Origin: Peribacillus kribbensis DSM 17871
GTDB lineage: Bacteria; Bacillota; Bacilli; Bacillales; DSM-1321
Reading direction: 5' to 3'
Length of the DNA stretch: 64,000 nt
Assembly: GCF_000430765.1 (NCBI RefSeq)
Contig: NZ_KE387237.1
Coordinates: 110,459-174,458 of the forward strand
Position numbers and translations under genes: made by a program. Of the stretch, positions 1 through 64,000 are shown in pieces (positions within the stretch are counted from its first letter, which is position 1; each line of letters begins with the position of its first letter). Under the pieces are notes generated by a model. It saw only the letters and a program-made list of their open reading frames with translations. It was not told where the DNA came from and made no database searches.

Positions 1-35
1 CTTATGACTCGAGGGTCTCAGTCCGGAGCTTGCCA
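1..35 (-). repeat. Edge of an interspersed Bacillus repeat
   Basis: The first 18 bases (CTTATGACTCGAGGGTCT) are the exact reverse complement of bases 47618-47635, which lie inside a second repeat nested in the thrS leader. A GGAGCT block follows at a similar distance in both copies. This suggests the window opens inside the end of an interspersed repeat. A coding reading across it (stop at 87-89) could instead be the tail of an upstream gene, but nothing in that peptide is recognisable. Confidence 0.45.
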
Positions 36-133
36 ATAGAAGAGCGCAGGACGGTGCCTTCCAGCATAAACCGAATGAGAACACCATGATCATCAGATGA
101 ATTTTTTACTAAATCCATGGGAAGGCAAGCTGT

Positions 134-160
134 ACCCGGAGAAATCCGGGTTTATTTTTT
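134..160 (+). terminator. Intrinsic terminator upstream of ytfI
   Basis: A perfect 7-bp stem (ACCCGGA / TCCGGGT) with a GAAA loop runs into a T-rich tail. It ends whatever transcript enters the window from the left and isolates ytfI. Confidence 0.75.
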
Positions 161-204
161 TGCCTTTTAGGTCATAATGAGTCCCTGAAAGGATGGTAGA
201 AACT

Positions 205-819
205 ATGATCTGGGTTCTTTTAATAATAGGACTGATTCTATTATTCATCATTATGGTTTTTTCAAAAATAAGGGTTGATGCAGGATGCGTGTTAAACAGC
301 ACAAACCGAAAGATTCAGTTTTCCATTTCTGCTTTTTTGGGCCTGGTGCGCATACATAGGGAAATTGAGCTGAATAAAAAAGACGGGACCAGGGAGCCTG
401 CTGAACAGGGGGAGTCAAAAGCCCAGAGCCAGAAGGATATCAGTAATTTATGGAAACGGGTTCCATTTGAAGAAGCAGGTTCTATTATTAAAAAGTTTTT
501 GTCCAGGTCATCAGTAAATCGGCTAAGCTGGCACAGCAAAATTGGGACAGGGGATGCAGCCCATACAAGTGTCCTTTCAGGAGCGGCTTATGGAATTAAA
601 AGTACGGTGATCGGAGTGCTCCTTAAATATATCCCCTTTCAGAATCCCCCGGCCTATTCGGTTGAACCGCTCTACCACTATAAAGCCGTTAATACGGAGA
701 TTTCCTGCATAGTTGAATTTAGAATCGTACATGCTATATTTGCAGGAACCATGCTTGTAAAAAGCATTGGCACCCGAAATTTAATATTTAAGCAGGAATC
801 ATCTATTCCGCAAAATTAA
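205..819 (+). CDS. ytfI: DUF2953 membrane-anchored protein YtfI
   Basis: Predicted protein of 204 residues. It begins with a single hydrophobic segment (about residues 2-20, rich in I/L) and then a polar domain. The C-terminal part with SVEPLYHYK followed by a hydrophobic stretch is typical of the DUF2953 family. Biochemical function is unknown; in Bacillus the gene pairs with ytfJ and is linked to sporulation. I chose ATG 205 because an AGGATGG site lies 8 bases upstream; an in-frame ATG at 193 would overlap that site. It is followed after 33 bases by ytfJ with no terminator, so the two are probably one operon. Confidence 0.85.
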   Translation: MIWVLLIIGLILLFIIMVFSKIRVDAGCVLNSTNRKIQFSISAFLGLVRIHREIELNKKDGTREPAEQGESKAQSQKDISNLWKRVPFEEAGSIIKKFLSRSSVNRLSWHSKIGTGDAAHTSVLSGAAYGIKSTVIGVLLKYIPFQNPPAYSVEPLYHYKAVNTEISCIVEFRIVHAIFAGTMLVKSIGTRNLIFKQESSIPQN

Positions 820-852
820 AATATTGATTCAGCTATTAGGAGGTTTCACAGC

Positions 853-1359
853 ATGTCAGAACATCCGCTTCAAGGCTTAATGAACTCAGCGATGGAGAAT
901 TTAAAACAGATGATCGATGTAAATACCATCATCGGAGATCCGGTTGAAACACCTGACGGAAGTGTGATTTTAACTGTATCCAAGGTAGGCTTTGGGTTTG
1001 CCGCAGGAGGCAGCGATTTTAAAGGAGGCAATTCATCAGGCAAGGACAGCCAGGATGCGCAGCTTCCTTTTGGAGGAGGCAGCGGAGGAGGAGTTTCCAT
1101 TACTCCGATCGCTTTTTTAGTCGTCAGTTCAAATGAAGTTAAAATGCTGCATCTTGATCAAAGCGCCCACCTCATAGAGAAGCTGATCGATATGGCACCA
1201 TCTGTTGTGGAAAAAATTCAATCCATGATGTCAAAAATGGGCGGCAGCCAGGATCAAAGCAAGTCCGGGAAATCCAATTCCTCTGATAAGGATAAATCTC
1301 AAAAAAAGGACAGCAGCCCCAAACAAAGTGAACCGGATGTTAAGGATTTTGATATTTAA
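853..1359 (+). CDS. ytfJ: Sporulation protein YtfJ (GerW family)
   Basis: 168 residues, full length for the family. The N-terminal helix and the motif IGDPVETPDGSVILTVSKVGFGFAAGGSDF (split over about residues 28-57) identify the Spore_YtfJ/GerW family, a forespore protein needed for proper germination in B. subtilis. A glycine-rich loop (about 52-85) and a Ser/Lys-rich, low-complexity tail (about 130-168) are present. The Shine-Dalgarno AGGAGG is 9 bases before ATG. In B. subtilis the peroxidase gene tpx follows ytfJ; here ytxK follows directly after about 150 bases. Confidence 0.9.
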   Translation: MSEHPLQGLMNSAMENLKQMIDVNTIIGDPVETPDGSVILTVSKVGFGFAAGGSDFKGGNSSGKDSQDAQLPFGGGSGGGVSITPIAFLVVSSNEVKMLHLDQSAHLIEKLIDMAPSVVEKIQSMMSKMGGSQDQSKSGKSNSSDKDKSQKKDSSPKQSEPDVKDFDI

Positions 1360-1511
1360 ACCGGAATCTTTTTTTGTTTGAATCCCTCCTCTTGTCTCAG
1401 GTTAATTGCCAAAAGGGCATGGAGCTTATAGGATTACAGTATAGAAAACTTGTATCCTGTTTGGCAAAAAGCTATGATGGTAAGGAATGAACGACCAGGA
1501 GGAACAATTTT

Positions 1512-2504
1512 TTGAATATAACGAAGGTAGAGACATTATTTAAGTTATTTAATGAAACAGCTGTCATTCTTCAGGAAGAGCTGCCTTGCTCGTATCTTGA
1601 GGCGCTTGCGGAGACAGGAGAGAATGTATTCCATGGAGATATTCTTCAGGATGAACTGAGCGAGCTGACAAAAAAACGCCTGATGAAGCATTATAATTCA
1701 ATCAGCCTGCAGGGGTATTCTAAAGAAGACATCAGAAATGGATATCAGCTGGCGATTCTTAAAGGCATGCAGGAAAATGTGCAGCCCAATCATCAGATGA
1801 CCCCAGACGCCGTTGGGATGTTTGTCAGCTATATCATGGATAAATTCCTTGAAGCAAAACAAGAGTATACCCTTCTTGATCCTGTAGTAGGGACAGGAAA
1901 TCTGCTTTTCACCATAATGAACAATCAGCCCGGAAAGAATATTGCTTCTTTCGGAGTGGATATAGATGATCTTTTAATTAAACTGGCTTATATCGGGGCA
2001 AATCTTCAGGAGCAGGCTGTACAGCTCTATAATCAGGATGCATTAGAGCCCCTGCTGATCGACCCGGTGGACGCTGTCATCTGCGACCTGCCTGTGGGCT
2101 ACTATCCTGACGATGTCCGGGCATCTGAATATGAGCTTAAAGCAGATGAAGGGCATTCCTATGCTCACCATCTCCTCATAGAAAAGAGCATGAATCACGT
2201 GAAAAGCGGAGGATATCTATTCTTGATCATTCCGAACTCGCTGTTTGAAACTAAGGAAGCCCCAAAGCTGAACCAGTTTATTAAAGAGCAGTCGTATATC
2301 CAGGGACTGATCCAGCTGCCGGTCTCTATGTTTAAAACTAAAGCGGCAGCAAAGAGTATTTTTATTCTCCAGAAAAAAGGAGATGCTATTGTGCCGCCGA
2401 AAAATGCCCTTTTAGTGGACCTTCCAAACTTTTCAAATGTCGAGGGTATGCAGGCTATTATGAAAAAAATCAGCGGCTGGTTTGAGGAAGAAAGAAAGAA
2501 ATAA
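1512..2504 (+). CDS. ytxK: Class I SAM-dependent methyltransferase YtxK (N6-adenine methylase fold)
   Basis: 330 residues, related to the M subunit of type I restriction enzymes but standing alone without specificity or endonuclease genes nearby. SAM-binding motif I reads DPVVGTGNLL (about 122-131). The catalytic motif normally N/DPPY/F is DLPVGYY (about 191-197), a variant that may reduce or change methylation activity. The family sits next to ackA throughout Bacillus and its substrate is not established. The TTG start at 1512 has an AGGAGGA site 7 bases upstream. A strong terminator follows. Confidence 0.85.
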   Translation: MNITKVETLFKLFNETAVILQEELPCSYLEALAETGENVFHGDILQDELSELTKKRLMKHYNSISLQGYSKEDIRNGYQLAILKGMQENVQPNHQMTPDAVGMFVSYIMDKFLEAKQEYTLLDPVVGTGNLLFTIMNNQPGKNIASFGVDIDDLLIKLAYIGANLQEQAVQLYNQDALEPLLIDPVDAVICDLPVGYYPDDVRASEYELKADEGHSYAHHLLIEKSMNHVKSGGYLFLIIPNSLFETKEAPKLNQFIKEQSYIQGLIQLPVSMFKTKAAAKSIFILQKKGDAIVPPKNALLVDLPNFSNVEGMQAIMKKISGWFEEERKK

Positions 2505-2526
2505 GTCAGCTCATGCTTTAAAAGGG

Positions 2527-2562
2527 GTTCAGAATGATATGTTCTGAACTCTTTTTGTTTTT
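2527..2562 (+). terminator. Intrinsic terminator after ytxK
   Basis: Perfect 8-bp stem GTTCAGAA / TTCTGAAC followed by a T-rich run. It separates ytxK from ackA. Confidence 0.9.
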
Positions 2563-2715
2563 CCCTTTTTATATCGAGTCAGCGCATGTTTAACAGAAGG
2601 GGAGTCAGGGCATAGCGCATAATGTATATAAAATAGAGAAGCCTTGTTCTTTTAATGAAGCGAGTGTTATTGTCTAGAAAAGAAGGCAGCTGAATGCCTA
2701 ATGAGGCATGTACTC

Positions 2716-2745
2716 TTGCTTGAATTCATTTGCAAATGTTATACA
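2716..2745 (+). promoter_or_regulatory. Possible ackA promoter
   Basis: TTGCTT, an 18-base spacer and TATACA make a weak sigma-A candidate about 70 bases before ackA. The rest of the 250-base gap after the ytxK terminator shows no convincing cre or CodY box, although ackA is CcpA-activated in B. subtilis. Confidence 0.3.
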
Positions 2746-2811
2746 CTCAACATACATTCTCTAATATCAAAGTGGCCCTATGAAAATTCGAATGTTCAAA
2801 GGAGCGATTCT

Positions 2812-4002
2812 ATGTCTAAAATTATGGCCATAAATGCAGGCAGCTCTTCCTTGAAATTCCAGCTTTTTAACATGCCTTCCGAAGAGGTAATCACAAAAGG
2901 TATAGTTGAGCGGATTGGCTTGAATGATGCGATTTTCAGCATTGCGGCGAATGGACAGAAAATGACTGAAACAGCCGATATTCCCAATCATGAAGCTGCC
3001 GTGAAAATCCTTTTGGCCCGTTTAATCCAGTATAAAATCATCCATTCCTTTGAGGAGATCACCGGAGTAGGACATCGTGTCGTCCATGGCGGTGAGTTAT
3101 TCAGTGATTCCGTGATTATCACCGATGAAGTAATGGGAAAAATATTGGAGCTTTCTGAGCTGGCTCCCCTTCATAACCCGGCTAACTTAACCGGGATACG
3201 GGCATTCAAACAGATCCTCCCGAATATTCCTGCCGCCGCCGTATTTGATACTGCCTTTCACCAGACCATGCCGGAAAATTCTTTTTTATACAGCCTTCCA
3301 TATCATTACTATAAGGATTACGGAATTCGGAAGTATGGCTTTCATGGAACTTCCCATAAGTATGTATCGGAGCGTGCAGCTGTAATGCTTGGACGCCCGC
3401 TGAAGCAATTGCGCCTGATTTCCTGCCATCTTGGAAATGGCGCGAGTATTGCCGCTATACAGGGGGGCAGATCCATTGATACATCCATGGGCTTCACACC
3501 GCTTGCGGGTGTTACGATGGGCACGCGCTCCGGGAACATCGATCCGGCTCTGATTCCATTTATTATGGAAAAAACAAACAAGACCGCCGAGGAAGTGCTG
3601 GATGTATTGAATAAGGAGAGCGGTATGCTTGGGGTCTCGGGCTTTTCAAGCGACCTGCGCGACATCGAACAGGAAGCAGGCAAAGGAAATAAACGTGCAG
3701 AATTGGCTCTTCAGGTTTTTGCCAGCAGAATCCATAAATATATCGGATCTTATGCGGCACGGATGTCTGGAGTGGATGCAATCATCTTCACCGCGGGGAT
3801 TGGTGAAAACAGTGAAACCATCCGGGCAAGGGTCATGAAGGGATTGGAATTCATGGGGGTATATTTTGATCCAGCCCTTAATAGGACACGCGGGGAGGAA
3901 GCTTTTATCAGCTATTCTCATTCACCTGTAAAAGTAGCAGTCATTCCGACAAATGAAGAAGTGATGATTGCCAGGGATGTGGTCCGGCTGGCCGTAATTT
4001 GA
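2812..4002 (+). CDS. ackA: Acetate kinase
   Basis: 396 residues, the usual length. Converts acetyl phosphate and ADP to acetate and ATP in the cytoplasm, the second step of overflow acetate production. The ASKHA-fold signature [13 protein letters not shown] is at about residues 6-18, with HLGNGAS (about 207-213) and GTRSGNIDP (about 237-245) forming the nucleotide and substrate site. An in-frame ATG-less extension to 2701 exists, but ATG 2812 has an AAGGAG site 7 bases upstream and matches the family start. Its partner gene pta is not in the window. Confidence 0.97.
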
Positions 4003-4005
4003 ATC

Positions 4006-4032
4006 GGAAGGATTTAAGCTTTCAATCCTTCC
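4006..4032 (+). terminator. Hairpin after ackA
   Basis: Perfect 9-bp inverted repeat GGAAGGATT / AATCCTTCC starts 4 bases after the ackA stop. There is no T tract, so it may protect the 3' end or terminate weakly. Confidence 0.4.
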
Positions 4033-4075
4033 GTGCTATACTTGAAAAAAAGCAAGAAGTCTTGAGGAGGCATGT

Positions 4076-4918
4076 ATGATGGCGTTAACTGAACGGGAGT
4101 TAATGGTATTCCAGGAGATATCAGATTGGGAGGAAAAGCTGTTCACTCAGAAGGCAGGGAATATTCAGGCGTTTTATGATAAGTGGCTGGATCAGGGGTT
4201 CTCCATGCTTCCCTCTTCTGCAAGGGAGCAGTTTTTTTCTAAGTTTGACAGCTGGCTGTTCCACTTGAATGCGATTATTCAAGGGTCCCAGATTCAATCG
4301 GATGCCAGAGACAGCATTTTAACCACGGGAAGGATCTTTAATCCGGAAATCGCAGTCCTGGAGGACATGAAGCGGCTTTCGATTGACCAGCTCATTTACA
4401 TAGCGGATCAGCAGATTGCTAAACACCGTCTGTATTCCTTTACGCAGGGAGGAATCAGCGGCACAGGAGAAGTACTGCTGCTTGGAAGCGATATTCCGGC
4501 CATTGCCTTTATTAACGTAAGGCTTGTCCAATTGATTGCCATGGTTTATGGATATGAAGTGAATACCCCTGTGGAGCTCATGATCGCCCTAAAAGCATTC
4601 CATGGAGGGACGATGCCTAAGCGGATGCAAAAGGAAATGTGGCAGGAGCTTCTTCTCGATATCGAGGGAGATGATCCATTTTTTTATCAAGGAAAAGAGG
4701 AGCTGACCAATATTTCCTGGCTGGAGCAGCCTGCAAGGCAGATGTTTAAAGCCGCAGCCATCGCTTTGTTCCGGAAGCGGCTGATAAAGGGCATCCCTCT
4801 CATCAGTATGGTAATCGGGGGAGCCTCCAATTATAGGCTGACCAGGAATGTTTCAGAATTTGCCCATCATTTTTATCAATACCGATATTTAAAAGAGAAG
4901 AAGGAATACGAGAGATGA
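4076..4918 (+). CDS. EcsC family protein
   Basis: 280 residues. Contains the EcsC-family features: LIYIADQQIAKHRLYSF, a glycine-rich segment (GGISGTGEVLLLGSDIP, about 122-138), a hydrophobic stretch, and the C-terminal block PLISMVIGGASNYRLTRNV. Function of stand-alone EcsC homologues is unknown; the namesake is encoded with the EcsAB transporter elsewhere. ATG codons lie at 4076 and 4079; the GAGGAGG site is 5 and 8 bases away, so the second may be the real start. The stop overlaps the moaB start (ATGA), so translation of the two is probably coupled. Confidence 0.8.
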   Translation: MMALTERELMVFQEISDWEEKLFTQKAGNIQAFYDKWLDQGFSMLPSSAREQFFSKFDSWLFHLNAIIQGSQIQSDARDSILTTGRIFNPEIAVLEDMKRLSIDQLIYIADQQIAKHRLYSFTQGGISGTGEVLLLGSDIPAIAFINVRLVQLIAMVYGYEVNTPVELMIALKAFHGGTMPKRMQKEMWQELLLDIEGDDPFFYQGKEELTNISWLEQPARQMFKAAAIALFRKRLIKGIPLISMVIGGASNYRLTRNVSEFAHHFYQYRYLKEKKEYER

Positions 4919-5421
4919 GCTATTTACAGCATAAAAAAGAAACACCCTCAGCTATTTCATGCAAGGTCATTACGGTAAGTGATACCAGAACGGATGAAAC
5001 CGATAAGAGCGGGCAGACGATTATGCGCCTGCTGAAGGAGAATGGGCATGAAACGGCAGTGTATGAAATCGTGAAGGATGAGGCTGATTCGATCCGCAGA
5101 TCTGTCTTGTCTGGATTAGAGGAAGCACATATAGATGCCATCATCCTTAACGGAGGCACCGGGGTGGCACCTCGCGATGTGACCATTGAAACCATTACGC
5201 CGCTATTGGATAAGGAGCTTCCCGGTTTCGGTGAAATTTTTAGAATGTTAAGCTATCAGGAGGATATCGGTCCCGGTGCGATCCTGTCGAGGGCGGCTGC
5301 AGGAACAGCCGGTGGAAAGGCCGTGTTTTCCTGTCCCGGATCTACAGGGGCTGTCCGTCTTGCCATGAATAAACTCATACTTCCTGAGCTCGGACATATT
5401 ATAAGGGAATTAAAAAAATAA
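4915..5421 (+). CDS. moaB: Molybdenum cofactor biosynthesis protein MoaB
   Basis: 168 residues, full length. Belongs to the MoaB/MogA family that acts on molybdopterin in the adenylylation and metal-insertion steps. Molybdopterin-binding motifs are visible: NGGTGVAPRDVTIE (about 78-92) and FSCPGSTGAVRLAMNKLILPELGH near the end. No other molybdenum cofactor genes are in the window. It overlaps the EcsC-family gene by 4 bases and converges on the next gene through a shared terminator. Confidence 0.93.
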   Translation: MSYLQHKKETPSAISCKVITVSDTRTDETDKSGQTIMRLLKENGHETAVYEIVKDEADSIRRSVLSGLEEAHIDAIILNGGTGVAPRDVTIETITPLLDKELPGFGEIFRMLSYQEDIGPGAILSRAAAGTAGGKAVFSCPGSTGAVRLAMNKLILPELGHIIRELKK

Positions 5422-5424
5422 TGG

Positions 5425-5452
5425 GGGCGGCCAAATCATGGGCCGTCCTTTT
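5425..5452 (+). terminator. Bidirectional terminator between moaB and the convergent small gene
   Basis: Stem GGGCGGCC / GGCCGTCC (one G-T pair) with a 7-base loop, flanked by A-rich sequence on the left and TTTTA on the right, so it can work on both strands. Confidence 0.75.
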
Positions 5453-5750
5453 ATTTCAATCCCTGACTGGTGCGATACCACAGCCAGAGATCATTGATAA
5501 TGGAAGCAAGCTCGGCAATCTCGAAATTGATTGAGCAGCACACCGTAAAATTTTCTTCCTGGTCGAGCTGTTCCTGCTTTAGGCTGATAAGCCCTTCAAG
5601 CTCCTTGATTCGATCCGGGATTTTCCCCCTGATCGTTTCCCAGGCCAAAAGATATTCCTGCCGGGCCTCCAAACTGTAAAGATCCCACTCTTTCGCCAAA
5701 CTGGGTATATCAATTCCTAGCCGTGAATCGTAAACAAAACAGGATTCCAC
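5451..5750 (-). CDS. Conserved hypothetical protein (about 99 aa)
   Basis: Small soluble protein, acidic and helix-rich, with the C-terminal motif NFEIAELASIINDLWLWYRTSQ and a central PDRIKELEGLISLKQEQLDQEE stretch (broken coiled-coil-like). I believe similar proteins occur in other Bacillus genomes, but I cannot assign a function. An ATG at 5765 opens the frame, but it has no good ribosome site; a GTG at 5750 has GAGGTGG 6 bases upstream and is preferred. Stands between argG (divergent) and moaB (convergent). Confidence 0.7.
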   Translation of the reverse strand: MESCFVYDSRLGIDIPSLAKEWDLYSLEARQEYLLAWETIRGKIPDRIKELEGLISLKQEQLDQEENFTVCCSINFEIAELASIINDLWLWYRTSQGLK

Positions 5751-5882
5751 AGGCAGCCACCTCATCTCCGGCGGTGCATCCGCCAGTTTTTATTCGATTG
5801 TTCTCATAAAAATACTATACCTGCTTATAATATCCTTCACAACTGCCTATCTAAAAACATATAAAATTATGTAAATTAATCG

Positions 5883-5911
5883 TTGCAATAGGTCTATAAA
5901 ACTGGTAAAGT
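5883..5911 (+). promoter_or_regulatory. Probable argGH promoter
   Basis: TTGCAA, 17-base spacer, TAAAGT. A start site near 5918 would place the two ARG boxes just downstream of it, where AhrC/ArgR binding would block transcription. Confidence 0.45.
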
Positions 5912-5922
5912 GTTTATCATAA

Positions 5923-5960
5923 AATGTATAAAAATAAACTTATATGAATTTTTATTCAAT
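5923..5960 (+). promoter_or_regulatory. Tandem ARG boxes (AhrC/ArgR operator) of argGH
   Basis: Two 18-bp boxes separated by 2 bp. The downstream one (5943-5960) contains the perfect palindrome TGAATTTTTATTCA; the upstream one (5923-5940, core TGTATAAAAATAAA) has one mismatched half. Paired boxes with this spacing are the standard site for the hexameric arginine repressor. Confidence 0.75.
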
Positions 5961-5976
5961 GGGAGGACTACTCAAA

Positions 5977-7182
5977 ATGACTAAAGATAAAATTGTACTA
6001 GCTTATTCAGGCGGTCTTGATACATCTGTTGCAGTAAAATGGCTCCAAGAAAAAGGATATGATGTCGTTGCCTGCTGCCTTGATGTCGGCGAAGGGAAGG
6101 ACTTGGAATTTGTTAAAAATAAGGCTCTGCAGGTTGGTGCGGTTTCTTCTTACGTAATTGATGCAAAAGAAGAGTTTGCAAAGGATTATGCACTGAAGGC
6201 CCTTCAGGCGCACACACTTTATGAAGGCAAGTACCCTCTGGTATCGGCACTGTCCCGTCCGTTGATTGCCAAGAAGCTTGTGGAAGTTGCGGAGCTTGAA
6301 AATGCGGTTGCGGTAGCCCATGGGTGTACAGGTAAGGGCAATGACCAGGTCCGTTTTGAGGTATCCATCCAGGCCCTGAATCCCAATCTGAAAGTGATTG
6401 CTCCTGTTCGTGACTGGAGCTGGTCAAGGGAAGAAGAAATCAATTACGCCATGCAAAATAATATTCCAATCCCAATAAATCTGGATAGTCCGTTTTCGAT
6501 TGATCAAAACCTTTGGGGAAGAAGCAATGAGTGTGGAATCCTTGAAGATCCATGGGCTGCTCCTCCAGAAGAAGCGTATGAATTAACGGTCAGTCTTGAG
6601 GATGCACCTGATACTCCGGATATGGTAGAAATTGAATTCGATAAAGGAGTTCCAGTAATGCTGAACGGCGTATCCTACACTCCTGCTTCTCTGATCCTTG
6701 AGTTAAATAAGCTTGCAGGGAAACACGGAGTCGGCAGAATTGATCATGTGGAGAATCGTTTGGTAGGTATCAAATCCCGTGAGGTGTACGAATGCCCGGC
6801 CGCCATTACACTGATTAAAGCTCATAAAGAGCTTGAGGATATCACATTGGTAAAGGAAGTTGCCCATTTCAAGCCGGTGATCGAAAAGAAACTGACTGAA
6901 CTGATTTATGAAGGGCTATGGTTTTCTCCGCTTAGAACAGCATTGGAGGCATTTCTTGAGGAAACCCAGAAAACTGTAACAGGTACAGTGCGTGTAAAAC
7001 TGTTTAAGGGGCATGCAATTGTCGAAGGAAGAAAATCTGAGCATTCTCTATATAATGAAAAGCTTGCGACCTATACATCAAATGATGAATTCGACCATGC
7101 AGCTGCTGTAGGCTTTATATCTCTGTGGGGGCTTCCAACAAAAGTGAGCAGCATGGTCAATCAAAAGAAGGTGACTGTGTGA
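5977..7182 (+). CDS. argG: Argininosuccinate synthase
   Basis: 401 residues. Joins citrulline and aspartate with ATP in the penultimate step of arginine synthesis. The N-terminal ATP pyrophosphatase loop [10 protein letters not shown] is at about residues 9-18 and the family signatures [15 protein letters not shown] (about 113-127) and [12 protein letters not shown] are intact. ATG 5977 is preferred over an upstream in-frame ATG at 5944 because GGGAGGA lies 11 bases before it and because the upstream ATG is inside the repressor site. Overlaps argH by 4 bases. Confidence 0.97.
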
Positions 7183-8576
7183 ATAAGCTTTGGAATGGCC
7201 GCTTTACCAAAACTGCTGAAGAGTGGGTCGATGAATTCGGTGCCTCCATTGACTTCGACCAGGAGCTTGTATTAGAAGATTTACAGGGGAGCATGGCCCA
7301 TGTGGCCATGCTTGTGAAATGCGGCATCATTGACGGACAGGAAGGTGAAAGGATCCAAAAGGGGCTTGAACAACTTCAAAATAAAGCGGAAAAAGGCGAG
7401 CTCGCCTATTCTGTTAAGAATGAGGATATTCATCTGAATCTTGAAAGTATGCTCATTGAGGAAATAGGGCCGGTCGGCGGGAAGGTTCATACCGGAAGAA
7501 GCCGGAACGATCAGATTGCAACCGATATGCACCTTTATCTCAGAAAACAGACTGGAAACATCGTTACTCTCATCGGTTCATTCCAGGAGGAAATCGTAAA
7601 GCAGGCCGAAAACCATGTGGAAACGATCATTCCGGGGTATACGCATCTGCAGCGGGCTCAGCCTATTTCGTTTGCCCATCATCTGATGGCTTATTTCTGG
7701 ATGCTTGAACGCGACAAATCCAGATTCCTTGACAGTCTGAAGCGGATCAATGTTTCGCCGCTTGGGGCAGGGGCCCTTGCAGGGACAACCTTTCCTATTG
7801 AAAGGGAGTATACCGCTGCGCTTCTTGGTTTTGATTCGATCTATGAAAACAGCCTGGATGCAGTGAGCGACCGGGATTTTATCCTGGAATTCTTAAGCGC
7901 GGGCTCGGTTCTTATGATGCATCTGTCTCGTTTGAGCGAAGAAATGATCTTATGGTCAAGCCAGGAATTTAAGTTCATTGAGATGGATGATGCTTTTTCG
8001 ACCGGCAGCAGTATTATGCCGCAAAAGAAAAATCCGGATATGGCTGAACTGATAAGAGGGAAAACGGGAAGAGTCTACGGCAGCCTGGTGGGTCTTTTAA
8101 CGGTGATGAAGGGACTGCCTCTTGCCTACAATAAGGATATGCAGGAAGATAAGGAAGGCATGTTCGATGCGGTAAGGACAATAACAGGGTCCCTTAAGAT
8201 TTTTGCGGGCATGGTAGCGACCATGAAGGTGAATGAAAAAATCATGGAAGACGCAACCAAAAAGGACTTTTCCAACGCGACAGAGCTTGCTGATTATCTG
8301 GCAGCAAAAGGGATCCCTTTTAGGGAAGCCCATGAAATTGTTGGAAAGCTTGTGCTTTTCTGTATCGAAAAGAACTGCTTCCTTGGGGATCTGCCTTTAG
8401 AGGTGCTGAAAGAGTCAAGCTCCCTGATCGAGGAAGATATCTTTGTGATATTAAATCCATATGAAGCCGTTAAAAGAAGGAACAGTGCAGGCGGTACCGG
8501 CTTTGAACAGGTAAAGCTTGCCTTGAAAAAGGCGAAAGAAGTTCTTGCGGGCAGCAAAGAACCATTAAATGTCTGA
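7179..8576 (+). CDS. argH: Argininosuccinate lyase
   Basis: 465 residues. Cleaves argininosuccinate to arginine and fumarate. The fumarase/aspartase superfamily signature [16 protein letters not shown] lies at about 276-291, with [12 protein letters not shown] (about 104-115) and TTFPIERE. The GTG start overlaps the argG stop (GTGA) and has AAGGTG upstream, so the pair is translationally coupled. A very stable terminator closes the operon. Confidence 0.96.
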
Positions 8577-8587
8577 TGCAGGAAGAG

Positions 8588-8629
8588 GGCTGTTTTACAA
8601 GGGATGACTCCTTGTAAAACAGCCTTTTT
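8588..8629 (+). terminator. argGH terminator
   Basis: Perfect 15-bp stem starting GGCTGTTTTACAAGG with a 7-base loop and a TTTTT tail. Confidence 0.95.
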
Positions 8630-8724
8630 GCTGTACAGTAAAGAAGCGAATGAAGCATACCATTAATTACCTTGCACATCCAGAATCACTTCAGGAGAAA
8701 AATAAGAAAAAGGAGGCTGTTTGG

Positions 8725-8856
8725 ATGAAAACAAATAAACAGGGTTATCTGTTTGAGGAAGATGGAATCCGCCAGGTTATTGATCAGATCACGGATGCCT
8801 ATGAAAGCGGCTATCATAGTGAGGATACCAAAAAAGAGGATGGCTTTGAAGCGTAA
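8725..8856 (+). CDS. Small conserved hypothetical protein (43 aa)
   Basis: Begins MKTNKQGYLFEEDGIRQVID and ends in an acidic tail. AAGGAGG sits 8 bases before ATG 8725, which argues that the gene is real; an upstream in-frame ATG at 8650 has no ribosome site. It occupies the place of the small B. subtilis gene ytzD next to argH, but I cannot verify homology. No function can be read from the sequence. Confidence 0.6.
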   Translation: MKTNKQGYLFEEDGIRQVIDQITDAYESGYHSEDTKKEDGFEA

Positions 8857-8867
8857 GACAGGAAAAG

Positions 8868-8897
8868 AAGAAGCTGTCTCATTCGTGACAGCTTCTT
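8868..8897 (+). terminator. Bidirectional terminator
   Basis: 11-bp stem AAGAAGCTGTC / GACAGCTTCTT with an 8-base loop lies between the small gene and the convergent dipeptidase gene and can serve both. Confidence 0.75.
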
Positions 8898-8902
8898 TCA
8901 TG

Positions 8903-10000
8903 TTATTTAATATATTGCAGGCTCTTAGGGAAGGAAGTAAGTACTTCACAGCCATTTTCAGTGACCAGGATATCATCTTCAATCCGGACCCCTGCAACGT
9001 CAGGGACATAAATGCCCGGCTCGATGGTGAATACCATACCTGGCTTTAGAACAAGAGAATTGGTCTCGGTCAAGGAAGGATATTCGTGGACGCTGATACC
9101 AAGCCCATGTCCAAGACGGTGTGGAAAATAGCTGCCGTATCCTTTATCGGAAATAATGTTTCTGGCAGTCAGGTCGAGCTCGGCGCATGTAGCTCCTGGT
9201 CTGCAGGCCTCAATGGCCGCTGTCTCAGCTTTAAGGACTGTTTCGTAAATTTCAATCTGCTTATCGCTGAGATCTCCAAAAGCAACCGTTCTTGTAATGT
9301 CTGAGCAATAGCCTTCGTAAACGACGCCAAGATCGAATAATACCAGGTCTCCGCGTTTGATCTTCGTTTTGCCCGGATTTCCGTGAGGAGAAGCTCCGTT
9401 GGTCCCTGTAAGGACCATTGTGGAAAACGCCATTTCATTTATTCCGGCTTTCTTTAGTTCATATTCGATCGATGCCAGAACGTCCAATTCTGTTTTTCCT
9501 TCTGCGATTTCGCTTACTCCAGTTTCAACTGCGAAGTCGGCCCATTTAACCGCTTCACGGATAATCTTTAGTTCTTTTTCATCTTTAATCATCCGCAGGC
9601 TTCTTAGTTTTTCCTCGGCAGAAACAAATATAGGACCTGCAAAGATGTGCTGAAGCATTTCATATCTTTCCACATTCAAGTGCTCTTTTTCAACAGCCGC
9701 TTTTTTTACGGATACACCCCGCTTTTTGACAGCTTCCTGGATCAGTTCCCATGGATTTTCAATGTCGGTATACCCAAGGATTTCATGATTCCAGCCAGAA
9801 CGTCTGGCATCTGCTTTTTCCATCTGCGGACATACGAGAAATGGCTCTCCTTCAGGGAAAACAGCTACGGCAAGAAGTCTTTCGTGGGGGTCGCTCCGGA
9901 AGCCGCTTAAATAAAAAATGTTGTCTGATGAAGTTAAGAAGCCGATGGAAGTATCTTGTTCCTTCAGCCATTGCTGGAAATCATATATTCGGTGATTCAT
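8903..10000 (-). CDS. Xaa-Pro dipeptidase/aminopeptidase (peptidase M24B)
   Basis: 365 residues with a creatinase-like N-terminal domain (1-130) and a pita-bread catalytic domain. All five metal ligands are visible: D223 and D234 (LFDLGVVYEGYCSD), H298 (HRLGHGLG), E327 (TIEPGIY) and E341 (VRIEDD). The family removes N-terminal residues before proline or splits Xaa-Pro dipeptides in the cytoplasm. AGGAGG lies 9 bases before the ATG. Several paralogues (PapA, PapB, YkvY) exist in Bacillus; which one this matches cannot be decided without alignment. Confidence 0.9.
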   Translation of the reverse strand: MNHRIYDFQQWLKEQDTSIGFLTSSDNIFYLSGFRSDPHERLLAVAVFPEGEPFLVCPQMEKADARRSGWNHEILGYTDIENPWELIQEAVKKRGVSVKKAAVEKEHLNVERYEMLQHIFAGPIFVSAEEKLRSLRMIKDEKELKIIREAVKWADFAVETGVSEIAEGKTELDVLASIEYELKKAGINEMAFSTMVLTGTNGASPHGNPGKTKIKRGDLVLFDLGVVYEGYCSDITRTVAFGDLSDKQIEIYETVLKAETAAIEACRPGATCAELDLTARNIISDKGYGSYFPHRLGHGLGISVHEYPSLTETNSLVLKPGMVFTIEPGIYVPDVAGVRIEDDILVTENGCEVLTSFPKSLQYIK

Positions 10001-10168
10001 CCATTATTCCTCCTATGTACAGTGAAGCCGGCTGACCGCTGCACTTTTCTGGTCTCATTACGAGAGTATCAGGAGAAAAGAGGAATGTAAACTGTTTGAA
10101 CATTTAAAAGAACCTGCAGGGTTAGTTGTTGGAACTAATTAAATTTTTATGTCAATATTAATGGGAAA

Positions 10169-10204
10169 GGCTCTTTCGCAGTCAAATGCTGCGATAGAAG
10201 AGCC
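10169..10204 (+). promoter_or_regulatory. Two-part hairpin upstream of ytkL
   Basis: GGCTCTT / AAGAGCC (7 bp) encloses CGCAG / CTGCG (5 bp) with a small asymmetric bulge. There is no T tract. It lies 44 bases before the ytkL start, so it could shape the 5' leader. Confidence 0.35.
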
Positions 10205-10247
10205 CTAATAGAACGCTCTACTAAGAGCAGGAAAAGGAGTGTTATTA

Positions 10248-10928
10248 ATGAAGGTTTCATTTCACGGCCATGCTATCGTAATAATTGAAACAAATGGGAA
10301 AACCATCTTATTTGATCCGTTTATAACAGGAAATGAACTGACGGATTTAAAAGTGGAAGACGTAAAGCCGGATGTGATCATTCTGACACATGGCCACGGG
10401 GACCATATAGGCGATACCGTCCAGCTTGCAAAAGAGAATGATTCTCTTGTCATTGCCAACGCGGAGCTAAGTACATATTTAAGCTGGCAGGGAGTCAAAA
10501 CCCATGGTATGTCCATAGGCGGAGCCTATGAGTTTGACTTTGGAAAAGTAAAACTGACCCAGGCTTTCCATGGCACAGGCTTATCTACTGAGAATAATGA
10601 AATGATTTATCTTGGAATGCCTGCCGGAGTTTTATTTACGGCTGAAGGAAAGACCGTCTATCATTCTGGAGACACAGGTCTGTTTGGCGATATGAAGCTT
10701 ATCGGAGAGCGCCATCCAATTGATTTGGCTTTCCTCCCGATTGGTGACAATTATACCATGGGGCCTGAGGACGCAGCGCTTGCTGCCAGCTTCCTGAAGG
10801 CAAAACTGGTTGTACCGATGCATTATGATACATTCCCAGTCATTAAGCAGGATCCGGAAAACTTCATCAAACTTCTTGAGGGTGTTGAAGGAAAGATTCT
10901 TAAGCCGGGAGAATCTGTTGAGCTTTAA
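10248..10928 (+). CDS. ytkL: UPF0173 metal-dependent hydrolase YtkL
   Basis: 226 residues, metallo-beta-lactamase fold. Metal-binding motif HGHGDHIGD is at about 49-57, with a second site HSGDTG and the terminal VPMHYDTFP histidine. Substrate unknown; the family is widely conserved in Firmicutes. ATG 10248 has AGGAG 8 bases upstream; a GTG three codons earlier overlaps that site and is unlikely. Confidence 0.93.
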
Positions 10929-10956
10929 TAGATAAAAAACGTTTACCGATATAAGA

Positions 10957-11023
10957 GGCTGCTTTATTCCTTGGAGCGACCGCTTGCTGCTGCAGGCTTC
11001 TCCAGAGTATGAAGCAGCCTTTT
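10957..11023 (+). terminator. Probable ytkL terminator
   Basis: GGCTGCTT / AAGCAGCC stem followed by TTTT, with an unusually long loop of about 47 bases. Confidence 0.45.
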
Positions 11024-11114
11024 CCCATTCTCTCTCCTCCCCCGGCAAGTTTTTACCCTGCGCGTCATATAATTACTGTAGACTTGCCATTTCAGGAAGA
11101 GAAGAGGGATAGGA

Positions 11115-11351
11115 ATGAAACAAAGATATTTGCTTTGTTTACTGCTTTGCGGGCTCATGCTGTATTACGCACTGCCGCGTCTTGTTTTTCACCCAAGTGA
11201 AATAGAAGGGGTTTTTAGTATGATGTGGCTTTTGCTTGCCTTTTTTGCGGCAGCCGGGAATCTTGCTGCACTTTTGTTTTTGCCGGATAAACAAAGAATG
11301 AAGGCGGAAAATCTCCGGAAAAAGCAGAAACCCCGCCGCTATTATCAATAG
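11115..11351 (+). CDS. Small membrane protein, function unknown
   Basis: 78 residues with two hydrophobic segments (about 4-22 and 36-56) and a strongly basic C-terminal tail (RKKQKPRRYYQ), predicted cytoplasmic. AGAGGGATAGGA precedes ATG. I do not recognise the family. Its 3' end encodes the left arm of its own terminator. Confidence 0.6.
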   Translation: MKQRYLLCLLLCGLMLYYALPRLVFHPSEIEGVFSMMWLLLAFFAAAGNLAALLFLPDKQRMKAENLRKKQKPRRYYQ

Positions 11352-11374
11352 TTCAATTGAAAGCGGGGGCTTTT
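11331..11374 (+). terminator. Terminator overlapping the small membrane gene
   Basis: CCCCGC (inside the last codons) pairs with GCGGGG, followed by GCTTTTC. Confidence 0.6.
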
Positions 11375-11421
11375 CATTCTATAATGGGGATAATTAACTA
11401 CCGGAAAAAGGGTGAAAAGGA

Positions 11422-12741
11422 TTGGCAACAAAACATGAGCAGATTCTTAAATATATCGATGATCTTCCGGTGGGAGATAAGATATCGGTAAGACAGGTTG
11501 CCAAAGCGCTTTCAGTCAGCGAAGGGACAGCCTACAGGGCCATAAAGGATGCTGAAAATAAGGGCTATGTCAGCACCATTGAGCGTGTGGGGACCATACG
11601 GATCGAACGCAAGAAAAAGGAAAATATAGAAAAGCTGACCTTCGCAGAGGTAGTCAATATTGTGGACGGACAAGTACTGGGGGGGAGGGGCGGACTCCAT
11701 AAAACTCTCCATAAATTTGTCATAGGTGCCATGAAGATTGAAGCCATGATGAAATACACGGGAGCCGGCGACCTGCTGATTGTCGGGAACAGGGGGAACG
11801 CACAGGAGCTTGCCTTAAAAGCGGGAGCCGCTGTCCTTATTACCGGGGGCTTTGATACAGAGGATCATGTTAAACGGCTGGCGGATGAACTCGAGCTGCC
11901 GATTATTCTGAGCAGCTATGACTCCTTTACGGTTGCTACATTGATCAACAGGGCGATTTATGACCAGCTGATCAAAAAGGAAATTCTTCTGGTGGAGGAT
12001 ATTTTGATCTCCCTGAGTGAAACCGCCTATTTGGACCTGGAGGATACGATAGAGAACTGGCATGAACTGAACCGTCAGACGAACCACAGCCGTTTCCCGG
12101 TAGTGGATTCCTCCCTTAAGGTTCAGGGGATGGTAACATCAAAGGATATTATCGGCCAGGATTTACATCTTGGAATCGAAAGGGTCATGACCAAAGCCCC
12201 CATGACCGTGGGCTGCAAAACCAGCGTTGCCTCTGCAGCCCATATGATGGTTTGGGAAGGGATCGAGCTGCTGCCGGTCGTAGATGAAAATCAGATCCTG
12301 CAGGGAATCATCTCCCGGCAGGATGTGCTGAAGGCGCTGCAGATGATCCAAAGACAGCCGCAGGTGGGAGAAACGATCGATGATGTCATCACAAGCCAGC
12401 TGGTGACCCCTGGCCTTCGTACGAAGGGAGAGGACATCTTCCGCTGTGAGATCACTCCCCAAATGACCAACTATCTAGGGACGATATCGTATGGCGTCTT
12501 TACAGCCCTTGTAACCGAAGCGGCTAACAGGACGATGCGTGCCTTTAAAAGGGGGGACCTGGTAGTTGAAAACATGACCATCTATTTTATTAAGCCGGTT
12601 CAAATGGACAGCATTATCGAGATCCACCCCAAAATTCTGGAAATTGGCAGAAAGTTTGGGAAGCTGGATGTGGAAGTCTTTAATGAAGGCAGATTAGTCG
12701 GCAAAGCCATGATGATGTGCCAGCTGTTCGACCGTACATAA
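11422..12741 (+). CDS. ytoI: CBS-domain HTH protein YtoI
   Basis: 439 residues, the family length. Domains in order: winged helix (1-60, VRQVAKALSVSEGTAYRAIKDAENKGYV), DRTGG domain (about 65-185), two CBS repeats (about 190-310, with VMTKAPMTV between) and a hotdog/thioesterase-like C-terminus (about 330-439). The combination suggests a regulator sensing an adenosyl or acyl ligand, but no target is known. TTG start with GGGTG 8 bases upstream. In B. subtilis the gene is adjacent to ytpI, as here. Confidence 0.92.
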   Translation: MATKHEQILKYIDDLPVGDKISVRQVAKALSVSEGTAYRAIKDAENKGYVSTIERVGTIRIERKKKENIEKLTFAEVVNIVDGQVLGGRGGLHKTLHKFVIGAMKIEAMMKYTGAGDLLIVGNRGNAQELALKAGAAVLITGGFDTEDHVKRLADELELPIILSSYDSFTVATLINRAIYDQLIKKEILLVEDILISLSETAYLDLEDTIENWHELNRQTNHSRFPVVDSSLKVQGMVTSKDIIGQDLHLGIERVMTKAPMTVGCKTSVASAAHMMVWEGIELLPVVDENQILQGIISRQDVLKALQMIQRQPQVGETIDDVITSQLVTPGLRTKGEDIFRCEITPQMTNYLGTISYGVFTALVTEAANRTMRAFKRGDLVVENMTIYFIKPVQMDSIIEIHPKILEIGRKFGKLDVEVFNEGRLVGKAMMMCQLFDRT

Positions 12742-12757
12742 GTTTTTGTGCACACTA

Positions 12758-12788
12758 AAAAAGGCCTCCAGTGCCAGGGGCCTTTTGC
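12758..12788 (+). terminator. ytoI terminator
   Basis: AAAGGCC / GGCCTTT stem and TTTT tail; A-rich left flank means it may also end the convergent ytpI transcript. Confidence 0.65.
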
Positions 12789-12809
12789 TCTTTGCATATA
12801 ATCTTCGAA

Positions 12810-13115
12810 TCAGTTTTTATAGGCTTCCTCGGCTTCTTTTATGGCAAAGGGAAGATAATGCTTATAAGATTTATAGCCAGCCCATAAATTAATGCCTCCA
12901 AGGAGGATGAATATGGCTGAAACCGTGTACGTAACGGTGCCTGAATACAGGAAAAGCTGATTAATCCCGAATAATACCACAAATAAACCAAGCGTCATGG
13001 AGGATTTTGAAGCAATCCATTTCTTTTCCGCGGCTTTTTGGGATCTGACATATTTAACTTTAAAATAAAGGTAAAAAGAAAAAGAGATTGAGATCAATAC
13101 TACCAATACAGGCAA
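12810..13115 (-). CDS. ytpI: YtpI-like membrane protein
   Basis: 101 residues with three hydrophobic segments (about 3-20, 43-60, 65-84) and a charged tail. Contains the YtpI-type segments YFKVKYVRSQKAAEKKW and LGGINLWAGYKSYKHYLP. Function unknown. TTG start with GGAGG 8 bases upstream. Convergent with ytoI, as expected for this synteny block. Confidence 0.85.
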   Translation of the reverse strand: MPVLVVLISISFSFYLYFKVKYVRSQKAAEKKWIASKSSMTLGLFVVLFGINQLFLYSGTVTYTVSAIFILLGGINLWAGYKSYKHYLPFAIKEAEEAYKN

Positions 13116-13194
13116 GGTGTACTCCTCCGATTTTCATAGTTTGTCTCATCCATTTTACCTGTAATTGCTTTTTTATTCTAGCTATTCTGAAATC

Positions 13195-13213
13195 TTTAGA
13201 TTATAAATCTAAA
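13195..13213. promoter_or_regulatory. Perfect palindrome between ytpI and nrnA
   Basis: TTTAGATT-ATA-AATCTAAA lies in the divergent promoter region of ytpI and nrnA. It may be an operator; it could also form a short AU-rich hairpin. Confidence 0.3.
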
Positions 13214-13243
13214 AAAGACTTTCCAAATTAAAGGAGAATGTAC

Positions 13244-14188
13244 ATGAAGGCTGAAATCCTCGAAACCATCAAATCCTATGACACTATTATCCTGCACAGG
13301 CATGTCCGGCCTGACCCGGATGCCTACGGGTCACAATGCGGCCTTGCAGAAATTCTGAGGGAATCCTTTCCTCAAAAGAACATTTATGCAGTCGGAAAGG
13401 AAGAAGAATCTCTTTCATTTTTAGCGAAGCTGGATTCCATCCCGGATGATGTTTATCAAGGTGCTTTGGTCATCATCTGTGACACAGCAAATGAGGAAAG
13501 AATCTGTGATACACGATACAAACTTGGAGACAAAATCATAAAAATTGATCATCATCCGAACGAAGATCCATATGGGGACCTCTTATGGGTGGATACGGAT
13601 GCGAGTTCCTGCAGCGAAATGATTTATGAGTTCTACCTTGCAGGGAGAGACAAGGGATTAAAGCTGTCTGATAAAGGGGCAAGATTGCTTTTTGGCGGAA
13701 TTGTCGGTGATACAGGCCGTTTTCTGTATCCAAGTACCTCTGATAAGACTTTCCTGTATGTCAGTGAACTGATCAACTATAATTTTTCCAGGACTGAGCT
13801 GTATAATTCCATGTATGATGCAGACGAAAATGTCGTAAGACTGCAGGGATACTGCCTGGAGCAATTTGAAGCACTGCCAGAAGGCGTGGGGAAATTAATC
13901 ATAACAAAAGAAATCCTGGACAAATTCAAAGTAAAAGTGTCAGATGCATCACAGCTTGTCAGCATTCTAGGGCAGGTTAAAGGCCTGAAGGCATGGGCAT
14001 TTTTTATAGAAGAAGAAGACAACATCCGTGTAAGGCTTCGTTCCAAAGGGCCTGTCATCAATGGAGTAGCAAGGAAATACAATGGCGGGGGACATCCTTT
14101 GGCGTCAGGTGCTTCAATCTATTCCTGGGACGAAGTCGATTCTGTCATAAGAGATCTGATCGAGGTCTCCGTAAATTATAAAGGATAA
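13244..14188 (+). CDS. nrnA: Bifunctional oligoribonuclease and PAP phosphatase NrnA
   Basis: 314 residues, DHH/DHHA1 phosphoesterase. Degrades short RNA oligomers and hydrolyses 3'-phosphoadenosine 5'-phosphate. Metal ligands appear in RPDPDAYGSQ (about 23-32), CDTAN (about 84-88) and the DHH motif KIDHHPNED (about 100-108); the DHHA1 motif GGGHPLASG is near 281-289. ATG 13244 has AAGGAG 7 bases upstream; an ATG at 13238 sits almost on top of that site. Confidence 0.95.
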   Translation: MKAEILETIKSYDTIILHRHVRPDPDAYGSQCGLAEILRESFPQKNIYAVGKEEESLSFLAKLDSIPDDVYQGALVIICDTANEERICDTRYKLGDKIIKIDHHPNEDPYGDLLWVDTDASSCSEMIYEFYLAGRDKGLKLSDKGARLLFGGIVGDTGRFLYPSTSDKTFLYVSELINYNFSRTELYNSMYDADENVVRLQGYCLEQFEALPEGVGKLIITKEILDKFKVKVSDASQLVSILGQVKGLKAWAFFIEEEDNIRVRLRSKGPVINGVARKYNGGGHPLASGASIYSWDEVDSVIRDLIEVSVNYKG

Positions 14189-14217
14189 CAGAGGCATCCG
14201 CTTGATCACAGATGCCC

Positions 14218-14266
14218 GGCTGCAGGCAGACTCAGGCAGGAACAGAGTTTGCCCGCAGTCTTTTGT
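14218..14266 (+). terminator. nrnA terminator
   Basis: Roughly 16-bp stem (GGCTGCAGGCAGACTC with GAGTTTGCCCGCAGTC, one mismatch and two G-T pairs) followed by TTTTGTTTTG. Confidence 0.85.
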
Positions 14267-14336
14267 TTTGTTAAGGAACTCTTCTGCCTCTGAGTTTTTT
14301 CACAGATAGAGCAAAGGAGTTTGGCTTAGGTCCAGT

Positions 14337-14592
14337 TATGATCCGAAATGTCGAAAAAAAGATCCGTTTTTACACTTTTATGATCCGGTTTCTTCAAGAA
14401 ATGGTCCGAAATGGAAAAATTTAGATCCAAACGGGTTTTGGGGCGCGGCTGGTGGTATGGGGAATGATCCGTCCACCTGCTTAATGATCGTGAAAAACCC
14501 AAAATGATCCGTCCGCCCGTTTAATGATCGCGAAAAAATCAAGAATGATCCGCGCGTCCGCAAACGATCGTAGAATCTATGAATGGATCTGA
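14337..14592. repeat. Phased ~21-bp array of TGATCCG-like motifs
   Basis: The G of the core (T)GATC, or a one-base variant, falls at 14340, 14361, 14382, 14403, 14424, 14466, 14486, 14506, 14526, 14547, 14566 and 14586. Spacing is 19-21 bp with one skipped slot (42 bp). Two units around 14463-14540 are longer direct repeats (about 40 bp). The array fills the space between the convergent nrnA and ytrI genes and shows no coding signal. I do not know its function. Confidence 0.8.
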
Positions 14593-14666
14593 GTGTTCAA
14601 AACAAAGCCAGGAAATCCGGGCCGCCGTTAAATAATCTAGAACCTCTAAAGATCCGCAAGTACCTA

Positions 14667-15173
14667 CTATCGTACCTGCTTCAATTTAACTTCAACCTGC
14701 AAATTGGTATAGTACAGGATTTCTGTGACCTCCAGCATATATTTCTTTTTATTGATTTCAAGAACTTTGTTTTCAATCGTTCTTTTCAAGAGGGACCTGG
14801 ATTCATAGACGGTTTCCAGATCCTTGGATAAGAGGGTGGATTTTAAATCATCCTCGATTTTTTCTGCTGCCTCGGCAACGCTGAGGCGGTCCAGCCTGTA
14901 AGGGAGAAAGTTGGTCAGAGTAACATGTATTTCCTGTACAGTCAGCCTTTCCTGATTTTTGTCATTCAAACGGTTGTAGTCCGCCTCCCAGAGCCGGTTT
15001 TCTTCCTCCAGGTCCTTTATGGACTCCAGCTGCTCATGGACCTTGTTAATGAGCTTTTCCTGCATAATGCTGTACATATAAAAAAATACAAGCCAGGAGA
15101 TGATGCCGCCGATTGCGGCACCCGCAAAGAAACGCTGCCAAAGAGGAGACTTGAAATAAGGCGGGATCCTCAT
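14667..15173 (-). CDS. ytrI: Sporulation membrane protein YtrI
   Basis: 168 residues: short cytoplasmic end, one transmembrane helix (about 16-36), then a long coiled-coil-prone region (about 38-80) and a mixed alpha/beta end. In B. subtilis ytrI is made with ytrH under sigma-E in the mother cell and is required for normal spore formation. The start overlaps the ytrH stop (ATGA), so translation is coupled. Confidence 0.85.
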   Translation of the reverse strand: MRIPPYFKSPLWQRFFAGAAIGGIISWLVFFYMYSIMQEKLINKVHEQLESIKDLEEENRLWEADYNRLNDKNQERLTVQEIHVTLTNFLPYRLDRLSVAEAAEKIEDDLKSTLLSKDLETVYESRSLLKRTIENKVLEINKKKYMLEVTEILYYTNLQVEVKLKQVR

Positions 15174-15505
15174 GAAGACATATTCTGCTGGGTCAGCCAG
15201 TTAATCAGTGAGGATCCTGTCTGCGCTCCAGCAAGTGCGGATAAAATGAGCAGGATCTGCTTCACAATGTCCTTCGTTTCTCCATGGAAAATTCCCCTCT
15301 CGAACGAATATACCGTATCAAAGGTCCCGCCGATCGCCGCGATGATGGCCCAGATCCTTAAGGAATCCGCTAATCTGTAAACAACGGTAAGGGGAGGCTG
15401 CTCTGTAAAAAATGCCCCCAGCCCCCCAATCAGGGCACCGCCCAGCAGAACGCCCAATGAAATAAAATAACTGTTAACAAACGCCGGAAAAAAAGCCTCT
15501 TTCAT
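15170..15505 (-). CDS. ytrH: Sporulation protein YtrH
   Basis: 111 residues, almost entirely hydrophobic, about three membrane helices (8-36, 48-65, 82-104). Contains GVLLGGALIGGLGAFFTEQPPLTV, typical of YtrH. First gene of the ytrHI pair. Two ATG codons are possible (15511 and 15505); AAAGG is 3 and 9 bases upstream respectively, so 15505 is preferred. Confidence 0.85.
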   Translation of the reverse strand: MKEAFFPAFVNSYFISLGVLLGGALIGGLGAFFTEQPPLTVVYRLADSLRIWAIIAAIGGTFDTVYSFERGIFHGETKDIVKQILLILSALAGAQTGSSLINWLTQQNMSS

Positions 15506-15543
15506 ACCCATCCGCCTTTAGAAAAGAAATTTTGGTTATTCCA

Positions 15544-15574
15544 TATATATGGACAATCTACGGGGGATATGTTT
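15544..15574 (-). promoter_or_regulatory. Candidate sigma-E promoter of ytrHI
   Basis: On the minus strand ACATAT is followed after 15-16 bases by CATATATA, close to the sigma-E pattern (-35 ATA core, -10 CATA core). It lies about 40 bases before the ytrH start, as expected for a mother-cell gene. Confidence 0.45.
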
Positions 15575-15680
15575 GGCAGGAGGAATTCTGCGGCAGGGGA
15601 TATGAGAACATATTTTCTTTTTTTCTGCAGAACCACTATAATGAAGACAAAGAAAAGCCTTGTTAAAGGTGGGGAAGAAA

Positions 15681-18600
15681 ATGGCCTTTATTCATCTTCA
15701 GGTTCAAAGTGCCTTCAGTCTTTTATCTGGAACAGCCAGCATTGAGAAGCTTGTATCCAATGCAAAGGAAAAAAATTACTGGGCTGTTTCCCTGACAGAC
15801 AGAAACACGATGTATGGAACCATAGATTTTTATAAAGAATGCATGAAACAGAAAATCAAACCTATTATCGGGATCACCGCAGATGTGGTACATGAAGGGG
15901 ACGAAGTCTATCCGCTCGTCCTTCTTGCGGAGGATAATCAGGGATATAAGAATCTGCTGAAAATCAGCTCTGCAATTAAAACTCAATCCAGGGAAGGACT
16001 TCCATTAAAGTGGCTGAAGGCATATTCATCAGGCCTCATTGCCATCGTTCCTTCCGGTGAGTCTTTATTACCCCTCTTTAGGGAGGATAAGGAAAAAGCC
16101 CGGCAGAATCTAAAGCAGCTCCAAGGGATCTTCAGTCAGGCACATCTGTTTGCAGGCATCCAGCGTACAGGGCAAGGCATGGAGGATGCTGAGCATGAAG
16201 GGATCCTCGCCCTGGCGGAGGAATTGGGTGTAGCATGCACGGCGGTAAATCCGGTGTATTACTTAGATAAAGAAGACTCGCTTGCTTACGAAGTTATGCT
16301 CGCCATAAAAAATGGTCAGAAGCTGAGTGACGAAAACCGTACAAAACTTCCTGCCAATGAATATTATTTAAAGAGCATCCAGGAGATGTCCGAGGCATTC
16401 GGTGATCTCCCGGAGCTCCTGGAGAACTCAGTGAAAATCGCTGAGCGGTGCAATGTACTTATTGAGTTCAACAGACGGCTCCTTCCGCGCTATCCGTCCG
16501 GAGACCAAACCTCACAGCAGGTGCTGGAGGCTCAATGTGAATCGGGACTCAAGGAACGGTACGGAAACCCTTCCGAGGAACATGTCAAGAGACTTGAATA
16601 TGAACTGCAGGTCATTAATAAAATGGGCTTCAGCGACTATTTCCTCATTGTGTGGGACTTCATGCGCTTTGCAAGAGAACAGAAAATCCTTACTGGTCCT
16701 GGAAGAGGCTCGGCGGCAGGAAGCATGGTCGCCTACGTCCTGCGGATCACAGATGTGGATCCGATTGAACATAATCTGCTCTTTGAGCGCTTCCTGAATC
16801 CCGAACGTGTGAGCATGCCGGATATTGATATCGACTTTCCGGATAACCGCAGGGATGAAGTGATTGCATATGTAGCCGAAAAATACGGCAGGCTTCATGT
16901 GGCACAGATTGCCACCTTCGGAACCATGGCAGCCAAGGCAGCCCTCAGGGATGTCGGCAGGGTATTCGGCCTGAATGCCAAGGAGCTTGAATCACTTTCA
17001 AGAATGGTGCCTTCAAAGCTTGGAATCAGCCTTGAAGCAGCGATGAAGGAATCGGCTGCACTTAAAAGCTTCGTGAATGAAAATGAGTTTAATCAGAAGC
17101 TCTTTCAAACAGCAAGGAAGCTGGAGGGGCTCCCGAGGCATACTTCTACACATGCAGCAGGTATCATCATCTCAGATCTTCCTCTCACTGAAATCATCCC
17201 TATTCAAGAAGGACAGGAGTTTGTATATCTGACACAGCTTCCAATGGAAAACCTGGAAGAACTGGGGCTGCTGAAGATGGACTTTCTGGGGCTCCGGAAT
17301 CTGACACTCATTGATAATACACTTAATATGATCCAAAAAGGCACCGGAGTGCATCTTGAGCTCAACTCCCTTCCTTTACATGATAAAAAAACCTTCGAGC
17401 TTTTGGGAAAAGGGGAAACGACAGGGGTATTCCAGCTGGAATCCGATGGAATGAGAAATGTCCTGACCCGGCTTAAGCCCACCCGTTTTGAGGATATTGT
17501 AGCTGTAAATGCCCTCTACAGGCCCGGTCCTATGGAAAATATTCCGCTGTTCATTGAGCGGAAGCATGGCCAGCAGAAGGTGGAATATCCCCATGAATCA
17601 CTAAAGCCAATCCTTGAGCCGACTTATGGGGTTATAGTTTACCAAGAGCAGATCATCCAGATTGCAGCCCGGTTTGCGGGGTTTTCCCTGGGAGAGGCCG
17701 ACCTCCTGCGAAGAGCAGTGTCAAAAAAGAAAAAGGAAGTCCTGGATGAAGAAAGGACTCACTTTGTGGAGGGCGCTCTCAAACAGGGATATGATGCCGG
17801 AACTGCCAATGAGATTTATAATTTAATTGTAAAGTTTGCGAATTATGGATTTAACCGCAGCCACGCGGTCGCCTACAGCTTTATTGCGTATGAGCTTGCT
17901 TATCTTAAAACCCACTATTACCAGTTTTTTATGGCCGCACTGCTGACTTCGGTGATAGGAAATGAGGATAAAATTGCCCAGTATGTCAGGGAGCTGAAGG
18001 CAGCCGGCTACCAAGTGCTTCCTCCTTCTATAAATAAAAGCCATTTCGGCTTCAAAGCCGAAAAGGAACATGTACGATACAGCCTTGCAGCCATCAAGGG
18101 AATTGGGGGCGCGGCGCTCAGGGAGATTTTCCAGGCCAGAAGACAAAAGCCGTTTGAAGACTTATTTGATTTTTGCCTGAGGGTCTCAACCAAGGCGGTA
18201 AACCGGAAAGCGCTGGAAGCGCTTGTCCACTCCGGCGCGTTTGATGAGTTCGGGGAAGACCGGGCAACTCTTCTTGCCAGCCTGGATGTAGCGCTGGAGC
18301 ATAATGAACTCGTCAATCCAGGAGATGAACAATTTGATCTGTTCGCAAACACAGAGTTCACCATAAAGCCAAAATATCTAAAAGTAGACCCCATCCGTAT
18401 CCAGGATAAGCTTCTATATGAAAAACAGGCGCTGGGCCTATATCTCTCAGATCATCCCATAGCCCCTTACCAGAAGCTGTTCCACTATTTTGGTGCAGTT
18501 TCGCTGGAACAGGCTTTGCAAAAGGAAATGAAAAATGCTTTTGTTCCTCTTTACATCATGGAGGCTAAAACCATCCGGACCAAAAAAGGGGAAACCATGG

Positions 18601-19028
18601 CCTTTTTGACGGGCAGCAGTGAAACAGGGGAAATTGAGTGCGTTGTCTTTCCGGGGGTATACCGGTCGAGCCTTCCTCATTATAAAAAGGGGACTATCCT
18701 TCTGGTGCAGGGCTCTGCAGAAATCAAGGACGGGAAGAAGCAGCTTATTATCCAGAATTCCTATTCCATGGATCAGCTTGCTGAACTATACAAAGGCCCA
18801 TGCCTGTATTTGAAAATTGAAAATGACAGACAGACAAAAACGGTTCTCACTCAAGTGAAAAAAGTGCTGCAAAGCTTTAAGGGTCAGACCAAGGTCATGC
18901 TCTATTATGAAAATGAAGACAAATATGTCCAGCTAGGAATGGACCACTGGGTAAAGTTCGATGATGAACTGAGATCAAGGCTGGAAGGAGTTCTTGGTGC
19001 CTCCAATGTTGTTTTGAAAAAAGGCTAA
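15681..19028 (+). CDS. dnaE: DNA polymerase III subunit alpha DnaE
   Basis: 1115 residues, the length of the B. subtilis error-prone lagging-strand polymerase that extends RNA primers before handing over to PolC. Order: PHP domain (about 1-270), palm with catalytic aspartates in PDIDIDFPDNRRDEV (about 379-393), fingers (RPGPMENIP region), helix-hairpin-helix and a C-terminal OB domain. The ATG has AGGTGGGG upstream; a TTG seven codons earlier is not used in homologues of this length. Confidence 0.96.
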   Translation: MAFIHLQVQSAFSLLSGTASIEKLVSNAKEKNYWAVSLTDRNTMYGTIDFYKECMKQKIKPIIGITADVVHEGDEVYPLVLLAEDNQGYKNLLKISSAIKTQSREGLPLKWLKAYSSGLIAIVPSGESLLPLFREDKEKARQNLKQLQGIFSQAHLFAGIQRTGQGMEDAEHEGILALAEELGVACTAVNPVYYLDKEDSLAYEVMLAIKNGQKLSDENRTKLPANEYYLKSIQEMSEAFGDLPELLENSVKIAERCNVLIEFNRRLLPRYPSGDQTSQQVLEAQCESGLKERYGNPSEEHVKRLEYELQVINKMGFSDYFLIVWDFMRFAREQKILTGPGRGSAAGSMVAYVLRITDVDPIEHNLLFERFLNPERVSMPDIDIDFPDNRRDEVIAYVAEKYGRLHVAQIATFGTMAAKAALRDVGRVFGLNAKELESLSRMVPSKLGISLEAAMKESAALKSFVNENEFNQKLFQTARKLEGLPRHTSTHAAGIIISDLPLTEIIPIQEGQEFVYLTQLPMENLEELGLLKMDFLGLRNLTLIDNTLNMIQKGTGVHLELNSLPLHDKKTFELLGKGETTGVFQLESDGMRNVLTRLKPTRFEDIVAVNALYRPGPMENIPLFIERKHGQQKVEYPHESLKPILEPTYGVIVYQEQIIQIAARFAGFSLGEADLLRRAVSKKKKEVLDEERTHFVEGALKQGYDAGTANEIYNLIVKFANYGFNRSHAVAYSFIAYELAYLKTHYYQFFMAALLTSVIGNEDKIAQYVRELKAAGYQVLPPSINKSHFGFKAEKEHVRYSLAAIKGIGGAALREIFQARRQKPFEDLFDFCLRVSTKAVNRKALEALVHSGAFDEFGEDRATLLASLDVALEHNELVNPGDEQFDLFANTEFTIKPKYLKVDPIRIQDKLLYEKQALGLYLSDHPIAPYQKLFHYFGAVSLEQALQKEMKNAFVPLYIMEAKTIRTKKGETMAFLTGSSETGEIECVVFPGVYRSSLPHYKKGTILLVQGSAEIKDGKKQLIIQNSYSMDQLAELYKGPCLYLKIENDRQTKTVLTQVKKVLQSFKGQTKVMLYYENEDKYVQLGMDHWVKFDDELRSRLEGVLGASNVVLKKG

Positions 19029-19031
19029 GTC

Positions 19032-19059
19032 TTTACAACATTAAAAGTTATGATATATT
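19032..19059 (+). promoter_or_regulatory. Promoter of the ytsJ-like ORF and fadR-type regulator
   Basis: TTTACA, 16-base spacer, TATATT. Located just after dnaE and immediately before a GntR/FadR-type palindrome. Confidence 0.55.
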
Positions 19060-19072
19060 AAACAAGAGATTA

Positions 19073-19089
19073 TGCTGGTCAGACCACTT
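19073..19089. promoter_or_regulatory. FadR-type operator
   Basis: Contains the perfect palindrome TGGTCAGACCA (19076-19086). FadR-subfamily GntR regulators recognise sites of the form TGGTCNGACCA. Position just downstream of the -10 element suggests autorepression of the coupled regulator gene. Confidence 0.65.
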
Positions 19090-19119
19090 ACAAACTTCTA
19101 TTTATTGGGAGTGAATTAT

Positions 19120-19338
19120 TTGACGTTAAGAGAAGAAGCGCTGCAGAATCATTGGGTCATTCAGAGAGAATTGGGTATACAGCCAAAACCTCCTGTAAGA
19201 GACGCCGGTGATTTTAGCTCTGCTCACTCGCCATGGGCTGCAGAGGTCTGGAAAGCGATCCATCATCAGCCTGATGCAGTATATCCATATACCATAAAGG
19301 GCAATACTGTAGCTGTAAACAGGCATGTGGAAATATGA
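19120..19338 (+). CDS. Short ORF resembling the N-terminus of malic enzyme YtsJ (remnant)
   Basis: 72 residues. The series LREEAL, VR-A-D, SP-AE and YT-KGN-VAV aligns with the first ~70 residues of NADP-dependent malic enzymes such as YtsJ, which B. subtilis carries at this very position between dnaE and accD. The remaining ~340 residues are absent, so it cannot be an active enzyme. SPGVAEPC of the family has become SPWAAEVW. The TTG start has GGGAGTG upstream and the stop overlaps the next ATG (ATGA), so the frame seems to be kept to couple translation of the regulator. Homology is from memory and should be aligned. Confidence 0.65.
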   Translation: MTLREEALQNHWVIQRELGIQPKPPVRDAGDFSSAHSPWAAEVWKAIHHQPDAVYPYTIKGNTVAVNRHVEI

Positions 19339-19985
19339 CTGAACAGCAAAAGAACGCTGTGAATAGCAGCCAATCTAAAATTTACTTGAATATTGTTGAA
19401 CAGCTGAGGCTCATGATTCAAGCTGACAGCCTGATGCCCGGGGATAAAATACCTTCCGAAAGGGAATTGTCTGAGCGCCTTCAAGCAGGGCGCTCTTCCG
19501 TAAGGGAAGCTTTAAGATCCCTTGAACTTCTGGGACTGATTGAGACAAGGCGCGGGGAAGGCACCTTCATCAAGGTCTTCCAGGAACACAGGCTGGTGGA
19601 GCTTCTTGGCGCGTTTTTTCTCATCGATAAAAGAACTAGAAAAGATTTATCCGATACAAAGCTTCTATTGGAAGAAGCATGCCTCAAAGCAATCACCGAA
19701 AGGGGCAGGACCGGCGACATTCAGGATGTTATCTGCTGGGCGGACACCCATACATGGGATGATCATGAATTTTTCCAACAGGTGTTCCGCTTGAACGGGA
19801 ACTACCTGCTGGAAAGGATCTGGACTGTGGTGAACAGCTATGTCCATTCTTCAGGAAATGTTCAGGAAACTGCAAGCCTGCACCATTATATGGATATGCT
19901 TCAGGCTCTTAATAGAAAAGATCTGGACGAAGCCATTCGGATATACAGAGAATGTATCAGGAGCTGCAGCACAACTGCCAGCTAA
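19335..19985 (+). CDS. FadR/GntR family transcriptional regulator
   Basis: 216 residues. N-terminal winged helix of the GntR type (about 14-80) with the motif PSERELSERLQAGRSSVREALRSLELLGLIETRRGEGTF (split). The C-terminal helical part is a shortened FCD-like ligand domain. In related Bacillus genomes a FadR-type regulator lies just before accDA, which hints at control by a fatty-acid or organic-acid ligand; this is inference. A matching palindrome precedes the operon. Overlaps the upstream short ORF by 4 bases. Confidence 0.85.
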   Translation: MTEQQKNAVNSSQSKIYLNIVEQLRLMIQADSLMPGDKIPSERELSERLQAGRSSVREALRSLELLGLIETRRGEGTFIKVFQEHRLVELLGAFFLIDKRTRKDLSDTKLLLEEACLKAITERGRTGDIQDVICWADTHTWDDHEFFQQVFRLNGNYLLERIWTVVNSYVHSSGNVQETASLHHYMDMLQALNRKDLDEAIRIYRECIRSCSTTAS

Positions 19986-19997
19986 CGTCTTTCGGTT

Positions 19998-20028
19998 ATT
20001 TCAGCCTGACAGGATAATCCTGCTGAAA
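19998..20028 (+). promoter_or_regulatory. Hairpin upstream of accD
   Basis: TTTCAGC and AGGA pair with TCCT and GCTGAAA around a 3-base loop, with a 5-base bulge on one side. No T tract follows; it may be a weak terminator or processing site between the regulator and accD. Confidence 0.35.
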
Positions 20029-20097
20029 TGTGGAATAAATGTACAAGCTAAAAAGATCACATTTAATGATGCGATTGAATAAGGGGGAGGTTTCATC

Positions 20098-20970
20098 ATG
20101 ATAAAAGATTTGTTTTCAAAAACAACCAAAAAGAAAAAGTATGCGACTATCCCTTCAGAGCGCAGCAAGCAAGAGGTTCCAGAAGGGATCATGACCAAGT
20201 GTCCTAACTGTAAAAAAATCATGTATACAAAGGAACTGCTTAAAAACTTAAAGGTATGTATGCACTGCGGCTATCATCATTCGATGAGTTTTGAAGAAAG
20301 AATCGACAGCCTTTTTGATGCAGGAACCTTTGAAGAGCTTAATAAGGATATGGTGACGGTCAATCCTTTGGACTTCCCGGGCTATGCGGAAAAACTGGAG
20401 GCCGACAAGAAAAAGACCGGCATTAATGAAGCCGTAGTAACGGGAACAGGAACCATCAATGGTTTAAAGACGGCAGCTGCTATTATGGATGCACGTTTCC
20501 GGATGGGAAGCATGGGGTCCGTTGTGGGTGAAAAAATAACCAGAGCGATCGAACAGGCGGACGAGCTTGGGATTCCTTTCGTTATTTTTACGGCCTCTGG
20601 AGGAGCGCGCATGCAGGAGGGTGTACTCAGCCTGATGCAGATGGCAAAGACCAGCGTGGCACTGAAGAAATTCAGTGAAAACGGCGGGCTTTATATAGTG
20701 GTGATGACTCACCCTACAACGGGTGGAGTATCGGCTAGCTTTGCTTCCATGGGTGATTATAATCTTGCGGAACCCGGGGCCTTGATAGGTTTTGCTGGCA
20801 GAAGGATCATTGAGCAGACCATCCGGGAAGAGCTTCCGGAAGACTTCCAGACCAGTGAATTTTTATTGAAGCACGGACAGCTCGATGGTGTGATTAATAG
20901 AAAAGATCTGAAGGACACTCTGTCCAACATTTTAGATATACATTCTCCAGGTGGTGAACAGAAATGGTAG
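20098..20970 (+). CDS. accD: Acetyl-CoA carboxylase carboxyltransferase subunit beta
   Basis: 290 residues. With AccA it transfers carboxyl from carboxybiotin to acetyl-CoA to make malonyl-CoA. A four-cysteine zinc ribbon is visible (C35, C38, C54, C57), followed by a crotonase-like fold with [20 protein letters not shown] and [22 protein letters not shown] lies 8 bases upstream. The last 7 bases overlap accA. Confidence 0.97.
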
Positions 20971-21941
20971 GGGAATTGGAATTTGAAAAACCAATTGTGG
21001 AACTGAAAAGAAAGATAGATGAACTGAAAGATATTTCAAAGACTGCGGATGTTGACCTTTCCTCGGAAATCGACAAGCTGGAAAACAGGCTGGCGAGGCT
21101 TGAAAATGAAGTGTATGAAAATATGCAGCCATGGGACAGAGTTCAGCTTGCCAGGCATTCGGCCAGACCGACGACATTGGATTATATTTCTGAAATATTT
21201 ACTGATTTTTTTGAGTGCCACGGAGACCGCTATTATGGAGATGACGCGGCTATTGTCGGGGGAATCGCTAAATTTAAAGGAATACCTGTAACAGTTGTCG
21301 GACATCAGAGGGGAAAGGATACCAAAGAAAATATTAAGCGGAATTTTGGTATGCCTCACCCAGAGGGCAACAGAAAAGCATTAAGACTGATGAAGCAGGC
21401 AGAAAAGTTCAAGCGTCCCATCATCTGCTTTATTGACACAAAAGGTGCTTATCCAGGGAAAGCGGCAGAAGAGCGCGGCCAGAGTGAAGCGATTGCCAAA
21501 AACATTTATGAAATGAGCGGCTTGCGCGTTCCTGTCATCTGTATTGTCATTGGTGAAGGAGGAAGCGGCGGCGCACTGGCACTTGGTGTCGGAGATCGAA
21601 TCCTCATGCTCGAAAACTCCACTTACTCAGTTATCTCGCCAGAGGGTGCGGCAGCCCTTTTATGGAAGGATTCTTCGCAGGCAAAGCGTGCGGCTGAAAC
21701 CATGAAAATTACAGCTCCTGACCTGAAAGAACTGGGCATCATCGACGGAATCATTGATGAAGTTAAGGGCGGAGCACACAAAGATGTGAAGCTGCAGGCG
21801 GAATATATTGAGAGAGCCATCCTTTCAGCGCTGCAAGAGCTTCAAGGCAAAGGCCCTGAAGAAATATTTGAAGAGCGCTATGATAAGTATAAAAGGATGG
21901 GCGAGTATTCGTTTTCGCCTGAATATACAGAGGTAAAGTAG
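20964..21941 (+). CDS. accA: Acetyl-CoA carboxylase carboxyltransferase subunit alpha
   Basis: 325 residues, full length. N-terminal helical region (1-60), then the carboxyltransferase core with [38 protein letters not shown] and [16 protein letters not shown]. Overlaps accD, ensuring equal synthesis of the alpha2beta2 complex. AGGTGG lies 9 bases before the ATG, inside accD. Confidence 0.97.
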
Positions 21942-21975
21942 ACGTGCATTTACTGCACGTTCTCTTTATTTTTGT
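21942..21975 (+). terminator. accDA terminator
   Basis: Perfect 7-bp stem ACGTGCA / TGCACGT with a 5-base loop, then a T-rich tail. Confidence 0.75.
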
Positions 21976-21980
21976 TTCTA

Positions 21981-22010
21981 TTACCTTGCTCGTACGGCAT
22001 GCTGTATAAT
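21981..22010 (+). promoter_or_regulatory. Candidate pfkA-pyk promoter
   Basis: A consensus -10 (TATAAT) with a weak -35 (TTACCT) 18 bases upstream. It gives a leader of about 215 bases before pfkA in which I see no clear riboswitch or terminator. Confidence 0.4.
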
Positions 22011-22125
22011 AAATACATCCCGGGTTTTCCGGAGGATGTCAGCACTTTATTACTTGTATGTTTTTTCACATAATACAGGCTGCAAAATTCTTTTTAGTAT
22101 TTTAGCATGGCTGCGCTCGGCGTAA

Positions 22126-23202
<1,077 letters not shown>

Positions 23203-23295
23203 CGGCTCCTGCGGCATCAATACTTATTGCAGGCAGTCTGCCAGACAATCATGAGTTGGACAAAATTCTTATTAAGAAGTAATGGAGGCATATAC

Positions 23296-25056
23296 ATGCG
23301 AAAAACAAAAATCGTTTGTACGATAGGACCGGCAAGTGAAAGCCTGGAAAAACTCACAGATTTAATGGAAGCTGGAATGAATGTATGCCGGCTGAATTTT
23401 TCACATGGAAGCCATGAAGAACACGCTGGAAGAATTACGACGATCCGTGAGGCTGTTGAAAAGACAGGTAAACAGGTAGCCATTCTTCTGGATACAAAAG
23501 GCCCTGAAATCCGGACTCATAATATGGAAAATGACGCTATTGAACTGGCTGCCGGCAATACCGTTGAAATTTCAATGACTGAAGTGCTCGGTACACCGGA
23601 AAGATTTTCTATTACATACGAAGGACTTATAGATGATGTCCACCCTGGATCAAAAATTCTTCTGGACGATGGATTGATCGGACTGGAAGTAACAGATATC
23701 CGGAAAGAGGATGGCATCATTGAAACTCGCATTTTGAATCCAGGCACGCTGAAGAATAAAAAAGGTGTGAACGTTCCTGGGGTAGCTGTAAAGCTTCCGG
23801 GTATTACCGAGAAAGATAAACAGGACATCATTTTCGGAATCGAGCAGGGAGTTGATTTTATTGCAGCTTCATTTGTGAGACGCGCTTCTGATGTCCTTGA
23901 AATACGTGAACTGCTTGAAGCACATGATGCGGGGCATATCCATATCATTCCTAAAATTGAAAACCATGAAGGTGTAGAGAAAATTGATGAAATCCTTGAG
24001 GTTTCTGATGGCCTGATGGTGGCAAGGGGAGACCTGGGTGTAGAAATTCCGGCAGAAGAAGTGCCGCTTGTCCAAAAGGAATTAATCAGAAAATGTAATT
24101 TCCTTGGAAAACCTGTTATCACTGCAACCCAGATGCTGGATTCTATGCAGCGTAATCCGCGTCCTACTAGAGCGGAAGCTAGTGATGTTGCCAATGCAAT
24201 TTTTGATGGAACAGATGCCATCATGCTTTCAGGAGAAACAGCAGCAGGAGCATATCCGGTCGAAGCGGTTAATACCATGCACAACATTGCATCTCATACA
24301 GAAACAGCTCTTAATTACAAAGAAATTGTGACTGCCAGAAGCAGGACCAGCGAATACAATGTGACAGATGCCATCGGGCAATCGGTTGCGTATTCTGCCT
24401 TAAACCTTGAAGCAGGGGCAATCATCACTCCGACAGAAAGCGGCCATACGGCACGTATGATTTCAAGATACCGCCCGAAAGCGCCAATAATCGCTGTCAC
24501 AGCCTCTGAAAAGGTTTCTAGGAAGCTTGGTTTGGTATGGGGTGTTTATCCTCAAATAGGCCGTCAATCCTCTTCTACGGATGATATGCTGGACGATGCG
24601 ATTGAAAAGAGCCTTGAATCAGGAATCGTAAGCCACGGAGACCTTGTAATCATCACTGCTGGTGTTCCTGTTGGAGAAGCCGGAACAACGAACCTCATGA
24701 AGATTCATGTTCTTGGCGATGCGATGATTAAAGCACAGGGAATTGGCCGGAAATCGGCAAAAGGACAGGTAGTCATTGCAAGAACAGCTGAGGAAGCTAA
24801 CCAGAAAGTGACAGATGGCTGTATCTTAGTGACTTATTCATCAGATAAAGATATGATGCCGGCCATCGAGCGCTGTGCTGCTCTGATTACGGAAGAAGGC
24901 GGATTGACCAGCCATGCTGCCGTTGTGGGGGTCAACCTTGGCATACCGGTGATCGTAGGTGCAGAACGCGCACTATCCATTCTTAAAGATGGACAGAGCG
25001 TGACAGTCGACGCACGCCGCGGCACAATCTACGAGGGTCACACCAAGGTACTATAA
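23296..25056 (+). CDS. pyk: Pyruvate kinase with C-terminal PEP-utilising domain
   Basis: 586 residues. The barrel contains the family signatures ([10 protein letters not shown] near the start, [26 protein letters not shown]). The last ~110 residues form the extra C-terminal domain typical of Bacillus/Geobacillus enzymes, with [21 protein letters not shown] (about 534-554), a phosphohistidine-like motif of PEP-utilising enzymes. TGGAGG 7 bases before ATG 23296 fixes the start. Second gene of the pfkA-pyk operon. Confidence 0.97.
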
Positions 25057-25068
25057 GAATGAACAGGT

Positions 25069-25110
25069 GGCAGGGGAGGCCTTATGGGGCTCTTCTCTGC
25101 CGCTTTTTTT
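25069..25110 (+). terminator. pfkA-pyk terminator
   Basis: GGCAG / CTGCC stem with partial inner pairing and a run of seven T. Confidence 0.6.
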
Positions 25111-25166
25111 ATGGCGGGAAGCGGAAGGAAAGGTAAGGCACATGAAATGAACAGGAGGGATGTAAG

Positions 25167-25550
25167 GTGAAGTGGATAGCCGCGATCATTGTGTTAGGTG
25201 CTCTTGAAATCGGAACTTTTCTGTATGCAGAAAGTCTTGCGGGTGCTTTTCCCGTTATTTTATTCATGGTTTTAACAGGCATTGCGGGTGCCTATATAGC
25301 CAGGAGGCAGGGATTGGCCGTACTTGAAAAGATTCGTATGAGTATCAGCCAGGGCAGAGCTCCCGGCGGAACATTGCTGGATGGCGCCTGTATTCTTGCG
25401 GGTGCCTTCCTGCTTATACTTCCGGGCTTTTTTACGGATATAATGGGATTGCTTTTTCTAGCCCCGCCTCTTCGTGCTTTTATAAAACCATGGCTCCTTC
25501 GTTATTTCAGAAAGGTCATTTATAAAAAAATAACGATCAGGAGAAGATAA
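25167..25550 (+). CDS. fxsA: FxsA family membrane protein
   Basis: 127 residues with about four hydrophobic segments and the FxsA motif GGTLLDGACILAGAFLLILPGFFTD (about 67-91). E. coli FxsA relieves phage exclusion; the Bacillus role is unknown. Basic C-terminus (KKITIRRR). GTG start with AGGAGGG 8 bases upstream. Convergent with ytvI, 5 bases apart. Confidence 0.9.
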   Translation: MKWIAAIIVLGALEIGTFLYAESLAGAFPVILFMVLTGIAGAYIARRQGLAVLEKIRMSISQGRAPGGTLLDGACILAGAFLLILPGFFTDIMGLLFLAPPLRAFIKPWLLRYFRKVIYKKITIRRR

Positions 25551-25555
25551 AAATA

Positions 25556-26674
25556 TCAAACATCGTTTCCTTTGATGTAGGTCCATATATCATGGAACAC
25601 ACCTGCCCGGTGCAGGGTGGTTAATATGACAAGGACGACTGGACCGACAATCAGCCCGGGAAAGCCAATGGATTTAAATCCGATAAAGAGCGCAGCGAGT
25701 GTCGCTAACGGATCGAGACCGATACTGGAAGAAAGCACTTTAGGCTCCATGATCTGCCTCTGTAACAGTACAATGAGATATAATATGCCGAGGCCGAGTG
25801 CAATTCCCGGATCTTTATCTACAATGGCTTCATAAAAGATCCAGGGGACAAAGATGGTGCCAGTGCCGAGGTAGGGAAGAATATCCACCATCCCGCATAA
25901 AAGGGCAATGGTGATGGCATACTCTACACGCAGGAACAGCAGGCCGGCAAGTACAATAACGGTAGTCATGGAAATGAGTGTTAACTGAGCTTTTATAAAC
26001 CCGAAAAACGCTTTTTTTAAATCAAAAAACACTCTTCTGCCGCTTGTATTGGCTTTATGCGGCAAAAAACGCGATGCAGCGGAGGAGAGCTTGTACCAGT
26101 CCTTGCTGATGAAAAAGGTAGCCATGAATAAGATGGCGAAAACGGCAGCGGCATTGGGAAACCAGCCAAGCACAGCCGGTATGCCCTGGAAGGTGCTCTG
26201 AATAAACTCCCCGGCACTGTCCGCCATTTTATTGCCTGCAAGCCTTACATTATCCATCACGGTATCCTTTTGGCCGGGATTAAGGCTGTCAAAGTAGAGC
26301 GAGAGCTTATTATATTGCGGGATGACATAGGATGCGATCAGCTGCTCCAGATATTGGGCAGCACTTGCGATATGCTGGGGTATTTCTGCTGCGAGATAAT
26401 AAAATCCGGAGATAATCTCGGTAATCATGAGGGTGAGTATCCCCGCAATCATCCCAAGAATACCGCAGATTGATATCAAGACGGCGAGGGCTCTTGGAAG
26501 CCTGGCTTTTTCCTGAAGGAAGCCGACGAGTGGATTCATGAGGAATGCTGCAAAAAAAGCAATGACAAATGGATAAATATATCTCCACAAAAAAATTCCT
26601 GCCAGAGCGGCACCGATTATAATCCCCGCCGTGATGCCAAATCGGATGAATCGCCCCATCAAAACAGAGTTCAA
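25556..26674 (-). CDS. ytvI: AI-2E family transporter / sporulation membrane protein YtvI
   Basis: 372 residues, seven to eight membrane helices. The motif LLCGMVDILPYLGTG and the end LDPLATLAALFIGFKSIGFPGLIVGPVVLVI are typical of the AI-2E/PerM family; the position between fxsA and ytwI matches YtvI, a sporulation-linked member. Substrate unknown. TTG start with GGGGGGAG 5-6 bases upstream. Confidence 0.9.
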   Translation of the reverse strand: MNSVLMGRFIRFGITAGIIIGAALAGIFLWRYIYPFVIAFFAAFLMNPLVGFLQEKARLPRALAVLISICGILGMIAGILTLMITEIISGFYYLAAEIPQHIASAAQYLEQLIASYVIPQYNKLSLYFDSLNPGQKDTVMDNVRLAGNKMADSAGEFIQSTFQGIPAVLGWFPNAAAVFAILFMATFFISKDWYKLSSAASRFLPHKANTSGRRVFFDLKKAFFGFIKAQLTLISMTTVIVLAGLLFLRVEYAITIALLCGMVDILPYLGTGTIFVPWIFYEAIVDKDPGIALGLGILYLIVLLQRQIMEPKVLSSSIGLDPLATLAALFIGFKSIGFPGLIVGPVVLVILTTLHRAGVFHDIWTYIKGNDV

Positions 26675-26805
26675 GAAATCTCCCCCCTATAGAATGCCTT
26701 AATCCTGCCCGATCCCGCACCAGATGCATAGTATGTGAAAAAGCTGTAAAATATACATTTGAAATTGTTTTATTAAAATAATTTATATGAAATGAGTTGA
26801 ACAAT

Positions 26806-27267
26806 ATGCTAGCAGGTTCTTCATTATTCCTTTGTTTATTGATAGGAATTGGGCTGATAGCCAAGAACTATTCTCTAGCCTTTTCCGCCGGATTCCTCTT
26901 ATTTGTAAAGGCCGCCGGGCTTGGCTCGAAGATTTTCCCCCTGCTCCAAACGAAGGGAATCAACTGGGGTGTCACCATTATTACCATCGCAGTACTTGTG
27001 CCTGTAGCCACTGGTTCGATTGGTTTTAAGGATCTGGGAGAAGCTTTAAAATCCCCTTATGCATGGATCGCTCTCGGTTCCGGGGTCGCTGTCGCGCTTA
27101 TCGCCAAAAATGGGCTTGTCCTCCTTTCGGAGGACCCTCACCTGACCGCCGCGCTCGTTTTTGGGACCATCCTTGCTGTCGCCCTTTTTAAGGGTGTGGC
27201 TGTTGGCCCGCTGATTGGAGCAGGGATTGCCTATTTATTCATGAAACTGGTTGAAATCATTAAATAA
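26806..27267 (+). CDS. ytwI: DUF441 membrane protein YtwI
   Basis: 153 residues, four hydrophobic segments. Contains KGINWGVTIITIAVLVPVATG and FKGVAVGPLIGAGIAYL, hallmarks of DUF441. Function unknown. The ribosome site is weak; ATG 26806 is chosen because it gives the family length, while a TTG at 26797 would add three residues. Confidence 0.85.
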   Translation: MLAGSSLFLCLLIGIGLIAKNYSLAFSAGFLLFVKAAGLGSKIFPLLQTKGINWGVTIITIAVLVPVATGSIGFKDLGEALKSPYAWIALGSGVAVALIAKNGLVLLSEDPHLTAALVFGTILAVALFKGVAVGPLIGAGIAYLFMKLVEIIK

Positions 27268-27357
27268 ATCTCCTTCTAAATTCTATTAAGAAATATAATA
27301 ATTAGACTACTTCTTTATATTAAAAAAATAATTTTTTCTAAAAATAATGCGTTTTCA

Positions 27358-27386
27358 TTCACAAATATCTGATAATTGTTTATAAT
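27358..27386 (+). promoter_or_regulatory. citZ promoter
   Basis: TTCACA, 17-base spacer, TATAAT: five of six and six of six matches to sigma-A. The start near 27393 gives a leader of about 240 bases before citZ. Confidence 0.75.
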
Positions 27387-27392
27387 ATGTCA

Positions 27393-27406
27393 TGTAAGCG
27401 CCTACC
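27393..27406 (+). promoter_or_regulatory. cre-like site at the citZ start point
   Basis: TGTAAGCGCCTACC matches 12 of 14 positions of the CcpA cre consensus and overlaps the predicted transcription start. A second cre-like core, AAAGCGTTTTC, lies at 27502-27515 in the leader. citZ is CcpA-repressed in B. subtilis. Confidence 0.5.
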
Positions 27407-27530
27407 CTGCTAGATTCGAAATTCCAGGGAAGGCAGTGCCTTTTGGATGCGGATTGAGCAAGCGCTCGGCAGGTTTTAGAAATAGGCAGCAAGGGTAAAA
27501 TATAAAGCGTTTTCTATACAGTGGGAAATG

Positions 27531-27558
27531 GTCTGTGCCTGGCTTCCGCCAGACATAG
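27531..27558 (+). promoter_or_regulatory. Hairpin in the citZ leader
   Basis: CTGGC-TTCC-GCCAG with extra TGT/ACA pairing forms a compact stem-loop in the long leader. In B. subtilis aconitase binds the citZ leader RNA; whether this hairpin is the equivalent is unproven. An additional small hairpin (AAGGCA/TGCCTT) is near 27430. Confidence 0.35.
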
Positions 27559-27630
27559 GATTGATATTTTGCCGTCATACAACATTATTATTTAATATAT
27601 GTAGGTAGTTTTAGAAAAGGAGAGGTTTAT

Positions 27631-28746
27631 ATGTCAGTAACTAAAGGTCTTGAAGGGATAGTTGCAACAACTTCATCCATCAGTTCTATCATTGATGATA
27701 CCTTAACATATGTCGGGTATGATATTGATGATCTAGCAGAAAATGCTAGTTTTGAAGAAGTGTTCTACTTATTGCTGCACCGCAGGCTTCCTACGTACAG
27801 TGAGTTAGAGGAGCTTACTGCACAGCTTGCTGAAAATTCTGCTCTTCCCGCAGAAGTGCTTCAGCACTTTAAAACGTATCCTATCCATGATGTCCACCCA
27901 ATGGCTGCCCTTCGCTCTGCTGTATCACTGCTTTCTCTTTACGATTCAGAAGCGGATGTAATGGATAAAGAAGCAAATTACCGCAAAGCAATCCGCATTC
28001 AGGCAAAAATACCTGCAATCGTTACAGCATTTTCCCGAACCAGAAAAGGCCTTGAACCTGTTGAGCCCCGCAAGGACCTCGGCTTTGCTGCGAACTTTCT
28101 TTACATGCTGAACGGTACAGAGCCTTCTTCTATTGAGGTAGAAGCGTTTAATAAAGCCCTTGTCCTTCATGCGGACCATGAATTGAATGCTTCCACCTTC
28201 ACTGCAAGGGTTTGTGTGGCAACTCTGTCTGACATTTACTCTGGGATTACTGCTGCCATCGGAGCATTAAAAGGCCCGCTGCATGGGGGAGCCAATGAAG
28301 CAGTCATGAAAATGCTGAGCGAAATCGGCACAGAGGACAATGTGGAAGACTATATCCAGGATAAGCTGAAAAACAAAGAAAAAATCATGGGCTTCGGGCA
28401 CAGGGTTTACCGTAAAGGAGATCCACGCGCAAAGCATTTGAAAGAAATGTCAGAAAAGCTGACAAAATTAACAGGACAAGCCAAGTATTATAATATGTCT
28501 GTCAAGATCGAGGAATTGGTGACTTCCCAAAAGCCTCTTCCGCCAAACGTGGATTTCTATTCCGCATCTGTTTACCACAGCCTCGGAATCGACCATGATT
28601 TGTTTACACCGATCTTTGCTGTAAGCAGGACTTCAGGCTGGATCGCCCATATCCTTGAACAGTATGACAACAACAGACTGATCCGCCCGCGTGCAGAATA
28701 TACGGGCCCGGATATGCAGAAATACATTCCAATTGAACAAAGATAA
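27631..28746 (+). CDS. citZ: Citrate synthase
   Basis: 371 residues, type II. Condenses acetyl-CoA with oxaloacetate. Active-site histidines are in GPLHGGANEAV (about 217-227) and MGFGHRVYRKGDPRA (about 252-266), the citrate synthase signature. AAGGAGAGG lies 8 bases upstream. First gene of the citZ-icd-mdh cluster. Confidence 0.97.
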   Translation: MSVTKGLEGIVATTSSISSIIDDTLTYVGYDIDDLAENASFEEVFYLLLHRRLPTYSELEELTAQLAENSALPAEVLQHFKTYPIHDVHPMAALRSAVSLLSLYDSEADVMDKEANYRKAIRIQAKIPAIVTAFSRTRKGLEPVEPRKDLGFAANFLYMLNGTEPSSIEVEAFNKALVLHADHELNASTFTARVCVATLSDIYSGITAAIGALKGPLHGGANEAVMKMLSEIGTEDNVEDYIQDKLKNKEKIMGFGHRVYRKGDPRAKHLKEMSEKLTKLTGQAKYYNMSVKIEELVTSQKPLPPNVDFYSASVYHSLGIDHDLFTPIFAVSRTSGWIAHILEQYDNNRLIRPRAEYTGPDMQKYIPIEQR

Positions 28747-28817
28747 TACAGAATAATGCGAAAAGTTTTATATATACTTAAAAATATAGTAAATTAAAAT
28801 AGTTGGAATGAATTTGC

Positions 28818-28848
28818 AAGGTTAGGCGGCTACAAGGTTCCTAACCTT
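28818..28848 (+). promoter_or_regulatory. Stem-loop between citZ and icd
   Basis: Perfect 9-bp stem AAGGTTAGG / CCTAACCTT with a 13-base loop, ending about 25 bases before the icd start. There is no T tract; it could be a processing site or 5' stabiliser that sets the icd/citZ ratio. Confidence 0.45.
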
Positions 28849-28873
28849 CGAGTTTGAATAGGAGGAGCTTTAA

Positions 28874-30145
28874 ATGACTCAAGGCCAAAAAATCACAGTA
28901 CAAAACGGAACATTGAATGTGCCTAACAATCCGGTAATTCCTTTTATCGAAGGAGATGGAATCGGTCCTGATATCTGGGCTGCTGCTTCAAGAGTGTTGG
29001 AGGCTGCAGTTGAGAAGGCATATAACGGAGAAAAGGAAATTGTGTGGAAGGAAGTACTTGCTGGTGAGAAGGCTTTTAACCAGACAGGCGAATGGCTTCC
29101 AGCAGAAACTCTTGATGTAATCCGCGAATACATAATCGCAATCAAAGGACCGCTTACAACTCCTGTAGGCGGAGGGATCCGTTCCCTGAATGTTGCGCTT
29201 CGCCAGGAACTTGATCTTTTCGTATGCCTTCGTCCGGTGCGCTACTTCGACGGTGTTCCATCACCTGTTAAACGCCCTGAGGATACCGATATGGTGATCT
29301 TCCGTGAAAACACTGAAGATATCTATGCAGGAATTGAATACAAAGAAGGATCTGACGAAGTTAAAAAGGTGATTCAATTCCTTCAGGATCAAATGGGAGT
29401 AAACAAGATCCGTTTCCCTGAGACTTCCGGAATCGGCATCAAGCCTGTTTCTAAAGAGGGTACTGAGCGCCTGGTACGCGGTGCCATTAATTATGCCCTT
29501 AAAGAAGGACGTAAGTCTGTTACCCTTGTACACAAAGGCAATATCATGAAATTCACTGAGGGAGCCTTCAAAAACTGGGGCTACGAATTGGCTGAAAAAG
29601 AATTCGGCGACAAAGTGTTCACTTGGGCGCAATATGACCGCCTTAAAGAAACTGAAGGTTCTGAAGCAGCAAACAAAGCCCAGGCAGAAGCAGAAGCTGC
29701 TGGGAAGCTGATCATCAAGGATTCTATCGCTGATATCTTCCTTCAGCAGATCCTGACCCGCCCTAAAGAGTTTGATGTGGTAGCCACTATGAACCTTAAC
29801 GGAGACTATATCTCTGATGCTCTTGCTGCACAGGTGGGCGGCATCGGAATTGCTCCCGGAGCAAACATCAACTATGAGTCAGGCCATGCGATCTTTGAAG
29901 CGACTCATGGAACTGCACCAAAGTATGCAGGACAGGATAAAGTGAATCCTTCATCCGTTTTATTGTCTGGTGTACTAATGCTTGAACACCTTGGCTGGAA
30001 TGAAGCAGCTAAGATGGTTATCAACTCTGTAGAGCAAACCATCTCGTCCAAAGTTGTAACATATGACTTTGCGCGTCTGATGGACGGAGCTACTGAAGTA
30101 AAATGCTCTGAATTTGCAGATGAGCTAATCAAAAACCTTGGCTGA
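28874..30145 (+). CDS. icd: Isocitrate dehydrogenase (NADP)
   Basis: 423 residues. Oxidative decarboxylation of isocitrate to 2-oxoglutarate. [22 protein letters not shown] holds substrate-binding Ser and Arg residues (about 104-125); the coenzyme loop [17 protein letters not shown] near 344-360 is of the NADP type. GGAGGAG 8 bases upstream. Confidence 0.97.
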
Positions 30146-30218
30146 TAATATGTTTTTTGGACTTGCCGGGCTTTGCCAAACAAGTCTCTATTATATATGA
30201 GTATGGGAGGAAGATCAG

Positions 30219-31157
30219 ATGACTTTTAGACGAAAAAAGATCTCTGTAATTGGCGGAGGCTTTACCGGAGCTACGACTGCATTCCTGCTTGCCCAAAAAG
30301 AATTGGGAGATGTAGTATTAGTCGATATCCCTCAGGCTGAAAATCCCACCAAGGGCAAGGCCCTTGATATGCTGGAAGCAAGCCCTGTGCAAGGATTTGA
30401 TTCAAGCATAATAGGGACGTCCAGCTATGAGGATACGAAAGACTCGGATATTGTAATCATCACAGCTGGGATTGCCCGTAAGCCCGGCATGAGCAGGGAT
30501 GATCTGGTTCAAACCAACCAGAAAGTCATGAAGTCTGTCACAAAGGAAATCGTCCAATACTCCCCAGAATGTACGATCATTGTGTTGACAAACCCAGTTG
30601 ATGCCATGACCTATACTGTTTTCAAAGAGTCAGGGTTCCCTAAAAACCGAGTCATCGGTCAATCCGGTGTACTGGACACCGCTCGTTTCCGTACCTTTAT
30701 TGCTCAGGAACTGAATATTTCTGTAAAGGATATCACCGGTTTTGTGCTGGGCGGACACGGGGATGATATGGTTCCATTGGTTCGCTACTCTTATGCCGGT
30801 GGTATTCCGTTAAACACCTTGATTTCAAAGGAGCGCCTTGATGAGATTGTGGACCGGACCCGGAAAGGCGGAGCGGAGATTGTAAACCTTTTAGGGAATG
30901 GAAGCGCCTACTATGCACCTGCCGCTTCATTGGTTGAAATGTCAGAAGCCATTCTAAAGGACCAGCGCCGCGTCCTGCCCAGCATTGCGTACCTTGAAGG
31001 AGAATACGGATTCGAAGGAATTTATCTTGGAGTTCCAACTGTCCTTGGCGCCAATGGAATTGAACAAATTTTTGAACTAGAGCTTACTGAGGATGAAAAA
31101 GCCGCACTTCAAAAATCTGCGGGTTCCGTCAAGAATGTCATGAGTGTGCTCGCTTAG
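30219..31157 (+). CDS. mdh: Malate dehydrogenase
   Basis: 312 residues, LDH-like. NAD-binding loop [12 protein letters not shown] (about 9-20) and acidic residue in VLVDIPQ indicate NAD preference. Substrate and catalytic residues: [22 protein letters not shown] and [18 protein letters not shown] with the active histidine (about 180). GGGAGG 8 bases upstream. Confidence 0.97.
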
Positions 31158-31174
31158 ACCAATTTAAGGAAGAC

Positions 31175-31206
31175 AAGACTGGCCATGCACTTCAGCCAGT
31201 CTTTTT
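31175..31206 (+). terminator. citZ-icd-mdh terminator
   Basis: Perfect 9-bp stem AAGACTGGC / GCCAGTCTT, 11-base loop and a TTTTT tail. Confidence 0.9.
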
Positions 31207-31291
31207 CACATTTTTAAATGGTTGAATCTTAATCGGGTTGGCAAAACTAGATGACAGCCATGGACATGAAAAATGGGAGGTTTTATTTTGC

Positions 31292-31765
31292 ATGCTGGGA
31301 AAGATGAGAAAGATTGGAAAAAGGATTGAAGAAATTAAACCAGGGGAAAAAATCACTATAACCGAAAAAATAGAAGATAAAGATCTGCTTCTTTACCTTG
31401 GACTGACCAATGATGCAAATCCGCTTTATATACAGCATGACTATGCATCGCAGACCAAATACGAAAAACCCATTGTACCTCCGGTCATGCTTACAGGGAT
31501 ATTGGCTTCAGCGGTGTCCAAATATCTTCCAGGGCCGGGAAGTCATCTTCTTAAACAAGAATTGGAATTTCTTCGTCCCGTCTATCATTATGCTGTCGTA
31601 ACCTTTCTCCTTGAAGTATCAGAAGTAGATGTTGAAAAGAAGACGATCTGTATCTCAGCAACTGGAGAGAATGAAAATGGTGAGAGAGTCATCCATGGAG
31701 TATTTACAGTAAGTCCCCCGGCTTATGAGCTCCAGACGGATGAAAGAACAAGGGAAAATGCCTGA
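31292..31765 (+). CDS. MaoC-like hotdog (R)-specific enoyl-CoA hydratase family protein
   Basis: 157 residues with the MaoC hotdog features: YLGLTNDANPLYIQHDYA (catalytic Asp and a substitution of the usual His by Gln) and PPVMLTGILASAVSKYLPGPGS. Family members hydrate enoyl-CoAs or act as thioesterase-like binders; the exact substrate is unknown. ATG 31292 lies 11 bases from GGGAGG, a rather long spacing; a TTG at 31238 opens the frame earlier but without a good site. Sits between mdh and phoP, a gene absent there in B. subtilis. Confidence 0.75.
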   Translation: MLGKMRKIGKRIEEIKPGEKITITEKIEDKDLLLYLGLTNDANPLYIQHDYASQTKYEKPIVPPVMLTGILASAVSKYLPGPGSHLLKQELEFLRPVYHYAVVTFLLEVSEVDVEKKTICISATGENENGERVIHGVFTVSPPAYELQTDERTRENA

Positions 31766-31943
31766 CAATCAAGAGAATATGGATGCTGCTGCCTGGTAAA
31801 AGGCAGTTTTTTTATTCTCTCTTTTTCTAAAGGATTGCGCTTTATTCATTTCAGTGAGGCGATTCCAATCTTTTTGTTCAAAATTTAAAATTTTATAAAA
31901 ACGGATCTTTTTTTTCCGGTTCCTTAAATTATAGCAATGTTCT

Positions 31944-31971
31944 TTGTTGTTTATATGGAATTGTTTATAAT
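31944..31971 (+). promoter_or_regulatory. phoPR promoter
   Basis: TTGTTG, 16-base spacer, TATAAT, giving a leader of about 50 bases. No PhoP box is obvious at this promoter. Confidence 0.55.
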
Positions 31972-32025
31972 AATAATGTAATGATGGCTCTTTGTAGGGG
32001 AATTTATTTTCTTTGGGAGGATTCT

Positions 32026-32742
32026 ATGAGCAAAAAGGTATTGGTAGTAGATGATGAGGAATCGATTATTACTCTCCTACAATATAATTTACAACAATCA
32101 GGATATGATGTGATCACCGCTATGGATGGGCGGGAAGGGCTCACAAAAGCATCAGAAGAAGAGCCGGATATGATAATTTTGGATGTGATGCTCCCAGAAA
32201 TGGATGGCATTGAAGTCTGTAAGCAGCTGAGGCAGCAAAAGATGGATGTTCCTATTTTGATGCTTACAGCAAAGGATGATGAATTCGATAAGGTGCTCGG
32301 CCTGGAGCTGGGTGCAGATGATTATATGACGAAGCCTTTCAGCCCAAGGGAAGTCATTGCGAGGATCAAGGCAATTCTCCGCAGGACCCAGGTGCAGAAG
32401 GAAGCACTCGAACAGGATTCCGGAGATGGAGAACTTTTAAAATTGGGGGATTTGAAAGTATATCCAGAACGCTACGAGGCCTACTTTGAGGGAAATCAGC
32501 TGGAGCTGACTCCGAAGGAATTTGAACTCCTTTTATATCTTGCCAGGAATAAAGGACGTGTTCTGACAAGGGACCAGCTGCTCAGTGCCGTTTGGAATTA
32601 TGATTTTGCAGGCGATACCAGGATTGTCGACGTGCATATCAGTCATCTCCGTGAAAAAATAGAAACAAATACCAAAAAGCCGGTATATATCAAAACCATC
32701 AGGGGGCTTGGGTATAAGCTTGAGGAGCCGAAAGCGGAATGA
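32026..32742 (+). CDS. phoP: Phosphate response regulator PhoP
   Basis: 238 residues, OmpR/PhoB type. Receiver domain 1-120 with phospho-acceptor D53 (ILDVMLPEMDG), acidic pocket VVDDEES and conserved K in MTKPFSPRE; winged-helix DNA-binding domain from about 140. Activates or represses phosphate-starvation genes at TT(A/T)ACA repeats. GGGAGG is 5 bases before ATG 32026. The stop overlaps phoR by 4 bases (ATGA). Confidence 0.95.
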   Translation: MSKKVLVVDDEESIITLLQYNLQQSGYDVITAMDGREGLTKASEEEPDMIILDVMLPEMDGIEVCKQLRQQKMDVPILMLTAKDDEFDKVLGLELGADDYMTKPFSPREVIARIKAILRRTQVQKEALEQDSGDGELLKLGDLKVYPERYEAYFEGNQLELTPKEFELLLYLARNKGRVLTRDQLLSAVWNYDFAGDTRIVDVHISHLREKIETNTKKPVYIKTIRGLGYKLEEPKAE

Positions 32743-34517
32743 GTAACTTCCGCTCAGGGCTTTTTTTTGCTCTCGTATCGCTGCTCCTGGCTGTGTTCCT
32801 GAGTCTGGGTTTGGTTCTGGGAGGGCTTTTTAAAAATAATTATAATACGACCTATAATGATCGTCTGCAAAAGGAAACGGAATTTGTCTCTAGCTATATT
32901 GATGAAAAAGGTGGAGCTGAAAATGCGATTAAGAGCGGCAAAATCAATAAGCTGAAGGACATTCTGGGTTCTAATATTACGATTGTAGACGAAAATAAAC
33001 ATATTACTTACAGTACTCCTTTTGACAATGGAAAGGATGATAATCGGCATACAGAAACGATTGAACGCATCGTTACTGAAAAGATCGGCAAAAAGCAGCA
33101 GGAGGGCTACGAGGTCATAGAAGGGCGGAATAATCAGCATTATTACTGGGCGAGACTTGGTTCAAGCGGTTCCTGGGAGGGATTCGTCATTCTGAGCAAT
33201 GAGATGGATCTCATAAACCAGGCTAACCAGAAAATGTGGCTTATTCTTGCATTCAGCCTTGGGACAGCCTTAATTGTCATTCTGCTTCTGGCCTCGAGGA
33301 TAACAGTCCGTTACACAAAGCCGATTGAAAGCGCAACAAGGGCTGCAATCGAGCTTGCCAAAGGGAATTATAAAGTAAGGACCTACGAGGAGGATTCGGA
33401 TGAAACCGGTATGCTCAGCAGTTCTATTAATATCCTTGCGAGAAATCTTCAAGAAATGGAACAGCTGAGGGAAATGCAGCAGGACAGGCTCGGCACTCTT
33501 GTGGAAAACATGGGAAGCGGTGTTTTGCTGATCGACAGCCGGGGATACATTACATTAATTAATAAAACGTATCGAGATCTCTTCGGCGTAGATCCCTCCT
33601 ATTTCCTATACAGATTATATTATGAAGTGATTCAGCATAAAGATGTGATCGGGATGATCGAAAATATCTTCATGACGGAACACAGCATAAAAAAGCAGCT
33701 CGTTCTGCCCTTAAAACTGGAAAGGAAGTACTTTGAAGTCTTTGGCGCACCTATAATCGGGAATCAGGATGAATGGAAAGGCATTCTGCTGGTTTTTCAT
33801 GATATCACTGAACTAAAAAAGCTGGAACAGATGAGGAAGGACTTTGTGGCGAACGTTTCCCATGAGCTGAAGACTCCGATTACTTCTATTAAAGGATTTA
33901 CGGAGACCATTCTCGATGGGGCCATAAACGATGAAAAATCACTGAGTCATTTTTTATCCATCATCCAAAAAGAAAGTGACAGGATGGAACATTTGATACA
34001 GGAGCTCCTTGAATTATCCAAGATTGAACAGCAGGGCTTTTCCATGTCCATCCAGAAAATCGACCTGGCAAAATTATCGCTTGAGACTCTGCCCATCTTT
34101 GAACAGCGTGCTCAGGAGAAAAGGATCCAGCTGTCCTCCAAGGTGCCTGATGCTCCTGTCTATATAGAAGGAGACACATACAGGATCAAGCAGGTCCTGA
34201 TCAATCTTATCAGCAATGCAATAGCGTATACGCCGGCAGGAGGCGCTGTTTATGTAGAGATTATGGACAGCGGTGAAACAGCTCAGCTCAAAGTTGGAGA
34301 TACGGGGATTGGGATTGCAAAAGAAGAGCTTCCCAGAATATTTGAGCGCTTCTATCGGGTTGATAGGGCCAGGAGCAGGAATTCAGGGGGAACCGGACTG
34401 GGCCTGGCGATTGTAAAGCATCTGGTAGAAGCACACAAAGGACATCTTCATGTTGAGAGTGAGCCAGGAAAAGGGACAGTGTTTTTTGTTGAATTCAATA
34501 CGAGATTCAAGTATTAA
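32739..34517 (+). CDS. phoR: Phosphate sensor histidine kinase PhoR
   Basis: 592 residues. Two membrane helices (about 7-29 and 165-187) frame an extracytoplasmic PAS-like domain; then HAMP, cytoplasmic PAS (about 255-350), HisKA with the phospho-accepting His in VSHELKTPITSIKGFTE (about 373) and HATPase with NLISNAIAYTP, DTGIGIAKEELPRIFERFYR and GGTGLGLAIVKH. Translationally coupled to phoP. Confidence 0.95.
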   Translation: MSNFRSGLFFALVSLLLAVFLSLGLVLGGLFKNNYNTTYNDRLQKETEFVSSYIDEKGGAENAIKSGKINKLKDILGSNITIVDENKHITYSTPFDNGKDDNRHTETIERIVTEKIGKKQQEGYEVIEGRNNQHYYWARLGSSGSWEGFVILSNEMDLINQANQKMWLILAFSLGTALIVILLLASRITVRYTKPIESATRAAIELAKGNYKVRTYEEDSDETGMLSSSINILARNLQEMEQLREMQQDRLGTLVENMGSGVLLIDSRGYITLINKTYRDLFGVDPSYFLYRLYYEVIQHKDVIGMIENIFMTEHSIKKQLVLPLKLERKYFEVFGAPIIGNQDEWKGILLVFHDITELKKLEQMRKDFVANVSHELKTPITSIKGFTETILDGAINDEKSLSHFLSIIQKESDRMEHLIQELLELSKIEQQGFSMSIQKIDLAKLSLETLPIFEQRAQEKRIQLSSKVPDAPVYIEGDTYRIKQVLINLISNAIAYTPAGGAVYVEIMDSGETAQLKVGDTGIGIAKEELPRIFERFYRVDRARSRNSGGTGLGLAIVKHLVEAHKGHLHVESEPGKGTVFFVEFNTRFKY

Positions 34518-34549
34518 ATGAAGAATGAATTTCTCCGCGGAGAAGGGGC

Positions 34550-34606
34550 TTTACATTTCTTTAACAAATCTCATGCTTTTCATTTACATAGAGATGATAG
34601 TATAAA
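34550..34606 (+). promoter_or_regulatory. PhoP-box promoter downstream of phoR
   Basis: TTTACA-N5-TTAACA-N5-CATGCT-N5-TTTACA: four hexamers exactly 11 bp apart, three of which fit the PhoP consensus TT(A/T)ACA. A -10 element TATAAA follows 12 bases later, the arrangement of PhoP-activated promoters in B. subtilis. It does not precede an evident gene; a terminator lies about 50 bases downstream. Confidence 0.6.
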
Positions 34607-34612
34607 AAATGA

Positions 34613-34676
34613 AAGACCCCTTCATCCAAGGAGCCATTAGAAAAAGCGAAAACTACCCCGTTTTCGCTTTTTCGCT
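34613..34676 (+). ncRNA. Putative short PhoP-dependent transcript
   Basis: Inferred RNA of about 60 bases from the promoter above to the terminator. It has an AAGGAG at 34629-34634 but no start codon follows within range, so it does not look translated. It may be a small RNA or simply an attenuated leader. Existence is inferred only. Confidence 0.35.
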
Positions 34677-34677
34677 T
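34641..34677. terminator. Terminator after phoR
   Basis: Perfect 13-bp stem AAAAAGCGAAAAC / GTTTTCGCTTTTT with a 6-base loop; A and T flanks allow function on either strand. Confidence 0.85.
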
Positions 34678-34743
34678 TTACCGCCGTTGTTTTTCTTTCT
34701 TCATCATCTCATGATAGAATGAAGAAGGAAACATACGGCTTTT

Positions 34744-34772
34744 TTGATATAAGGCTTTTATTAACATATAGA
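34744..34772 (+). promoter_or_regulatory. Candidate polA promoter
   Basis: TTGATA, 17-base spacer, TATAGA, about 100 bases before polA. Confidence 0.45.
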
Positions 34773-34869
34773 GTTTATAGCAGTTATTTTCATTGCAAAA
34801 CATACTAAGAACAGCATTCTATTGATAACACCTTATATAGCAATCGCAGCCTTTAAAGGAGGAATCATT

Positions 34870-37497
34870 TTGGACAAAAAGCTGGTATTGATAGATGGTA
34901 ACAGCATTGCTTACAGGGCCTTTTTTGCCCTGCCGCTCCTGAATAATGACAAGGGAGTCCATACCAATGCCATCTATGGATTTACAATGATGCTTTCGAG
35001 GATTTTGGAGGAAGAAAGGCCTACCCATATTCTCGTGGCATTCGATGCCGGAAAAACGACATTCAGGCATGCAACGTTCACCGAATATAAAGGAGGAAGA
35101 CAGAAAACACCTCCTGAATTATCGGAACAGTTCCCTTTTATCAGAGAGCTGCTGGATGCCTATAAAATTTCCAGATATGAGCTTGAAAACTATGAAGCGG
35201 ATGATATCATCGGGACCTTAAGCCTCCAGGCTGAAAATAACGGCTTTGAAGTAAAAGTCATTTCTGGGGACAAGGACCTTACCCAGCTGGCTTCTGAAAA
35301 AACGACAGTCAGCATTACCAGGAAGGGCATCACAGAAATCGAGGAATATACTCCTGCACATATCCAGGACAAGTATGGAATTTCTGCAGAGCAAATCATC
35401 GATTTGAAAGGCCTTATGGGAGATGCTTCAGATAATATTCCCGGAATTCCCGGTGTCGGAGAAAAAACTGCATTGAAGCTGCTCCACGAATTCAAGACCG
35501 TTGAAAACGTAATTGCTTCCGTCTCGGAAGTGAGCGGGAAAAAGCTGCAGGAAAAGATCGAAGCAAACAAAGAAATGGCCATAGTTTCCAAGGAGCTGGC
35601 CACCATCACGAGGGAAGCCCCCGTCGAGGTTAAGCTTGAAGATATCAGCTACAGCGGTCCTGACCAGCAAAAGCTGATTGGTATATACAAAGAGCTCGGC
35701 TTTAATTCACTCCTTGATAAGATGGATACGGCGGAAACGGAAGACATTGAGCTTCAGGATCTTGAGGTTACCCAGCTGACTGAAGTGACAGAAGACATCT
35801 TTGCGGATGAAAATACTCTGTACATTGAAATATTAGATGATAATTATATAAAAAATGATATGGTCGGAATTTCTTTGCTCAATGAAAGGGGAAGCTTTTT
35901 CATCCCGGCTGATGTGGCGTTCGCGTCCAAGGAATTTAAAGCATTCGCAGAAGATCATAAGAAAAAGAAAGCCGTGTATGATGCGAAAATGTCCATCGTA
36001 AGCCTGGGGATTAAAGGGGTCAGCCTCAATGGAATCACGTTCGATCTTCTGATCGCTTCCTATATTCTGAATCCTGCGGAAAGCTCAGTGGATATTGCGG
36101 ATATTGCCAAGCGTCATTATTATACGCAGATTCAGTCGGATGAATCCTTCTATGGCAAGGGAGCTAAAAGAAAGGTGCCTGAAACAGCCGAACTGTCCCT
36201 GCACCTGGCCAGAAAGGCGAAGGCGATTGATTCTTTAAAAGAAAATATTCTCGAAAAGCTTAGAGAGAACAGCCAATATCGGCTGTTTAAAGAGCTTGAG
36301 CTTCCATTGTCCTTTATCTTGGCCGAAATGGAGCTTCAGGGAGTGAAGATTGATATTCCGCGCCTGAAGGAAATGGGGGCTGAAATATCCAACCGTCTTA
36401 AAGCGATAGAAGAGAAGATATTTGAACTCGCAGGGGAAGCCTTTAACATCAATTCCCCTAAACAGCTGGGAGTCATTCTTTTTGAAAAGCTCCAGCTGCC
36501 TTCTGTCAAAAAAACGAAAACGGGATACAGTACATCAGCTGATGTGCTGGAAAAGCTTGAACAGGAGCATGAGATTGTCCGGGAAATATTGCATTACAGA
36601 CAGCTCGGGAAAATTCAATCGACGTACATTGAAGGGCTCCTGAAGGTAGCAGATCCCAAAACGGATAAGGTCCATACCCGGTTTAACCAGACCCTTACCC
36701 AGACAGGGCGGCTCAGCTCGACCGATCCGAACCTTCAGAACATCCCGATCCGCCTGGAGGAGGGAAGAAAGCTCAGGCAGGCATTTATTCCTTCAGAAAT
36801 GGGCTGGATCATGTTTGCCGCCGATTATTCCCAGATTGAACTGAGGGTGCTTGCCCATATCTCACGGGACGAAGGATTAAGTGCGGCCTTCCACCATGGC
36901 ATGGATGTCCATACTAAGACGGCCATGGATGTTTTTCATGTTTCGGAGGAAGAAGTAACTTCGAATATGAGGCGCCATGCAAAAGCGGTCAACTTTGGGA
37001 TCGTCTATGGAATCAGTGATTATGGCCTTTCCCAAAGTCTCGGCATTACCCGAAAAGAAGCGGGACAGTTCATTGAGCGCTACCTGGACAGCTATCCAAG
37101 GGTCAAAGAGTACATGTCAGAGAGCATTCTCGAAGCAAAGGAAAAGGGCTATGTATCCACCCTGCTGCAGAGAAGAAGATATATTCCTGAAATAACGAGC
37201 CGGAATTTCAATATTCGAAGCTTTGCGGAGAGAACTGCAATGAATACACCTATACAGGGAAGTGCGGCCGATATCATCAAGAAAGCCATGATTAATATGA
37301 GTGAACGGCTGAAGGAAGAAAAGCTGCAGGCCAGGCTGCTCCTCCAGGTGCACGATGAATTGATCTTTGAAGCTCCCAAGGAGGAGCTTGAAATCCTGAT
37401 GAGGATCGTGCCTGAGGAAATGGAAAATGCAGTCGAACTGGATGTGCCGCTAAAGGTTGATTATGCATATGGGCCGACATGGTTTGATGCGAAGTAA
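34870..37497 (+). CDS. polA: DNA polymerase I
   Basis: 875 residues. Order: 5'-nuclease (about 1-290, LIDGNSIAYRAFFALP at the start), inactive 3'-5' exonuclease-like domain (about 305-465) and family A polymerase. Motif A is MFAADYSQIELRVLAHISRDEGL (about 647-669) and motif C QVHDELIFEAP (about 825-835). The exonuclease site has YIEILDD where active enzymes have a DxE pair, so proofreading is lost, as in Bst polymerase. TTG start with AAAGGAGG 8 bases upstream; first gene of polA-mutM-ytaF-coaE. Confidence 0.96.
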   Translation: MDKKLVLIDGNSIAYRAFFALPLLNNDKGVHTNAIYGFTMMLSRILEEERPTHILVAFDAGKTTFRHATFTEYKGGRQKTPPELSEQFPFIRELLDAYKISRYELENYEADDIIGTLSLQAENNGFEVKVISGDKDLTQLASEKTTVSITRKGITEIEEYTPAHIQDKYGISAEQIIDLKGLMGDASDNIPGIPGVGEKTALKLLHEFKTVENVIASVSEVSGKKLQEKIEANKEMAIVSKELATITREAPVEVKLEDISYSGPDQQKLIGIYKELGFNSLLDKMDTAETEDIELQDLEVTQLTEVTEDIFADENTLYIEILDDNYIKNDMVGISLLNERGSFFIPADVAFASKEFKAFAEDHKKKKAVYDAKMSIVSLGIKGVSLNGITFDLLIASYILNPAESSVDIADIAKRHYYTQIQSDESFYGKGAKRKVPETAELSLHLARKAKAIDSLKENILEKLRENSQYRLFKELELPLSFILAEMELQGVKIDIPRLKEMGAEISNRLKAIEEKIFELAGEAFNINSPKQLGVILFEKLQLPSVKKTKTGYSTSADVLEKLEQEHEIVREILHYRQLGKIQSTYIEGLLKVADPKTDKVHTRFNQTLTQTGRLSSTDPNLQNIPIRLEEGRKLRQAFIPSEMGWIMFAADYSQIELRVLAHISRDEGLSAAFHHGMDVHTKTAMDVFHVSEEEVTSNMRRHAKAVNFGIVYGISDYGLSQSLGITRKEAGQFIERYLDSYPRVKEYMSESILEAKEKGYVSTLLQRRRYIPEITSRNFNIRSFAERTAMNTPIQGSAADIIKKAMINMSERLKEEKLQARLLLQVHDELIFEAPKEELEILMRIVPEEMENAVELDVPLKVDYAYGPTWFDAK

Positions 37498-37511
37498 GGA
37501 GGATATGAGGG

Positions 37512-38342
37512 ATGCCGGAACTCCCAGAGGTTGAAACAGTAAAAAGGACCCTCGTAGAATTAGTCACGGGTAAAGTCATTGAAAATATTGAGATTCACTG
37601 GCCGAAAATCATTAAGCGGCCGGAGGAAATCCAGCAGTTCAAGGATGCCCTGATCGGACAGACCATCAGGGGTGTCGGCCGGCGGGGGAAATTCCTGATA
37701 TTTTATTTAGATCAATACTCGCTGGTCTCTCATCTCCGGATGGAAGGAAAATACAGGGTGTCTCCTGAGGAAGAGCCCTATGATAAACATACACATGTCA
37801 TTTTTACCTTTACAGATCATTCGCAGCTCAGGTACAGGGATGTCAGAAAGTTTGGCACCATGCATGTATTTAAAAAAGGCGACGAAGAAAATCATCCTCC
37901 CCTGAATCAGTTGGGGCCGGAACCGATTTCCGAAGAGTTTACCGCAGAATACTTAAAGGCAAGGCTCTCCAGGACAAAAAGAAAGATCAAGCCCGTTCTC
38001 CTGGATCAGAACGTCGTCGTGGGAATCGGCAATATTTATGTGGACGAGGCCTTATTCAGGGCGGGGATCCATCCAGAACGAACCGCTTCAGAACTGAATT
38101 TTGAAGAAGTGGAGCGTCTGCACAAAGAAATTATTTTAACCCTTTCCGAGGCGATCGAAAAGGGGGGAAGCACCATAAGGTCCTACGTGAATTCACAGGG
38201 GAAGATCGGGAGCTTCCAGGTGGAGCTCAATGTTTACGGCAGACAGGGAGAAAACTGCAAGGTCTGCGCGGCTCCCCTCATAAAATTGACTGTAGGCGGC
38301 AGGGGCACACATATCTGTCCTGTCTGCCAGAAGCTTCCTTAA
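37512..38342 (+). CDS. mutM: Formamidopyrimidine-DNA glycosylase
   Basis: 276 residues. Removes 8-oxoguanine and formamidopyrimidines, with AP lyase activity. Begins PELPEVETVKRTL with catalytic Pro2 and Glu3; lysine in GRRGKFL; helix-two-turn-helix QNVVVGIGNIYVDEALF; C-terminal zinc finger CKVC...CPVC. AAGGAGG 9-10 bases upstream. 14 bases after polA. Confidence 0.97.
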   Translation: MPELPEVETVKRTLVELVTGKVIENIEIHWPKIIKRPEEIQQFKDALIGQTIRGVGRRGKFLIFYLDQYSLVSHLRMEGKYRVSPEEEPYDKHTHVIFTFTDHSQLRYRDVRKFGTMHVFKKGDEENHPPLNQLGPEPISEEFTAEYLKARLSRTKRKIKPVLLDQNVVVGIGNIYVDEALFRAGIHPERTASELNFEEVERLHKEIILTLSEAIEKGGSTIRSYVNSQGKIGSFQVELNVYGRQGENCKVCAAPLIKLTVGGRGTHICPVCQKLP

Positions 38343-38405
38343 TCTGCATTAACCATGAATAGGCTCTCCCCATATACTATGGTAGTTTTGGGAGGGAGCA
38401 TCATC

Positions 38406-39044
38406 ATGGTAAAGAGCTTAGCGCTGCTCTGGCTCGCATTTGCGGTGAGCCTTGACAGCTTTAATGTGGGTTTCACCTACGGATTAAGAAAAATTAAAAT
38501 TCCTTTTTTATCGATCGCCATAATTGCAGGGTGCTCCGCTATAAGCTTATATGCCGCCATGCTTTTCGGAAATGTATTCGGGAGGATCTTCTCGCCGGCT
38601 GCTGCTGGAAAGCTTGGCGGGGCTATCCTGGTCTGCCTGGGGATCTGGGTGGTATATCAGGCAGTAAAAAAGGAAAACAGCCTTGAAGGTCATGCAGAAG
38701 AAAAGATGCTGATTAAATTTGAAATAAAATCGATTGGGCTTATGATACAAGTCCTTAAAAAGCCCTTGTCTGCAGATTTTGACCGGTCAGGCTCCATTAC
38801 CGGGGTAGAGGCGCTCATTCTGGGGTTTGCCCTATCGCTTGATGCCTTCGGGGCAGGAATAGGCGCCTCCATACTTGGATATTCACCGCATATCCTGGCC
38901 CTGGCTGTCATTGTTATGAGCTCTTGCTTGATTTGGCTGGGCTCAAGGCTTGGGAAAGTACTCTCTGTAAAAAGATGGGTGCATCAACTAAAGGTTATGC
39001 CGGGCATCATACTGGCGATCATTGGCATATGCAAACTTTTTTAA
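38406..39044 (+). CDS. ytaF: Sporulation membrane protein YtaF (MntP-like)
   Basis: 212 residues with six hydrophobic segments arranged as an inverted repeat: LAFAVSLDSFNVGFTYGLR and LGFALSLDAFGAGIGASILG. These D-containing motifs are typical of MntP-like cation exporters; YtaF is induced in sporulation. GGGAGGGAG 7-11 bases before ATG 38406; an upstream in-frame ATG at 38355 has no site. Confidence 0.9.
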   Translation: MVKSLALLWLAFAVSLDSFNVGFTYGLRKIKIPFLSIAIIAGCSAISLYAAMLFGNVFGRIFSPAAAGKLGGAILVCLGIWVVYQAVKKENSLEGHAEEKMLIKFEIKSIGLMIQVLKKPLSADFDRSGSITGVEALILGFALSLDAFGAGIGASILGYSPHILALAVIVMSSCLIWLGSRLGKVLSVKRWVHQLKVMPGIILAIIGICKLF

Positions 39045-39060
39045 AGTATAGGATGATTGG

Positions 39061-39663
39061 ATGAAGAGAGTAATAGGAATAACAGGCGGAATCGCAAGCG
39101 GGAAAAGTACGGTCACCCGATATCTGAGGGAGCTTGGCTTTACGGTCGTGGATGCGGATGCCGCAGCCAGAATAGTGGTCAAACCCGGTGAACAGGCGTA
39201 TCACGGCATCTTGGAAGAGTTTGGTAAAGATATTTTATTGGAAGACGGGACCATCAACAGACCCCTCCTGGGCTCCATTATTTTTAATGATGAACACAAA
39301 AGAACAAAGCTGAATTCAATCGTTCATCCGGCAGTACGGGGCTGGATGAACGAACAAAAGGAGCGCGCATTTGCTGCAGGGGAAAAAACGGTTTTCCTGG
39401 ATATACCGCTTCTCTTTGAAAGCAGGCTGACCCATATGGTCGATGCTGTCATTCTGATCTATGTTTCGAGCCATATACAATTGCAGAGGCTGATGAAACG
39501 GAACGGCTATACGGAGCAGGAAGCCCGCTCCAGAATCCTTTCCCAGATGCCCCTGGAGGAGAAAAAAATCTTAGCTCAGGCTGTCATTGATAATGAGAGC
39601 GATGTAGAACAGACTTATCTGCAGGTCAACGAGCTATTGAACCAATGGGGAATCGAACGTTAA
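39061..39663 (+). CDS. coaE: Dephospho-CoA kinase
   Basis: 200 residues. Final step of CoA synthesis. P-loop GITGGIASGKST (about 6-17), DADAAARIVV (substrate site) and the lid with QMPLEEKK. Follows ytaF by 16 bases; GGATGATTGG is a weak ribosome site. Confidence 0.96.
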   Translation: MKRVIGITGGIASGKSTVTRYLRELGFTVVDADAAARIVVKPGEQAYHGILEEFGKDILLEDGTINRPLLGSIIFNDEHKRTKLNSIVHPAVRGWMNEQKERAFAAGEKTVFLDIPLLFESRLTHMVDAVILIYVSSHIQLQRLMKRNGYTEQEARSRILSQMPLEEKKILAQAVIDNESDVEQTYLQVNELLNQWGIER

Positions 39664-39678
39664 TTCTTTATATCCTGA

Positions 39679-39706
39679 GGCTGTCTCGAACAAAGAGACA
39701 GCCTTT
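39679..39706 (+). terminator. polA operon terminator
   Basis: Perfect 9-bp stem GGCTGTCTC / GAGACAGCC with a 7-base loop and TTT. Confidence 0.8.
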
Positions 39707-39884
39707 AGCTGTTTATAAATACATATGGATCATCTTTTTTGTGACTGCTATAGGACTAGAGCTGCTGAAACTGTTCGGAGGAGCTCAAGCTTTCGCGGAT
39801 AAGTTTTTGGGCTGAAGTTAAATGCATGATCCGGCAGCAGCAACAGGTTGAACGCCCTCAAGCAGTCATTTTGCACTAAATCGG

Positions 39885-40214
39885 TTATTTTCCTTCCCTT
39901 GCCTTTCGTTCACTTAGTTCTAACGCGTATTCATATTTCTCAGTCGGCAGCAAGGTTGATATTTCTGCTTTTATTAATTGAGCGGCTCCATCTTCATCTA
40001 TCTCTCCAGTATCGAATTTCCTGAATATAGTCTGCATTTTTCTGCTCACTTCGTAAAAAAAACAGCTGTTTGATGCTTTTTCTTTAGCATCTGGATTTTT
40101 AAAAACATAATGGGATGGCACGGATTGCGGAATTTTTTCCTTAGCGGACACGGGAGAGTGGAAATACAGGCATATTCCTGCCATCAGCCCCGCATGTCAT
40201 AATATTTTCATCAT
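39885..40214 (-). pseudogene. Small secreted protein gene with an in-frame stop in its signal peptide
   Basis: From the ATG at 40214, which has AGGAGA at the right distance, the frame reads MMKIL, then TGA (40197-40199), then HAGLMAGICLYFHSPVSA followed by a charged body of about 85 residues. Without the stop this is a classic signal peptide (basic start, hydrophobic core, AxA-like cleavage at PVSA). A downstream ATG at 40184 lacks a ribosome site and would begin mid-signal. I do not recognise the mature part (helical, C-terminal LLPTEKYEYALELSERKAREGK). Confidence 0.6.
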
Positions 40215-40470
40215 TTATTTCTCCTAAGAAGTCTTTTGTCGAATATAAGTATTTGTATTAATCTCTCAGTTATGATTGATTACTGATTTTCTTGCAGGTA
40301 TGAGAATTTATAGGCGGAGATTTTTTAGCAAATGTACATAGAGGCCGCTTAAGAAGCAGAGATGTTATGATTAACTGCTGTATTAATAATGGAATAGCTG
40401 GAAAAAAGGTGATAACCCATGTGTCTTTTAAATAAAAATAAACGCTTTCATTATGGTGTTCATAAATAAA

Positions 40471-40515
40471 TGTGTTATACTAATTTTGGGTTAAATGCAT
40501 ATTAAGTATAACTTA
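40471..40515. promoter_or_regulatory. CcpN-type operator pair at gapB
   Basis: TGTGTTATACT (40471-40481) fits the CcpN consensus TRTGHYATAYW and overlaps the -10 element TATACT (40476-40481). An inverted copy with one mismatch lies at 40505-40515. CcpN represses gapB and pckA in the presence of glucose in B. subtilis. Confidence 0.55.
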
Positions 40516-40535
40516 ATTTCAGGAGGAGCCGGAAT

Positions 40536-41567
40536 ATGAGTGTGAAAGTAGCGATTAATGGTTTTGGACGCATTGGCAGAATGGTATTTAGACGGGCGAT
40601 CAGTGATGGAGGACTGGATATTGCGGCGATCAATGCCAGCTATCCCGCAGAAACACTGGCTCATTTAATTAAATATGATACAACCCATGGGAGATTTGAC
40701 GGAGAAGTGATACCAGAGGACGGTTCCCTCATCGTGAACGGAAAGAAAATTCTGCTGTTAAACAGCAGGGATCCCAAGGAACTGCCATGGGGATCCCTGC
40801 GGATTGATATCGTCATAGAGGCAACTGGAAAATTCAATTCCCGGGACCGTGCGGCAGCTCATTTGGAGGCTGGCGCGGCCAAGGTGATTCTGACAGCCCC
40901 TGGAAAGGATGAGGACATTACGATCGTCATGGGAGTCAATGAGGAGCGGCTGGACATCGATAGGCACGCCATTATTTCCAATGCTTCCTGTACAACGAAT
41001 TGTCTCGCTCCTGTCGTGAAAGTCCTGGATGAACAATTTGGGATTGTGAATGGATTAATGACAACTGTCCACTCCTATACCAATGACCAAAGAAATATCG
41101 ATAATCCGCATAAAGACCTGCGGAGAGCAAGGGCATGCGCCCAGAGCATCATTCCGACGACAACAGGTGCTGCAAAGGCGCTTTCACTTGTTCTGCCCCA
41201 TTTAAAAGGGAAACTGCATGGAATGGCATTGAGGGTGCCGACCCCGAATGTTTCTCTTGTGGATCTTGTCGCAGACATTCACCGGGATGCTTCCGTACAC
41301 GAAATAAACGAAGCCTTTATCGCAGCTTCACAGGGAAATCTTGCGGGTATTCTGGACTTTACATCAGAACCCCTCGTTTCTGCAGACTTTAACACAAACC
41401 CTCATTCTGCCATCATTGACGGACTTTCGACCATGGTCATGGGCAGGAATAAAGTAAAGATTCTCGCCTGGTATGATAATGAATGGGGCTACTCCAGCCG
41501 CGTCGTCGACCTCACCAAACTAGTCGCGGCAGAAATACATGAAAAGCTGAGAGTTAAGGCTGTATAA
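40536..41567 (+). CDS. gapB: NADP-dependent glyceraldehyde-3-phosphate dehydrogenase GapB
   Basis: 343 residues. Gluconeogenic enzyme. NAD(P)-binding GFGRIGRMVFR, catalytic C152 in SNASCTTNCLAPV and His in HSYTN. Where glycolytic GapA has an NAD-selecting Asp after the second strand, this has AINASYPAETLAH, consistent with NADP preference. Follows coaE as in B. subtilis. AGGAGGAG 7 bases upstream. Confidence 0.95.
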   Translation: MSVKVAINGFGRIGRMVFRRAISDGGLDIAAINASYPAETLAHLIKYDTTHGRFDGEVIPEDGSLIVNGKKILLLNSRDPKELPWGSLRIDIVIEATGKFNSRDRAAAHLEAGAAKVILTAPGKDEDITIVMGVNEERLDIDRHAIISNASCTTNCLAPVVKVLDEQFGIVNGLMTTVHSYTNDQRNIDNPHKDLRRARACAQSIIPTTTGAAKALSLVLPHLKGKLHGMALRVPTPNVSLVDLVADIHRDASVHEINEAFIAASQGNLAGILDFTSEPLVSADFNTNPHSAIIDGLSTMVMGRNKVKILAWYDNEWGYSSRVVDLTKLVAAEIHEKLRVKAV

Positions 41568-41606
41568 AGGTTTAATGAAAAGTTCCTAGTTTTTTATTTA
41601 AAAGGG

Positions 41607-41640
41607 AGATTCGGATGTTAATATTTCGAATCTTTTTTTT
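41607..41640 (+). terminator. gapB terminator
   Basis: AGATTCG / CGAATCT stem with a 13-base loop and a run of eight T. Confidence 0.75.
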
Positions 41641-41793
41641 ATTTACCTTTTTTAGGATTAAATCGGTTGTGCATACCCTATTTTATCTTGAGGAGGTTCC
41701 TTAGGTTAGCTGTTTTCTAATCATTGGAGTGAGCCATATAATATAAAAATTTTTTTATCGCTTGTTGGTACTGCCATACAGGATTTATAAACC

Positions 41794-41888
41794 CTGCCTA
41801 AGTGGAGTGGAAGGCGTGTAAACTCCTGCGGGAGGCTCCCCGGGCCGCCCGCGGAAAGCGTAACGCCTGGAACGGAAATTAGGCAGCC
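41794..41888. repeat. Palindromic interspersed element, copy A
   Basis: About 95 bp bounded by CTGCCTAA and TTAGGCAG. The interior shows the family blocks GGAGTGGAAGGCG, CTCCTGCGGGAG, GCCCGCGGAAAGCG and CTGGAACGGAAAT, which recur in other gaps. ACCCTGCCTAA is repeated again at 41943-41953. Non-coding. Confidence 0.7.
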
Positions 41889-42081
41889 TCATTTTAAAAA
41901 ACAGGCTCTGTTAATCCTCGATAAAGGGAACTGCAAGGTAACACCCTGCCTAATGCATACATATATACTTTTTAGGGAAAACCCCATTGAGACCAATAAA
42001 GGAGGTCTGACAATTTAAATGGGAATTACCTGATAAAATAAGGCTCGAATTAAATTCGTCATTTTTTTTAAAAAAGATATA

Positions 42082-42110
42082 TTGCAAAAAAAATATAAAA
42101 TTAGTATACT
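42082..42110 (+). promoter_or_regulatory. speD promoter
   Basis: TTGCAA, 17-base spacer, TATACT in an A/T-rich block. Predicts a leader of about 135 bases. Confidence 0.65.
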
Positions 42111-42116
42111 ATTTTT

Positions 42117-42235
42117 CGTGAACTTCTTATGAAGTAGTGAATAGCTACTTAAAGGGTTAGGACCTCTTCGGACTAACTTTCCCCCGTGGTGGTTATTCTT
42201 GTTTCGCAGAATTTTGGAAAACTAATCATGTTAAA
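42117..42235 (+). promoter_or_regulatory. Structured 5' leader of speD
   Basis: Contains two good hairpins: AAGTAG / CTACTT (42132-42150) and GTTAG plus CC / GG plus CTAAC (42156-42177), the latter extended by AAA / TTT. A C-rich run CCCCC follows, then the GGGGG of the Shine-Dalgarno site at 42236-42240. Pairing of the two could hide the ribosome site. No match to a known riboswitch class is evident to me. Confidence 0.45.
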
Positions 42236-42250
42236 GGGGGAAACTTAAAC

Positions 42251-42631
42251 ATGGAAACAATGGGTCGTCATGTTATTTCTGAGCTTTGGGGTTGTGACTT
42301 TGAAAAATTGAACAATATGGAACAGATTGAACAAATTTTCGTTGATGCAGCACTTAAATCTGGTGCTGAGGTTCGCGAGGTTGCCTTCCACAAGTTTGCT
42401 CCACAGGGAGTAAGCGGCGTGGTGATTATATCTGAATCACATTTGACTATACACAGCTTTCCAGAACATGGGTATGCCAGCATTGACGTATATACATGTG
42501 GTGAATTAGATCCTAACATCGCTGCTGATTATATTGCTGAAGCGCTTGGTGCTCAAACTCGTGAGAATATTGAACTTCCTCGTGGCATGGGTCCGGTGCA
42601 GGTGGGGCAATCAAAAGTCAAGGCGCTGTAA
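42251..42631 (+). CDS. speD: S-adenosylmethionine decarboxylase proenzyme
   Basis: 126 residues. Makes decarboxylated SAM for spermidine. The proenzyme cleaves itself between E62 and S63 in the motif [15 protein letters not shown] to create the pyruvoyl cofactor; C83 in YTCGE is the catalytic cysteine. AAGGGGGAAA upstream. Confidence 0.96.
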
Positions 42632-42654
42632 TACTTACAAACTGAAAACAAACA

Positions 42655-42682
42655 AGAGGTGTAGTCATACATCTCTTTTTTT
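42655..42682 (+). terminator. speD terminator
   Basis: 9-bp stem AGAGGTGTA / TACATCTCT (one G-T pair) with TTTTTTT. Confidence 0.85.
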
Positions 42683-42780
42683 ATGGAAAAAAAGAATAAG
42701 CCTGTACCATTCCTAAAGTTTTGCATTTGAACACGTTTTAAAAATTAGGTAAACTAAAGAAAAAGGTACGGGGGTAACCA

Positions 42781-43164
42781 ATGGGATTGCTAACACGATA
42801 TAATAAAGTCTGTGAAACCAGTGATAAACAAAGGATGCCGGAATTAAGAACTCATTATTATAAAGCTTCTTCAAACAAAACGTTTTCTGCTGTGGAGGAT
42901 ATGCTGAATTCTATGCAGTCCTGCCGGATAATCAATGTTTCAAAGGAGCATGGTGAAATATCGGCTGAAATCCAATCCTCGCCACAAGCATTCTTGGTTG
43001 CTACGATCGTTTCCGTTCAGCCAAATGAAACCGCAGTTGATTTAATTATTTCCTCTGAAAAAATATCTCTCACAGGGATTTTTCCGTCACTGAAAAGGAT
43101 TGCTGTATCCGTTTATGAACGATTGGATCAGATCCTGCCTTTTGTTTCTTCAGGAAGGAATTAG
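42781..43164 (+). CDS. Conserved hypothetical cytosolic protein
   Basis: 127 residues, alternating strand/helix with no membrane segment. Opens MGLLTRYNKVCETSDKQRMPELRTHYY; middle block MQSCRIINVSKEHGEISAEI and C-terminal IFPSLKRIAVSVYERLDQILPF. Similar short proteins next to nrdR occur in other Bacillus, as far as I recall; a relation to DUF1499 is possible but not shown. Shine-Dalgarno GGGGGT 5 bases upstream. Confidence 0.65.
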   Translation: MGLLTRYNKVCETSDKQRMPELRTHYYKASSNKTFSAVEDMLNSMQSCRIINVSKEHGEISAEIQSSPQAFLVATIVSVQPNETAVDLIISSEKISLTGIFPSLKRIAVSVYERLDQILPFVSSGRN

Positions 43165-43223
43165 GATGGCGCCTGAAATAAAATAACGATGATGTTCTAA
43201 GATTTTTTAATGGAGCTGATAGT

Positions 43224-43682
43224 ATGAAATGCCCCACCTGCCAATATAACGGCACACGCGTTCTGGACTCCAGGCCAGTGGATGAAGGACGTTCCATCAG
43301 GAGAAGAAGAGAATGCGAAAAATGTAATGCCCGGTTTACTACATTTGAAAAGGTAGAGGAAATTCCTTTGATTGTAGTGAAGAAAGAGGGTACCAGAGAA
43401 GAATTCAGTCCTGACAAAATATTGCGCGGCTTGATTAAGGCCTGTGAAAAAAGGCCGGTCTCTTTAAAACAGCTGGAGGATATTACCCGTGATGTGGAAA
43501 AGGAGCTTCGCAGCCAGGGAGTATCGGAGATTAAAAGCGAGGATATCGGCGAGATGGTCATGGACAGGCTAGCACAGGTTGATGAGGTAGCCTATGTCCG
43601 TTTTGCGTCTGTGTACCGGCAGTTCAAAGATATAAATGTTTTTATTGATGAGCTGAGGGAACTTATAAAAAAGGAAAAGTAA
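43224..43682 (+). CDS. nrdR: Transcriptional repressor NrdR
   Basis: 152 residues. Zinc ribbon with C3, C6, C31 and C34 (MKCPTC, CEKC) and an ATP-cone domain (about 46-136). Represses ribonucleotide reductase genes according to dATP/ATP. GGAG 8 bases upstream. Precedes dnaB as in B. subtilis. Confidence 0.96.
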
Positions 43683-43797
43683 TACAGCCTAAAGGTTAGC
43701 ATCTTTTTTGAGCTAAAGTGATTTTTAGCTCTTTTTATTTGAGGCGGCAGATCAGAAGCACAGATTTTTTTAGTTTGATTCGAAAGGTTTGAATAGT

Positions 43798-45192
43798 ATG
43801 CACAAGCACTGGCAGGAAATATTGCCCGTTGACAGATATCAGGTAAGCGCAAATGGACTTTTACATTCTTATGATAAACGAGTGCTGGCTTTACTGTATC
43901 AGCCTTTGATCGGCCCTGTTTGTTTAAGCCTTTATTTAACGCTGTGGAGTGAAATCGAGGATAAACGATTATGGTCGCAGTCCTCTTCCCATCACGCTCT
44001 AATGTCGGCCATGGCAGTGAACCTAAAGGAAATCTATGAAGCAAGGATTAAATTAGAAGGAATCGGCTTGATGAAGGTGTGGAGGAAAAAAGAAGGTGAG
44101 GAAAACTCATTTATCTATGAATTGATGCCTCCATTATCTCCTGACCAATTTTTTACCGATGGAATGCTTAATATATACTTATATAAAAAAGTCGGGAAGC
44201 TCCAATATTCAAAACTGAAAGCCACATTCAGCGACCAGAGGATTCCGCATCAGGAGTATGAAAATGTAACAAAGTCGTTCCAGGAAATCTTCGTTTCCAG
44301 CCATGCGGAATCCTTATACCTATCGGAGGAAGCAGAGGATGATATTGGGCAGCAGGATGACACGAGATTCATAAGCCGTCCTGAGCCAGAGCCGATAAAG
44401 GGCTTTGAGGATTATTTTGATTTTGAACTGCTGCTTTCAGGTTTGAAGGATTCCTTCATCCCTAAAAAGGCGTTCACTTCCAGAGTCAGGGAAACGGTGG
44501 CCAAGCTTTCATTTTTGTATGGAATTGATACGCTGCATATGAAGAATCTGCTTCTGGATGCCATCGACCCAAGTGATGAAATTGACTTGGATGAGCTTAG
44601 AAAAGGAGCAAGGGACTGGTATCAGATCGAATATCATGAACAGCTTCCTTCCCTCAGCAGCAAGGTTCAGCCGCCGCAGCTCCAGACACAGCTGTCAGAG
44701 CCTAAAACGCCTGAAGAAGAGTATATCCGGTATCTGGAAACCGTTTCTCCCCGTCAGCGCCTGATTGATTTATCCGGAGGTGCGGAGCCTTCAAAATCCG
44801 ATTTGCAGATTGTGGAGGACATCCTTCTGAACCAGAAACTGACACCTGGTGTGGTGAATGTTTTGATTGATTATGTCATGATAAAGACCGATATGAAATT
44901 ATCCAGGTCCTATGTTGAAAAAATAGCTGGCCACTGGGCCCGCAAGGATGTTAAAACCGTCAGGGATGCCATGGAGCTGGCAAAAAGTGAGCACAGACAG
45001 TACCAATCGTGGGCGAGCGAAAAAAAGACCAAGAAAAGTACGGGGAAAAAGCCGATCCGGACCGAGATTGTGCCTGACTGGCTGAAGAACGAAGATATGA
45101 ACGAAAACCAGAAGGAACAGCCTGACGGTGAATTAGAGGAAAGAAAACGAAAACTGGAAGAACGTCTTAAGAAATTCCAGGGTCGGGGGTGA
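43798..45192 (+). CDS. dnaB: Replication initiation and membrane attachment protein DnaB
   Basis: 464 residues. Primosome component that with DnaD and DnaI loads the replicative helicase. Two DnaB/DnaD-type regions are visible: an N-terminal winged-helix part and a C-terminal DDBH2-like segment with VVNVLIDYVMIKTDMKLSRSYVEKIAGHWARKDVKT (split), followed by a charged linker. ATG 43798 has AAAGG 10 bases upstream; a TTG at 43789 is too close to it. Stop lies 8 bases before the dnaI start. Confidence 0.92.
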   Translation: MHKHWQEILPVDRYQVSANGLLHSYDKRVLALLYQPLIGPVCLSLYLTLWSEIEDKRLWSQSSSHHALMSAMAVNLKEIYEARIKLEGIGLMKVWRKKEGEENSFIYELMPPLSPDQFFTDGMLNIYLYKKVGKLQYSKLKATFSDQRIPHQEYENVTKSFQEIFVSSHAESLYLSEEAEDDIGQQDDTRFISRPEPEPIKGFEDYFDFELLLSGLKDSFIPKKAFTSRVRETVAKLSFLYGIDTLHMKNLLLDAIDPSDEIDLDELRKGARDWYQIEYHEQLPSLSSKVQPPQLQTQLSEPKTPEEEYIRYLETVSPRQRLIDLSGGAEPSKSDLQIVEDILLNQKLTPGVVNVLIDYVMIKTDMKLSRSYVEKIAGHWARKDVKTVRDAMELAKSEHRQYQSWASEKKTKKSTGKKPIRTEIVPDWLKNEDMNENQKEQPDGELEERKRKLEERLKKFQGRG

Positions 45193-45200
45193 ATGCTGCT

Positions 45201-46133
45201 TTGGAACGCATAAATGAAACACTCGGAAAGCTCGCTAACCGGGGACAGCTCAATGAAAGATATAAAAAGCTTGAGGAAGAAACCATGAAAAACCCGGATA
45301 TTATCCATTTTTTAAATGAAAATTCCTCACGGATCACGGAAGATATGATCAAGAGGAGCATGGGCAAGCTCTATGAATATACAACCCAGAGCAAGGAATG
45401 CAGCGGATGTCCATCTCTTGAAAAATGTGTGAATATGATGGAGGGCTACCATCCCCATTTAGTGCTTAAGGGCAATTATATCGATCTCAATTATGACCGC
45501 TGTCCAAGAAAAGTGTTAACCGATGAAAAGAGAAAGCGGGAAGATCTGATCCAAAGCCTGTATGTTCCAAAGGATATCCTTTCCGCCTCGCTTTCAGAAT
45601 TTGACTTTAATTCTGGGGAGAGAATGGATGCCTTTGAAAAAGCGATGGAAACCGTGGAAAAAATCACGGCCGGAAAAAAAGCGAAGGGACTCTATCTCTT
45701 TGGTAAATTCGGTGTGGGGAAAACCTATTTGCTGGGAGCTATCGCCAATGAACTGGCGAAAGAACGAATTTCCTCGCTTTTGGTCTATGTGCCTGATTTT
45801 ATGAGAGAAATAAAGAACGCTATCTCGGACAATACCTTGTCTGAAAAAGTTGATCTTGTCAAAAAGGCCCCTGTCCTTATGCTGGATGATATGGGAGCGG
45901 AAACCATGTCCAGCTGGGGAAGGGATGAAGTGCTCGGGCCTGTGCTTCAATTCAGGATGCTCGAGGATCTTCCTACCTTCTTTACATCCAATTTTGATTT
46001 CGCTTCGCTCAAGAATCATTTGACCGTTTCGCAGCGGGGAGAAATTGAAGAAGTAAAGGCAGCGAGAATCATGGAACGCATTAAATATCTTGCCGATCCT
46101 GTGCTGCTTGATGGAATCAATAGGAGAAGCTGA
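45201..46133 (+). CDS. dnaI: Helicase loader DnaI
   Basis: 310 residues. N-terminal zinc-binding domain (CSGCPSLEKC near 67-76) that contacts the helicase, C-terminal AAA+ ATPase with Walker A GKFGVGKTYLL (about 167-177) and Walker B LMLDDMGAE. TTG 45201 is preferred: GGGGGTG lies 8 bases upstream and the protein then begins MERINETLGK, like B. subtilis DnaI; a GTG at 45189 would overlap dnaB. Confidence 0.93.
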   Translation: MERINETLGKLANRGQLNERYKKLEEETMKNPDIIHFLNENSSRITEDMIKRSMGKLYEYTTQSKECSGCPSLEKCVNMMEGYHPHLVLKGNYIDLNYDRCPRKVLTDEKRKREDLIQSLYVPKDILSASLSEFDFNSGERMDAFEKAMETVEKITAGKKAKGLYLFGKFGVGKTYLLGAIANELAKERISSLLVYVPDFMREIKNAISDNTLSEKVDLVKKAPVLMLDDMGAETMSSWGRDEVLGPVLQFRMLEDLPTFFTSNFDFASLKNHLTVSQRGEIEEVKAARIMERIKYLADPVLLDGINRRS

Positions 46134-46142
46134 TTTTTATTA

Positions 46143-46168
46143 CCCGCCGGACATTGGCGGGTTTTTTT
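46143..46168 (+). terminator. dnaB-dnaI terminator
   Basis: Perfect CCCGCC / GGCGGG stem, 7-base loop, TTTTTTT. Confidence 0.9.
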
Positions 46169-46271
46169 GCGGCCTCTTGAATCTTTTTGTTTGCCTGGAA
46201 TGCCAATAACTTCTAAACCCTCCTCTTCTTCCATATACATAGACAAGGAAGCTGGATAAGGGGGGGTATCG

Positions 46272-47147
46272 TTGGTATCCATTTTTTTTGAGCATGACCG
46301 AGAAGCATGGAAAATTTATCAGCTTGTTCTTCATGGAAATAAAAGCACGGAAATAGATGAATGGATTCGTTATATTCCCGGCAAAGGGCTGGATATAGAA
46401 GAATTGGATGAAAACTTGCAGGAGCGGGTAGAACGCTTAAGCTGGGCCCTCCAGAAATTCATTACGGCCGCCAAGGTGTTTTCCTGGATCGAAGGTATCA
46501 TCAGAGCGAAATTCTATTATCAGGATCAGCATGAGATTGACCAGATTGCTTATATCGCCCGCAGTATCTATGAAACAAGTGAAACGTACCAGAATAATAA
46601 AACACATACAGAGGATCGTATAATTATTGCGGAGCATCTTAGGGGTATGCTGCTAAGCGGAGTATCATTTTCATTTGATTCCTTTGCCACCTTCAGGCTG
46701 AAGGGGAGGCAGGAAGCGCTGCTCCCAGTTGTGGAGCAGGCCATTGATGAATATAAGCTTGAACAGGATTATCAAAACTTTATTCAGACGCTCAGGGAGT
46801 ATATGTGCGCGCAGACGAGCAAACTGAGTGCTTTGCATCTCCTCCATGACGGCCTCCTTCATTTCTATACCGATTCTTTTAAAAAGCTTGAAAGCGGTGA
46901 GCTGTTTAAATTCATCGACAGGAAGCTGCTATCGGAAAACCCTATGTATATCGACTCCGGCACCATTGCTCCTTTAATCTCCATTGCACCGCAAAAGCTT
47001 TTCGTATATACCGATGAACTTGAGTCGGGACTGATTCAAACGATTACCAGGATCTTTGAGGAGCGCTCTGTCCTGAAATCAAAGAAGAGTTTTTTTAAAG
47101 AAAAGGCGTACTATGAGAGGTTAAGCAATAAGAATAAGGTGCTGTAA
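46272..47147 (+). CDS. ytxC: Putative sporulation protein YtxC
   Basis: 291 residues, soluble, helix-rich. Contains the YtxC-type segments FSFDSFATFRLKGR and MYIDSGTIAPLISIAPQKLFVYTD. Position after dnaI matches ytxC. Molecular function unknown. TTG start with GGGGGG 7 bases upstream. Confidence 0.85.
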   Translation: MVSIFFEHDREAWKIYQLVLHGNKSTEIDEWIRYIPGKGLDIEELDENLQERVERLSWALQKFITAAKVFSWIEGIIRAKFYYQDQHEIDQIAYIARSIYETSETYQNNKTHTEDRIIIAEHLRGMLLSGVSFSFDSFATFRLKGRQEALLPVVEQAIDEYKLEQDYQNFIQTLREYMCAQTSKLSALHLLHDGLLHFYTDSFKKLESGELFKFIDRKLLSENPMYIDSGTIAPLISIAPQKLFVYTDELESGLIQTITRIFEERSVLKSKKSFFKEKAYYERLSNKNKVL

Positions 47148-47188
47148 CAATCGAATATCTTCCCGGTGCAAAAAATCCTAATATCCTC

Positions 47189-47217
47189 TTGCATTAGCTT
47201 ACATAACAGCATATAAT
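47189..47217 (+). promoter_or_regulatory. thrS promoter
   Basis: TTGCAT, 17-base spacer, TATAAT; start near 47224, at the 5' end of the T-box leader. Confidence 0.7.
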
Positions 47218-47223
47218 ATCCTA

Positions 47224-47505
47224 CATACTAATCATATTTATAAAAAGTAATGATAAGGACATGGGTATTCTGCTTCCATTTTCAGAGAGGGAAGGCCGGC
47301 GCTGAAATCTTCCTATTGTGAAAAGAATGCTTACCACCTTTGAACTTCAGCTGTGAAATTGACAGTAATAGCTGACGGAGAACCGCCGTTAAAAGGTCAC
47401 GAGTGTCATTCCTCTATGAAGGCGGAATGAAACAAGGGTGGAACCGCGGGTTTTTAAAATGAAATAAAGCTCGTCCCTGTATGCATATACAGGGGCGGGC
47501 TTTTT
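47224..47505 (+). promoter_or_regulatory. T-box riboswitch of thrS (Thr, ACC specifier)
   Basis: The T-box core AAGGGTGGAACCGCGG is at 47434-47449. The probable specifier ACC (threonine) is at 47333-47335. The terminator is a 14-bp stem 47469-47501 followed by TTTTT. Uncharged tRNA-Thr would favour the antiterminator. Confidence 0.9.
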
Positions 47506-47517
47506 GTATTTTTATTT

Positions 47518-47888
47518 GGCTCTTTTAAAAGACTGTTGCTTTCTAGGAGAATTTCTTTATAAACACAGGTTGATTGGGGTGGAAGGTGCGAGACTCCTGA
47601 TCCAGCTCCAAGGCATTAGACCCTCGAGTCATAAGCCAATCCGTCTATGGGAAGAAAACCACTCCCCACAGCCGGCTCGTCTTATGCTTGTCGGATCTCT
47701 GCCTGCCAAGAGATTCTTCACTGTTTATATTAATATAGATGAACATTGAGCTCTTAAGATTGTTATATTTAGCAGGCACCGCTTTCCGCATTTCTAAGCG
47801 GGCTCACCGCCCGCCCCGCGGAAAGCGAGCATCCTGGAGCGGAAATCAACCTCTTTGTTCCAAAGCCGCAAAGATTGCAAAAACATCC
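47518..47888 (+). repeat. MITE-like palindromic element R1 inside the thrS leader
   Basis: Starts GGCTCTTTTAAAAGACTG, contains GGTTGATTGGGGTGGAAGG and GACTCCTG, and ends with GGAGCGGAAATCAACC, TTTGTTCCAAAGCCGCAAAG and CATCC. Outer and inner blocks match R2 (55115-55226) and R3 (60448-60584). A second repeat is nested at about 47600-47705. It separates the T-box terminator from the thrS start. Confidence 0.75.
47600..47705 (+). repeat. Second interspersed repeat nested in R1
   Basis: Includes CCAGCTCCAAGGCATTAGAC, CCTCGAGTCATAAGCC and TCTTATGCTTGTCGG. Bases 47618-47635 are repeated in inverse at the very start of the window. Non-coding. Confidence 0.55.
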
Positions 47889-47956
47889 TTTTATTAAGAT
47901 GCTATATCTGTTTTGCTAAATGACCCAGCACCTCAAAACAACAAGGAGTGAAAGAA

Positions 47957-49888
47957 ATGTCAGAAGTGATGAAAGTAACTTTCCCTGATGGAGCAGTAAA
48001 GGAGTTCCCAAAAGGAACTAGTACAGAGGACATCGCTTTTTCAATCAGCCCAGGGTTGAAAAAGAAGGCAATCGCCGGAAAGGTCGATGGGGAGCTTTAT
48101 GATTTAAGACGCCCGATCGAGAAAGACGGTGCGATTGAAATTGTGACCCAGGAAAGCAAGGATGCATTGGAAATCATGCGCCATAGTACAGCCCACCTGC
48201 TTGCTCAGGCCGTAAAGCGCCTGTATAAAAATGTGAAGCTGGGAGTGGGGCCTGTCATTGAAGGCGGTTTTTACTATGACATCGATTCAGAGCAGTCATT
48301 GACACCTGAAGATCTCCCGCTGATCGAGAAAGAAATGAAAAAAATCATCAATGAGAACCTGGAAATCATCCGTGAAGAAGTGAGCCGTGATGAAGCGGTT
48401 CAAATGTTCAAGGAAATTGCTGATGAGTATAAGCTTGAACTGATTGAAGCCATCCCTGCTGACGAGACGGTTACTGTTTACCGCCAGGGTGAATTCTTTG
48501 ACTTGTGCCGAGGGGTGCATGTTCCTTCTACGGGTAAAATTAAGGAATTCAAGCTGCTAAGCATTGCCGGAGCTTATTGGAGAGGCAACAGCGATAATAA
48601 GATGCTTCAGCGTATATATGGAACAGCCTTCTTTAAGAAGGAAGACCTTGCTGAACACTTAAGACTGCTGGAAGAAGCAAAAGAGCGCGATCACCGCAAG
48701 CTCGGCAAAGAGCTCAGCCTGTTTACCAACTCCCAGAAAGTCGGCCAGGGGCTTCCGCTTTGGCTGCCTAAGGGAGCGACAATCCGCCGGATCGTTGAGC
48801 GCTATATTGTAGATAAAGAAGTGAGCCTTGGCTATGACCATGTGTACACTCCGATTATGGGAAGCGTCGATCTGTATAAAACATCCGGCCACTGGGACCA
48901 CTACCGTGAAGATATGTTCCCTGTGATGGATATGGATAACGAGCAGCTTGTTCTTCGTCCGATGAACTGCCCGCATCATATGATGGTGTATAAGAATTCC
49001 ATTCACAGCTACCGTGAGCTGCCAATCCGCATCGCAGAGCTTGGAACCATGCACCGTTACGAAATGTCCGGAGCTCTATCAGGACTTCAAAGGGTCCGTG
49101 GAATGACTCTGAATGATGCCCATATTTTCGTCCGTCCGGATCAAATCAAAGAGGAATTCAAGCGGGTAGTCAATCTTGTATTGGCCGTTTATAAAGACTT
49201 TGATATCAATGATTATTCCTTCCGCCTATCGTACCGTGATCCAGAGGATACGGAGAAGTACTACGATGATGATGATATGTGGGAAAAAGCGCAATCCATG
49301 CTGAAGGAAGCCATGGATGAGCTTGGACTCGATTATTTTGAGGCAGAAGGCGAAGCAGCTTTCTATGGCCCTAAGCTTGATGTGCAGGTACGTACAGCCC
49401 TTGGAAAAGATGAGACTCTTTCCACTGTCCAGCTTGATTTCCTTCTTCCGGAACGCTTCGATCTGACATATGTCGGGGAAGACGGCAAACAGCACCGTCC
49501 AGTTGTTATCCACCGCGGAGTGGTTTCTACGATGGAACGTTTCGTCGCATTCCTGATTGAAGAGTATAAAGGTGCATTCCCTACATGGCTTGCTCCTGTA
49601 CAGGTACAGGTCATCCCGGTTTCTCCGGAAGTGCATCTTGATTATGCGAAAGAGGTCCAGGAAAAGCTGCGGGCGCAGGGGCTTCGTGTAGAGCTTGACC
49701 ACCGCGACGAAAAGATCGGCTATAAGATCCGTGAAGCGCAGATGCAGAAGATTCCTTATATGCTTGTTGTAGGGGATAATGAAGCCGCAGATGGAGCTGT
49801 AAACGTCAGGAAGTATGGCGAACAAAAGTCAGAAACCATGAGCTATGACCAGTTTGAATCCATGATTGTAAATCAAGTCAGAAAATAA
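47957..49888 (+). CDS. thrS: Threonyl-tRNA synthetase (full length)
   Basis: 643 residues, same as B. subtilis ThrS. TGS domain (about 1-63), editing domain ([11 protein letters not shown] about 75-85 and [10 protein letters not shown] near 184), class II catalytic core with zinc ligands C338, H389 and H519, and anticodon-binding domain (about 545-643). AAGGAG 10 bases upstream of ATG 47957. Threonine-tRNA control by the T-box upstream. Confidence 0.97.
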
Positions 49889-49904
49889 AATTCATAACTT
49901 AGAA

Positions 49905-50217
49905 GCAATGAAGAGGACAAGATCCATTCCTTCCTTTCTTTCCAGAGAACAGGGCCAAGAGCTGAGAGCCCTGAAGAAACAGGAATGGTTTACCGCCTGC
50001 CTGAGCTGCCGCGGGGAACTTAAAGTATCCGCGGCCGGTTAAAATCCGTTATCTGACCAAGAAGGCTTCTGATCAGGAGTCAGCCCTTATTACTGTATGT
50101 ATCGCTTTTCACCATAACTGCAGGATGTCCGGGATGACTTTTAGAGAGACAGCCTTGAACCAGGGTGGAACCACGGCGCACACGTCCCTTTCGGAGGGAT
50201 GGAGTGCGCTTTTTTTA
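49905..50217 (+). promoter_or_regulatory. First of two tandem Thr T-boxes before the second ThrRS
   Basis: T-box core CAGGGTGGAACCACGG at 50161-50176, probable specifier ACC at 49992-49994, terminator GCGCAC-stem 50177-50209 with TTTTTTT. It begins only ~17 bases after thrS and no promoter or terminator is visible between them. Confidence 0.88.
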
Positions 50218-50255
50218 TTACCTGGAAGATTTTGAAACTGAATATCTGTAAATAG

Positions 50256-50517
50256 CGATGAAGAGGACAATAATTATTCCTGCCCTTCTTGACAGAGAAC
50301 AAGGCCGCGGCTGAGAGCCTTGAAGACAGGGAGATTAATTTACCGCCTGCAGAGCTGCCATGGTGAACGATACTAGCTGTGGCCGGGTACACCGTTACAT
50401 GTGCCAGAGGATATGGACTCTGGGGTCAGGCTGGCAGCCTTATCCCGGGGTAAAATTGAATTAGGGTGGAACCACGGCCGCGCTCGTCCCTTGCTTAGGG
50501 ATGAGCGCGGCCTTTTT
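50256..50517 (+). promoter_or_regulatory. Second tandem Thr T-box
   Basis: Closely similar to the first: GATGAAGAGGACAA start, specifier ACC at 50342-50344, core TTAGGGTGGAACCACGG at 50461-50477, terminator GGCCGCGCTCGTCCC stem 50477-50512 with TTTTT. The two leaders share the segment TTTACCGCCTGC, indicating duplication. Confidence 0.88.
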
Positions 50518-50524
50518 ATATTTC

Positions 50525-50566
50525 GGGGGACTGACCCTTTTTCCCCGGGAAAAGGGGTCAATTCCC
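50525..50566. repeat. Palindrome between the second T-box and the ribosome site
   Basis: GGGGGACTGACCC and GGGGTCAATTCCC are imperfect reverse complements around TTTTTCCCCGGGAAAA. It forms a long hairpin ending about 8 bases before AAAGGAGG. Similar palindromes are scattered in Bacillus genomes (recollection). Confidence 0.55.
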
Positions 50567-50587
50567 ACAAAAAAAGGAGGAATTTGT

Positions 50588-51793
50588 ATGAAATCAAAAC
50601 ATGTAAAGGAAACTGAAGTGCCGAATCACCGAAAGATTGGACAGGAATTGGAATTATTCACAACTATGGAGGAGGCGCCGGGAATGCCATTTTTCCTTCC
50701 GAAGGGGATGGCCATCAGAAATGAGCTGGAAAGCTTTTGGAAGAAGCAGCATCAAATGGCGGGCTACATGGAAATCAAGACTCCTGTCATGATGAAGCAG
50801 TCTCTATGGGAGCAGTCAGGCCATTGGGATCATTACCATGAAAATATGTATTTTTCCCGTGTCGATGAACAAAATTACGCCATTAAGCCGATGAGCTGTC
50901 CGGGAGCTGTTCTGGTTTTTAACAGCAAACGAAGAAGCTACCGTGAGCTCCCGCTCCGCTATGCCGAGCTCGGACTGGTCCACCGTCATGAATTGTCGGG
51001 ATCCTTAAATGGCTTGTTAAGAGTCAGAGCTTTCACTCAGGATGATGCCCATCTCTTTGTCCGGGAAGATCAGGTGGATAGCGAGCTTAGCGCTATCCTA
51101 GATTTGATTCACTCTTTTTATTCCAAATTCGGTTTCAGCTATAAAGTGGAGCTTTCCACTCGGCCGGAAGATTATATGGGGTCCTCTGAGCAGTGGGATA
51201 AAGCGGAGGCATCCCTTGAAAATGTTCTTAAAAATAAAGGGGCGTCCTACCAGATCAATCCTGGGGATGGGGCATTTTACGGTCCGAAGATTGATTTCCA
51301 TATCATGGATTCCCTTGGGAGGAGCTGGCAGTGCGGCACTGTCCAGCTCGATTTCCAAATGCCCGAAAATTTCAATTGCACGTATATAAACGAAGATAAT
51401 AAAGAATCCCGTCCGGTCATGATTCATCGGGCGATATACGGCTCCATTGAACGTTTTATGGCTATCTTGATCGAGCATTATGCAGGAAACTTCCCGTTTT
51501 GGCTTGCTCCTGTCCAGGTGAAATTGATCCCCATTTCTGAAAAGCAGGCAGTTTATGCAGAGGAAGCCAAAAAAAGGCTTGAGCAAGAAGGAATCCGTGT
51601 GGAGGTGGATGCCAGAAGTGAAAAGCTCGGATTAAAAGTAAGGGAAGCCGAGCTTCAGAAGGCGGCCTTCATGGCGGTCATCGGAGACAGAGAAATAGAA
51701 CAGTCTTCCCTCGCCCTCCGGAGGCACCAGGAAAAAGAACAAAACGTACTGGGGTTGGATGAGGCTGTAGAATTCTTACTAAGCTTTATCTAA
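50588..51793 (+). CDS. Second threonyl-tRNA synthetase lacking TGS and editing domains
   Basis: 401 residues, against ~640 for ThrRS. It begins with NHRKIGQELELF, which corresponds to the residue ~230 region of ThrS, so both N-terminal domains are missing. The catalytic core is intact: zinc ligands C104 (KPMSCPG), H155 (QDDAHLF) and H280 (MIHRAIYGSIERF); anticodon-binding domain about 300-401. It should charge tRNA-Thr but cannot clear Ser-tRNA-Thr itself. AAGGAGG lies 7 bases before ATG 50588; no start with a site gives a longer protein. Position parallels thrZ of B. subtilis in T-box control, but thrZ is full length. Confidence 0.9.
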   Translation: MKSKHVKETEVPNHRKIGQELELFTTMEEAPGMPFFLPKGMAIRNELESFWKKQHQMAGYMEIKTPVMMKQSLWEQSGHWDHYHENMYFSRVDEQNYAIKPMSCPGAVLVFNSKRRSYRELPLRYAELGLVHRHELSGSLNGLLRVRAFTQDDAHLFVREDQVDSELSAILDLIHSFYSKFGFSYKVELSTRPEDYMGSSEQWDKAEASLENVLKNKGASYQINPGDGAFYGPKIDFHIMDSLGRSWQCGTVQLDFQMPENFNCTYINEDNKESRPVMIHRAIYGSIERFMAILIEHYAGNFPFWLAPVQVKLIPISEKQAVYAEEAKKRLEQEGIRVEVDARSEKLGLKVREAELQKAAFMAVIGDREIEQSSLALRRHQEKEQNVLGLDEAVEFLLSFI

Positions 51794-51796
51794 TCC

Positions 51797-51880
51797 AGCA
51801 GGTGTGACTCCCGAAGCCTTGCGGAGGACCGCCCGCCCGCCAAAATGGGTGGTATCCTGGGGGAGACATCTAACAGCATG
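51797..51880. repeat. Degenerate copy of the palindromic element family
   Basis: Blocks GTGTGACTCCCGAAG, CCGCCCGCCCGCC and GTATCCTGGGGGAGACATCT resemble the family blocks GACTCCTGCGGG, CCGCCCGC and GCATCCTGGAGCGGAAATC. Too decayed to set exact ends. Confidence 0.4.
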
Positions 51881-51998
51881 GTTTCGGGCACCATCTTAAA
51901 CGGAGTTTAAAAGATAAATTCACAGTTTTTTTGAAAAGCCCTTGCATTCGAAATGAGTATCTGATAAGATAATTTTTGTTGTGAAAATAATTTATCGG

Positions 51999-52027
51999 TT
52001 GACAGCAATTGTTATCCATGATATATT
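51999..52027 (+). promoter_or_regulatory. infC operon promoter
   Basis: Perfect -35 TTGACA, 17-base spacer, TATATT. Confidence 0.85.
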
Positions 52028-52033
52028 TTCTAA

Positions 52034-52180
52034 GGTGAATTGAATACGTGTTTGAGAGAAAGAAGAGGCACCCGCTTCTCACCTGGCTGACGCAATTGCA
52101 GTTTGCAGGTTCATGATGATTATTTGACTTTGTCTACTTAATTAATCAGTGTGGGTGTGCCTGAACACCCACACTTTTTT
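52034..52180 (+). promoter_or_regulatory. Ribosomal protein L20 leader
   Basis: Leader ending in a 10-bp terminator stem GTGTGGGTGT / ACACCCACAC with TTTTTT (52149-52180). In Bacilli the leader of infC-rpmI-rplT binds L20 and attenuates transcription; location and terminator fit, although I did not model the L20-binding fold. Confidence 0.7.
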
Positions 52181-52285
52181 ATTTGCTTTTTAGTATGCAT
52201 CTGTAATCATGGTGAATGGGAAAGGCGTTAGTTGATTCTGGCTCACGCGCTGTATTCGCCTAATAAACCTTGGAGGTGGCTAATT

Positions 52286-52801
52286 ATTAGCAAAGACATG
52301 ATGGTAAACGAGGGTATCCGTTCCCGCGAGCTTCGTCTTATTGACCAAAATGGAGAGCAATTAGGCATCAAAACTAAATTTGAAGCTCTAGATATTGCTG
52401 CACGTGTTAATCTTGACGTTGTATTGGTTGCTCCAAATGCAAAGCCTCCAGTAGCCCGGATCATGGACTACGGAAAATACCGTTTTGAGCAGCAAAAGAA
52501 AGATAAAGAAGCACGCAAAAACCAAAAGATCATTAATCTTAAAGAGGTTCGCTTAAGCCCTACCATTGAGGAGCATGACTTCAATACGAAGCTTAAAAAT
52601 GCCCGCAAGTTCCTTGAAAAAGGGGACAAGGTGAAGGCTTCCATCCGATTCAAAGGACGTGCGATCACTCATAAAGAAATTGGTCAACGGGTTCTGGACC
52701 GTTTTTCTGAAGCATGCAAAGACATCTCTACGATTGAAACACATCCGAAAATGGATGGCCGGAGCATGTTCATTCTATTAGCACCTAAAAACGAAAAGTA
52801 A
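52286..52801 (+). CDS. infC: Translation initiation factor IF-3 (ATT start)
   Basis: 171 residues. Read with the rare ATT start at 52286, which has GGAGGT 8 bases upstream and gives [11 protein letters not shown] at the N-terminus, as in Geobacillus and Bacillus. N-domain ([12 protein letters not shown]), [15 protein letters not shown] linker and C-domain ([25 protein letters not shown]). ATT is used for self-limiting control because IF-3 discriminates against it. An ORF from 52232 would add an unrelated extension. Confidence 0.93.
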
Positions 52802-52822
52802 TGTAATGAGGAGGAAACCCTT

Positions 52823-53014
52823 ATGCCAAAAATGAAAACTCACCGCGGATCTGCAAAACGTTTTAAGAAAACTGGTTCTGGTAAACTTAAACGTTCACAT
52901 GCTTACACAAGCCACTTATTCGCAAACAAATCAACTAAAGCAAAGCGCAAGCTTCGCAAAGCTTCTCTAGTAAGCAAAGGCGATTTCAAACGCATTCGCC
53001 ACATGATCGGATAA
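52823..53014 (+). CDS. rpmI: Ribosomal protein L35
   Basis: 63 residues, very basic. [21 protein letters not shown] is the L35 signature. AGGAGG 8 bases upstream. Middle gene of infC-rpmI-rplT. Confidence 0.96.
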
Positions 53015-53058
53015 TAATAAACATAATCGCGTGATCGATTTATATAGGAGGGAAACAC

Positions 53059-53418
53059 ATGCCACGTGTAAAAGGCGGTACTGTTACTCGTAAGCGTCGT
53101 AAAAAAGTTCTTAAATTAGCAAAAGGTTACTATGGTGCGAAGCACATTCTATTCAAAGTTGCTAACCAGCAGGTAATGAAATCTCTACAATATGCTTTCC
53201 GTGATCGTCGCCAGAAAAAACGCGACTTCCGTAAGCTTTGGATCACTCGTATCAACGCAGCAGCACGCATCAACGGTCTTTCTTACAGCCGTTTAATGCA
53301 TGGCTTAAAGCTTGCTGAAATCGATGTGAACCGCAAAATGCTTGCTGAACTTGCAGTGTCTGATGCAAATGCATTCGCTGAGTTCGCAAACGCTGCTAAA
53401 AAACATCTTGAAAAATAA
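53059..53418 (+). CDS. rplT: Ribosomal protein L20
   Basis: 119 residues. [26 protein letters not shown] at the start (long basic arm) and [18 protein letters not shown] signature. Also the likely repressor of its own operon through the leader. GGAGGG upstream. Confidence 0.97.
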
Positions 53419-53441
53419 TCAACCCCTATAATGGGATGAAT

Positions 53442-53470
53442 AAAAGGATGCTCCCGGGCATCCTTTTTTA
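53442..53470 (+). terminator. infC-rpmI-rplT terminator
   Basis: 10-bp stem AAAAGGATGC / GCATCCTTTT with a 6-base loop and TTTT. Confidence 0.9.
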
Positions 53471-53537
53471 TTTATCCGGCCCTGTATACATGGCCATCAG
53501 GACTTCCAGGCGGAAGTACTATTTCAGCTAGAAAGAT

Positions 53538-53816
53538 GTGGTCTTTTTGAACCCAGCATCCATACTGATTGGATATCTACTATGTATCAATATCATTTCA
53601 CTGCTGACTATGAGGGCGGACAAAAAAAGGGCAATTATGCATAAATACCGCATAGCAGAAAGCACCCTGTGGCTTTTAGCAGCTGCTGGGGGCTCCATAG
53701 GGGCTGTCATTGGCATGCAGATGTTCAGGCATAAAACCAAGCACGTTTCATTTGTGCTGGGATTTCCCCTCCTGGCTGCCGTCCATCTATATCTTTTGTA
53801 TTTATGGATTAAATAA
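53538..53816 (+). CDS. ysdA: DUF1294 membrane protein YsdA
   Basis: 92 residues, three hydrophobic segments. DUF1294 motif: DKKRAIMHKYRIAESTLWLLAAAGGSIGAVIGMQMFRHKTKH (split), about 27-68. Function unknown. Neither GTG 53538 nor TTG 53547 has a good ribosome site; the longer frame is given. Same position as B. subtilis ysdA. Confidence 0.85.
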   Translation: MVFLNPASILIGYLLCINIISLLTMRADKKRAIMHKYRIAESTLWLLAAAGGSIGAVIGMQMFRHKTKHVSFVLGFPLLAAVHLYLLYLWIK

Positions 53817-53891
53817 ATGAAGATCTCTGATTCAAGTCATACATCAAATAGAATTCAGCTGGCTTAAGCAAACATGGGGGGAGCACTCTAA

Positions 53892-54380
53892 ATGGATTAT
53901 AAAAAACTATATGATATGCAAACGGGGTTGGATTCTCACATAGAATCCCAGCATGGTTTGGATAAAAAAGATTTGTTTGAGGAGAAAGTGCTGGCTCTGC
54001 TTGTGGAATTAGGAGAGCTGGCCAATGAAACAAGATGCTTTAAGTTTTGGAGTGTAAAGGAAGCTTCCCCAAGAGAGACCATCCTTGCGGAGTATGTAGA
54101 CGGCATTCATTTTATCCTCTCACTGGGTATAACGGAGTCTTACACGGAGGAAACACCCCAGGTTCCTGGAAATAAAAAAGATGGCCTGACCGTCCAATTT
54201 CTAGTATGCAATGAAAGCATCCTTCATTTCAGGAAGACACGAACCAAAGATTCGTTTTTGGATATGTTCTCTGAGTACTTACAGCTTGGCAGACTTTTAG
54301 GCTTCAGCACCTCGGATATAGAAGAGGCCTATGTGAAAAAAAACGAAATCAATTATCTGCGCCAAAAGCAGGGATATTAA
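53892..54380 (+). CDS. dUTP diphosphatase, all-alpha (MazG-like) type
   Basis: 162 residues, helical. Magnesium-binding motifs ELGELANETRCFKFW (about 39-53) and EYVDGIHFILSLG (about 66-78) match the dimeric dUTPase family, which hydrolyses dUTP to dUMP. GGGGGGAG 8 bases upstream. Different fold from the trimeric YosS/YncF dUTPases. Confidence 0.88.
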   Translation: MDYKKLYDMQTGLDSHIESQHGLDKKDLFEEKVLALLVELGELANETRCFKFWSVKEASPRETILAEYVDGIHFILSLGITESYTEETPQVPGNKKDGLTVQFLVCNESILHFRKTRTKDSFLDMFSEYLQLGRLLGFSTSDIEEAYVKKNEINYLRQKQGY

Positions 54381-54447
54381 GTATGTAAATGGGATTGATT
54401 GGTAAATCTATTAGCAGCAAAAAAACACGGTAAGAGGTGCAGTTCAT

Positions 54448-55089
54448 TTGATATTAGCGATCTATATCATTGCGGCTTTTATCTTGTGCCGCATACCTTG
54501 GATTGGAAGATATCTCTCCATCCTCAATACGCTTATACATGAATGCGGCCATGCGCTTTGTTCATTGCTTTTTGACGGCAAAGTCAGAAGCATCTCCCTG
54601 TTTTCAAATGGAGAGGGGCATATTCTCACAGGTTCGAGAAGCTGGTTCGGCATGGTGATTACAAGCATTGCCGGTTATCCCTTTTCTTCCATTTTCGCTT
54701 TATTCTGCTTCTTATTAATTCACTGGAATCATAGTGAGTGGATATTTTATCTAATTGCAGGAATTTCGATCCTGGCACTTGTGCTTTGGGTAAGGAATCT
54801 ATATGGTATCGTCTGGTGCCTGTCCTTTATTGTTCTGCTTGGTGTCATAGACTACTATGGAAATGGGGCCTGGATTACCGGCAGTTCCCTCCTTCTCGCG
54901 TCTTTATTGCTTATTCAGTCTGCAGAATCAGCTTTTGCGATTTTCCTCTTAAGCTTTAAGACGCCGGGAGAGGCAGGAGACGCATCCAATCTGGCTCAAT
55001 TCACCCGCATACCAGCCCAAATTTGGGGACTGGTTTTTCTCGGCATTGCAATCTTTGCCTTAACAAAGGCGCTGCTTATTTCCTATTAA
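54448..55089 (+). CDS. M50-like membrane metallopeptidase family protein
   Basis: 213 residues, about six membrane helices. The zinc motif HECGH (HExxH form) is at about residues 31-35 next to the first helix, followed by the family-like GSRSWFGMVITSIAGYPFSS. This pattern fits Peptidase_M50B-type proteins; substrate unknown and activity unproven. TTG start with AAGAGGTG 8 bases upstream. Confidence 0.75.
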   Translation: MILAIYIIAAFILCRIPWIGRYLSILNTLIHECGHALCSLLFDGKVRSISLFSNGEGHILTGSRSWFGMVITSIAGYPFSSIFALFCFLLIHWNHSEWIFYLIAGISILALVLWVRNLYGIVWCLSFIVLLGVIDYYGNGAWITGSSLLLASLLLIQSAESAFAIFLLSFKTPGEAGDASNLAQFTRIPAQIWGLVFLGIAIFALTKALLISY

Positions 55090-55114
55090 TATTTTGATAA
55101 GCAGTATATAAAAA

Positions 55115-55226
55115 GGCTATTTTCGCAAACTTTGTGGCATTGGAACAAAGAGGTTAATTTCCGCTCCAATCAACCTGTTTTTATAATGGAATCGTCCTAG
55201 AAAGCACAATCTTTTAGAAAAGAGCC
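55115..55226 (-). repeat. MITE-like element R2 (short derivative)
   Basis: On the minus strand it runs from GGCTCTTTTCTAAAAG through CAGGTTGATTGGAGCGGAAA and CTCTTTGTTCCAATGCC to GCGAAAATAGCC. The central GC-rich palindrome is missing. Ends match R1 and R3. Confidence 0.75.
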
Positions 55227-55234
55227 TAAAAAAG

Positions 55235-55263
55235 ACGTGATGTGCTATGCACACCACGTTTTT
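55235..55263. terminator. Bidirectional terminator between the M50-like gene and sspI
   Basis: ACGTGATGTGC / GCACACCACGT stem with a 3-base loop, flanked by AAAAAAG and TTTTT. Confidence 0.75.
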
Positions 55264-55293
55264 AGAAGGCTATTTAAATCTTGTGCCTTTAAA

Positions 55294-55325
55294 AAGCGGG
55301 CTCCTGGAAAGGAAATCAACCTGCT
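55294..55325 (+). repeat. Fragment of the palindromic element family
   Basis: GCGGGCTCCTGGAAAGGAAA followed by TCAACC matches the 3' part of the R1-type element. Confidence 0.45.
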
Positions 55326-55386
55326 TTTTTAAGAGCAGTAACGAGTTAAATCAGACTTTCATAAAGCTGGTAAGAATAGTGCGGCA

Positions 55387-55596
55387 TTATCTGCTCAATA
55401 CATTCTCCAAAAGATGGAGCATATCTTTTCGATCGTTCTCAGTAGCATTCTGCCAGATGATTTCGAATAAGACTCCAAGTCCTGGTAGCATTTTTTCTTC
55501 ACCGCTCTGGATGGCATCCACAATCGTATCTTCCAGCTCTGCCTGTGAATTCCCGGTTACGTTGTGGATGACTGCATTCCGAAGGTTAATATTCAT
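55387..55596 (-). CDS. sspI: Small acid-soluble spore protein SspI
   Basis: 69 residues. [21 protein letters not shown] and [22 protein letters not shown] are diagnostic for SspI, a minor spore-core protein made in the forespore. GGAGG is 8 bases before the ATG at 55596 and only 2 before an ATG at 55602, so the shorter form is given. Confidence 0.93.
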
Positions 55597-55714
55597 AAAC
55601 ATGTCCTCCTATTACAAGATTTCCCCCATAGTTTTCTCAGATCCTTCATTTATTATGTACAAAGATTAGGCTATAATAGGAAAATCGAAAAGAGAAATGG
55701 AAGGAGAGGATGAG

Positions 55715-56470
55715 TTGAAATTTATAGAATCACCCAAGAACCCGGCAGTCAAACAATGGAAAAGGCTTTTAAATAAAAAAGACCGGGATAAATCGGGCAA
55801 GTTTATTGTAGAGGGCTTTCATCTCGTGGAAGAGGCCCTTCTTGAGCGGGATCTTGTCAGCGAAGTAATCGTGCAGGAGGATACCGAGCTTCCTGCTGGT
55901 TTTCCTCTGCAGGATGTGGAACTTATCTATGTGACCCGGGAAGTGATGGTGTCCATTTCAGATACGGAAACTCCCCAGGGAATAGCAGCGGTTTGCAGCC
56001 AGCGAAAATATGAATGGAATCCGGAATGGAAGCAGTTTCTGTTAATTGATGCAGTCCAGGATCCAGGCAATATCGGAACCATGATCCGGACAGCCGATGC
56101 AGCAGGTCTGGATGCGGTCATTCTGGGAGAAGGCTCTGCAGATCCATACAGCCCGAAGGTGATCAGGTCCACTCAGGGCAGCCTGTTTCACCTGCCTGTT
56201 CTAAAGGGCAGCCTTGGAGAATATATCCCGAAATTAAGCGAAAGCGGCGTTTCTGTGTTTGGGACTTCTCTTGAAGGAGGAGTTTCCTATGAAACCCTGC
56301 AAAAGCAAATGGCCTTTGCCCTGCTTGTAGGGAATGAAGGAAAAGGTGTCAGTGGGGAATGGCTCGCGCTGACGAAGCAGAATCTGTACATACCATTATT
56401 CGGGCGCAGTGAATCGCTAAATGTGGCTGTTGCTGCAGGAATCCTTCTTTATCATTTGAAGATGGGCTAA
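55715..56470 (+). CDS. ysgA: SPOUT-family rRNA/tRNA 2'-O-methyltransferase YsgA
   Basis: 251 residues. Substrate-binding N-domain, then the SpoU knot with motif 1 DAVQDPGNIGTMIRTADAAG (about 115-134), motif 2 LLVGNEGKGV (about 212-221) and motif 3 IPLFGRSESLNVAVAAGILLYH. Target nucleotide not established. TTG 55715 has AAGGAG 8 bases upstream; an ATG six codons earlier includes that site. Confidence 0.9.
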   Translation: MKFIESPKNPAVKQWKRLLNKKDRDKSGKFIVEGFHLVEEALLERDLVSEVIVQEDTELPAGFPLQDVELIYVTREVMVSISDTETPQGIAAVCSQRKYEWNPEWKQFLLIDAVQDPGNIGTMIRTADAAGLDAVILGEGSADPYSPKVIRSTQGSLFHLPVLKGSLGEYIPKLSESGVSVFGTSLEGGVSYETLQKQMAFALLVGNEGKGVSGEWLALTKQNLYIPLFGRSESLNVAVAAGILLYHLKMG

Positions 56471-56487
56471 AAACAGCTTATTTGGGT

Positions 56488-56516
56488 TTGAAACCGATGT
56501 AAAAGTATTATATAAT
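56488..56516 (+). promoter_or_regulatory. pheST promoter
   Basis: TTGAAA, 17-base spacer, TATAAT. Confidence 0.8.
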
Positions 56517-56522
56517 AGGATG

Positions 56523-56800
56523 TAATTTTATAAGGAAAGACGTTGACAGAGAAGAGTAGCTGCTGCACAATCCTTTTTTAGGGAGAAAATGCCTTGACTG
56601 AAAGCATTTTTAGGGGATGGCCAGTGAAGTTCACCTCTTGAGTCGGCGCCGGGACCTTGGGCACAAGCCCCAAGTAAAGGCGCATCGGCCTAAAAGCCGT
56701 TATCTCAATGAAGTTGAGCGGGAAGGAGCTGTCCTTCACGCTAACAAGGGTGGTACCGCGAAGTTATACCTCGTCCCTTTTAGGGGGCGGGGTTTTTTTG
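56523..56800 (+). promoter_or_regulatory. T-box riboswitch of pheST (Phe)
   Basis: Core AAGGGTGGTACCGCG at 56746-56760; probable specifier TTC at 56630-56632; terminator stem 56768-56792 (ACCTCGTCCC / GGGGGCGGGGT) with TTTTTTT. Confidence 0.88.
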
Positions 56801-56844
56801 TTGTCTTTTCCGCTTTTCTTATATTGTTTTAAGGAGGAAAAAAA

Positions 56845-57885
56845 ATGAAGGAACGTTTGCAGGAACTCCAGGCGGAAGCTCTGACAAAGGTGGAAGAAGC
56901 CGGAAGTTTAAAAGAACTAAATGATATCCGCGTTTCCTATCTGGGAAAAAAGGGTCCGATTACCGAGGTGCTGAGAGGGATGGGCAAGCTCTCTGCGGAG
57001 GAAAGGCCGGTCATTGGCGCACTCGCAAATGAAGTGCGCGAAGCTATCGCGGCTGAAATCGAAAACAAGCAGGTCCATTTGGAAGAGGCGGCCATCGCTG
57101 AGAAGCTTAAGGCAGAAACCATTGATGTAACGCTGCCGGGAAGTCCGGTCCGTACAGGAGCCCGCCATGCCCTTACTAAAGTCGTGGAAGAAATTGAAGA
57201 TCTCTTTATCAGCATGGGCTATACGGTAGCAGAAGGGCCGGAAGTGGAAAAGGATTATTATAATTTCGAAGCCCTTAATCTTCCTAAAGGACATCCGGCA
57301 CGGGATATGCAGGATTCCTTCTATATTACAGAAGAAACCCTGCTTCGCACCCACACTTCCCCGGTCCAGGCAAGGACGATGGAAAAGCACCAAGGAAAGG
57401 GCGCTGTGAAAATCATCTGCCCGGGTAAAGTTTATCGCCGTGATAATGATGATGCCACACATTCGCACCAATTCATGCAGATTGAAGGACTTGTGGTGGA
57501 TGAAAATATCAGGATGAGCGATTTAAAAGGCACACTTGATGTATTTGCAAAAAAAATGTTTGGGGAAGATCGTGAAATCCGCTTAAGACCTAGCTTTTTC
57601 CCATTTACAGAGCCTTCTGTCGAGATGGATATCTCATGCAAGGTATGCGGCGGAAAAGGCTGCAGCGTGTGTAAAGGGACAGGCTGGATTGAAATTCTTG
57701 GAGCAGGGATGGTCCATCCGAATGTACTGGAAATGGCAGGCTATGATTCAAAAAAATACAGCGGGTTCGCTTTCGGAATGGGACCAGAGCGTATCGCCAT
57801 GCTGAAGTACGGTGTGGATGACATCCGTCATTTCTATACCAATGATGTTCGGTTCTTAAAACAATTTTCCAAGCATGAAGCGTAA
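56845..57885 (+). CDS. pheS: Phenylalanyl-tRNA synthetase alpha subunit
   Basis: 346 residues. N-terminal coiled coil (1-85) and class II core: [17 protein letters not shown] (about 208-224), [16 protein letters not shown] (motif 2 area) and [15 protein letters not shown] (motif 3). Contains two CxxC pairs ([12 protein letters not shown]). AAGGAGG upstream. Confidence 0.97.
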
Positions 57886-57902
57886 GGTAAGGAGGGAAAA
57901 AC

Positions 57903-60317
57903 ATGTTAGTTTCTTATAAATGGCTGCAGGAATATGTGGATCTATCCGGGATTTCACCGGAGGAACTCGCAGAAAAAATCACAAAAAGCGGGATTGAAGT
58001 TGAAGGCGTAGAAAAGAAAAGCGAAGGATTAAAAGGAGTGGTGATCGGCCATGTCCTTGAAAAGGAAAAGCATCCTGAGGCAGACAAGCTGAATAAATGT
58101 CTGGTTGATCTGGGCCAGGAAAACCCGGTACAGATCATTTGCGGAGCGCCTAATGTAGACAAGGGGCAGAAAGTAGCAGTAGCCACGGTTGGTGCTGTCC
58201 TCCCCGGCAATTTTAAAATCAAGAAAGCCAAGCTGCGCGGAGAAGAGTCCAATGGAATGATCTGCTCCCTGCAGGAGCTTGGCATTGAGCCAAAAGTAGT
58301 GGCAAAAGACTATTCATCAGGCATTTTTGTGTTCCCAAGTGATGTGGAAGTCGGCCAGGATGCCCTTGCAGTCCTTGGTCTTGATGATGCAATTCTTGAA
58401 TTAGGTCTGACTCCGAACAGAGCAGACGCCATGAGCATGCTGGGTGTTGCCTATGAAGTCGCTGCCATTCTTGGCAGAGAAGTAAAATGGCCGGAAATCA
58501 AAGGGGATGAGGGAAAGGAAGCTGCTTCTGATTACATCTCTGTCAGTGTTGAAGCGAAGGAAGAGAACCCGCTTTATGTAGCGAAAGTAGTGAAGGATAT
58601 TAAGATAGGCCCATCTCCTCTCTGGATGCAGACTCTGCTGATGAATAGCGGGATACGTCCTCACAATAATGTAGTCGATATCACCAATTATGTCCTTCTT
58701 GAATATGGCCAGCCTCTTCATGCGTTTGATTATGATCAATTAGGCTCTAAGCAGATCGTGGTACGGATGGCCTCCGAAGGCGAAAAAATCACAACGCTTG
58801 ATGATGAGGAGCGTACATTAAACAGCGGCAATCTTGTGATCACCAACGGCACGGAGCCTGTTGCCCTTGCTGGAGTGATGGGAGGAGCCAACTCTGAGGT
58901 AGGTGCAGAAACCACGACGGTCCTTCTTGAGTCAGCCTACTTCACTGGAGGAAGCATCCGCAGGACTTCAAAGGAGCAGGGACTGCGCAGTGAAGCAAGC
59001 TCACGCTATGAAAAAGGTGTAGATCCGAACAGAGTCCGCCAGGCTGCAGAACGGGCTGCAGACTTATTGGCCCGTTATGCAGGGGGAACTGTGCTGAAGG
59101 GCTCCGTCGAGGCGGATACTCTAAAGGCGGAACCTGCAGTGGTCTCCATCACTCTTCAAAAGATTAATTCTGTTCTTGGAACAGAGCTTGTGATGGATAC
59201 AGTTAAGGATATCTTTAACCGTCTGCAGTTCGAGACAGCTGTAGAGGGTGATGAAATCATTGTGACCGTTCCAACCAGAAGAGGGGACATCACCATTGAG
59301 GCAGATCTTATTGAAGAAGTGGCCCGCCTGTATGGCTATGATCATCTTCCGAAGACTCTTCCTGTTGCGGAAGCTCTCCCGGGCGGATTAAATGATTATC
59401 AATTGAAAAGGAGAAAAACCAGGGCGTTTTTGGAAGGTGCCGGTCTATATCAGGCCATCACTTATTCTTTGACTTCTGAAGAAAAGGCGTCCCAGTTTGC
59501 TCTTGAACAGGGTGAGGCTGTCAGGCTTGCCATGCCGATGAGTGAGGAGAGAAGCACACTAAGGCTCAGCATCCTTCCGCAGCTCCTTGAGGCGTTAAAA
59601 TATAACCTGGCCCGCCAGAATGATTCTCTGGCTCTTTATGAAACAGGATCAGTCTTCTTAAAAACGGATGAAAATGAACTTCCGCGTGAAAAAGAACATC
59701 TTGCGGGTGCTGTAACAGGTCTGTGGCATTCCCAGCTTTGGCAGGGAGAGAAAAAGTACGTAGATTTCTATACAGCAAAGGGAATACTGGAAGGTCTGTT
59801 TGAAGTTCTGGGGATTTCAGAGTCCGTTGTCTATAAGGCAGCCGAAGAAGATGGACTGCATCCTGGACGCACGGCGGCGGTTTATTTAAATGATGAGAAA
59901 ATTGGCTTTGTCGGACAGGTACATCCTAAGGTCCAAAAAGAAATGGACCTAAAGGAAACCTATGTGTTTGAACTTTCATTGGAAGCCCTGTTAGCAGCGG
60001 AAACGACTCCGATCGCTTATCAGACGATTCCAAGATATCCTTCCGTTACCCGTGATATTGCCCTTGTGGTGGATAAGCGGGTTACAGCAGGCGAGCTTTA
60101 CTCTGTCATTGAGGCAGCAGGCGGGAAACTGCTGAAGGAAGTCTCCGTTTTTGATTTATATGAAGGAGACCGTATGGAGGATGGAAAGAAATCCATTGCC
60201 TTCTCCCTGAAATACTTCAATCCAGAACGGACATTAACAGATGAAGAAGTATCGAAGGCACATGGCAAGGTATTAAAGGCAGTAGAAGAGAATACAGGTG
60301 CAGCGTTAAGGTCTTAA
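57903..60317 (+). CDS. pheT: Phenylalanyl-tRNA synthetase beta subunit
   Basis: 804 residues, full length. tRNA-binding EMAPII-like domain (about 40-150), B3/B4 editing domain (about 200-400), B5 (about 405-480), catalytic-like domain and C-terminal ferredoxin-like anticodon domain (about 710-804). Starts [16 protein letters not shown]. 17 bases after pheS; AAGGAGGG upstream. Confidence 0.97.
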
Positions 60318-60326
60318 GACGGCCCG

Positions 60327-60370
60327 GCCGCAGCCAACTCAGCTTATCCTGAGTTTGGCTGCGGTCTTTT
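60327..60370 (+). terminator. pheST terminator
   Basis: About 15-bp stem CCGCAGCCAACTCAG / CTGAGTTTGGCTGCGG with a 6-base loop and TTTT. Confidence 0.9.
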
Positions 60371-60392
60371 AGTGCCGTTTTTTCTGGGGCGC

Positions 60393-60429
60393 TGATTTCC
60401 GTTCCAGGGGCTTCGCTTTCCGCGGGGCA
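60393..60429 (-). repeat. 3' half of the palindromic element, inverted
   Basis: GATTTCCGTTCCAGGGG and CTTCGCTTTCCGCGGGGC are the reverse complement of the end of the R1-type element. Confidence 0.6.
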
Positions 60430-60447
60430 GCTATCCTCTATATTATT

Positions 60448-60584
60448 GGCTCTTTTCTAAAAGTTTGTTGTTTTTTTAAGAGTTTGAAAGGAAATCCCAT
60501 TATTAAACGGGTTGATTGGAGAGAGCATCCTGGAGTGGAAATCAACCACCCTGTTCCAAAGCAACAAAGTTTCCGAAAACAGCC
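60448..60584 (+). repeat. MITE-like element R3 (short derivative)
   Basis: Runs from GGCTCTTTTCTAAAAG to CCGAAAACAGCC and contains GGGTTGATTGGAG joined to AGCATCCTGGAGTGGAAATC and CTGTTCCAAAGCAACAAAG. The GC-rich centre is deleted, as in R2. Confidence 0.75.
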
Positions 60585-60818
60585 ATATTATTCACTATCG
60601 GCCAAAGCGCAAAAGTTATTATGACCTCATGGTGAAGATAAGAAAAATAAAAAAGATGTATAGAATTTCCCCTTTTTCCGCATAAACAGGTATCATTAAG
60701 ATATAGTAATTCTGAATATTTACATAATGGAGGAAACTCGGAAAACAAATGGCATCCGGTATTCTGCATAATCGGCTTAAGGCGGATAGAGGAACTGCGG
60801 GACGGGTAAAAAAGCGCA

Positions 60819-60843
60819 GAAAAAAAGCCTGAATGAACAGGCT
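60819..60843 (-). terminator. rnhC terminator
   Basis: On the minus strand AGCCTG / CAGGCT with a 6-base loop and a long T run, touching the rnhC stop codon. Confidence 0.8.
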
Positions 60844-61790
60844 TAGTAGAATTTTTTTCTATAAATCGCTTTCGCTTTATCTGTATTGGCAAAGTGAACC
60901 TTTGTATATTCCCAGAGGGCCCCTTCTCCTTTTGCCGCTATCAGCTTTGCAGCCGCTTCGTCTACTGCAGGCCCTGCTCCCTTCGGAAGGGTGAATCCAG
61001 CCCGCTGGCTCAAGAGATCAAAATGTTTTACAAAAGCATATCTTGCAAGGATTGAGGCAGCCGCTACGCCCAGATGGAGCCCTTCAGCCTTTGTGCTCAG
61101 ATAGGTATTGGAGGCTTGGAACTTTTTAGCTCCTTTTAGATAGTTAAAGAAAACCTCCGGCTGCGCAAACTGATCAATCAGAACACCCTCAGGCTCTGCC
61201 GGCTGGACTTTTTCTAATACTTTCCTGATGGCCTGATTATGGAGAAGAGCCTTCATTTTCCCTTGTGACATTCCCCCGGCCTGCTTTTCATTATATTTTG
61301 GATTATCCAATACAAGCAGGCTGTAGGGAACTGCATGCTTCAATTGTTCACCGATCTCCAGGATCTGCGGGTCTTTAAGGTTTTTAGAATCCCGGACTCC
61401 GAGCTCCTTTAAAAGGGGATGATGCTCTTTTGCGGCATAGACGGCTACGACGGTCATCGGTCCGAAATAGTCTCCTGTCCCTACTTCATCTGAGCCGATC
61501 AGCGACAGGCTTCCGACATTTGGGGGAGGGGAGTATGAATGGCTTTTTACAGAAGAGGCAGACTTTGCCGGCTTCCCTCCCTCTGGGATCCTGCCCCATT
61601 GGGCCGCTTCGGTTTCCGCATTCGGTCCCTGAAATAGGACTTTTCCAGATTTATAGGCTGTAATGGTACAGCCGGGCGGCTTTGCTGAGAATATGCCGCC
61701 TGGGGGCACCTTGGACGTTAGGGCAGATTGATAGTGCGCCTTCATTTTTTCTATGGCTGCCGAATTTAATGCAAGTACTGCGTTTGACAT
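60843..61790 (-). CDS. rnhC: Ribonuclease HIII
   Basis: 315 residues. N-terminal TBP-like domain (about 1-80, PPGGIFSAKPPGCTITAYKSGKVLFQG) and RNase H2-like catalytic domain with GSDEVGTGDYFGPM (about 98-111; DEVG motif) and further acidic residues in VRDSKNL and LIDQFA. Removes RNA from RNA-DNA hybrids. GAGGAG 8 bases upstream. Confidence 0.96.
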   Translation of the reverse strand: MSNAVLALNSAAIEKMKAHYQSALTSKVPPGGIFSAKPPGCTITAYKSGKVLFQGPNAETEAAQWGRIPEGGKPAKSASSVKSHSYSPPPNVGSLSLIGSDEVGTGDYFGPMTVVAVYAAKEHHPLLKELGVRDSKNLKDPQILEIGEQLKHAVPYSLLVLDNPKYNEKQAGGMSQGKMKALLHNQAIRKVLEKVQPAEPEGVLIDQFAQPEVFFNYLKGAKKFQASNTYLSTKAEGLHLGVAAASILARYAFVKHFDLLSQRAGFTLPKGAGPAVDEAAAKLIAAKGEGALWEYTKVHFANTDKAKAIYRKKFY

Positions 61791-61938
61791 TATGACAACT
61801 CCTCTTATAATGATTTTTTATCATTTTTTTACAAAACTTCCGGGTATTAGACAGAAAATGGCTCGGTCTTGCTTTTCAAGGATTGAAGCTTCATGATATG
61901 ATATAGATTAGGATTTTTTAGAGATTGGAGGCATCAGT

Positions 61939-62199
61939 TTGTCAGACCATACCAAGAGAAAGATAACGGTTGATATATATGGACAGCAATATACCATTGT
62001 TGGATCAGAAAGTTCAAGCCATATTCGCATAGTGGCCTCGATGGTCGATGATAAGATGCGTGAAATAAATGCAATGAATCCAAGGCTTGATATCAGCAAA
62101 GTGGCCGTCCTTACGGCTGTGAATGTCATGCATGAGTATTTAAAGGTCAAGGATGAGCTTGAACAGCTGAAAATGGTAATTCAACGCGAAAAGGATTGA
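61939..62199 (+). CDS. zapA: Cell division protein ZapA
   Basis: 86 residues. N-terminal strand region ([15 protein letters not shown]) and a C-terminal long helix that forms the coiled coil; binds FtsZ and bundles its filaments. TTG start with TTGGAGG 7 bases upstream. 7 bases before cvpA. Confidence 0.93.
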
Positions 62200-62206
62200 A
62201 AAATGA

Positions 62207-62749
62207 ATGCTTGATTTAATAATTATTGTCATACTTCTTATGGGTTTAATCGTAGGACTCAAGCGGGGATTCATCCTTCAGCTTGTGCACCTGACCGGGT
62301 TCGCCGCTGCATTTATTGCGGCGTGGGTATATTATAATGATTTGGCTCCAAAATTAAAACTGTGGATCCCGTTTCCAACCCTGGGAGATACGGATTCCAT
62401 GAAGATGATCTTTCACACAGCCAGGCTGGATGACGCTTATTATAACGCAATTGCGTTTGCTATTATATTCTTTGGTGTCAAGATCATATGGCAGCTGATA
62501 GGCTCGATGCTCGATTTTATCGCACACATTCCGATCATCAAGCAGTTAAACAGGCTTGGGGGCGGTATACTGGGCTTTGTAGAAGTCTATCTTCTGATAT
62601 TCATCCTTTTGTATATAGCGGCCCTTGTGCCGGTAGAATCCATCCAGAATCCCCTGAATCATTCCTTCATGGCAACGGCAATGGTCAAGGATACTCCTGT
62701 ATTATCCTCCATGGTAAAAGAACTCTGGTTTAAATATAACCCGATGTAA
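62207..62749 (+). CDS. cvpA: CvpA family membrane protein
   Basis: 180 residues, about four membrane helices; opens MLDLIIIVILLMGLIVGLKRG, the CvpA signature, with IPIIKQLNRLGGGILGFVEVYLL near 112-134. Corresponds to YshB of B. subtilis. Role in Bacillus unknown. AAAGGA upstream within zapA's end. Confidence 0.9.
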   Translation: MLDLIIIVILLMGLIVGLKRGFILQLVHLTGFAAAFIAAWVYYNDLAPKLKLWIPFPTLGDTDSMKMIFHTARLDDAYYNAIAFAIIFFGVKIIWQLIGSMLDFIAHIPIIKQLNRLGGGILGFVEVYLLIFILLYIAALVPVESIQNPLNHSFMATAMVKDTPVLSSMVKELWFKYNPM

Positions 62750-62777
62750 CTTCTCTTTTAAAGGGAAGTTTTTCTTT
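62750..62777 (+). terminator. zapA-cvpA terminator
   Basis: AACTTC / GAAGTT stem with partial inner pairs, then TTTC. The remaining ~250 bases up to polX hold no feature I can support. Confidence 0.55.
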
Positions 62778-63035
62778 ACCCTGTTCTTCCCGGCACCGGC
62801 ATCCCGGGGCCGGATTTTCCATGCTCTTTAGGCGGCGTGGGGCATTTAGACGGGTTTTGTTGCCTCTTCACTGAATAAACGTTATCTTTAAATAGGACGT
62901 ATTCTTCCAGATTTCTAATTTGAAATAGAAGATGCAGGAATAAAAACGTGATGCCAGGCGGCAGTTCACTCCGCGGGCTTTTAACAGGACGGTTTTTTAG
63001 AATGAAATGCAACGCCAATATAAGAGGTGATGGTT

Positions 63036-64000
63036 ATGGGAGTTAATAAGAAGGATGTCATACATCTGCTCGAAACGATAGCTGTATTTATGGAGTTAAA
63101 GGGAGAAAATCAGTTTAAAGTGGCGGCGTTCAGGAAGGCTGCCGGCGCATTGGAAAGCGATGAGCGGAGTTTAGCTGAAATAGGGGATTATAAAGCATTG
63201 CCCGGGATCGGGAAGGGGACAGCTGCTGTCATTGAAGAATTTCTGAATGAAGGCCACTCCACTGTGCTGGAGGAGCTGCAGGATGAGGTTCCAAAAGGGC
63301 TGATTCCCCTCCTTCAGCTTCCGGGGATGGGCGGAAAGAAAATAGCCAAGCTCTATAAAGAGCTTCATATTGAAAATATGAAGGATCTTAAAGAAGCATG
63401 TGAAAAGAAGCAGGTACAGGAGCTCTCAGGCTTTGGGAAAAAAACGGAGGAAAAGATCCTTGCGGCAATCGAAGAATTTGGGACGAGGCCGGAAAGGCTC
63501 CCTCTTGCAATGATGCTTCCCATTGTGTTGGACATTGAAGCTTTTATTGAAAATATGCAGGGCATTACGAAGTTCTCAAAGGCAGGCAGCATCAGGCGGG
63601 TAAAAGAAACGATCAAGGATCTGGATTTTATTATTGCCACAACTGAACCAGGATCCGTTAAAAATCAGATTCTGGAACTGCCAAATGTAAAAAGTGTCAT
63701 TGCGGCAGGAGATACAAAGGTATCGGTAACCTTCCAATATGATTATGAAATCTCTGTGGATTTCAGGCTGGTGAAGCCGGAGGAATTCATCACCACCCTC
63801 CATCATTTTACAGGATCAAAGGAACATAATGTCCGCATGCGGCAGCTTGCCAAAGAACGCGGAGAGAAAATAAGTGAATATGGAGTGGAAAATGCAGAAA
63901 CCGGAGAAATTCTGACCTTTGAATCCGAAGAGAAGTTTTATGAGCACTTCGGACTTCCATACATTCCGCCGGAATTACGGGAAGATGGCTCGGAAGTAGA
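63036..64000 (+). CDS. polX: DNA polymerase/3'-5' exonuclease PolX (3' end cut by window)
   Basis: About 321 residues visible of an expected ~570. N-terminal 8-kDa domain with HhH motif LPGIGKGTA, second HhH LPGMGGKKIAKLY, and the nucleotidyltransferase palm AGSIRRVKETIKDLDFIIAT with the first catalytic aspartates. The C-terminal PHP exonuclease domain lies beyond the window. ATG 63036 has AGAGGTGA 5 bases upstream. Involved in base-excision repair synthesis; orthologue of YshC. Confidence 0.95.
   Translation, partial: MGVNKKDVIHLLETIAVFMELKGENQFKVAAFRKAAGALESDERSLAEIGDYKALPGIGKGTAAVIEEFLNEGHSTVLEELQDEVPKGLIPLLQLPGMGGKKIAKLYKELHIENMKDLKEACEKKQVQELSGFGKKTEEKILAAIEEFGTRPERLPLAMMLPIVLDIEAFIENMQGITKFSKAGSIRRVKETIKDLDFIIATTEPGSVKNQILELPNVKSVIAAGDTKVSVTFQYDYEISVDFRLVKPEEFITTLHHFTGSKEHNVRMRQLAKERGEKISEYGVENAETGEILTFESEEKFYEHFGLPYIPPELREDGSEV

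Follow-up and report, generated by a model that had tools for sequence, protein, structure and literature searches.

Peribacillus kribbensis DSM 17871 carries a second gene for threonyl-tRNA synthetase (ThrRS) that encodes the catalytic core and anticodon-binding domain of the enzyme without its whole N-terminal half, and we find that this form constitutes a single clade of 57 distinct proteins in the class Bacilli (the window's own counted), each found in a genome with another, longer ThrRS. The window is the whole stretch of 64,000 nucleotides that was analysed, and in it the catalytic-only gene lies directly downstream of full-length thrS and of the T-box that belongs to thrS. ThrRS serves as a textbook illustration of the need for proofreading, and forms without the N-terminal half are classic constructs of the laboratory; here the deletion known from the laboratory is a stable natural clade, tied to an alarm for the charging of tRNA(Thr). 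We consider it probable that the gene encodes an editing-less backup ThrRS, which would be induced by poor charging of tRNA(Thr) and would leave the proofreading of Ser-tRNA(Thr) to ThrS. Such an arrangement is paradoxical, because an editing-free enzyme would be induced at threonine scarcity, when the risk of misacylation is highest. It would offer a clean natural system in which to ask whether one synthetase copy can lend proofreading to another, and also whether cells relax accuracy once an amino acid is exhausted.

A ThrRS reduced to its catalytic core

The initial annotation described a 401-residue ThrRS lacking TGS and editing domains, and this is borne out by the open reading frame (Table 1) and by Pfam, which finds only tRNA-synt_2b and HGTP_anticodon in the protein, TGS and tRNA_SAD being absent; in the neighbouring ThrS, to which the protein is 43% identical, TGS and tRNA_SAD are also present. 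Against the TIGR00418 profile the 401-residue protein scores 568.4 bits over profile positions 166–561 of 565, exceeding the curated cut-off of 383.65, and its AlphaFold model has a mean pLDDT of 88.4. The sequence AGGAGG stands at 50575–50580, 7 nt ahead of the ATG. The identification of the protein as a ThrRS core with a catalytic and an anticodon-binding domain thus holds.

The three zinc ligands named in the initial annotation (C104, H155 and H280) correspond in the alignment to C334, H385 and H511 of the E. coli enzyme (numbers by offset) and are kept in all 57 members of the clade, as are R363, R375, D383, Y462, K465, Q484, R520, E600 and R609 (E. coli numbers, here and below), which we take to be catalytic positions and anticodon contacts. 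The initial annotation had allowed for mutated ATP- or threonine-binding residues; no such change is found at the positions checked in the 57 proteins. The listed substrate-binding positions are also the same in catalytic-only and full-length ThrZ-like enzymes, while K300, S369, C495 and A337 are fixed or nearly fixed in the catalytic-only clade. Compared with ThrS, the active site differs at several positions (379, 381, 479). Judged by its conserved residues, the enzyme is predicted to be able to charge tRNA(Thr).

Table 1. Features of the thrS region and the catalytic-only ThrRS gene (positions in the window)
Feature	Position	Strand	Details	Evidence
T-box leader of thrS	47241–47481	+	specifier ACC 47333–47335	Rfam RF00230, 104.5 bits, E 5.3e-22
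Terminator-like hairpin of thrS leader	47466–47503
thrS, full-length ThrRS	47948–49888	+	646 aa; TGS, editing and catalytic domains	Pfam; TIGR00418, 800.7 bits
T-box 1	49899–50192	+	specifier ACC 49992–49994; core GGGTGGAACCACG 50163–50175	RF00230, 78.7 bits, E 2e-16
Terminator of T-box 1 (hairpin plus T run)	50175–50217	+		folded 50147–50221: -29.4 kcal/mol, z -3.9
T-box 2	50249–50494	+	specifier ACC 50342–50344; core GGGTGGAACCACG 50464–50476	RF00230, 73.6 bits, E 4e-15
Terminator of T-box 2 (hairpin plus T run)	50476–50517	+	16-pair stem 50476–50512, then T run
Catalytic-only ThrRS	50588–51793	+	401 aa; class II core, C-terminal anticodon-binding domain

Two threonine T-boxes precede the gene

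T-box 1 begins 11 nt past the thrS stop; the feature as initially annotated started at 49905, 6 nt inside the T-box 1 match. Both T-boxes score below the Rfam gathering score of 93 and are unlisted at that threshold, which many of their counterparts in relatives exceed. Specifier codon, T-box core GGGTGGAACCACG and terminator follow in the correct order in both, and the terminators fold strongly: none of 200 shuffles folds as low as that of T-box 1, and that of T-box 2 (folded 50447–50522) reaches -38.5 kcal/mol (z -5.5), better than all 200 shuffles. Two ACC T-boxes are therefore present as originally described; the further description of them as near-duplicates applies only to an initial stretch of 53 nt, 81% identical, the remainder being more divergent. 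Two pattern searches for tRNA(Thr) genes were also run, one of which matched tRNA(Pro)-like genes and the other nothing.

The arrangement is general in the clade. Rfam T-boxes occur at all 32 catalytic-only loci scanned, with at least two at 31, and a search for threonine-type specifiers, its pattern confined to ACN codons, identified ACC in 108 of the 116 T-boxes, the other 8 giving no hit. In a separate count, core motifs with at most one mismatch were sought in the 1400 nt preceding each gene, a span reduced to about 800 nt where a full-length locus came from a genome search and to 322 nt at one catalytic-only locus. By this count all 57 catalytic-only genes have the motif and 53 have at least two. 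Two or more also precede 22 of 23 second copies of full length, a figure that leaves out six full-length loci whose available upstream DNA was too short; tandem motifs precede none of 8 sole ThrZ-like genes and none of 41 ThrS loci (36 distinct cores). This distribution suggests that tandem threonine T-boxes are the mark of a second ThrRS copy, which may explain the published statement (PMC12452182) that among synthetases only ThrRS genes in Bacillota have tandem T-boxes.

Distribution and origin of the truncated form

The catalytic-only gene occurs in 41 of the 397 genomes sampled from the order. Matches truncated at an edge and 8 partial matches covering fewer than 330 query residues (both pieces of a broken copy in G032 and the match in G014 among them) were excluded before counts were made. 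None was found outside the class Bacilli among 398 genomes sampled from the phylum and searched at E 1e-168: in 24 other genomes there were 25 matches, each within a frame of at least 635 aa. A distant DNA search for E. coli thrS gave no match. Adjacency of the catalytic-only gene to thrS is seen in the window's genus only (G000, G005, G006).

The catalytic-only proteins form one clade both in a quick tree of all 57 (SH-aLRT 100) and in a more careful tree of 32 of them (bootstrap 100, SH-aLRT 99). In both trees, built without B. subtilis ThrZ itself, the clade sits among full-length ThrZ-like enzymes and apart from ThrS; the nearest full-length ThrZ-like proteins are 57–62% identical to the 401-residue protein. 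Given this nesting, a single loss of the N-terminal half is the simplest account. A hidden N-terminal half, a frameshift or a sequencing error, the last of which the initial annotation had named as a possible flaw, can be rejected: the DNA upstream of the gene is T-box RNA and the end of thrS, and sequencing error is ruled out by the recurrence of the same truncation in 57 distinct proteins, all with at most 77 open residues ahead of the matched core (of these proteins, only that of the window was scanned with Pfam).

In 13 close pairs of catalytic-only genes dN/dS is 0.017–0.124, which indicates purifying selection on the gene among close relatives. Synonymous change is saturated for the protein of the window itself, so no ratio is given. 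The end branch of this protein is long, 0.45–0.47 as against about 0.16 in its sisters, so that relaxed constraint is possible in this strain. In 30 genomes the mean distance among catalytic-only proteins is about twice that among ThrS cores (0.258 versus 0.136).

A partner ThrRS and the proposed source of editing

All 57 carriers also encode a further ThrRS that has an N-terminal half (the window's own genome, and 42 of 42 and 14 of 14 genomes in two further sets), so in none is the catalytic-only enzyme the only ThrRS found. By contrast, 10 of 33 genomes yielded no ThrRS other than a full-length ThrZ-like enzyme (10 of 14, 0 of 18 and 0 of 1 by set), these being related genomes partly chosen by similarity, with 7 of the 10 "sole" genomes carrying no stated completeness. 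Co-occurrence alone is weak evidence, because a housekeeping ThrS is to be expected in any case. With a full-length companion wherever it was found, the catalytic-only enzyme has the look of an emergency enzyme dependent on ThrS for its accuracy.

The presumed partner in the window is the neighbouring ThrS, whose editing motifs read RHSTAHL and DLCRGVH. These motifs are intact in ThrS of all 30 carriers read, out of 57, and under a wider pattern both occur in 75 of 87 full-length ThrZ-like proteins. In three of the 57 carriers (G552, G562, G581) the partner is unclassified and only 61–62% identical to the window's ThrS, and in G798 the frame of the partner is broken near its C-terminus. A search for PF07973 editing domains, as opposed to archaeal-type (DTD-like) ones, found no stand-alone threonine editing domain in the window's own genome. 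The matches above cut-off were ThrS, an 881-aa frame and a 395-aa frame, with a fourth, weak match below; the 881-aa and 395-aa frames were rejected as threonine editors and read, from length and a look at the sequence, as AlaRS and AlaX-like.

Taken together, a full-length ThrZ-like ancestor would have lost its TGS and editing half once in Bacilli, a loss tolerable because ThrS was retained. A drop in tRNA(Thr) charging would allow the uncharged tRNA to bind both ACC-specifier T-boxes, and the read-through of two terminators in series would give a tight, steep response. The enzyme so induced would charge tRNA(Thr) with its zinc-dependent site and anticodon-binding domain and, as the proofreading domain is absent, should release some Ser-tRNA(Thr). 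Full-length ThrS would then clear this product, either by rebinding free mischarged tRNA or within a heterodimer of ThrS and the short ThrRS. Activity, induction and serine mischarging are here predictions from the gene's anatomy, and editing in trans by ThrS is proposed by analogy with systems described below. The initial annotation's picture of a starvation-induced, ThrS-edited synthetase is thus supported indirectly, through the active site, the ACC T-boxes and the retention of a second ThrRS, induction and trans-editing themselves remaining predicted.

Relation to known ThrRS systems

A laboratory counterpart, among the nearest solved structures, is 1evk, titled a truncated form of ThrRS (E. 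coli), which starts at almost the same residue and has the same fold (TM 0.93, 48% identity); 1evk is a laboratory construct, whereas the catalytic-only ThrRS is made and kept by nature. Structures of the yeast mitochondrial enzyme MST1 match the model at TM 0.88–0.90. MST1 works in mitochondria and is not known as a stress-induced enzyme that accompanies a full-length copy within one compartment.

ThrZ of B. subtilis is full length and has three T-boxes. Like the catalytic-only gene, ThrZ of Bacillus is a second copy beside ThrS with tandem ACC T-boxes (thrZ has "multiple (2 or 3)" according to PMC2494555), and it belongs to the same ThrRS branch; it is full-length, however, whereas the catalytic-only clade is separate and without the whole TGS and editing half.

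A functional parallel is described in PMC4787780. In Anabaena, T1 proofreads the Ser-tRNA(Thr) that the editing-impaired T2 produces, and the two form heterodimers. T2 is a conditionally expressed second ThrRS beside an accurate housekeeping one, as is proposed for the catalytic-only enzyme, with the editing and the heterodimer seen in Anabaena and here proposed. Anabaena T2 keeps the full length, its editing domain being interrupted by an insertion, and zinc shortage induces it via Zur, whereas in the catalytic-only ThrRS the editing domain is deleted and control would lie with threonine T-boxes. Split archaeal systems likewise have an editing-less ThrRS, one that needs editing in trans (PMC7373986). 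There the editor is a stand-alone ThrRS-ed, whereas here editing probably falls to a complete second ThrRS. Aeropyrum ThrRS-1 (3a31) is a weaker structural match to the model, at TM 0.82.

Alternative explanations

The short enzyme might be accurate by itself, rejecting serine through its active site or by pre-transfer editing, so that ThrS would be unneeded. MST1, which is without an editing domain, discriminates serine in one of these ways; its structures are among the close matches to the model, and the residues fixed or nearly fixed in the clade (K300, S369, C495 and A337) could tune selectivity. We nevertheless judge this unlikely, as the listed substrate-binding positions do not depart from those of full-length ThrZ-like enzymes and none of the 57 carriers has the short enzyme as its sole ThrRS. 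In Anabaena T2, too, the active site did not compensate for lost editing (PMC4787780).

Alternatively, serine might be placed on tRNA(Thr) under starvation so that threonine codons stay readable. Induction by uncharged tRNA(Thr) would coincide with a high ratio of serine to threonine, and the editing domain is wholly lost from a gene that occurs in 41 of the 397 genomes sampled from the order and is under purifying selection in close relatives. Yet a ThrS with intact editing motifs, as in the carriers examined, would counteract mistranslation, and there is no independent sign of benefit from the exchange of serine for threonine, which leaves the idea improbable. We give the same low credence to a regulated loosening of the code, in which ThrS would clear Ser-tRNA(Thr) only partly and threonine codons would be read as serine under starvation, for survival; were this true, the error rate would be set by how much ThrS there is relative to the short ThrRS, perhaps via mixed dimers.

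A third proposal, raised in the initial annotation as tolerance of a ThrRS inhibitor, would make the enzyme a guard against borrelidin- or obafluorin-like antibiotics. Second ThrRS copies do act as immunity genes, as with ObaO (PMC10619133), and the active-site differences from ThrS at 379, 381 and 479 mean that drug sensitivity could differ. As reported in PMC11252418, obafluorin-resistant ObaO has Ser at the counterpart of E. coli Gly463, mutants with Ser or Ala at Gly463 are also much less inhibited by borrelidin, and L489M alone gives no obafluorin resistance. The catalytic-only protein shares Met489 with ObaO, likewise a second ThrRS, but the glycine exchanged in ObaO is intact in 57 of 57 catalytic-only proteins, and the proposal is therefore not supported. 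A comparison of neighbours at 13 named loci (frames of at least 90 aa) moreover found no gene family in four or more, and so no shared biosynthetic cluster there; we regard tolerance as quite improbable.

Least credible of all, and very improbable, is a decaying gene or a non-translational ThrRS-like protein: the broken copy in G032, the long end branch of the window's protein and the twofold divergence relative to the ThrS core would fit it, but dN/dS is low in the 13 close pairs, the checked catalytic positions and two anticodon-contact positions are fixed throughout the clade, and T-boxes are retained upstream of the catalytic-only genes.

Domain content and genomic context of the short ThrRS

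The short ThrRS consists of a class II core and an anticodon-binding domain, with the TGS and tRNA_SAD domains of Pfam found in the full-length ThrS alone, in agreement with an initial annotation that saw neither a TGS nor an editing domain in it. It is identified as a ThrRS by TIGR00418 (568.4 bits against a cut-off of 383.65), is 43% identical to the ThrS of its own cell, and has a predicted fold (mean pLDDT 88.4) that superimposes with TM values of 0.91-0.93 on ThrRS cores from Salmonella and E. coli, including 1evk, whose title calls it a truncated form. Residues C104, H155 and H280, read earlier as three conserved zinc ligands, do align with the zinc ligands of E. coli.

Features of the ThrRS locus (window positions)
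Feature	Position	Location
thrS T-box	47241-47481	Thr block
thrS, 646 aa	47948-49888	Thr block
T-box 1 of short gene	49899-50192	Thr block
T-box 2 of short gene	50249-50494	Thr block
401-aa ThrRS	50588-51793	Thr block
L20 leader	52054-52186	3' of 401-aa ThrRS

In the window's genus the short gene lies between thrS and an L20 leader with following frames that from their sequence look like infC, rpmI and rplT (here the region 49888-53418). It is thereby placed inside the thrS-infC-rpmI-rplT order reported as an operon in Clostridium (PMC12452182). Between the terminator of the thrS T-box and the thrS start (47482-47947) there are ~370-390 nt of extra DNA absent from two congeners (L145 and L008), containing an 81-aa ORF and a GC-rich stretch that resembles an inverted repeat. 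By eye, a GC-rich stretch directly after the short gene (51810-51890) resembles the one before thrS and is possibly a dispersed intergenic repeat.

Distribution and conservation of the catalytic-only form

Proteins were called catalytic-only when at most 77 open residues preceded the matched core, Pfam being applied to the window's protein alone. Among the best 80 loci of a scan of named genomes, 13 had 67-77% identity, every one catalytic-only, and full-length ThrRS followed from 59% down, leaving a clear gap between. Sampling the order (397 genomes) yielded 42 matches with an E of 1e-175 or lower, of which 41 were catalytic-only, the own genome's among them, and one, from genome G078, was full-length. 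The short form was also present in two more genomes of the window's genus. A class sample (398 genomes) contributed three full-length proteins (61-62%) and five additional carriers of the catalytic-only form, and a phylum sample (398 genomes) held no catalytic-only member beyond the own genome. Removal of duplicates left 57 distinct catalytic-only proteins including the window's, a recurrence that shows the truncation not to be the artefact of which the initial annotation had warned, a sequencing error hiding an N-terminal half. Left out of the 57 is a relative of the short gene in another genome of the family (G032; L191, C20:1200-6200), split into two overlapping frames in an assembly with 7% contamination.

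The zinc ligands and the counterparts of the E. coli catalytic positions R363, R375, D383, Y462, K465, Q484 and R520 are unchanged in all 57 proteins, as are those of the anticodon contacts E600 and R609. The 128 full-length proteins share 88 columns that hardly vary (97%), and the clade relaxes just three of these, D243, R245 and N333; the first two border the lost half, which would be expected had they served it. The dN/dS ratio lay between 0.017 and 0.124 in 13 close pairs; in the window's own protein saturated synonymous change precluded a ratio.

Evolutionary history

A quick tree of the 57 catalytic-only proteins, 28 full-length ThrZ-like proteins and 10 ThrS groups the catalytic-only forms as a single clade (SH-aLRT 100). 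A more careful tree, built from 32 catalytic-only proteins, all 28 ThrZ-like ones and four ThrS, recovers this clade in 100% of 200 bootstrap trees (bootstrap 100, SH-aLRT 99), nested in the full-length ThrZ-like branch. The full-length G078 protein, which keeps RHSAAH and DLCRGPH and has two T-boxes, adjoins the clade with support of 94 and 93 in two quick trees, its long branch making the placement unsure. The simplest history suggested by these trees is that the N-terminal half was lost once.

In 30 genomes with both proteins, distances among short enzymes follow the distances between ThrS cores (Mantel r 0.82, a value reached in none of 2000 permutations), the short enzymes having diverged about twice as far (0.258 versus 0.136), though the two share a nearest neighbour in just 13 of the 30. 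The short gene thus seems to have descended mostly vertically, and probably also underwent losses or some transfer. In one full-length-type ThrZ-like gene (L109; G014 C2:254729-258595), the match ends at query residue 292 in an open frame of 532 aa, so that it is possibly frameshifted or decaying.

Tandem T-boxes and the second ThrRS copy

A T-box core motif precedes all 57 catalytic-only genes, with two in 47, three in six and one in four (one of these four having 322 nt of upstream DNA available); Rfam found T-boxes in all 32 of the loci scanned and two or more in 31. A Thr-type specifier search returned ACC in 108 of 116 T-boxes, one with an ACA match before it, and nothing in eight; the pattern, restricted to ACN codons, distinguishes ACC from other Thr codons but cannot separate threonine from other amino acids. 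T-box 1 of the window starts 11 nt beyond the stop codon of thrS, and a consensus scan that found no more sites than chance would give (7 versus an expected 7.1) placed no promoter-like site on the plus strand between 47769 and 51999; thrS transcription may therefore continue into the short gene, in which case three Thr T-boxes would lie in series ahead of it. Tandem terminating riboswitches are reported to give steeper, more digital responses (PMC9481103).

Where genome ThrRS content and upstream DNA are known, two or more T-boxes precede 22 of 23 full-length ThrZ-like second copies (18 in the window's family, G078, L039, L040 and L054; the exception is L036), but none of eight ThrZ-like genes that are the sole ThrRS (L024, L028, L033, L037, L042, L046, L050 and L197), and all 41 ThrS loci have one. 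Tandem T-boxes therefore seem to mark a second ThrRS copy. ThrZ behind multiple T-boxes is already known (PMC2494555), and among synthetases of Bacillota tandem T-boxes are reported on ThrRS genes only, 87% with two and 13% with three, in a paper whose main text lacks the words editing, paralog and truncated (PMC12452182).

The proposed editing partner and alternative explanations

Another ThrRS with an N-terminal half is present in all 57 carriers of the short gene (the own genome, then 42 of 42 and 14 of 14 in two genome sets); in G552, G562 and G581 it is just 61-62% identical to ThrS. In the carrier Rossellomorea sp. AcN35-11 (G798, a complete genome; L198 925-2857), the partner ThrS is broken near its C-terminus, a 534-aa frame being overlapped by one of 114 aa that holds the rest, possibly through a sequencing error. 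All 41 ThrS loci (36 distinct cores, covering 30 of the 57 carriers) keep their editing motifs intact. Since no third ThrRS was found at E 1e-60 in the 42 and 14 carriers searched, no genome was seen to combine the short gene with a full-length ThrZ-like one. The full-length ThrZ-like protein accompanies ThrS in 18 genomes of the window's family and in G078, and is the sole ThrRS found in 10 of the 14 genomes of one set and in 10 of 33 overall, a contrast with the catalytic-only form that is suggestive rather than a calibrated test because the genomes are related and partly picked by similarity, with completeness figures missing for seven of the 10.

The editing-less MST1 of yeast mitochondria is already known. 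The closest worked-out case to the short ThrRS and ThrS pair is T1 and T2 of Anabaena. There, T2 is reported to have impaired editing and to mischarge serine, its active site giving no compensation (specificity 436, versus 314 for T1); its partner T1 edits for it in trans and heterodimerises with it (PMC4787780). By analogy, the short enzyme would charge tRNA(Thr) during starvation, and removal of serine would be left to ThrS. Less likely alternatives are that the short enzyme is intrinsically accurate or that it serves deliberate mistranslation. The intact Gly463 speaks against tolerance of a ThrRS inhibitor, also proposed in the initial annotation. Archaea with a split ThrRS and Mycoplasma with degenerate editing domains have been described (PMC7373986); among the papers listed, judged by title and opening of the abstract, none deals with a catalytic-only bacterial ThrRS clade. 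At three E. coli positions near the active site, 379 (F to M), 381 (Q to L) and 479 (Q to T), every one of the 41 ThrS loci is distinct from the ThrZ-like branch, represented by 87 full-length and 57 catalytic-only proteins, and a cell's two ThrRS may therefore differ in drug sensitivity.
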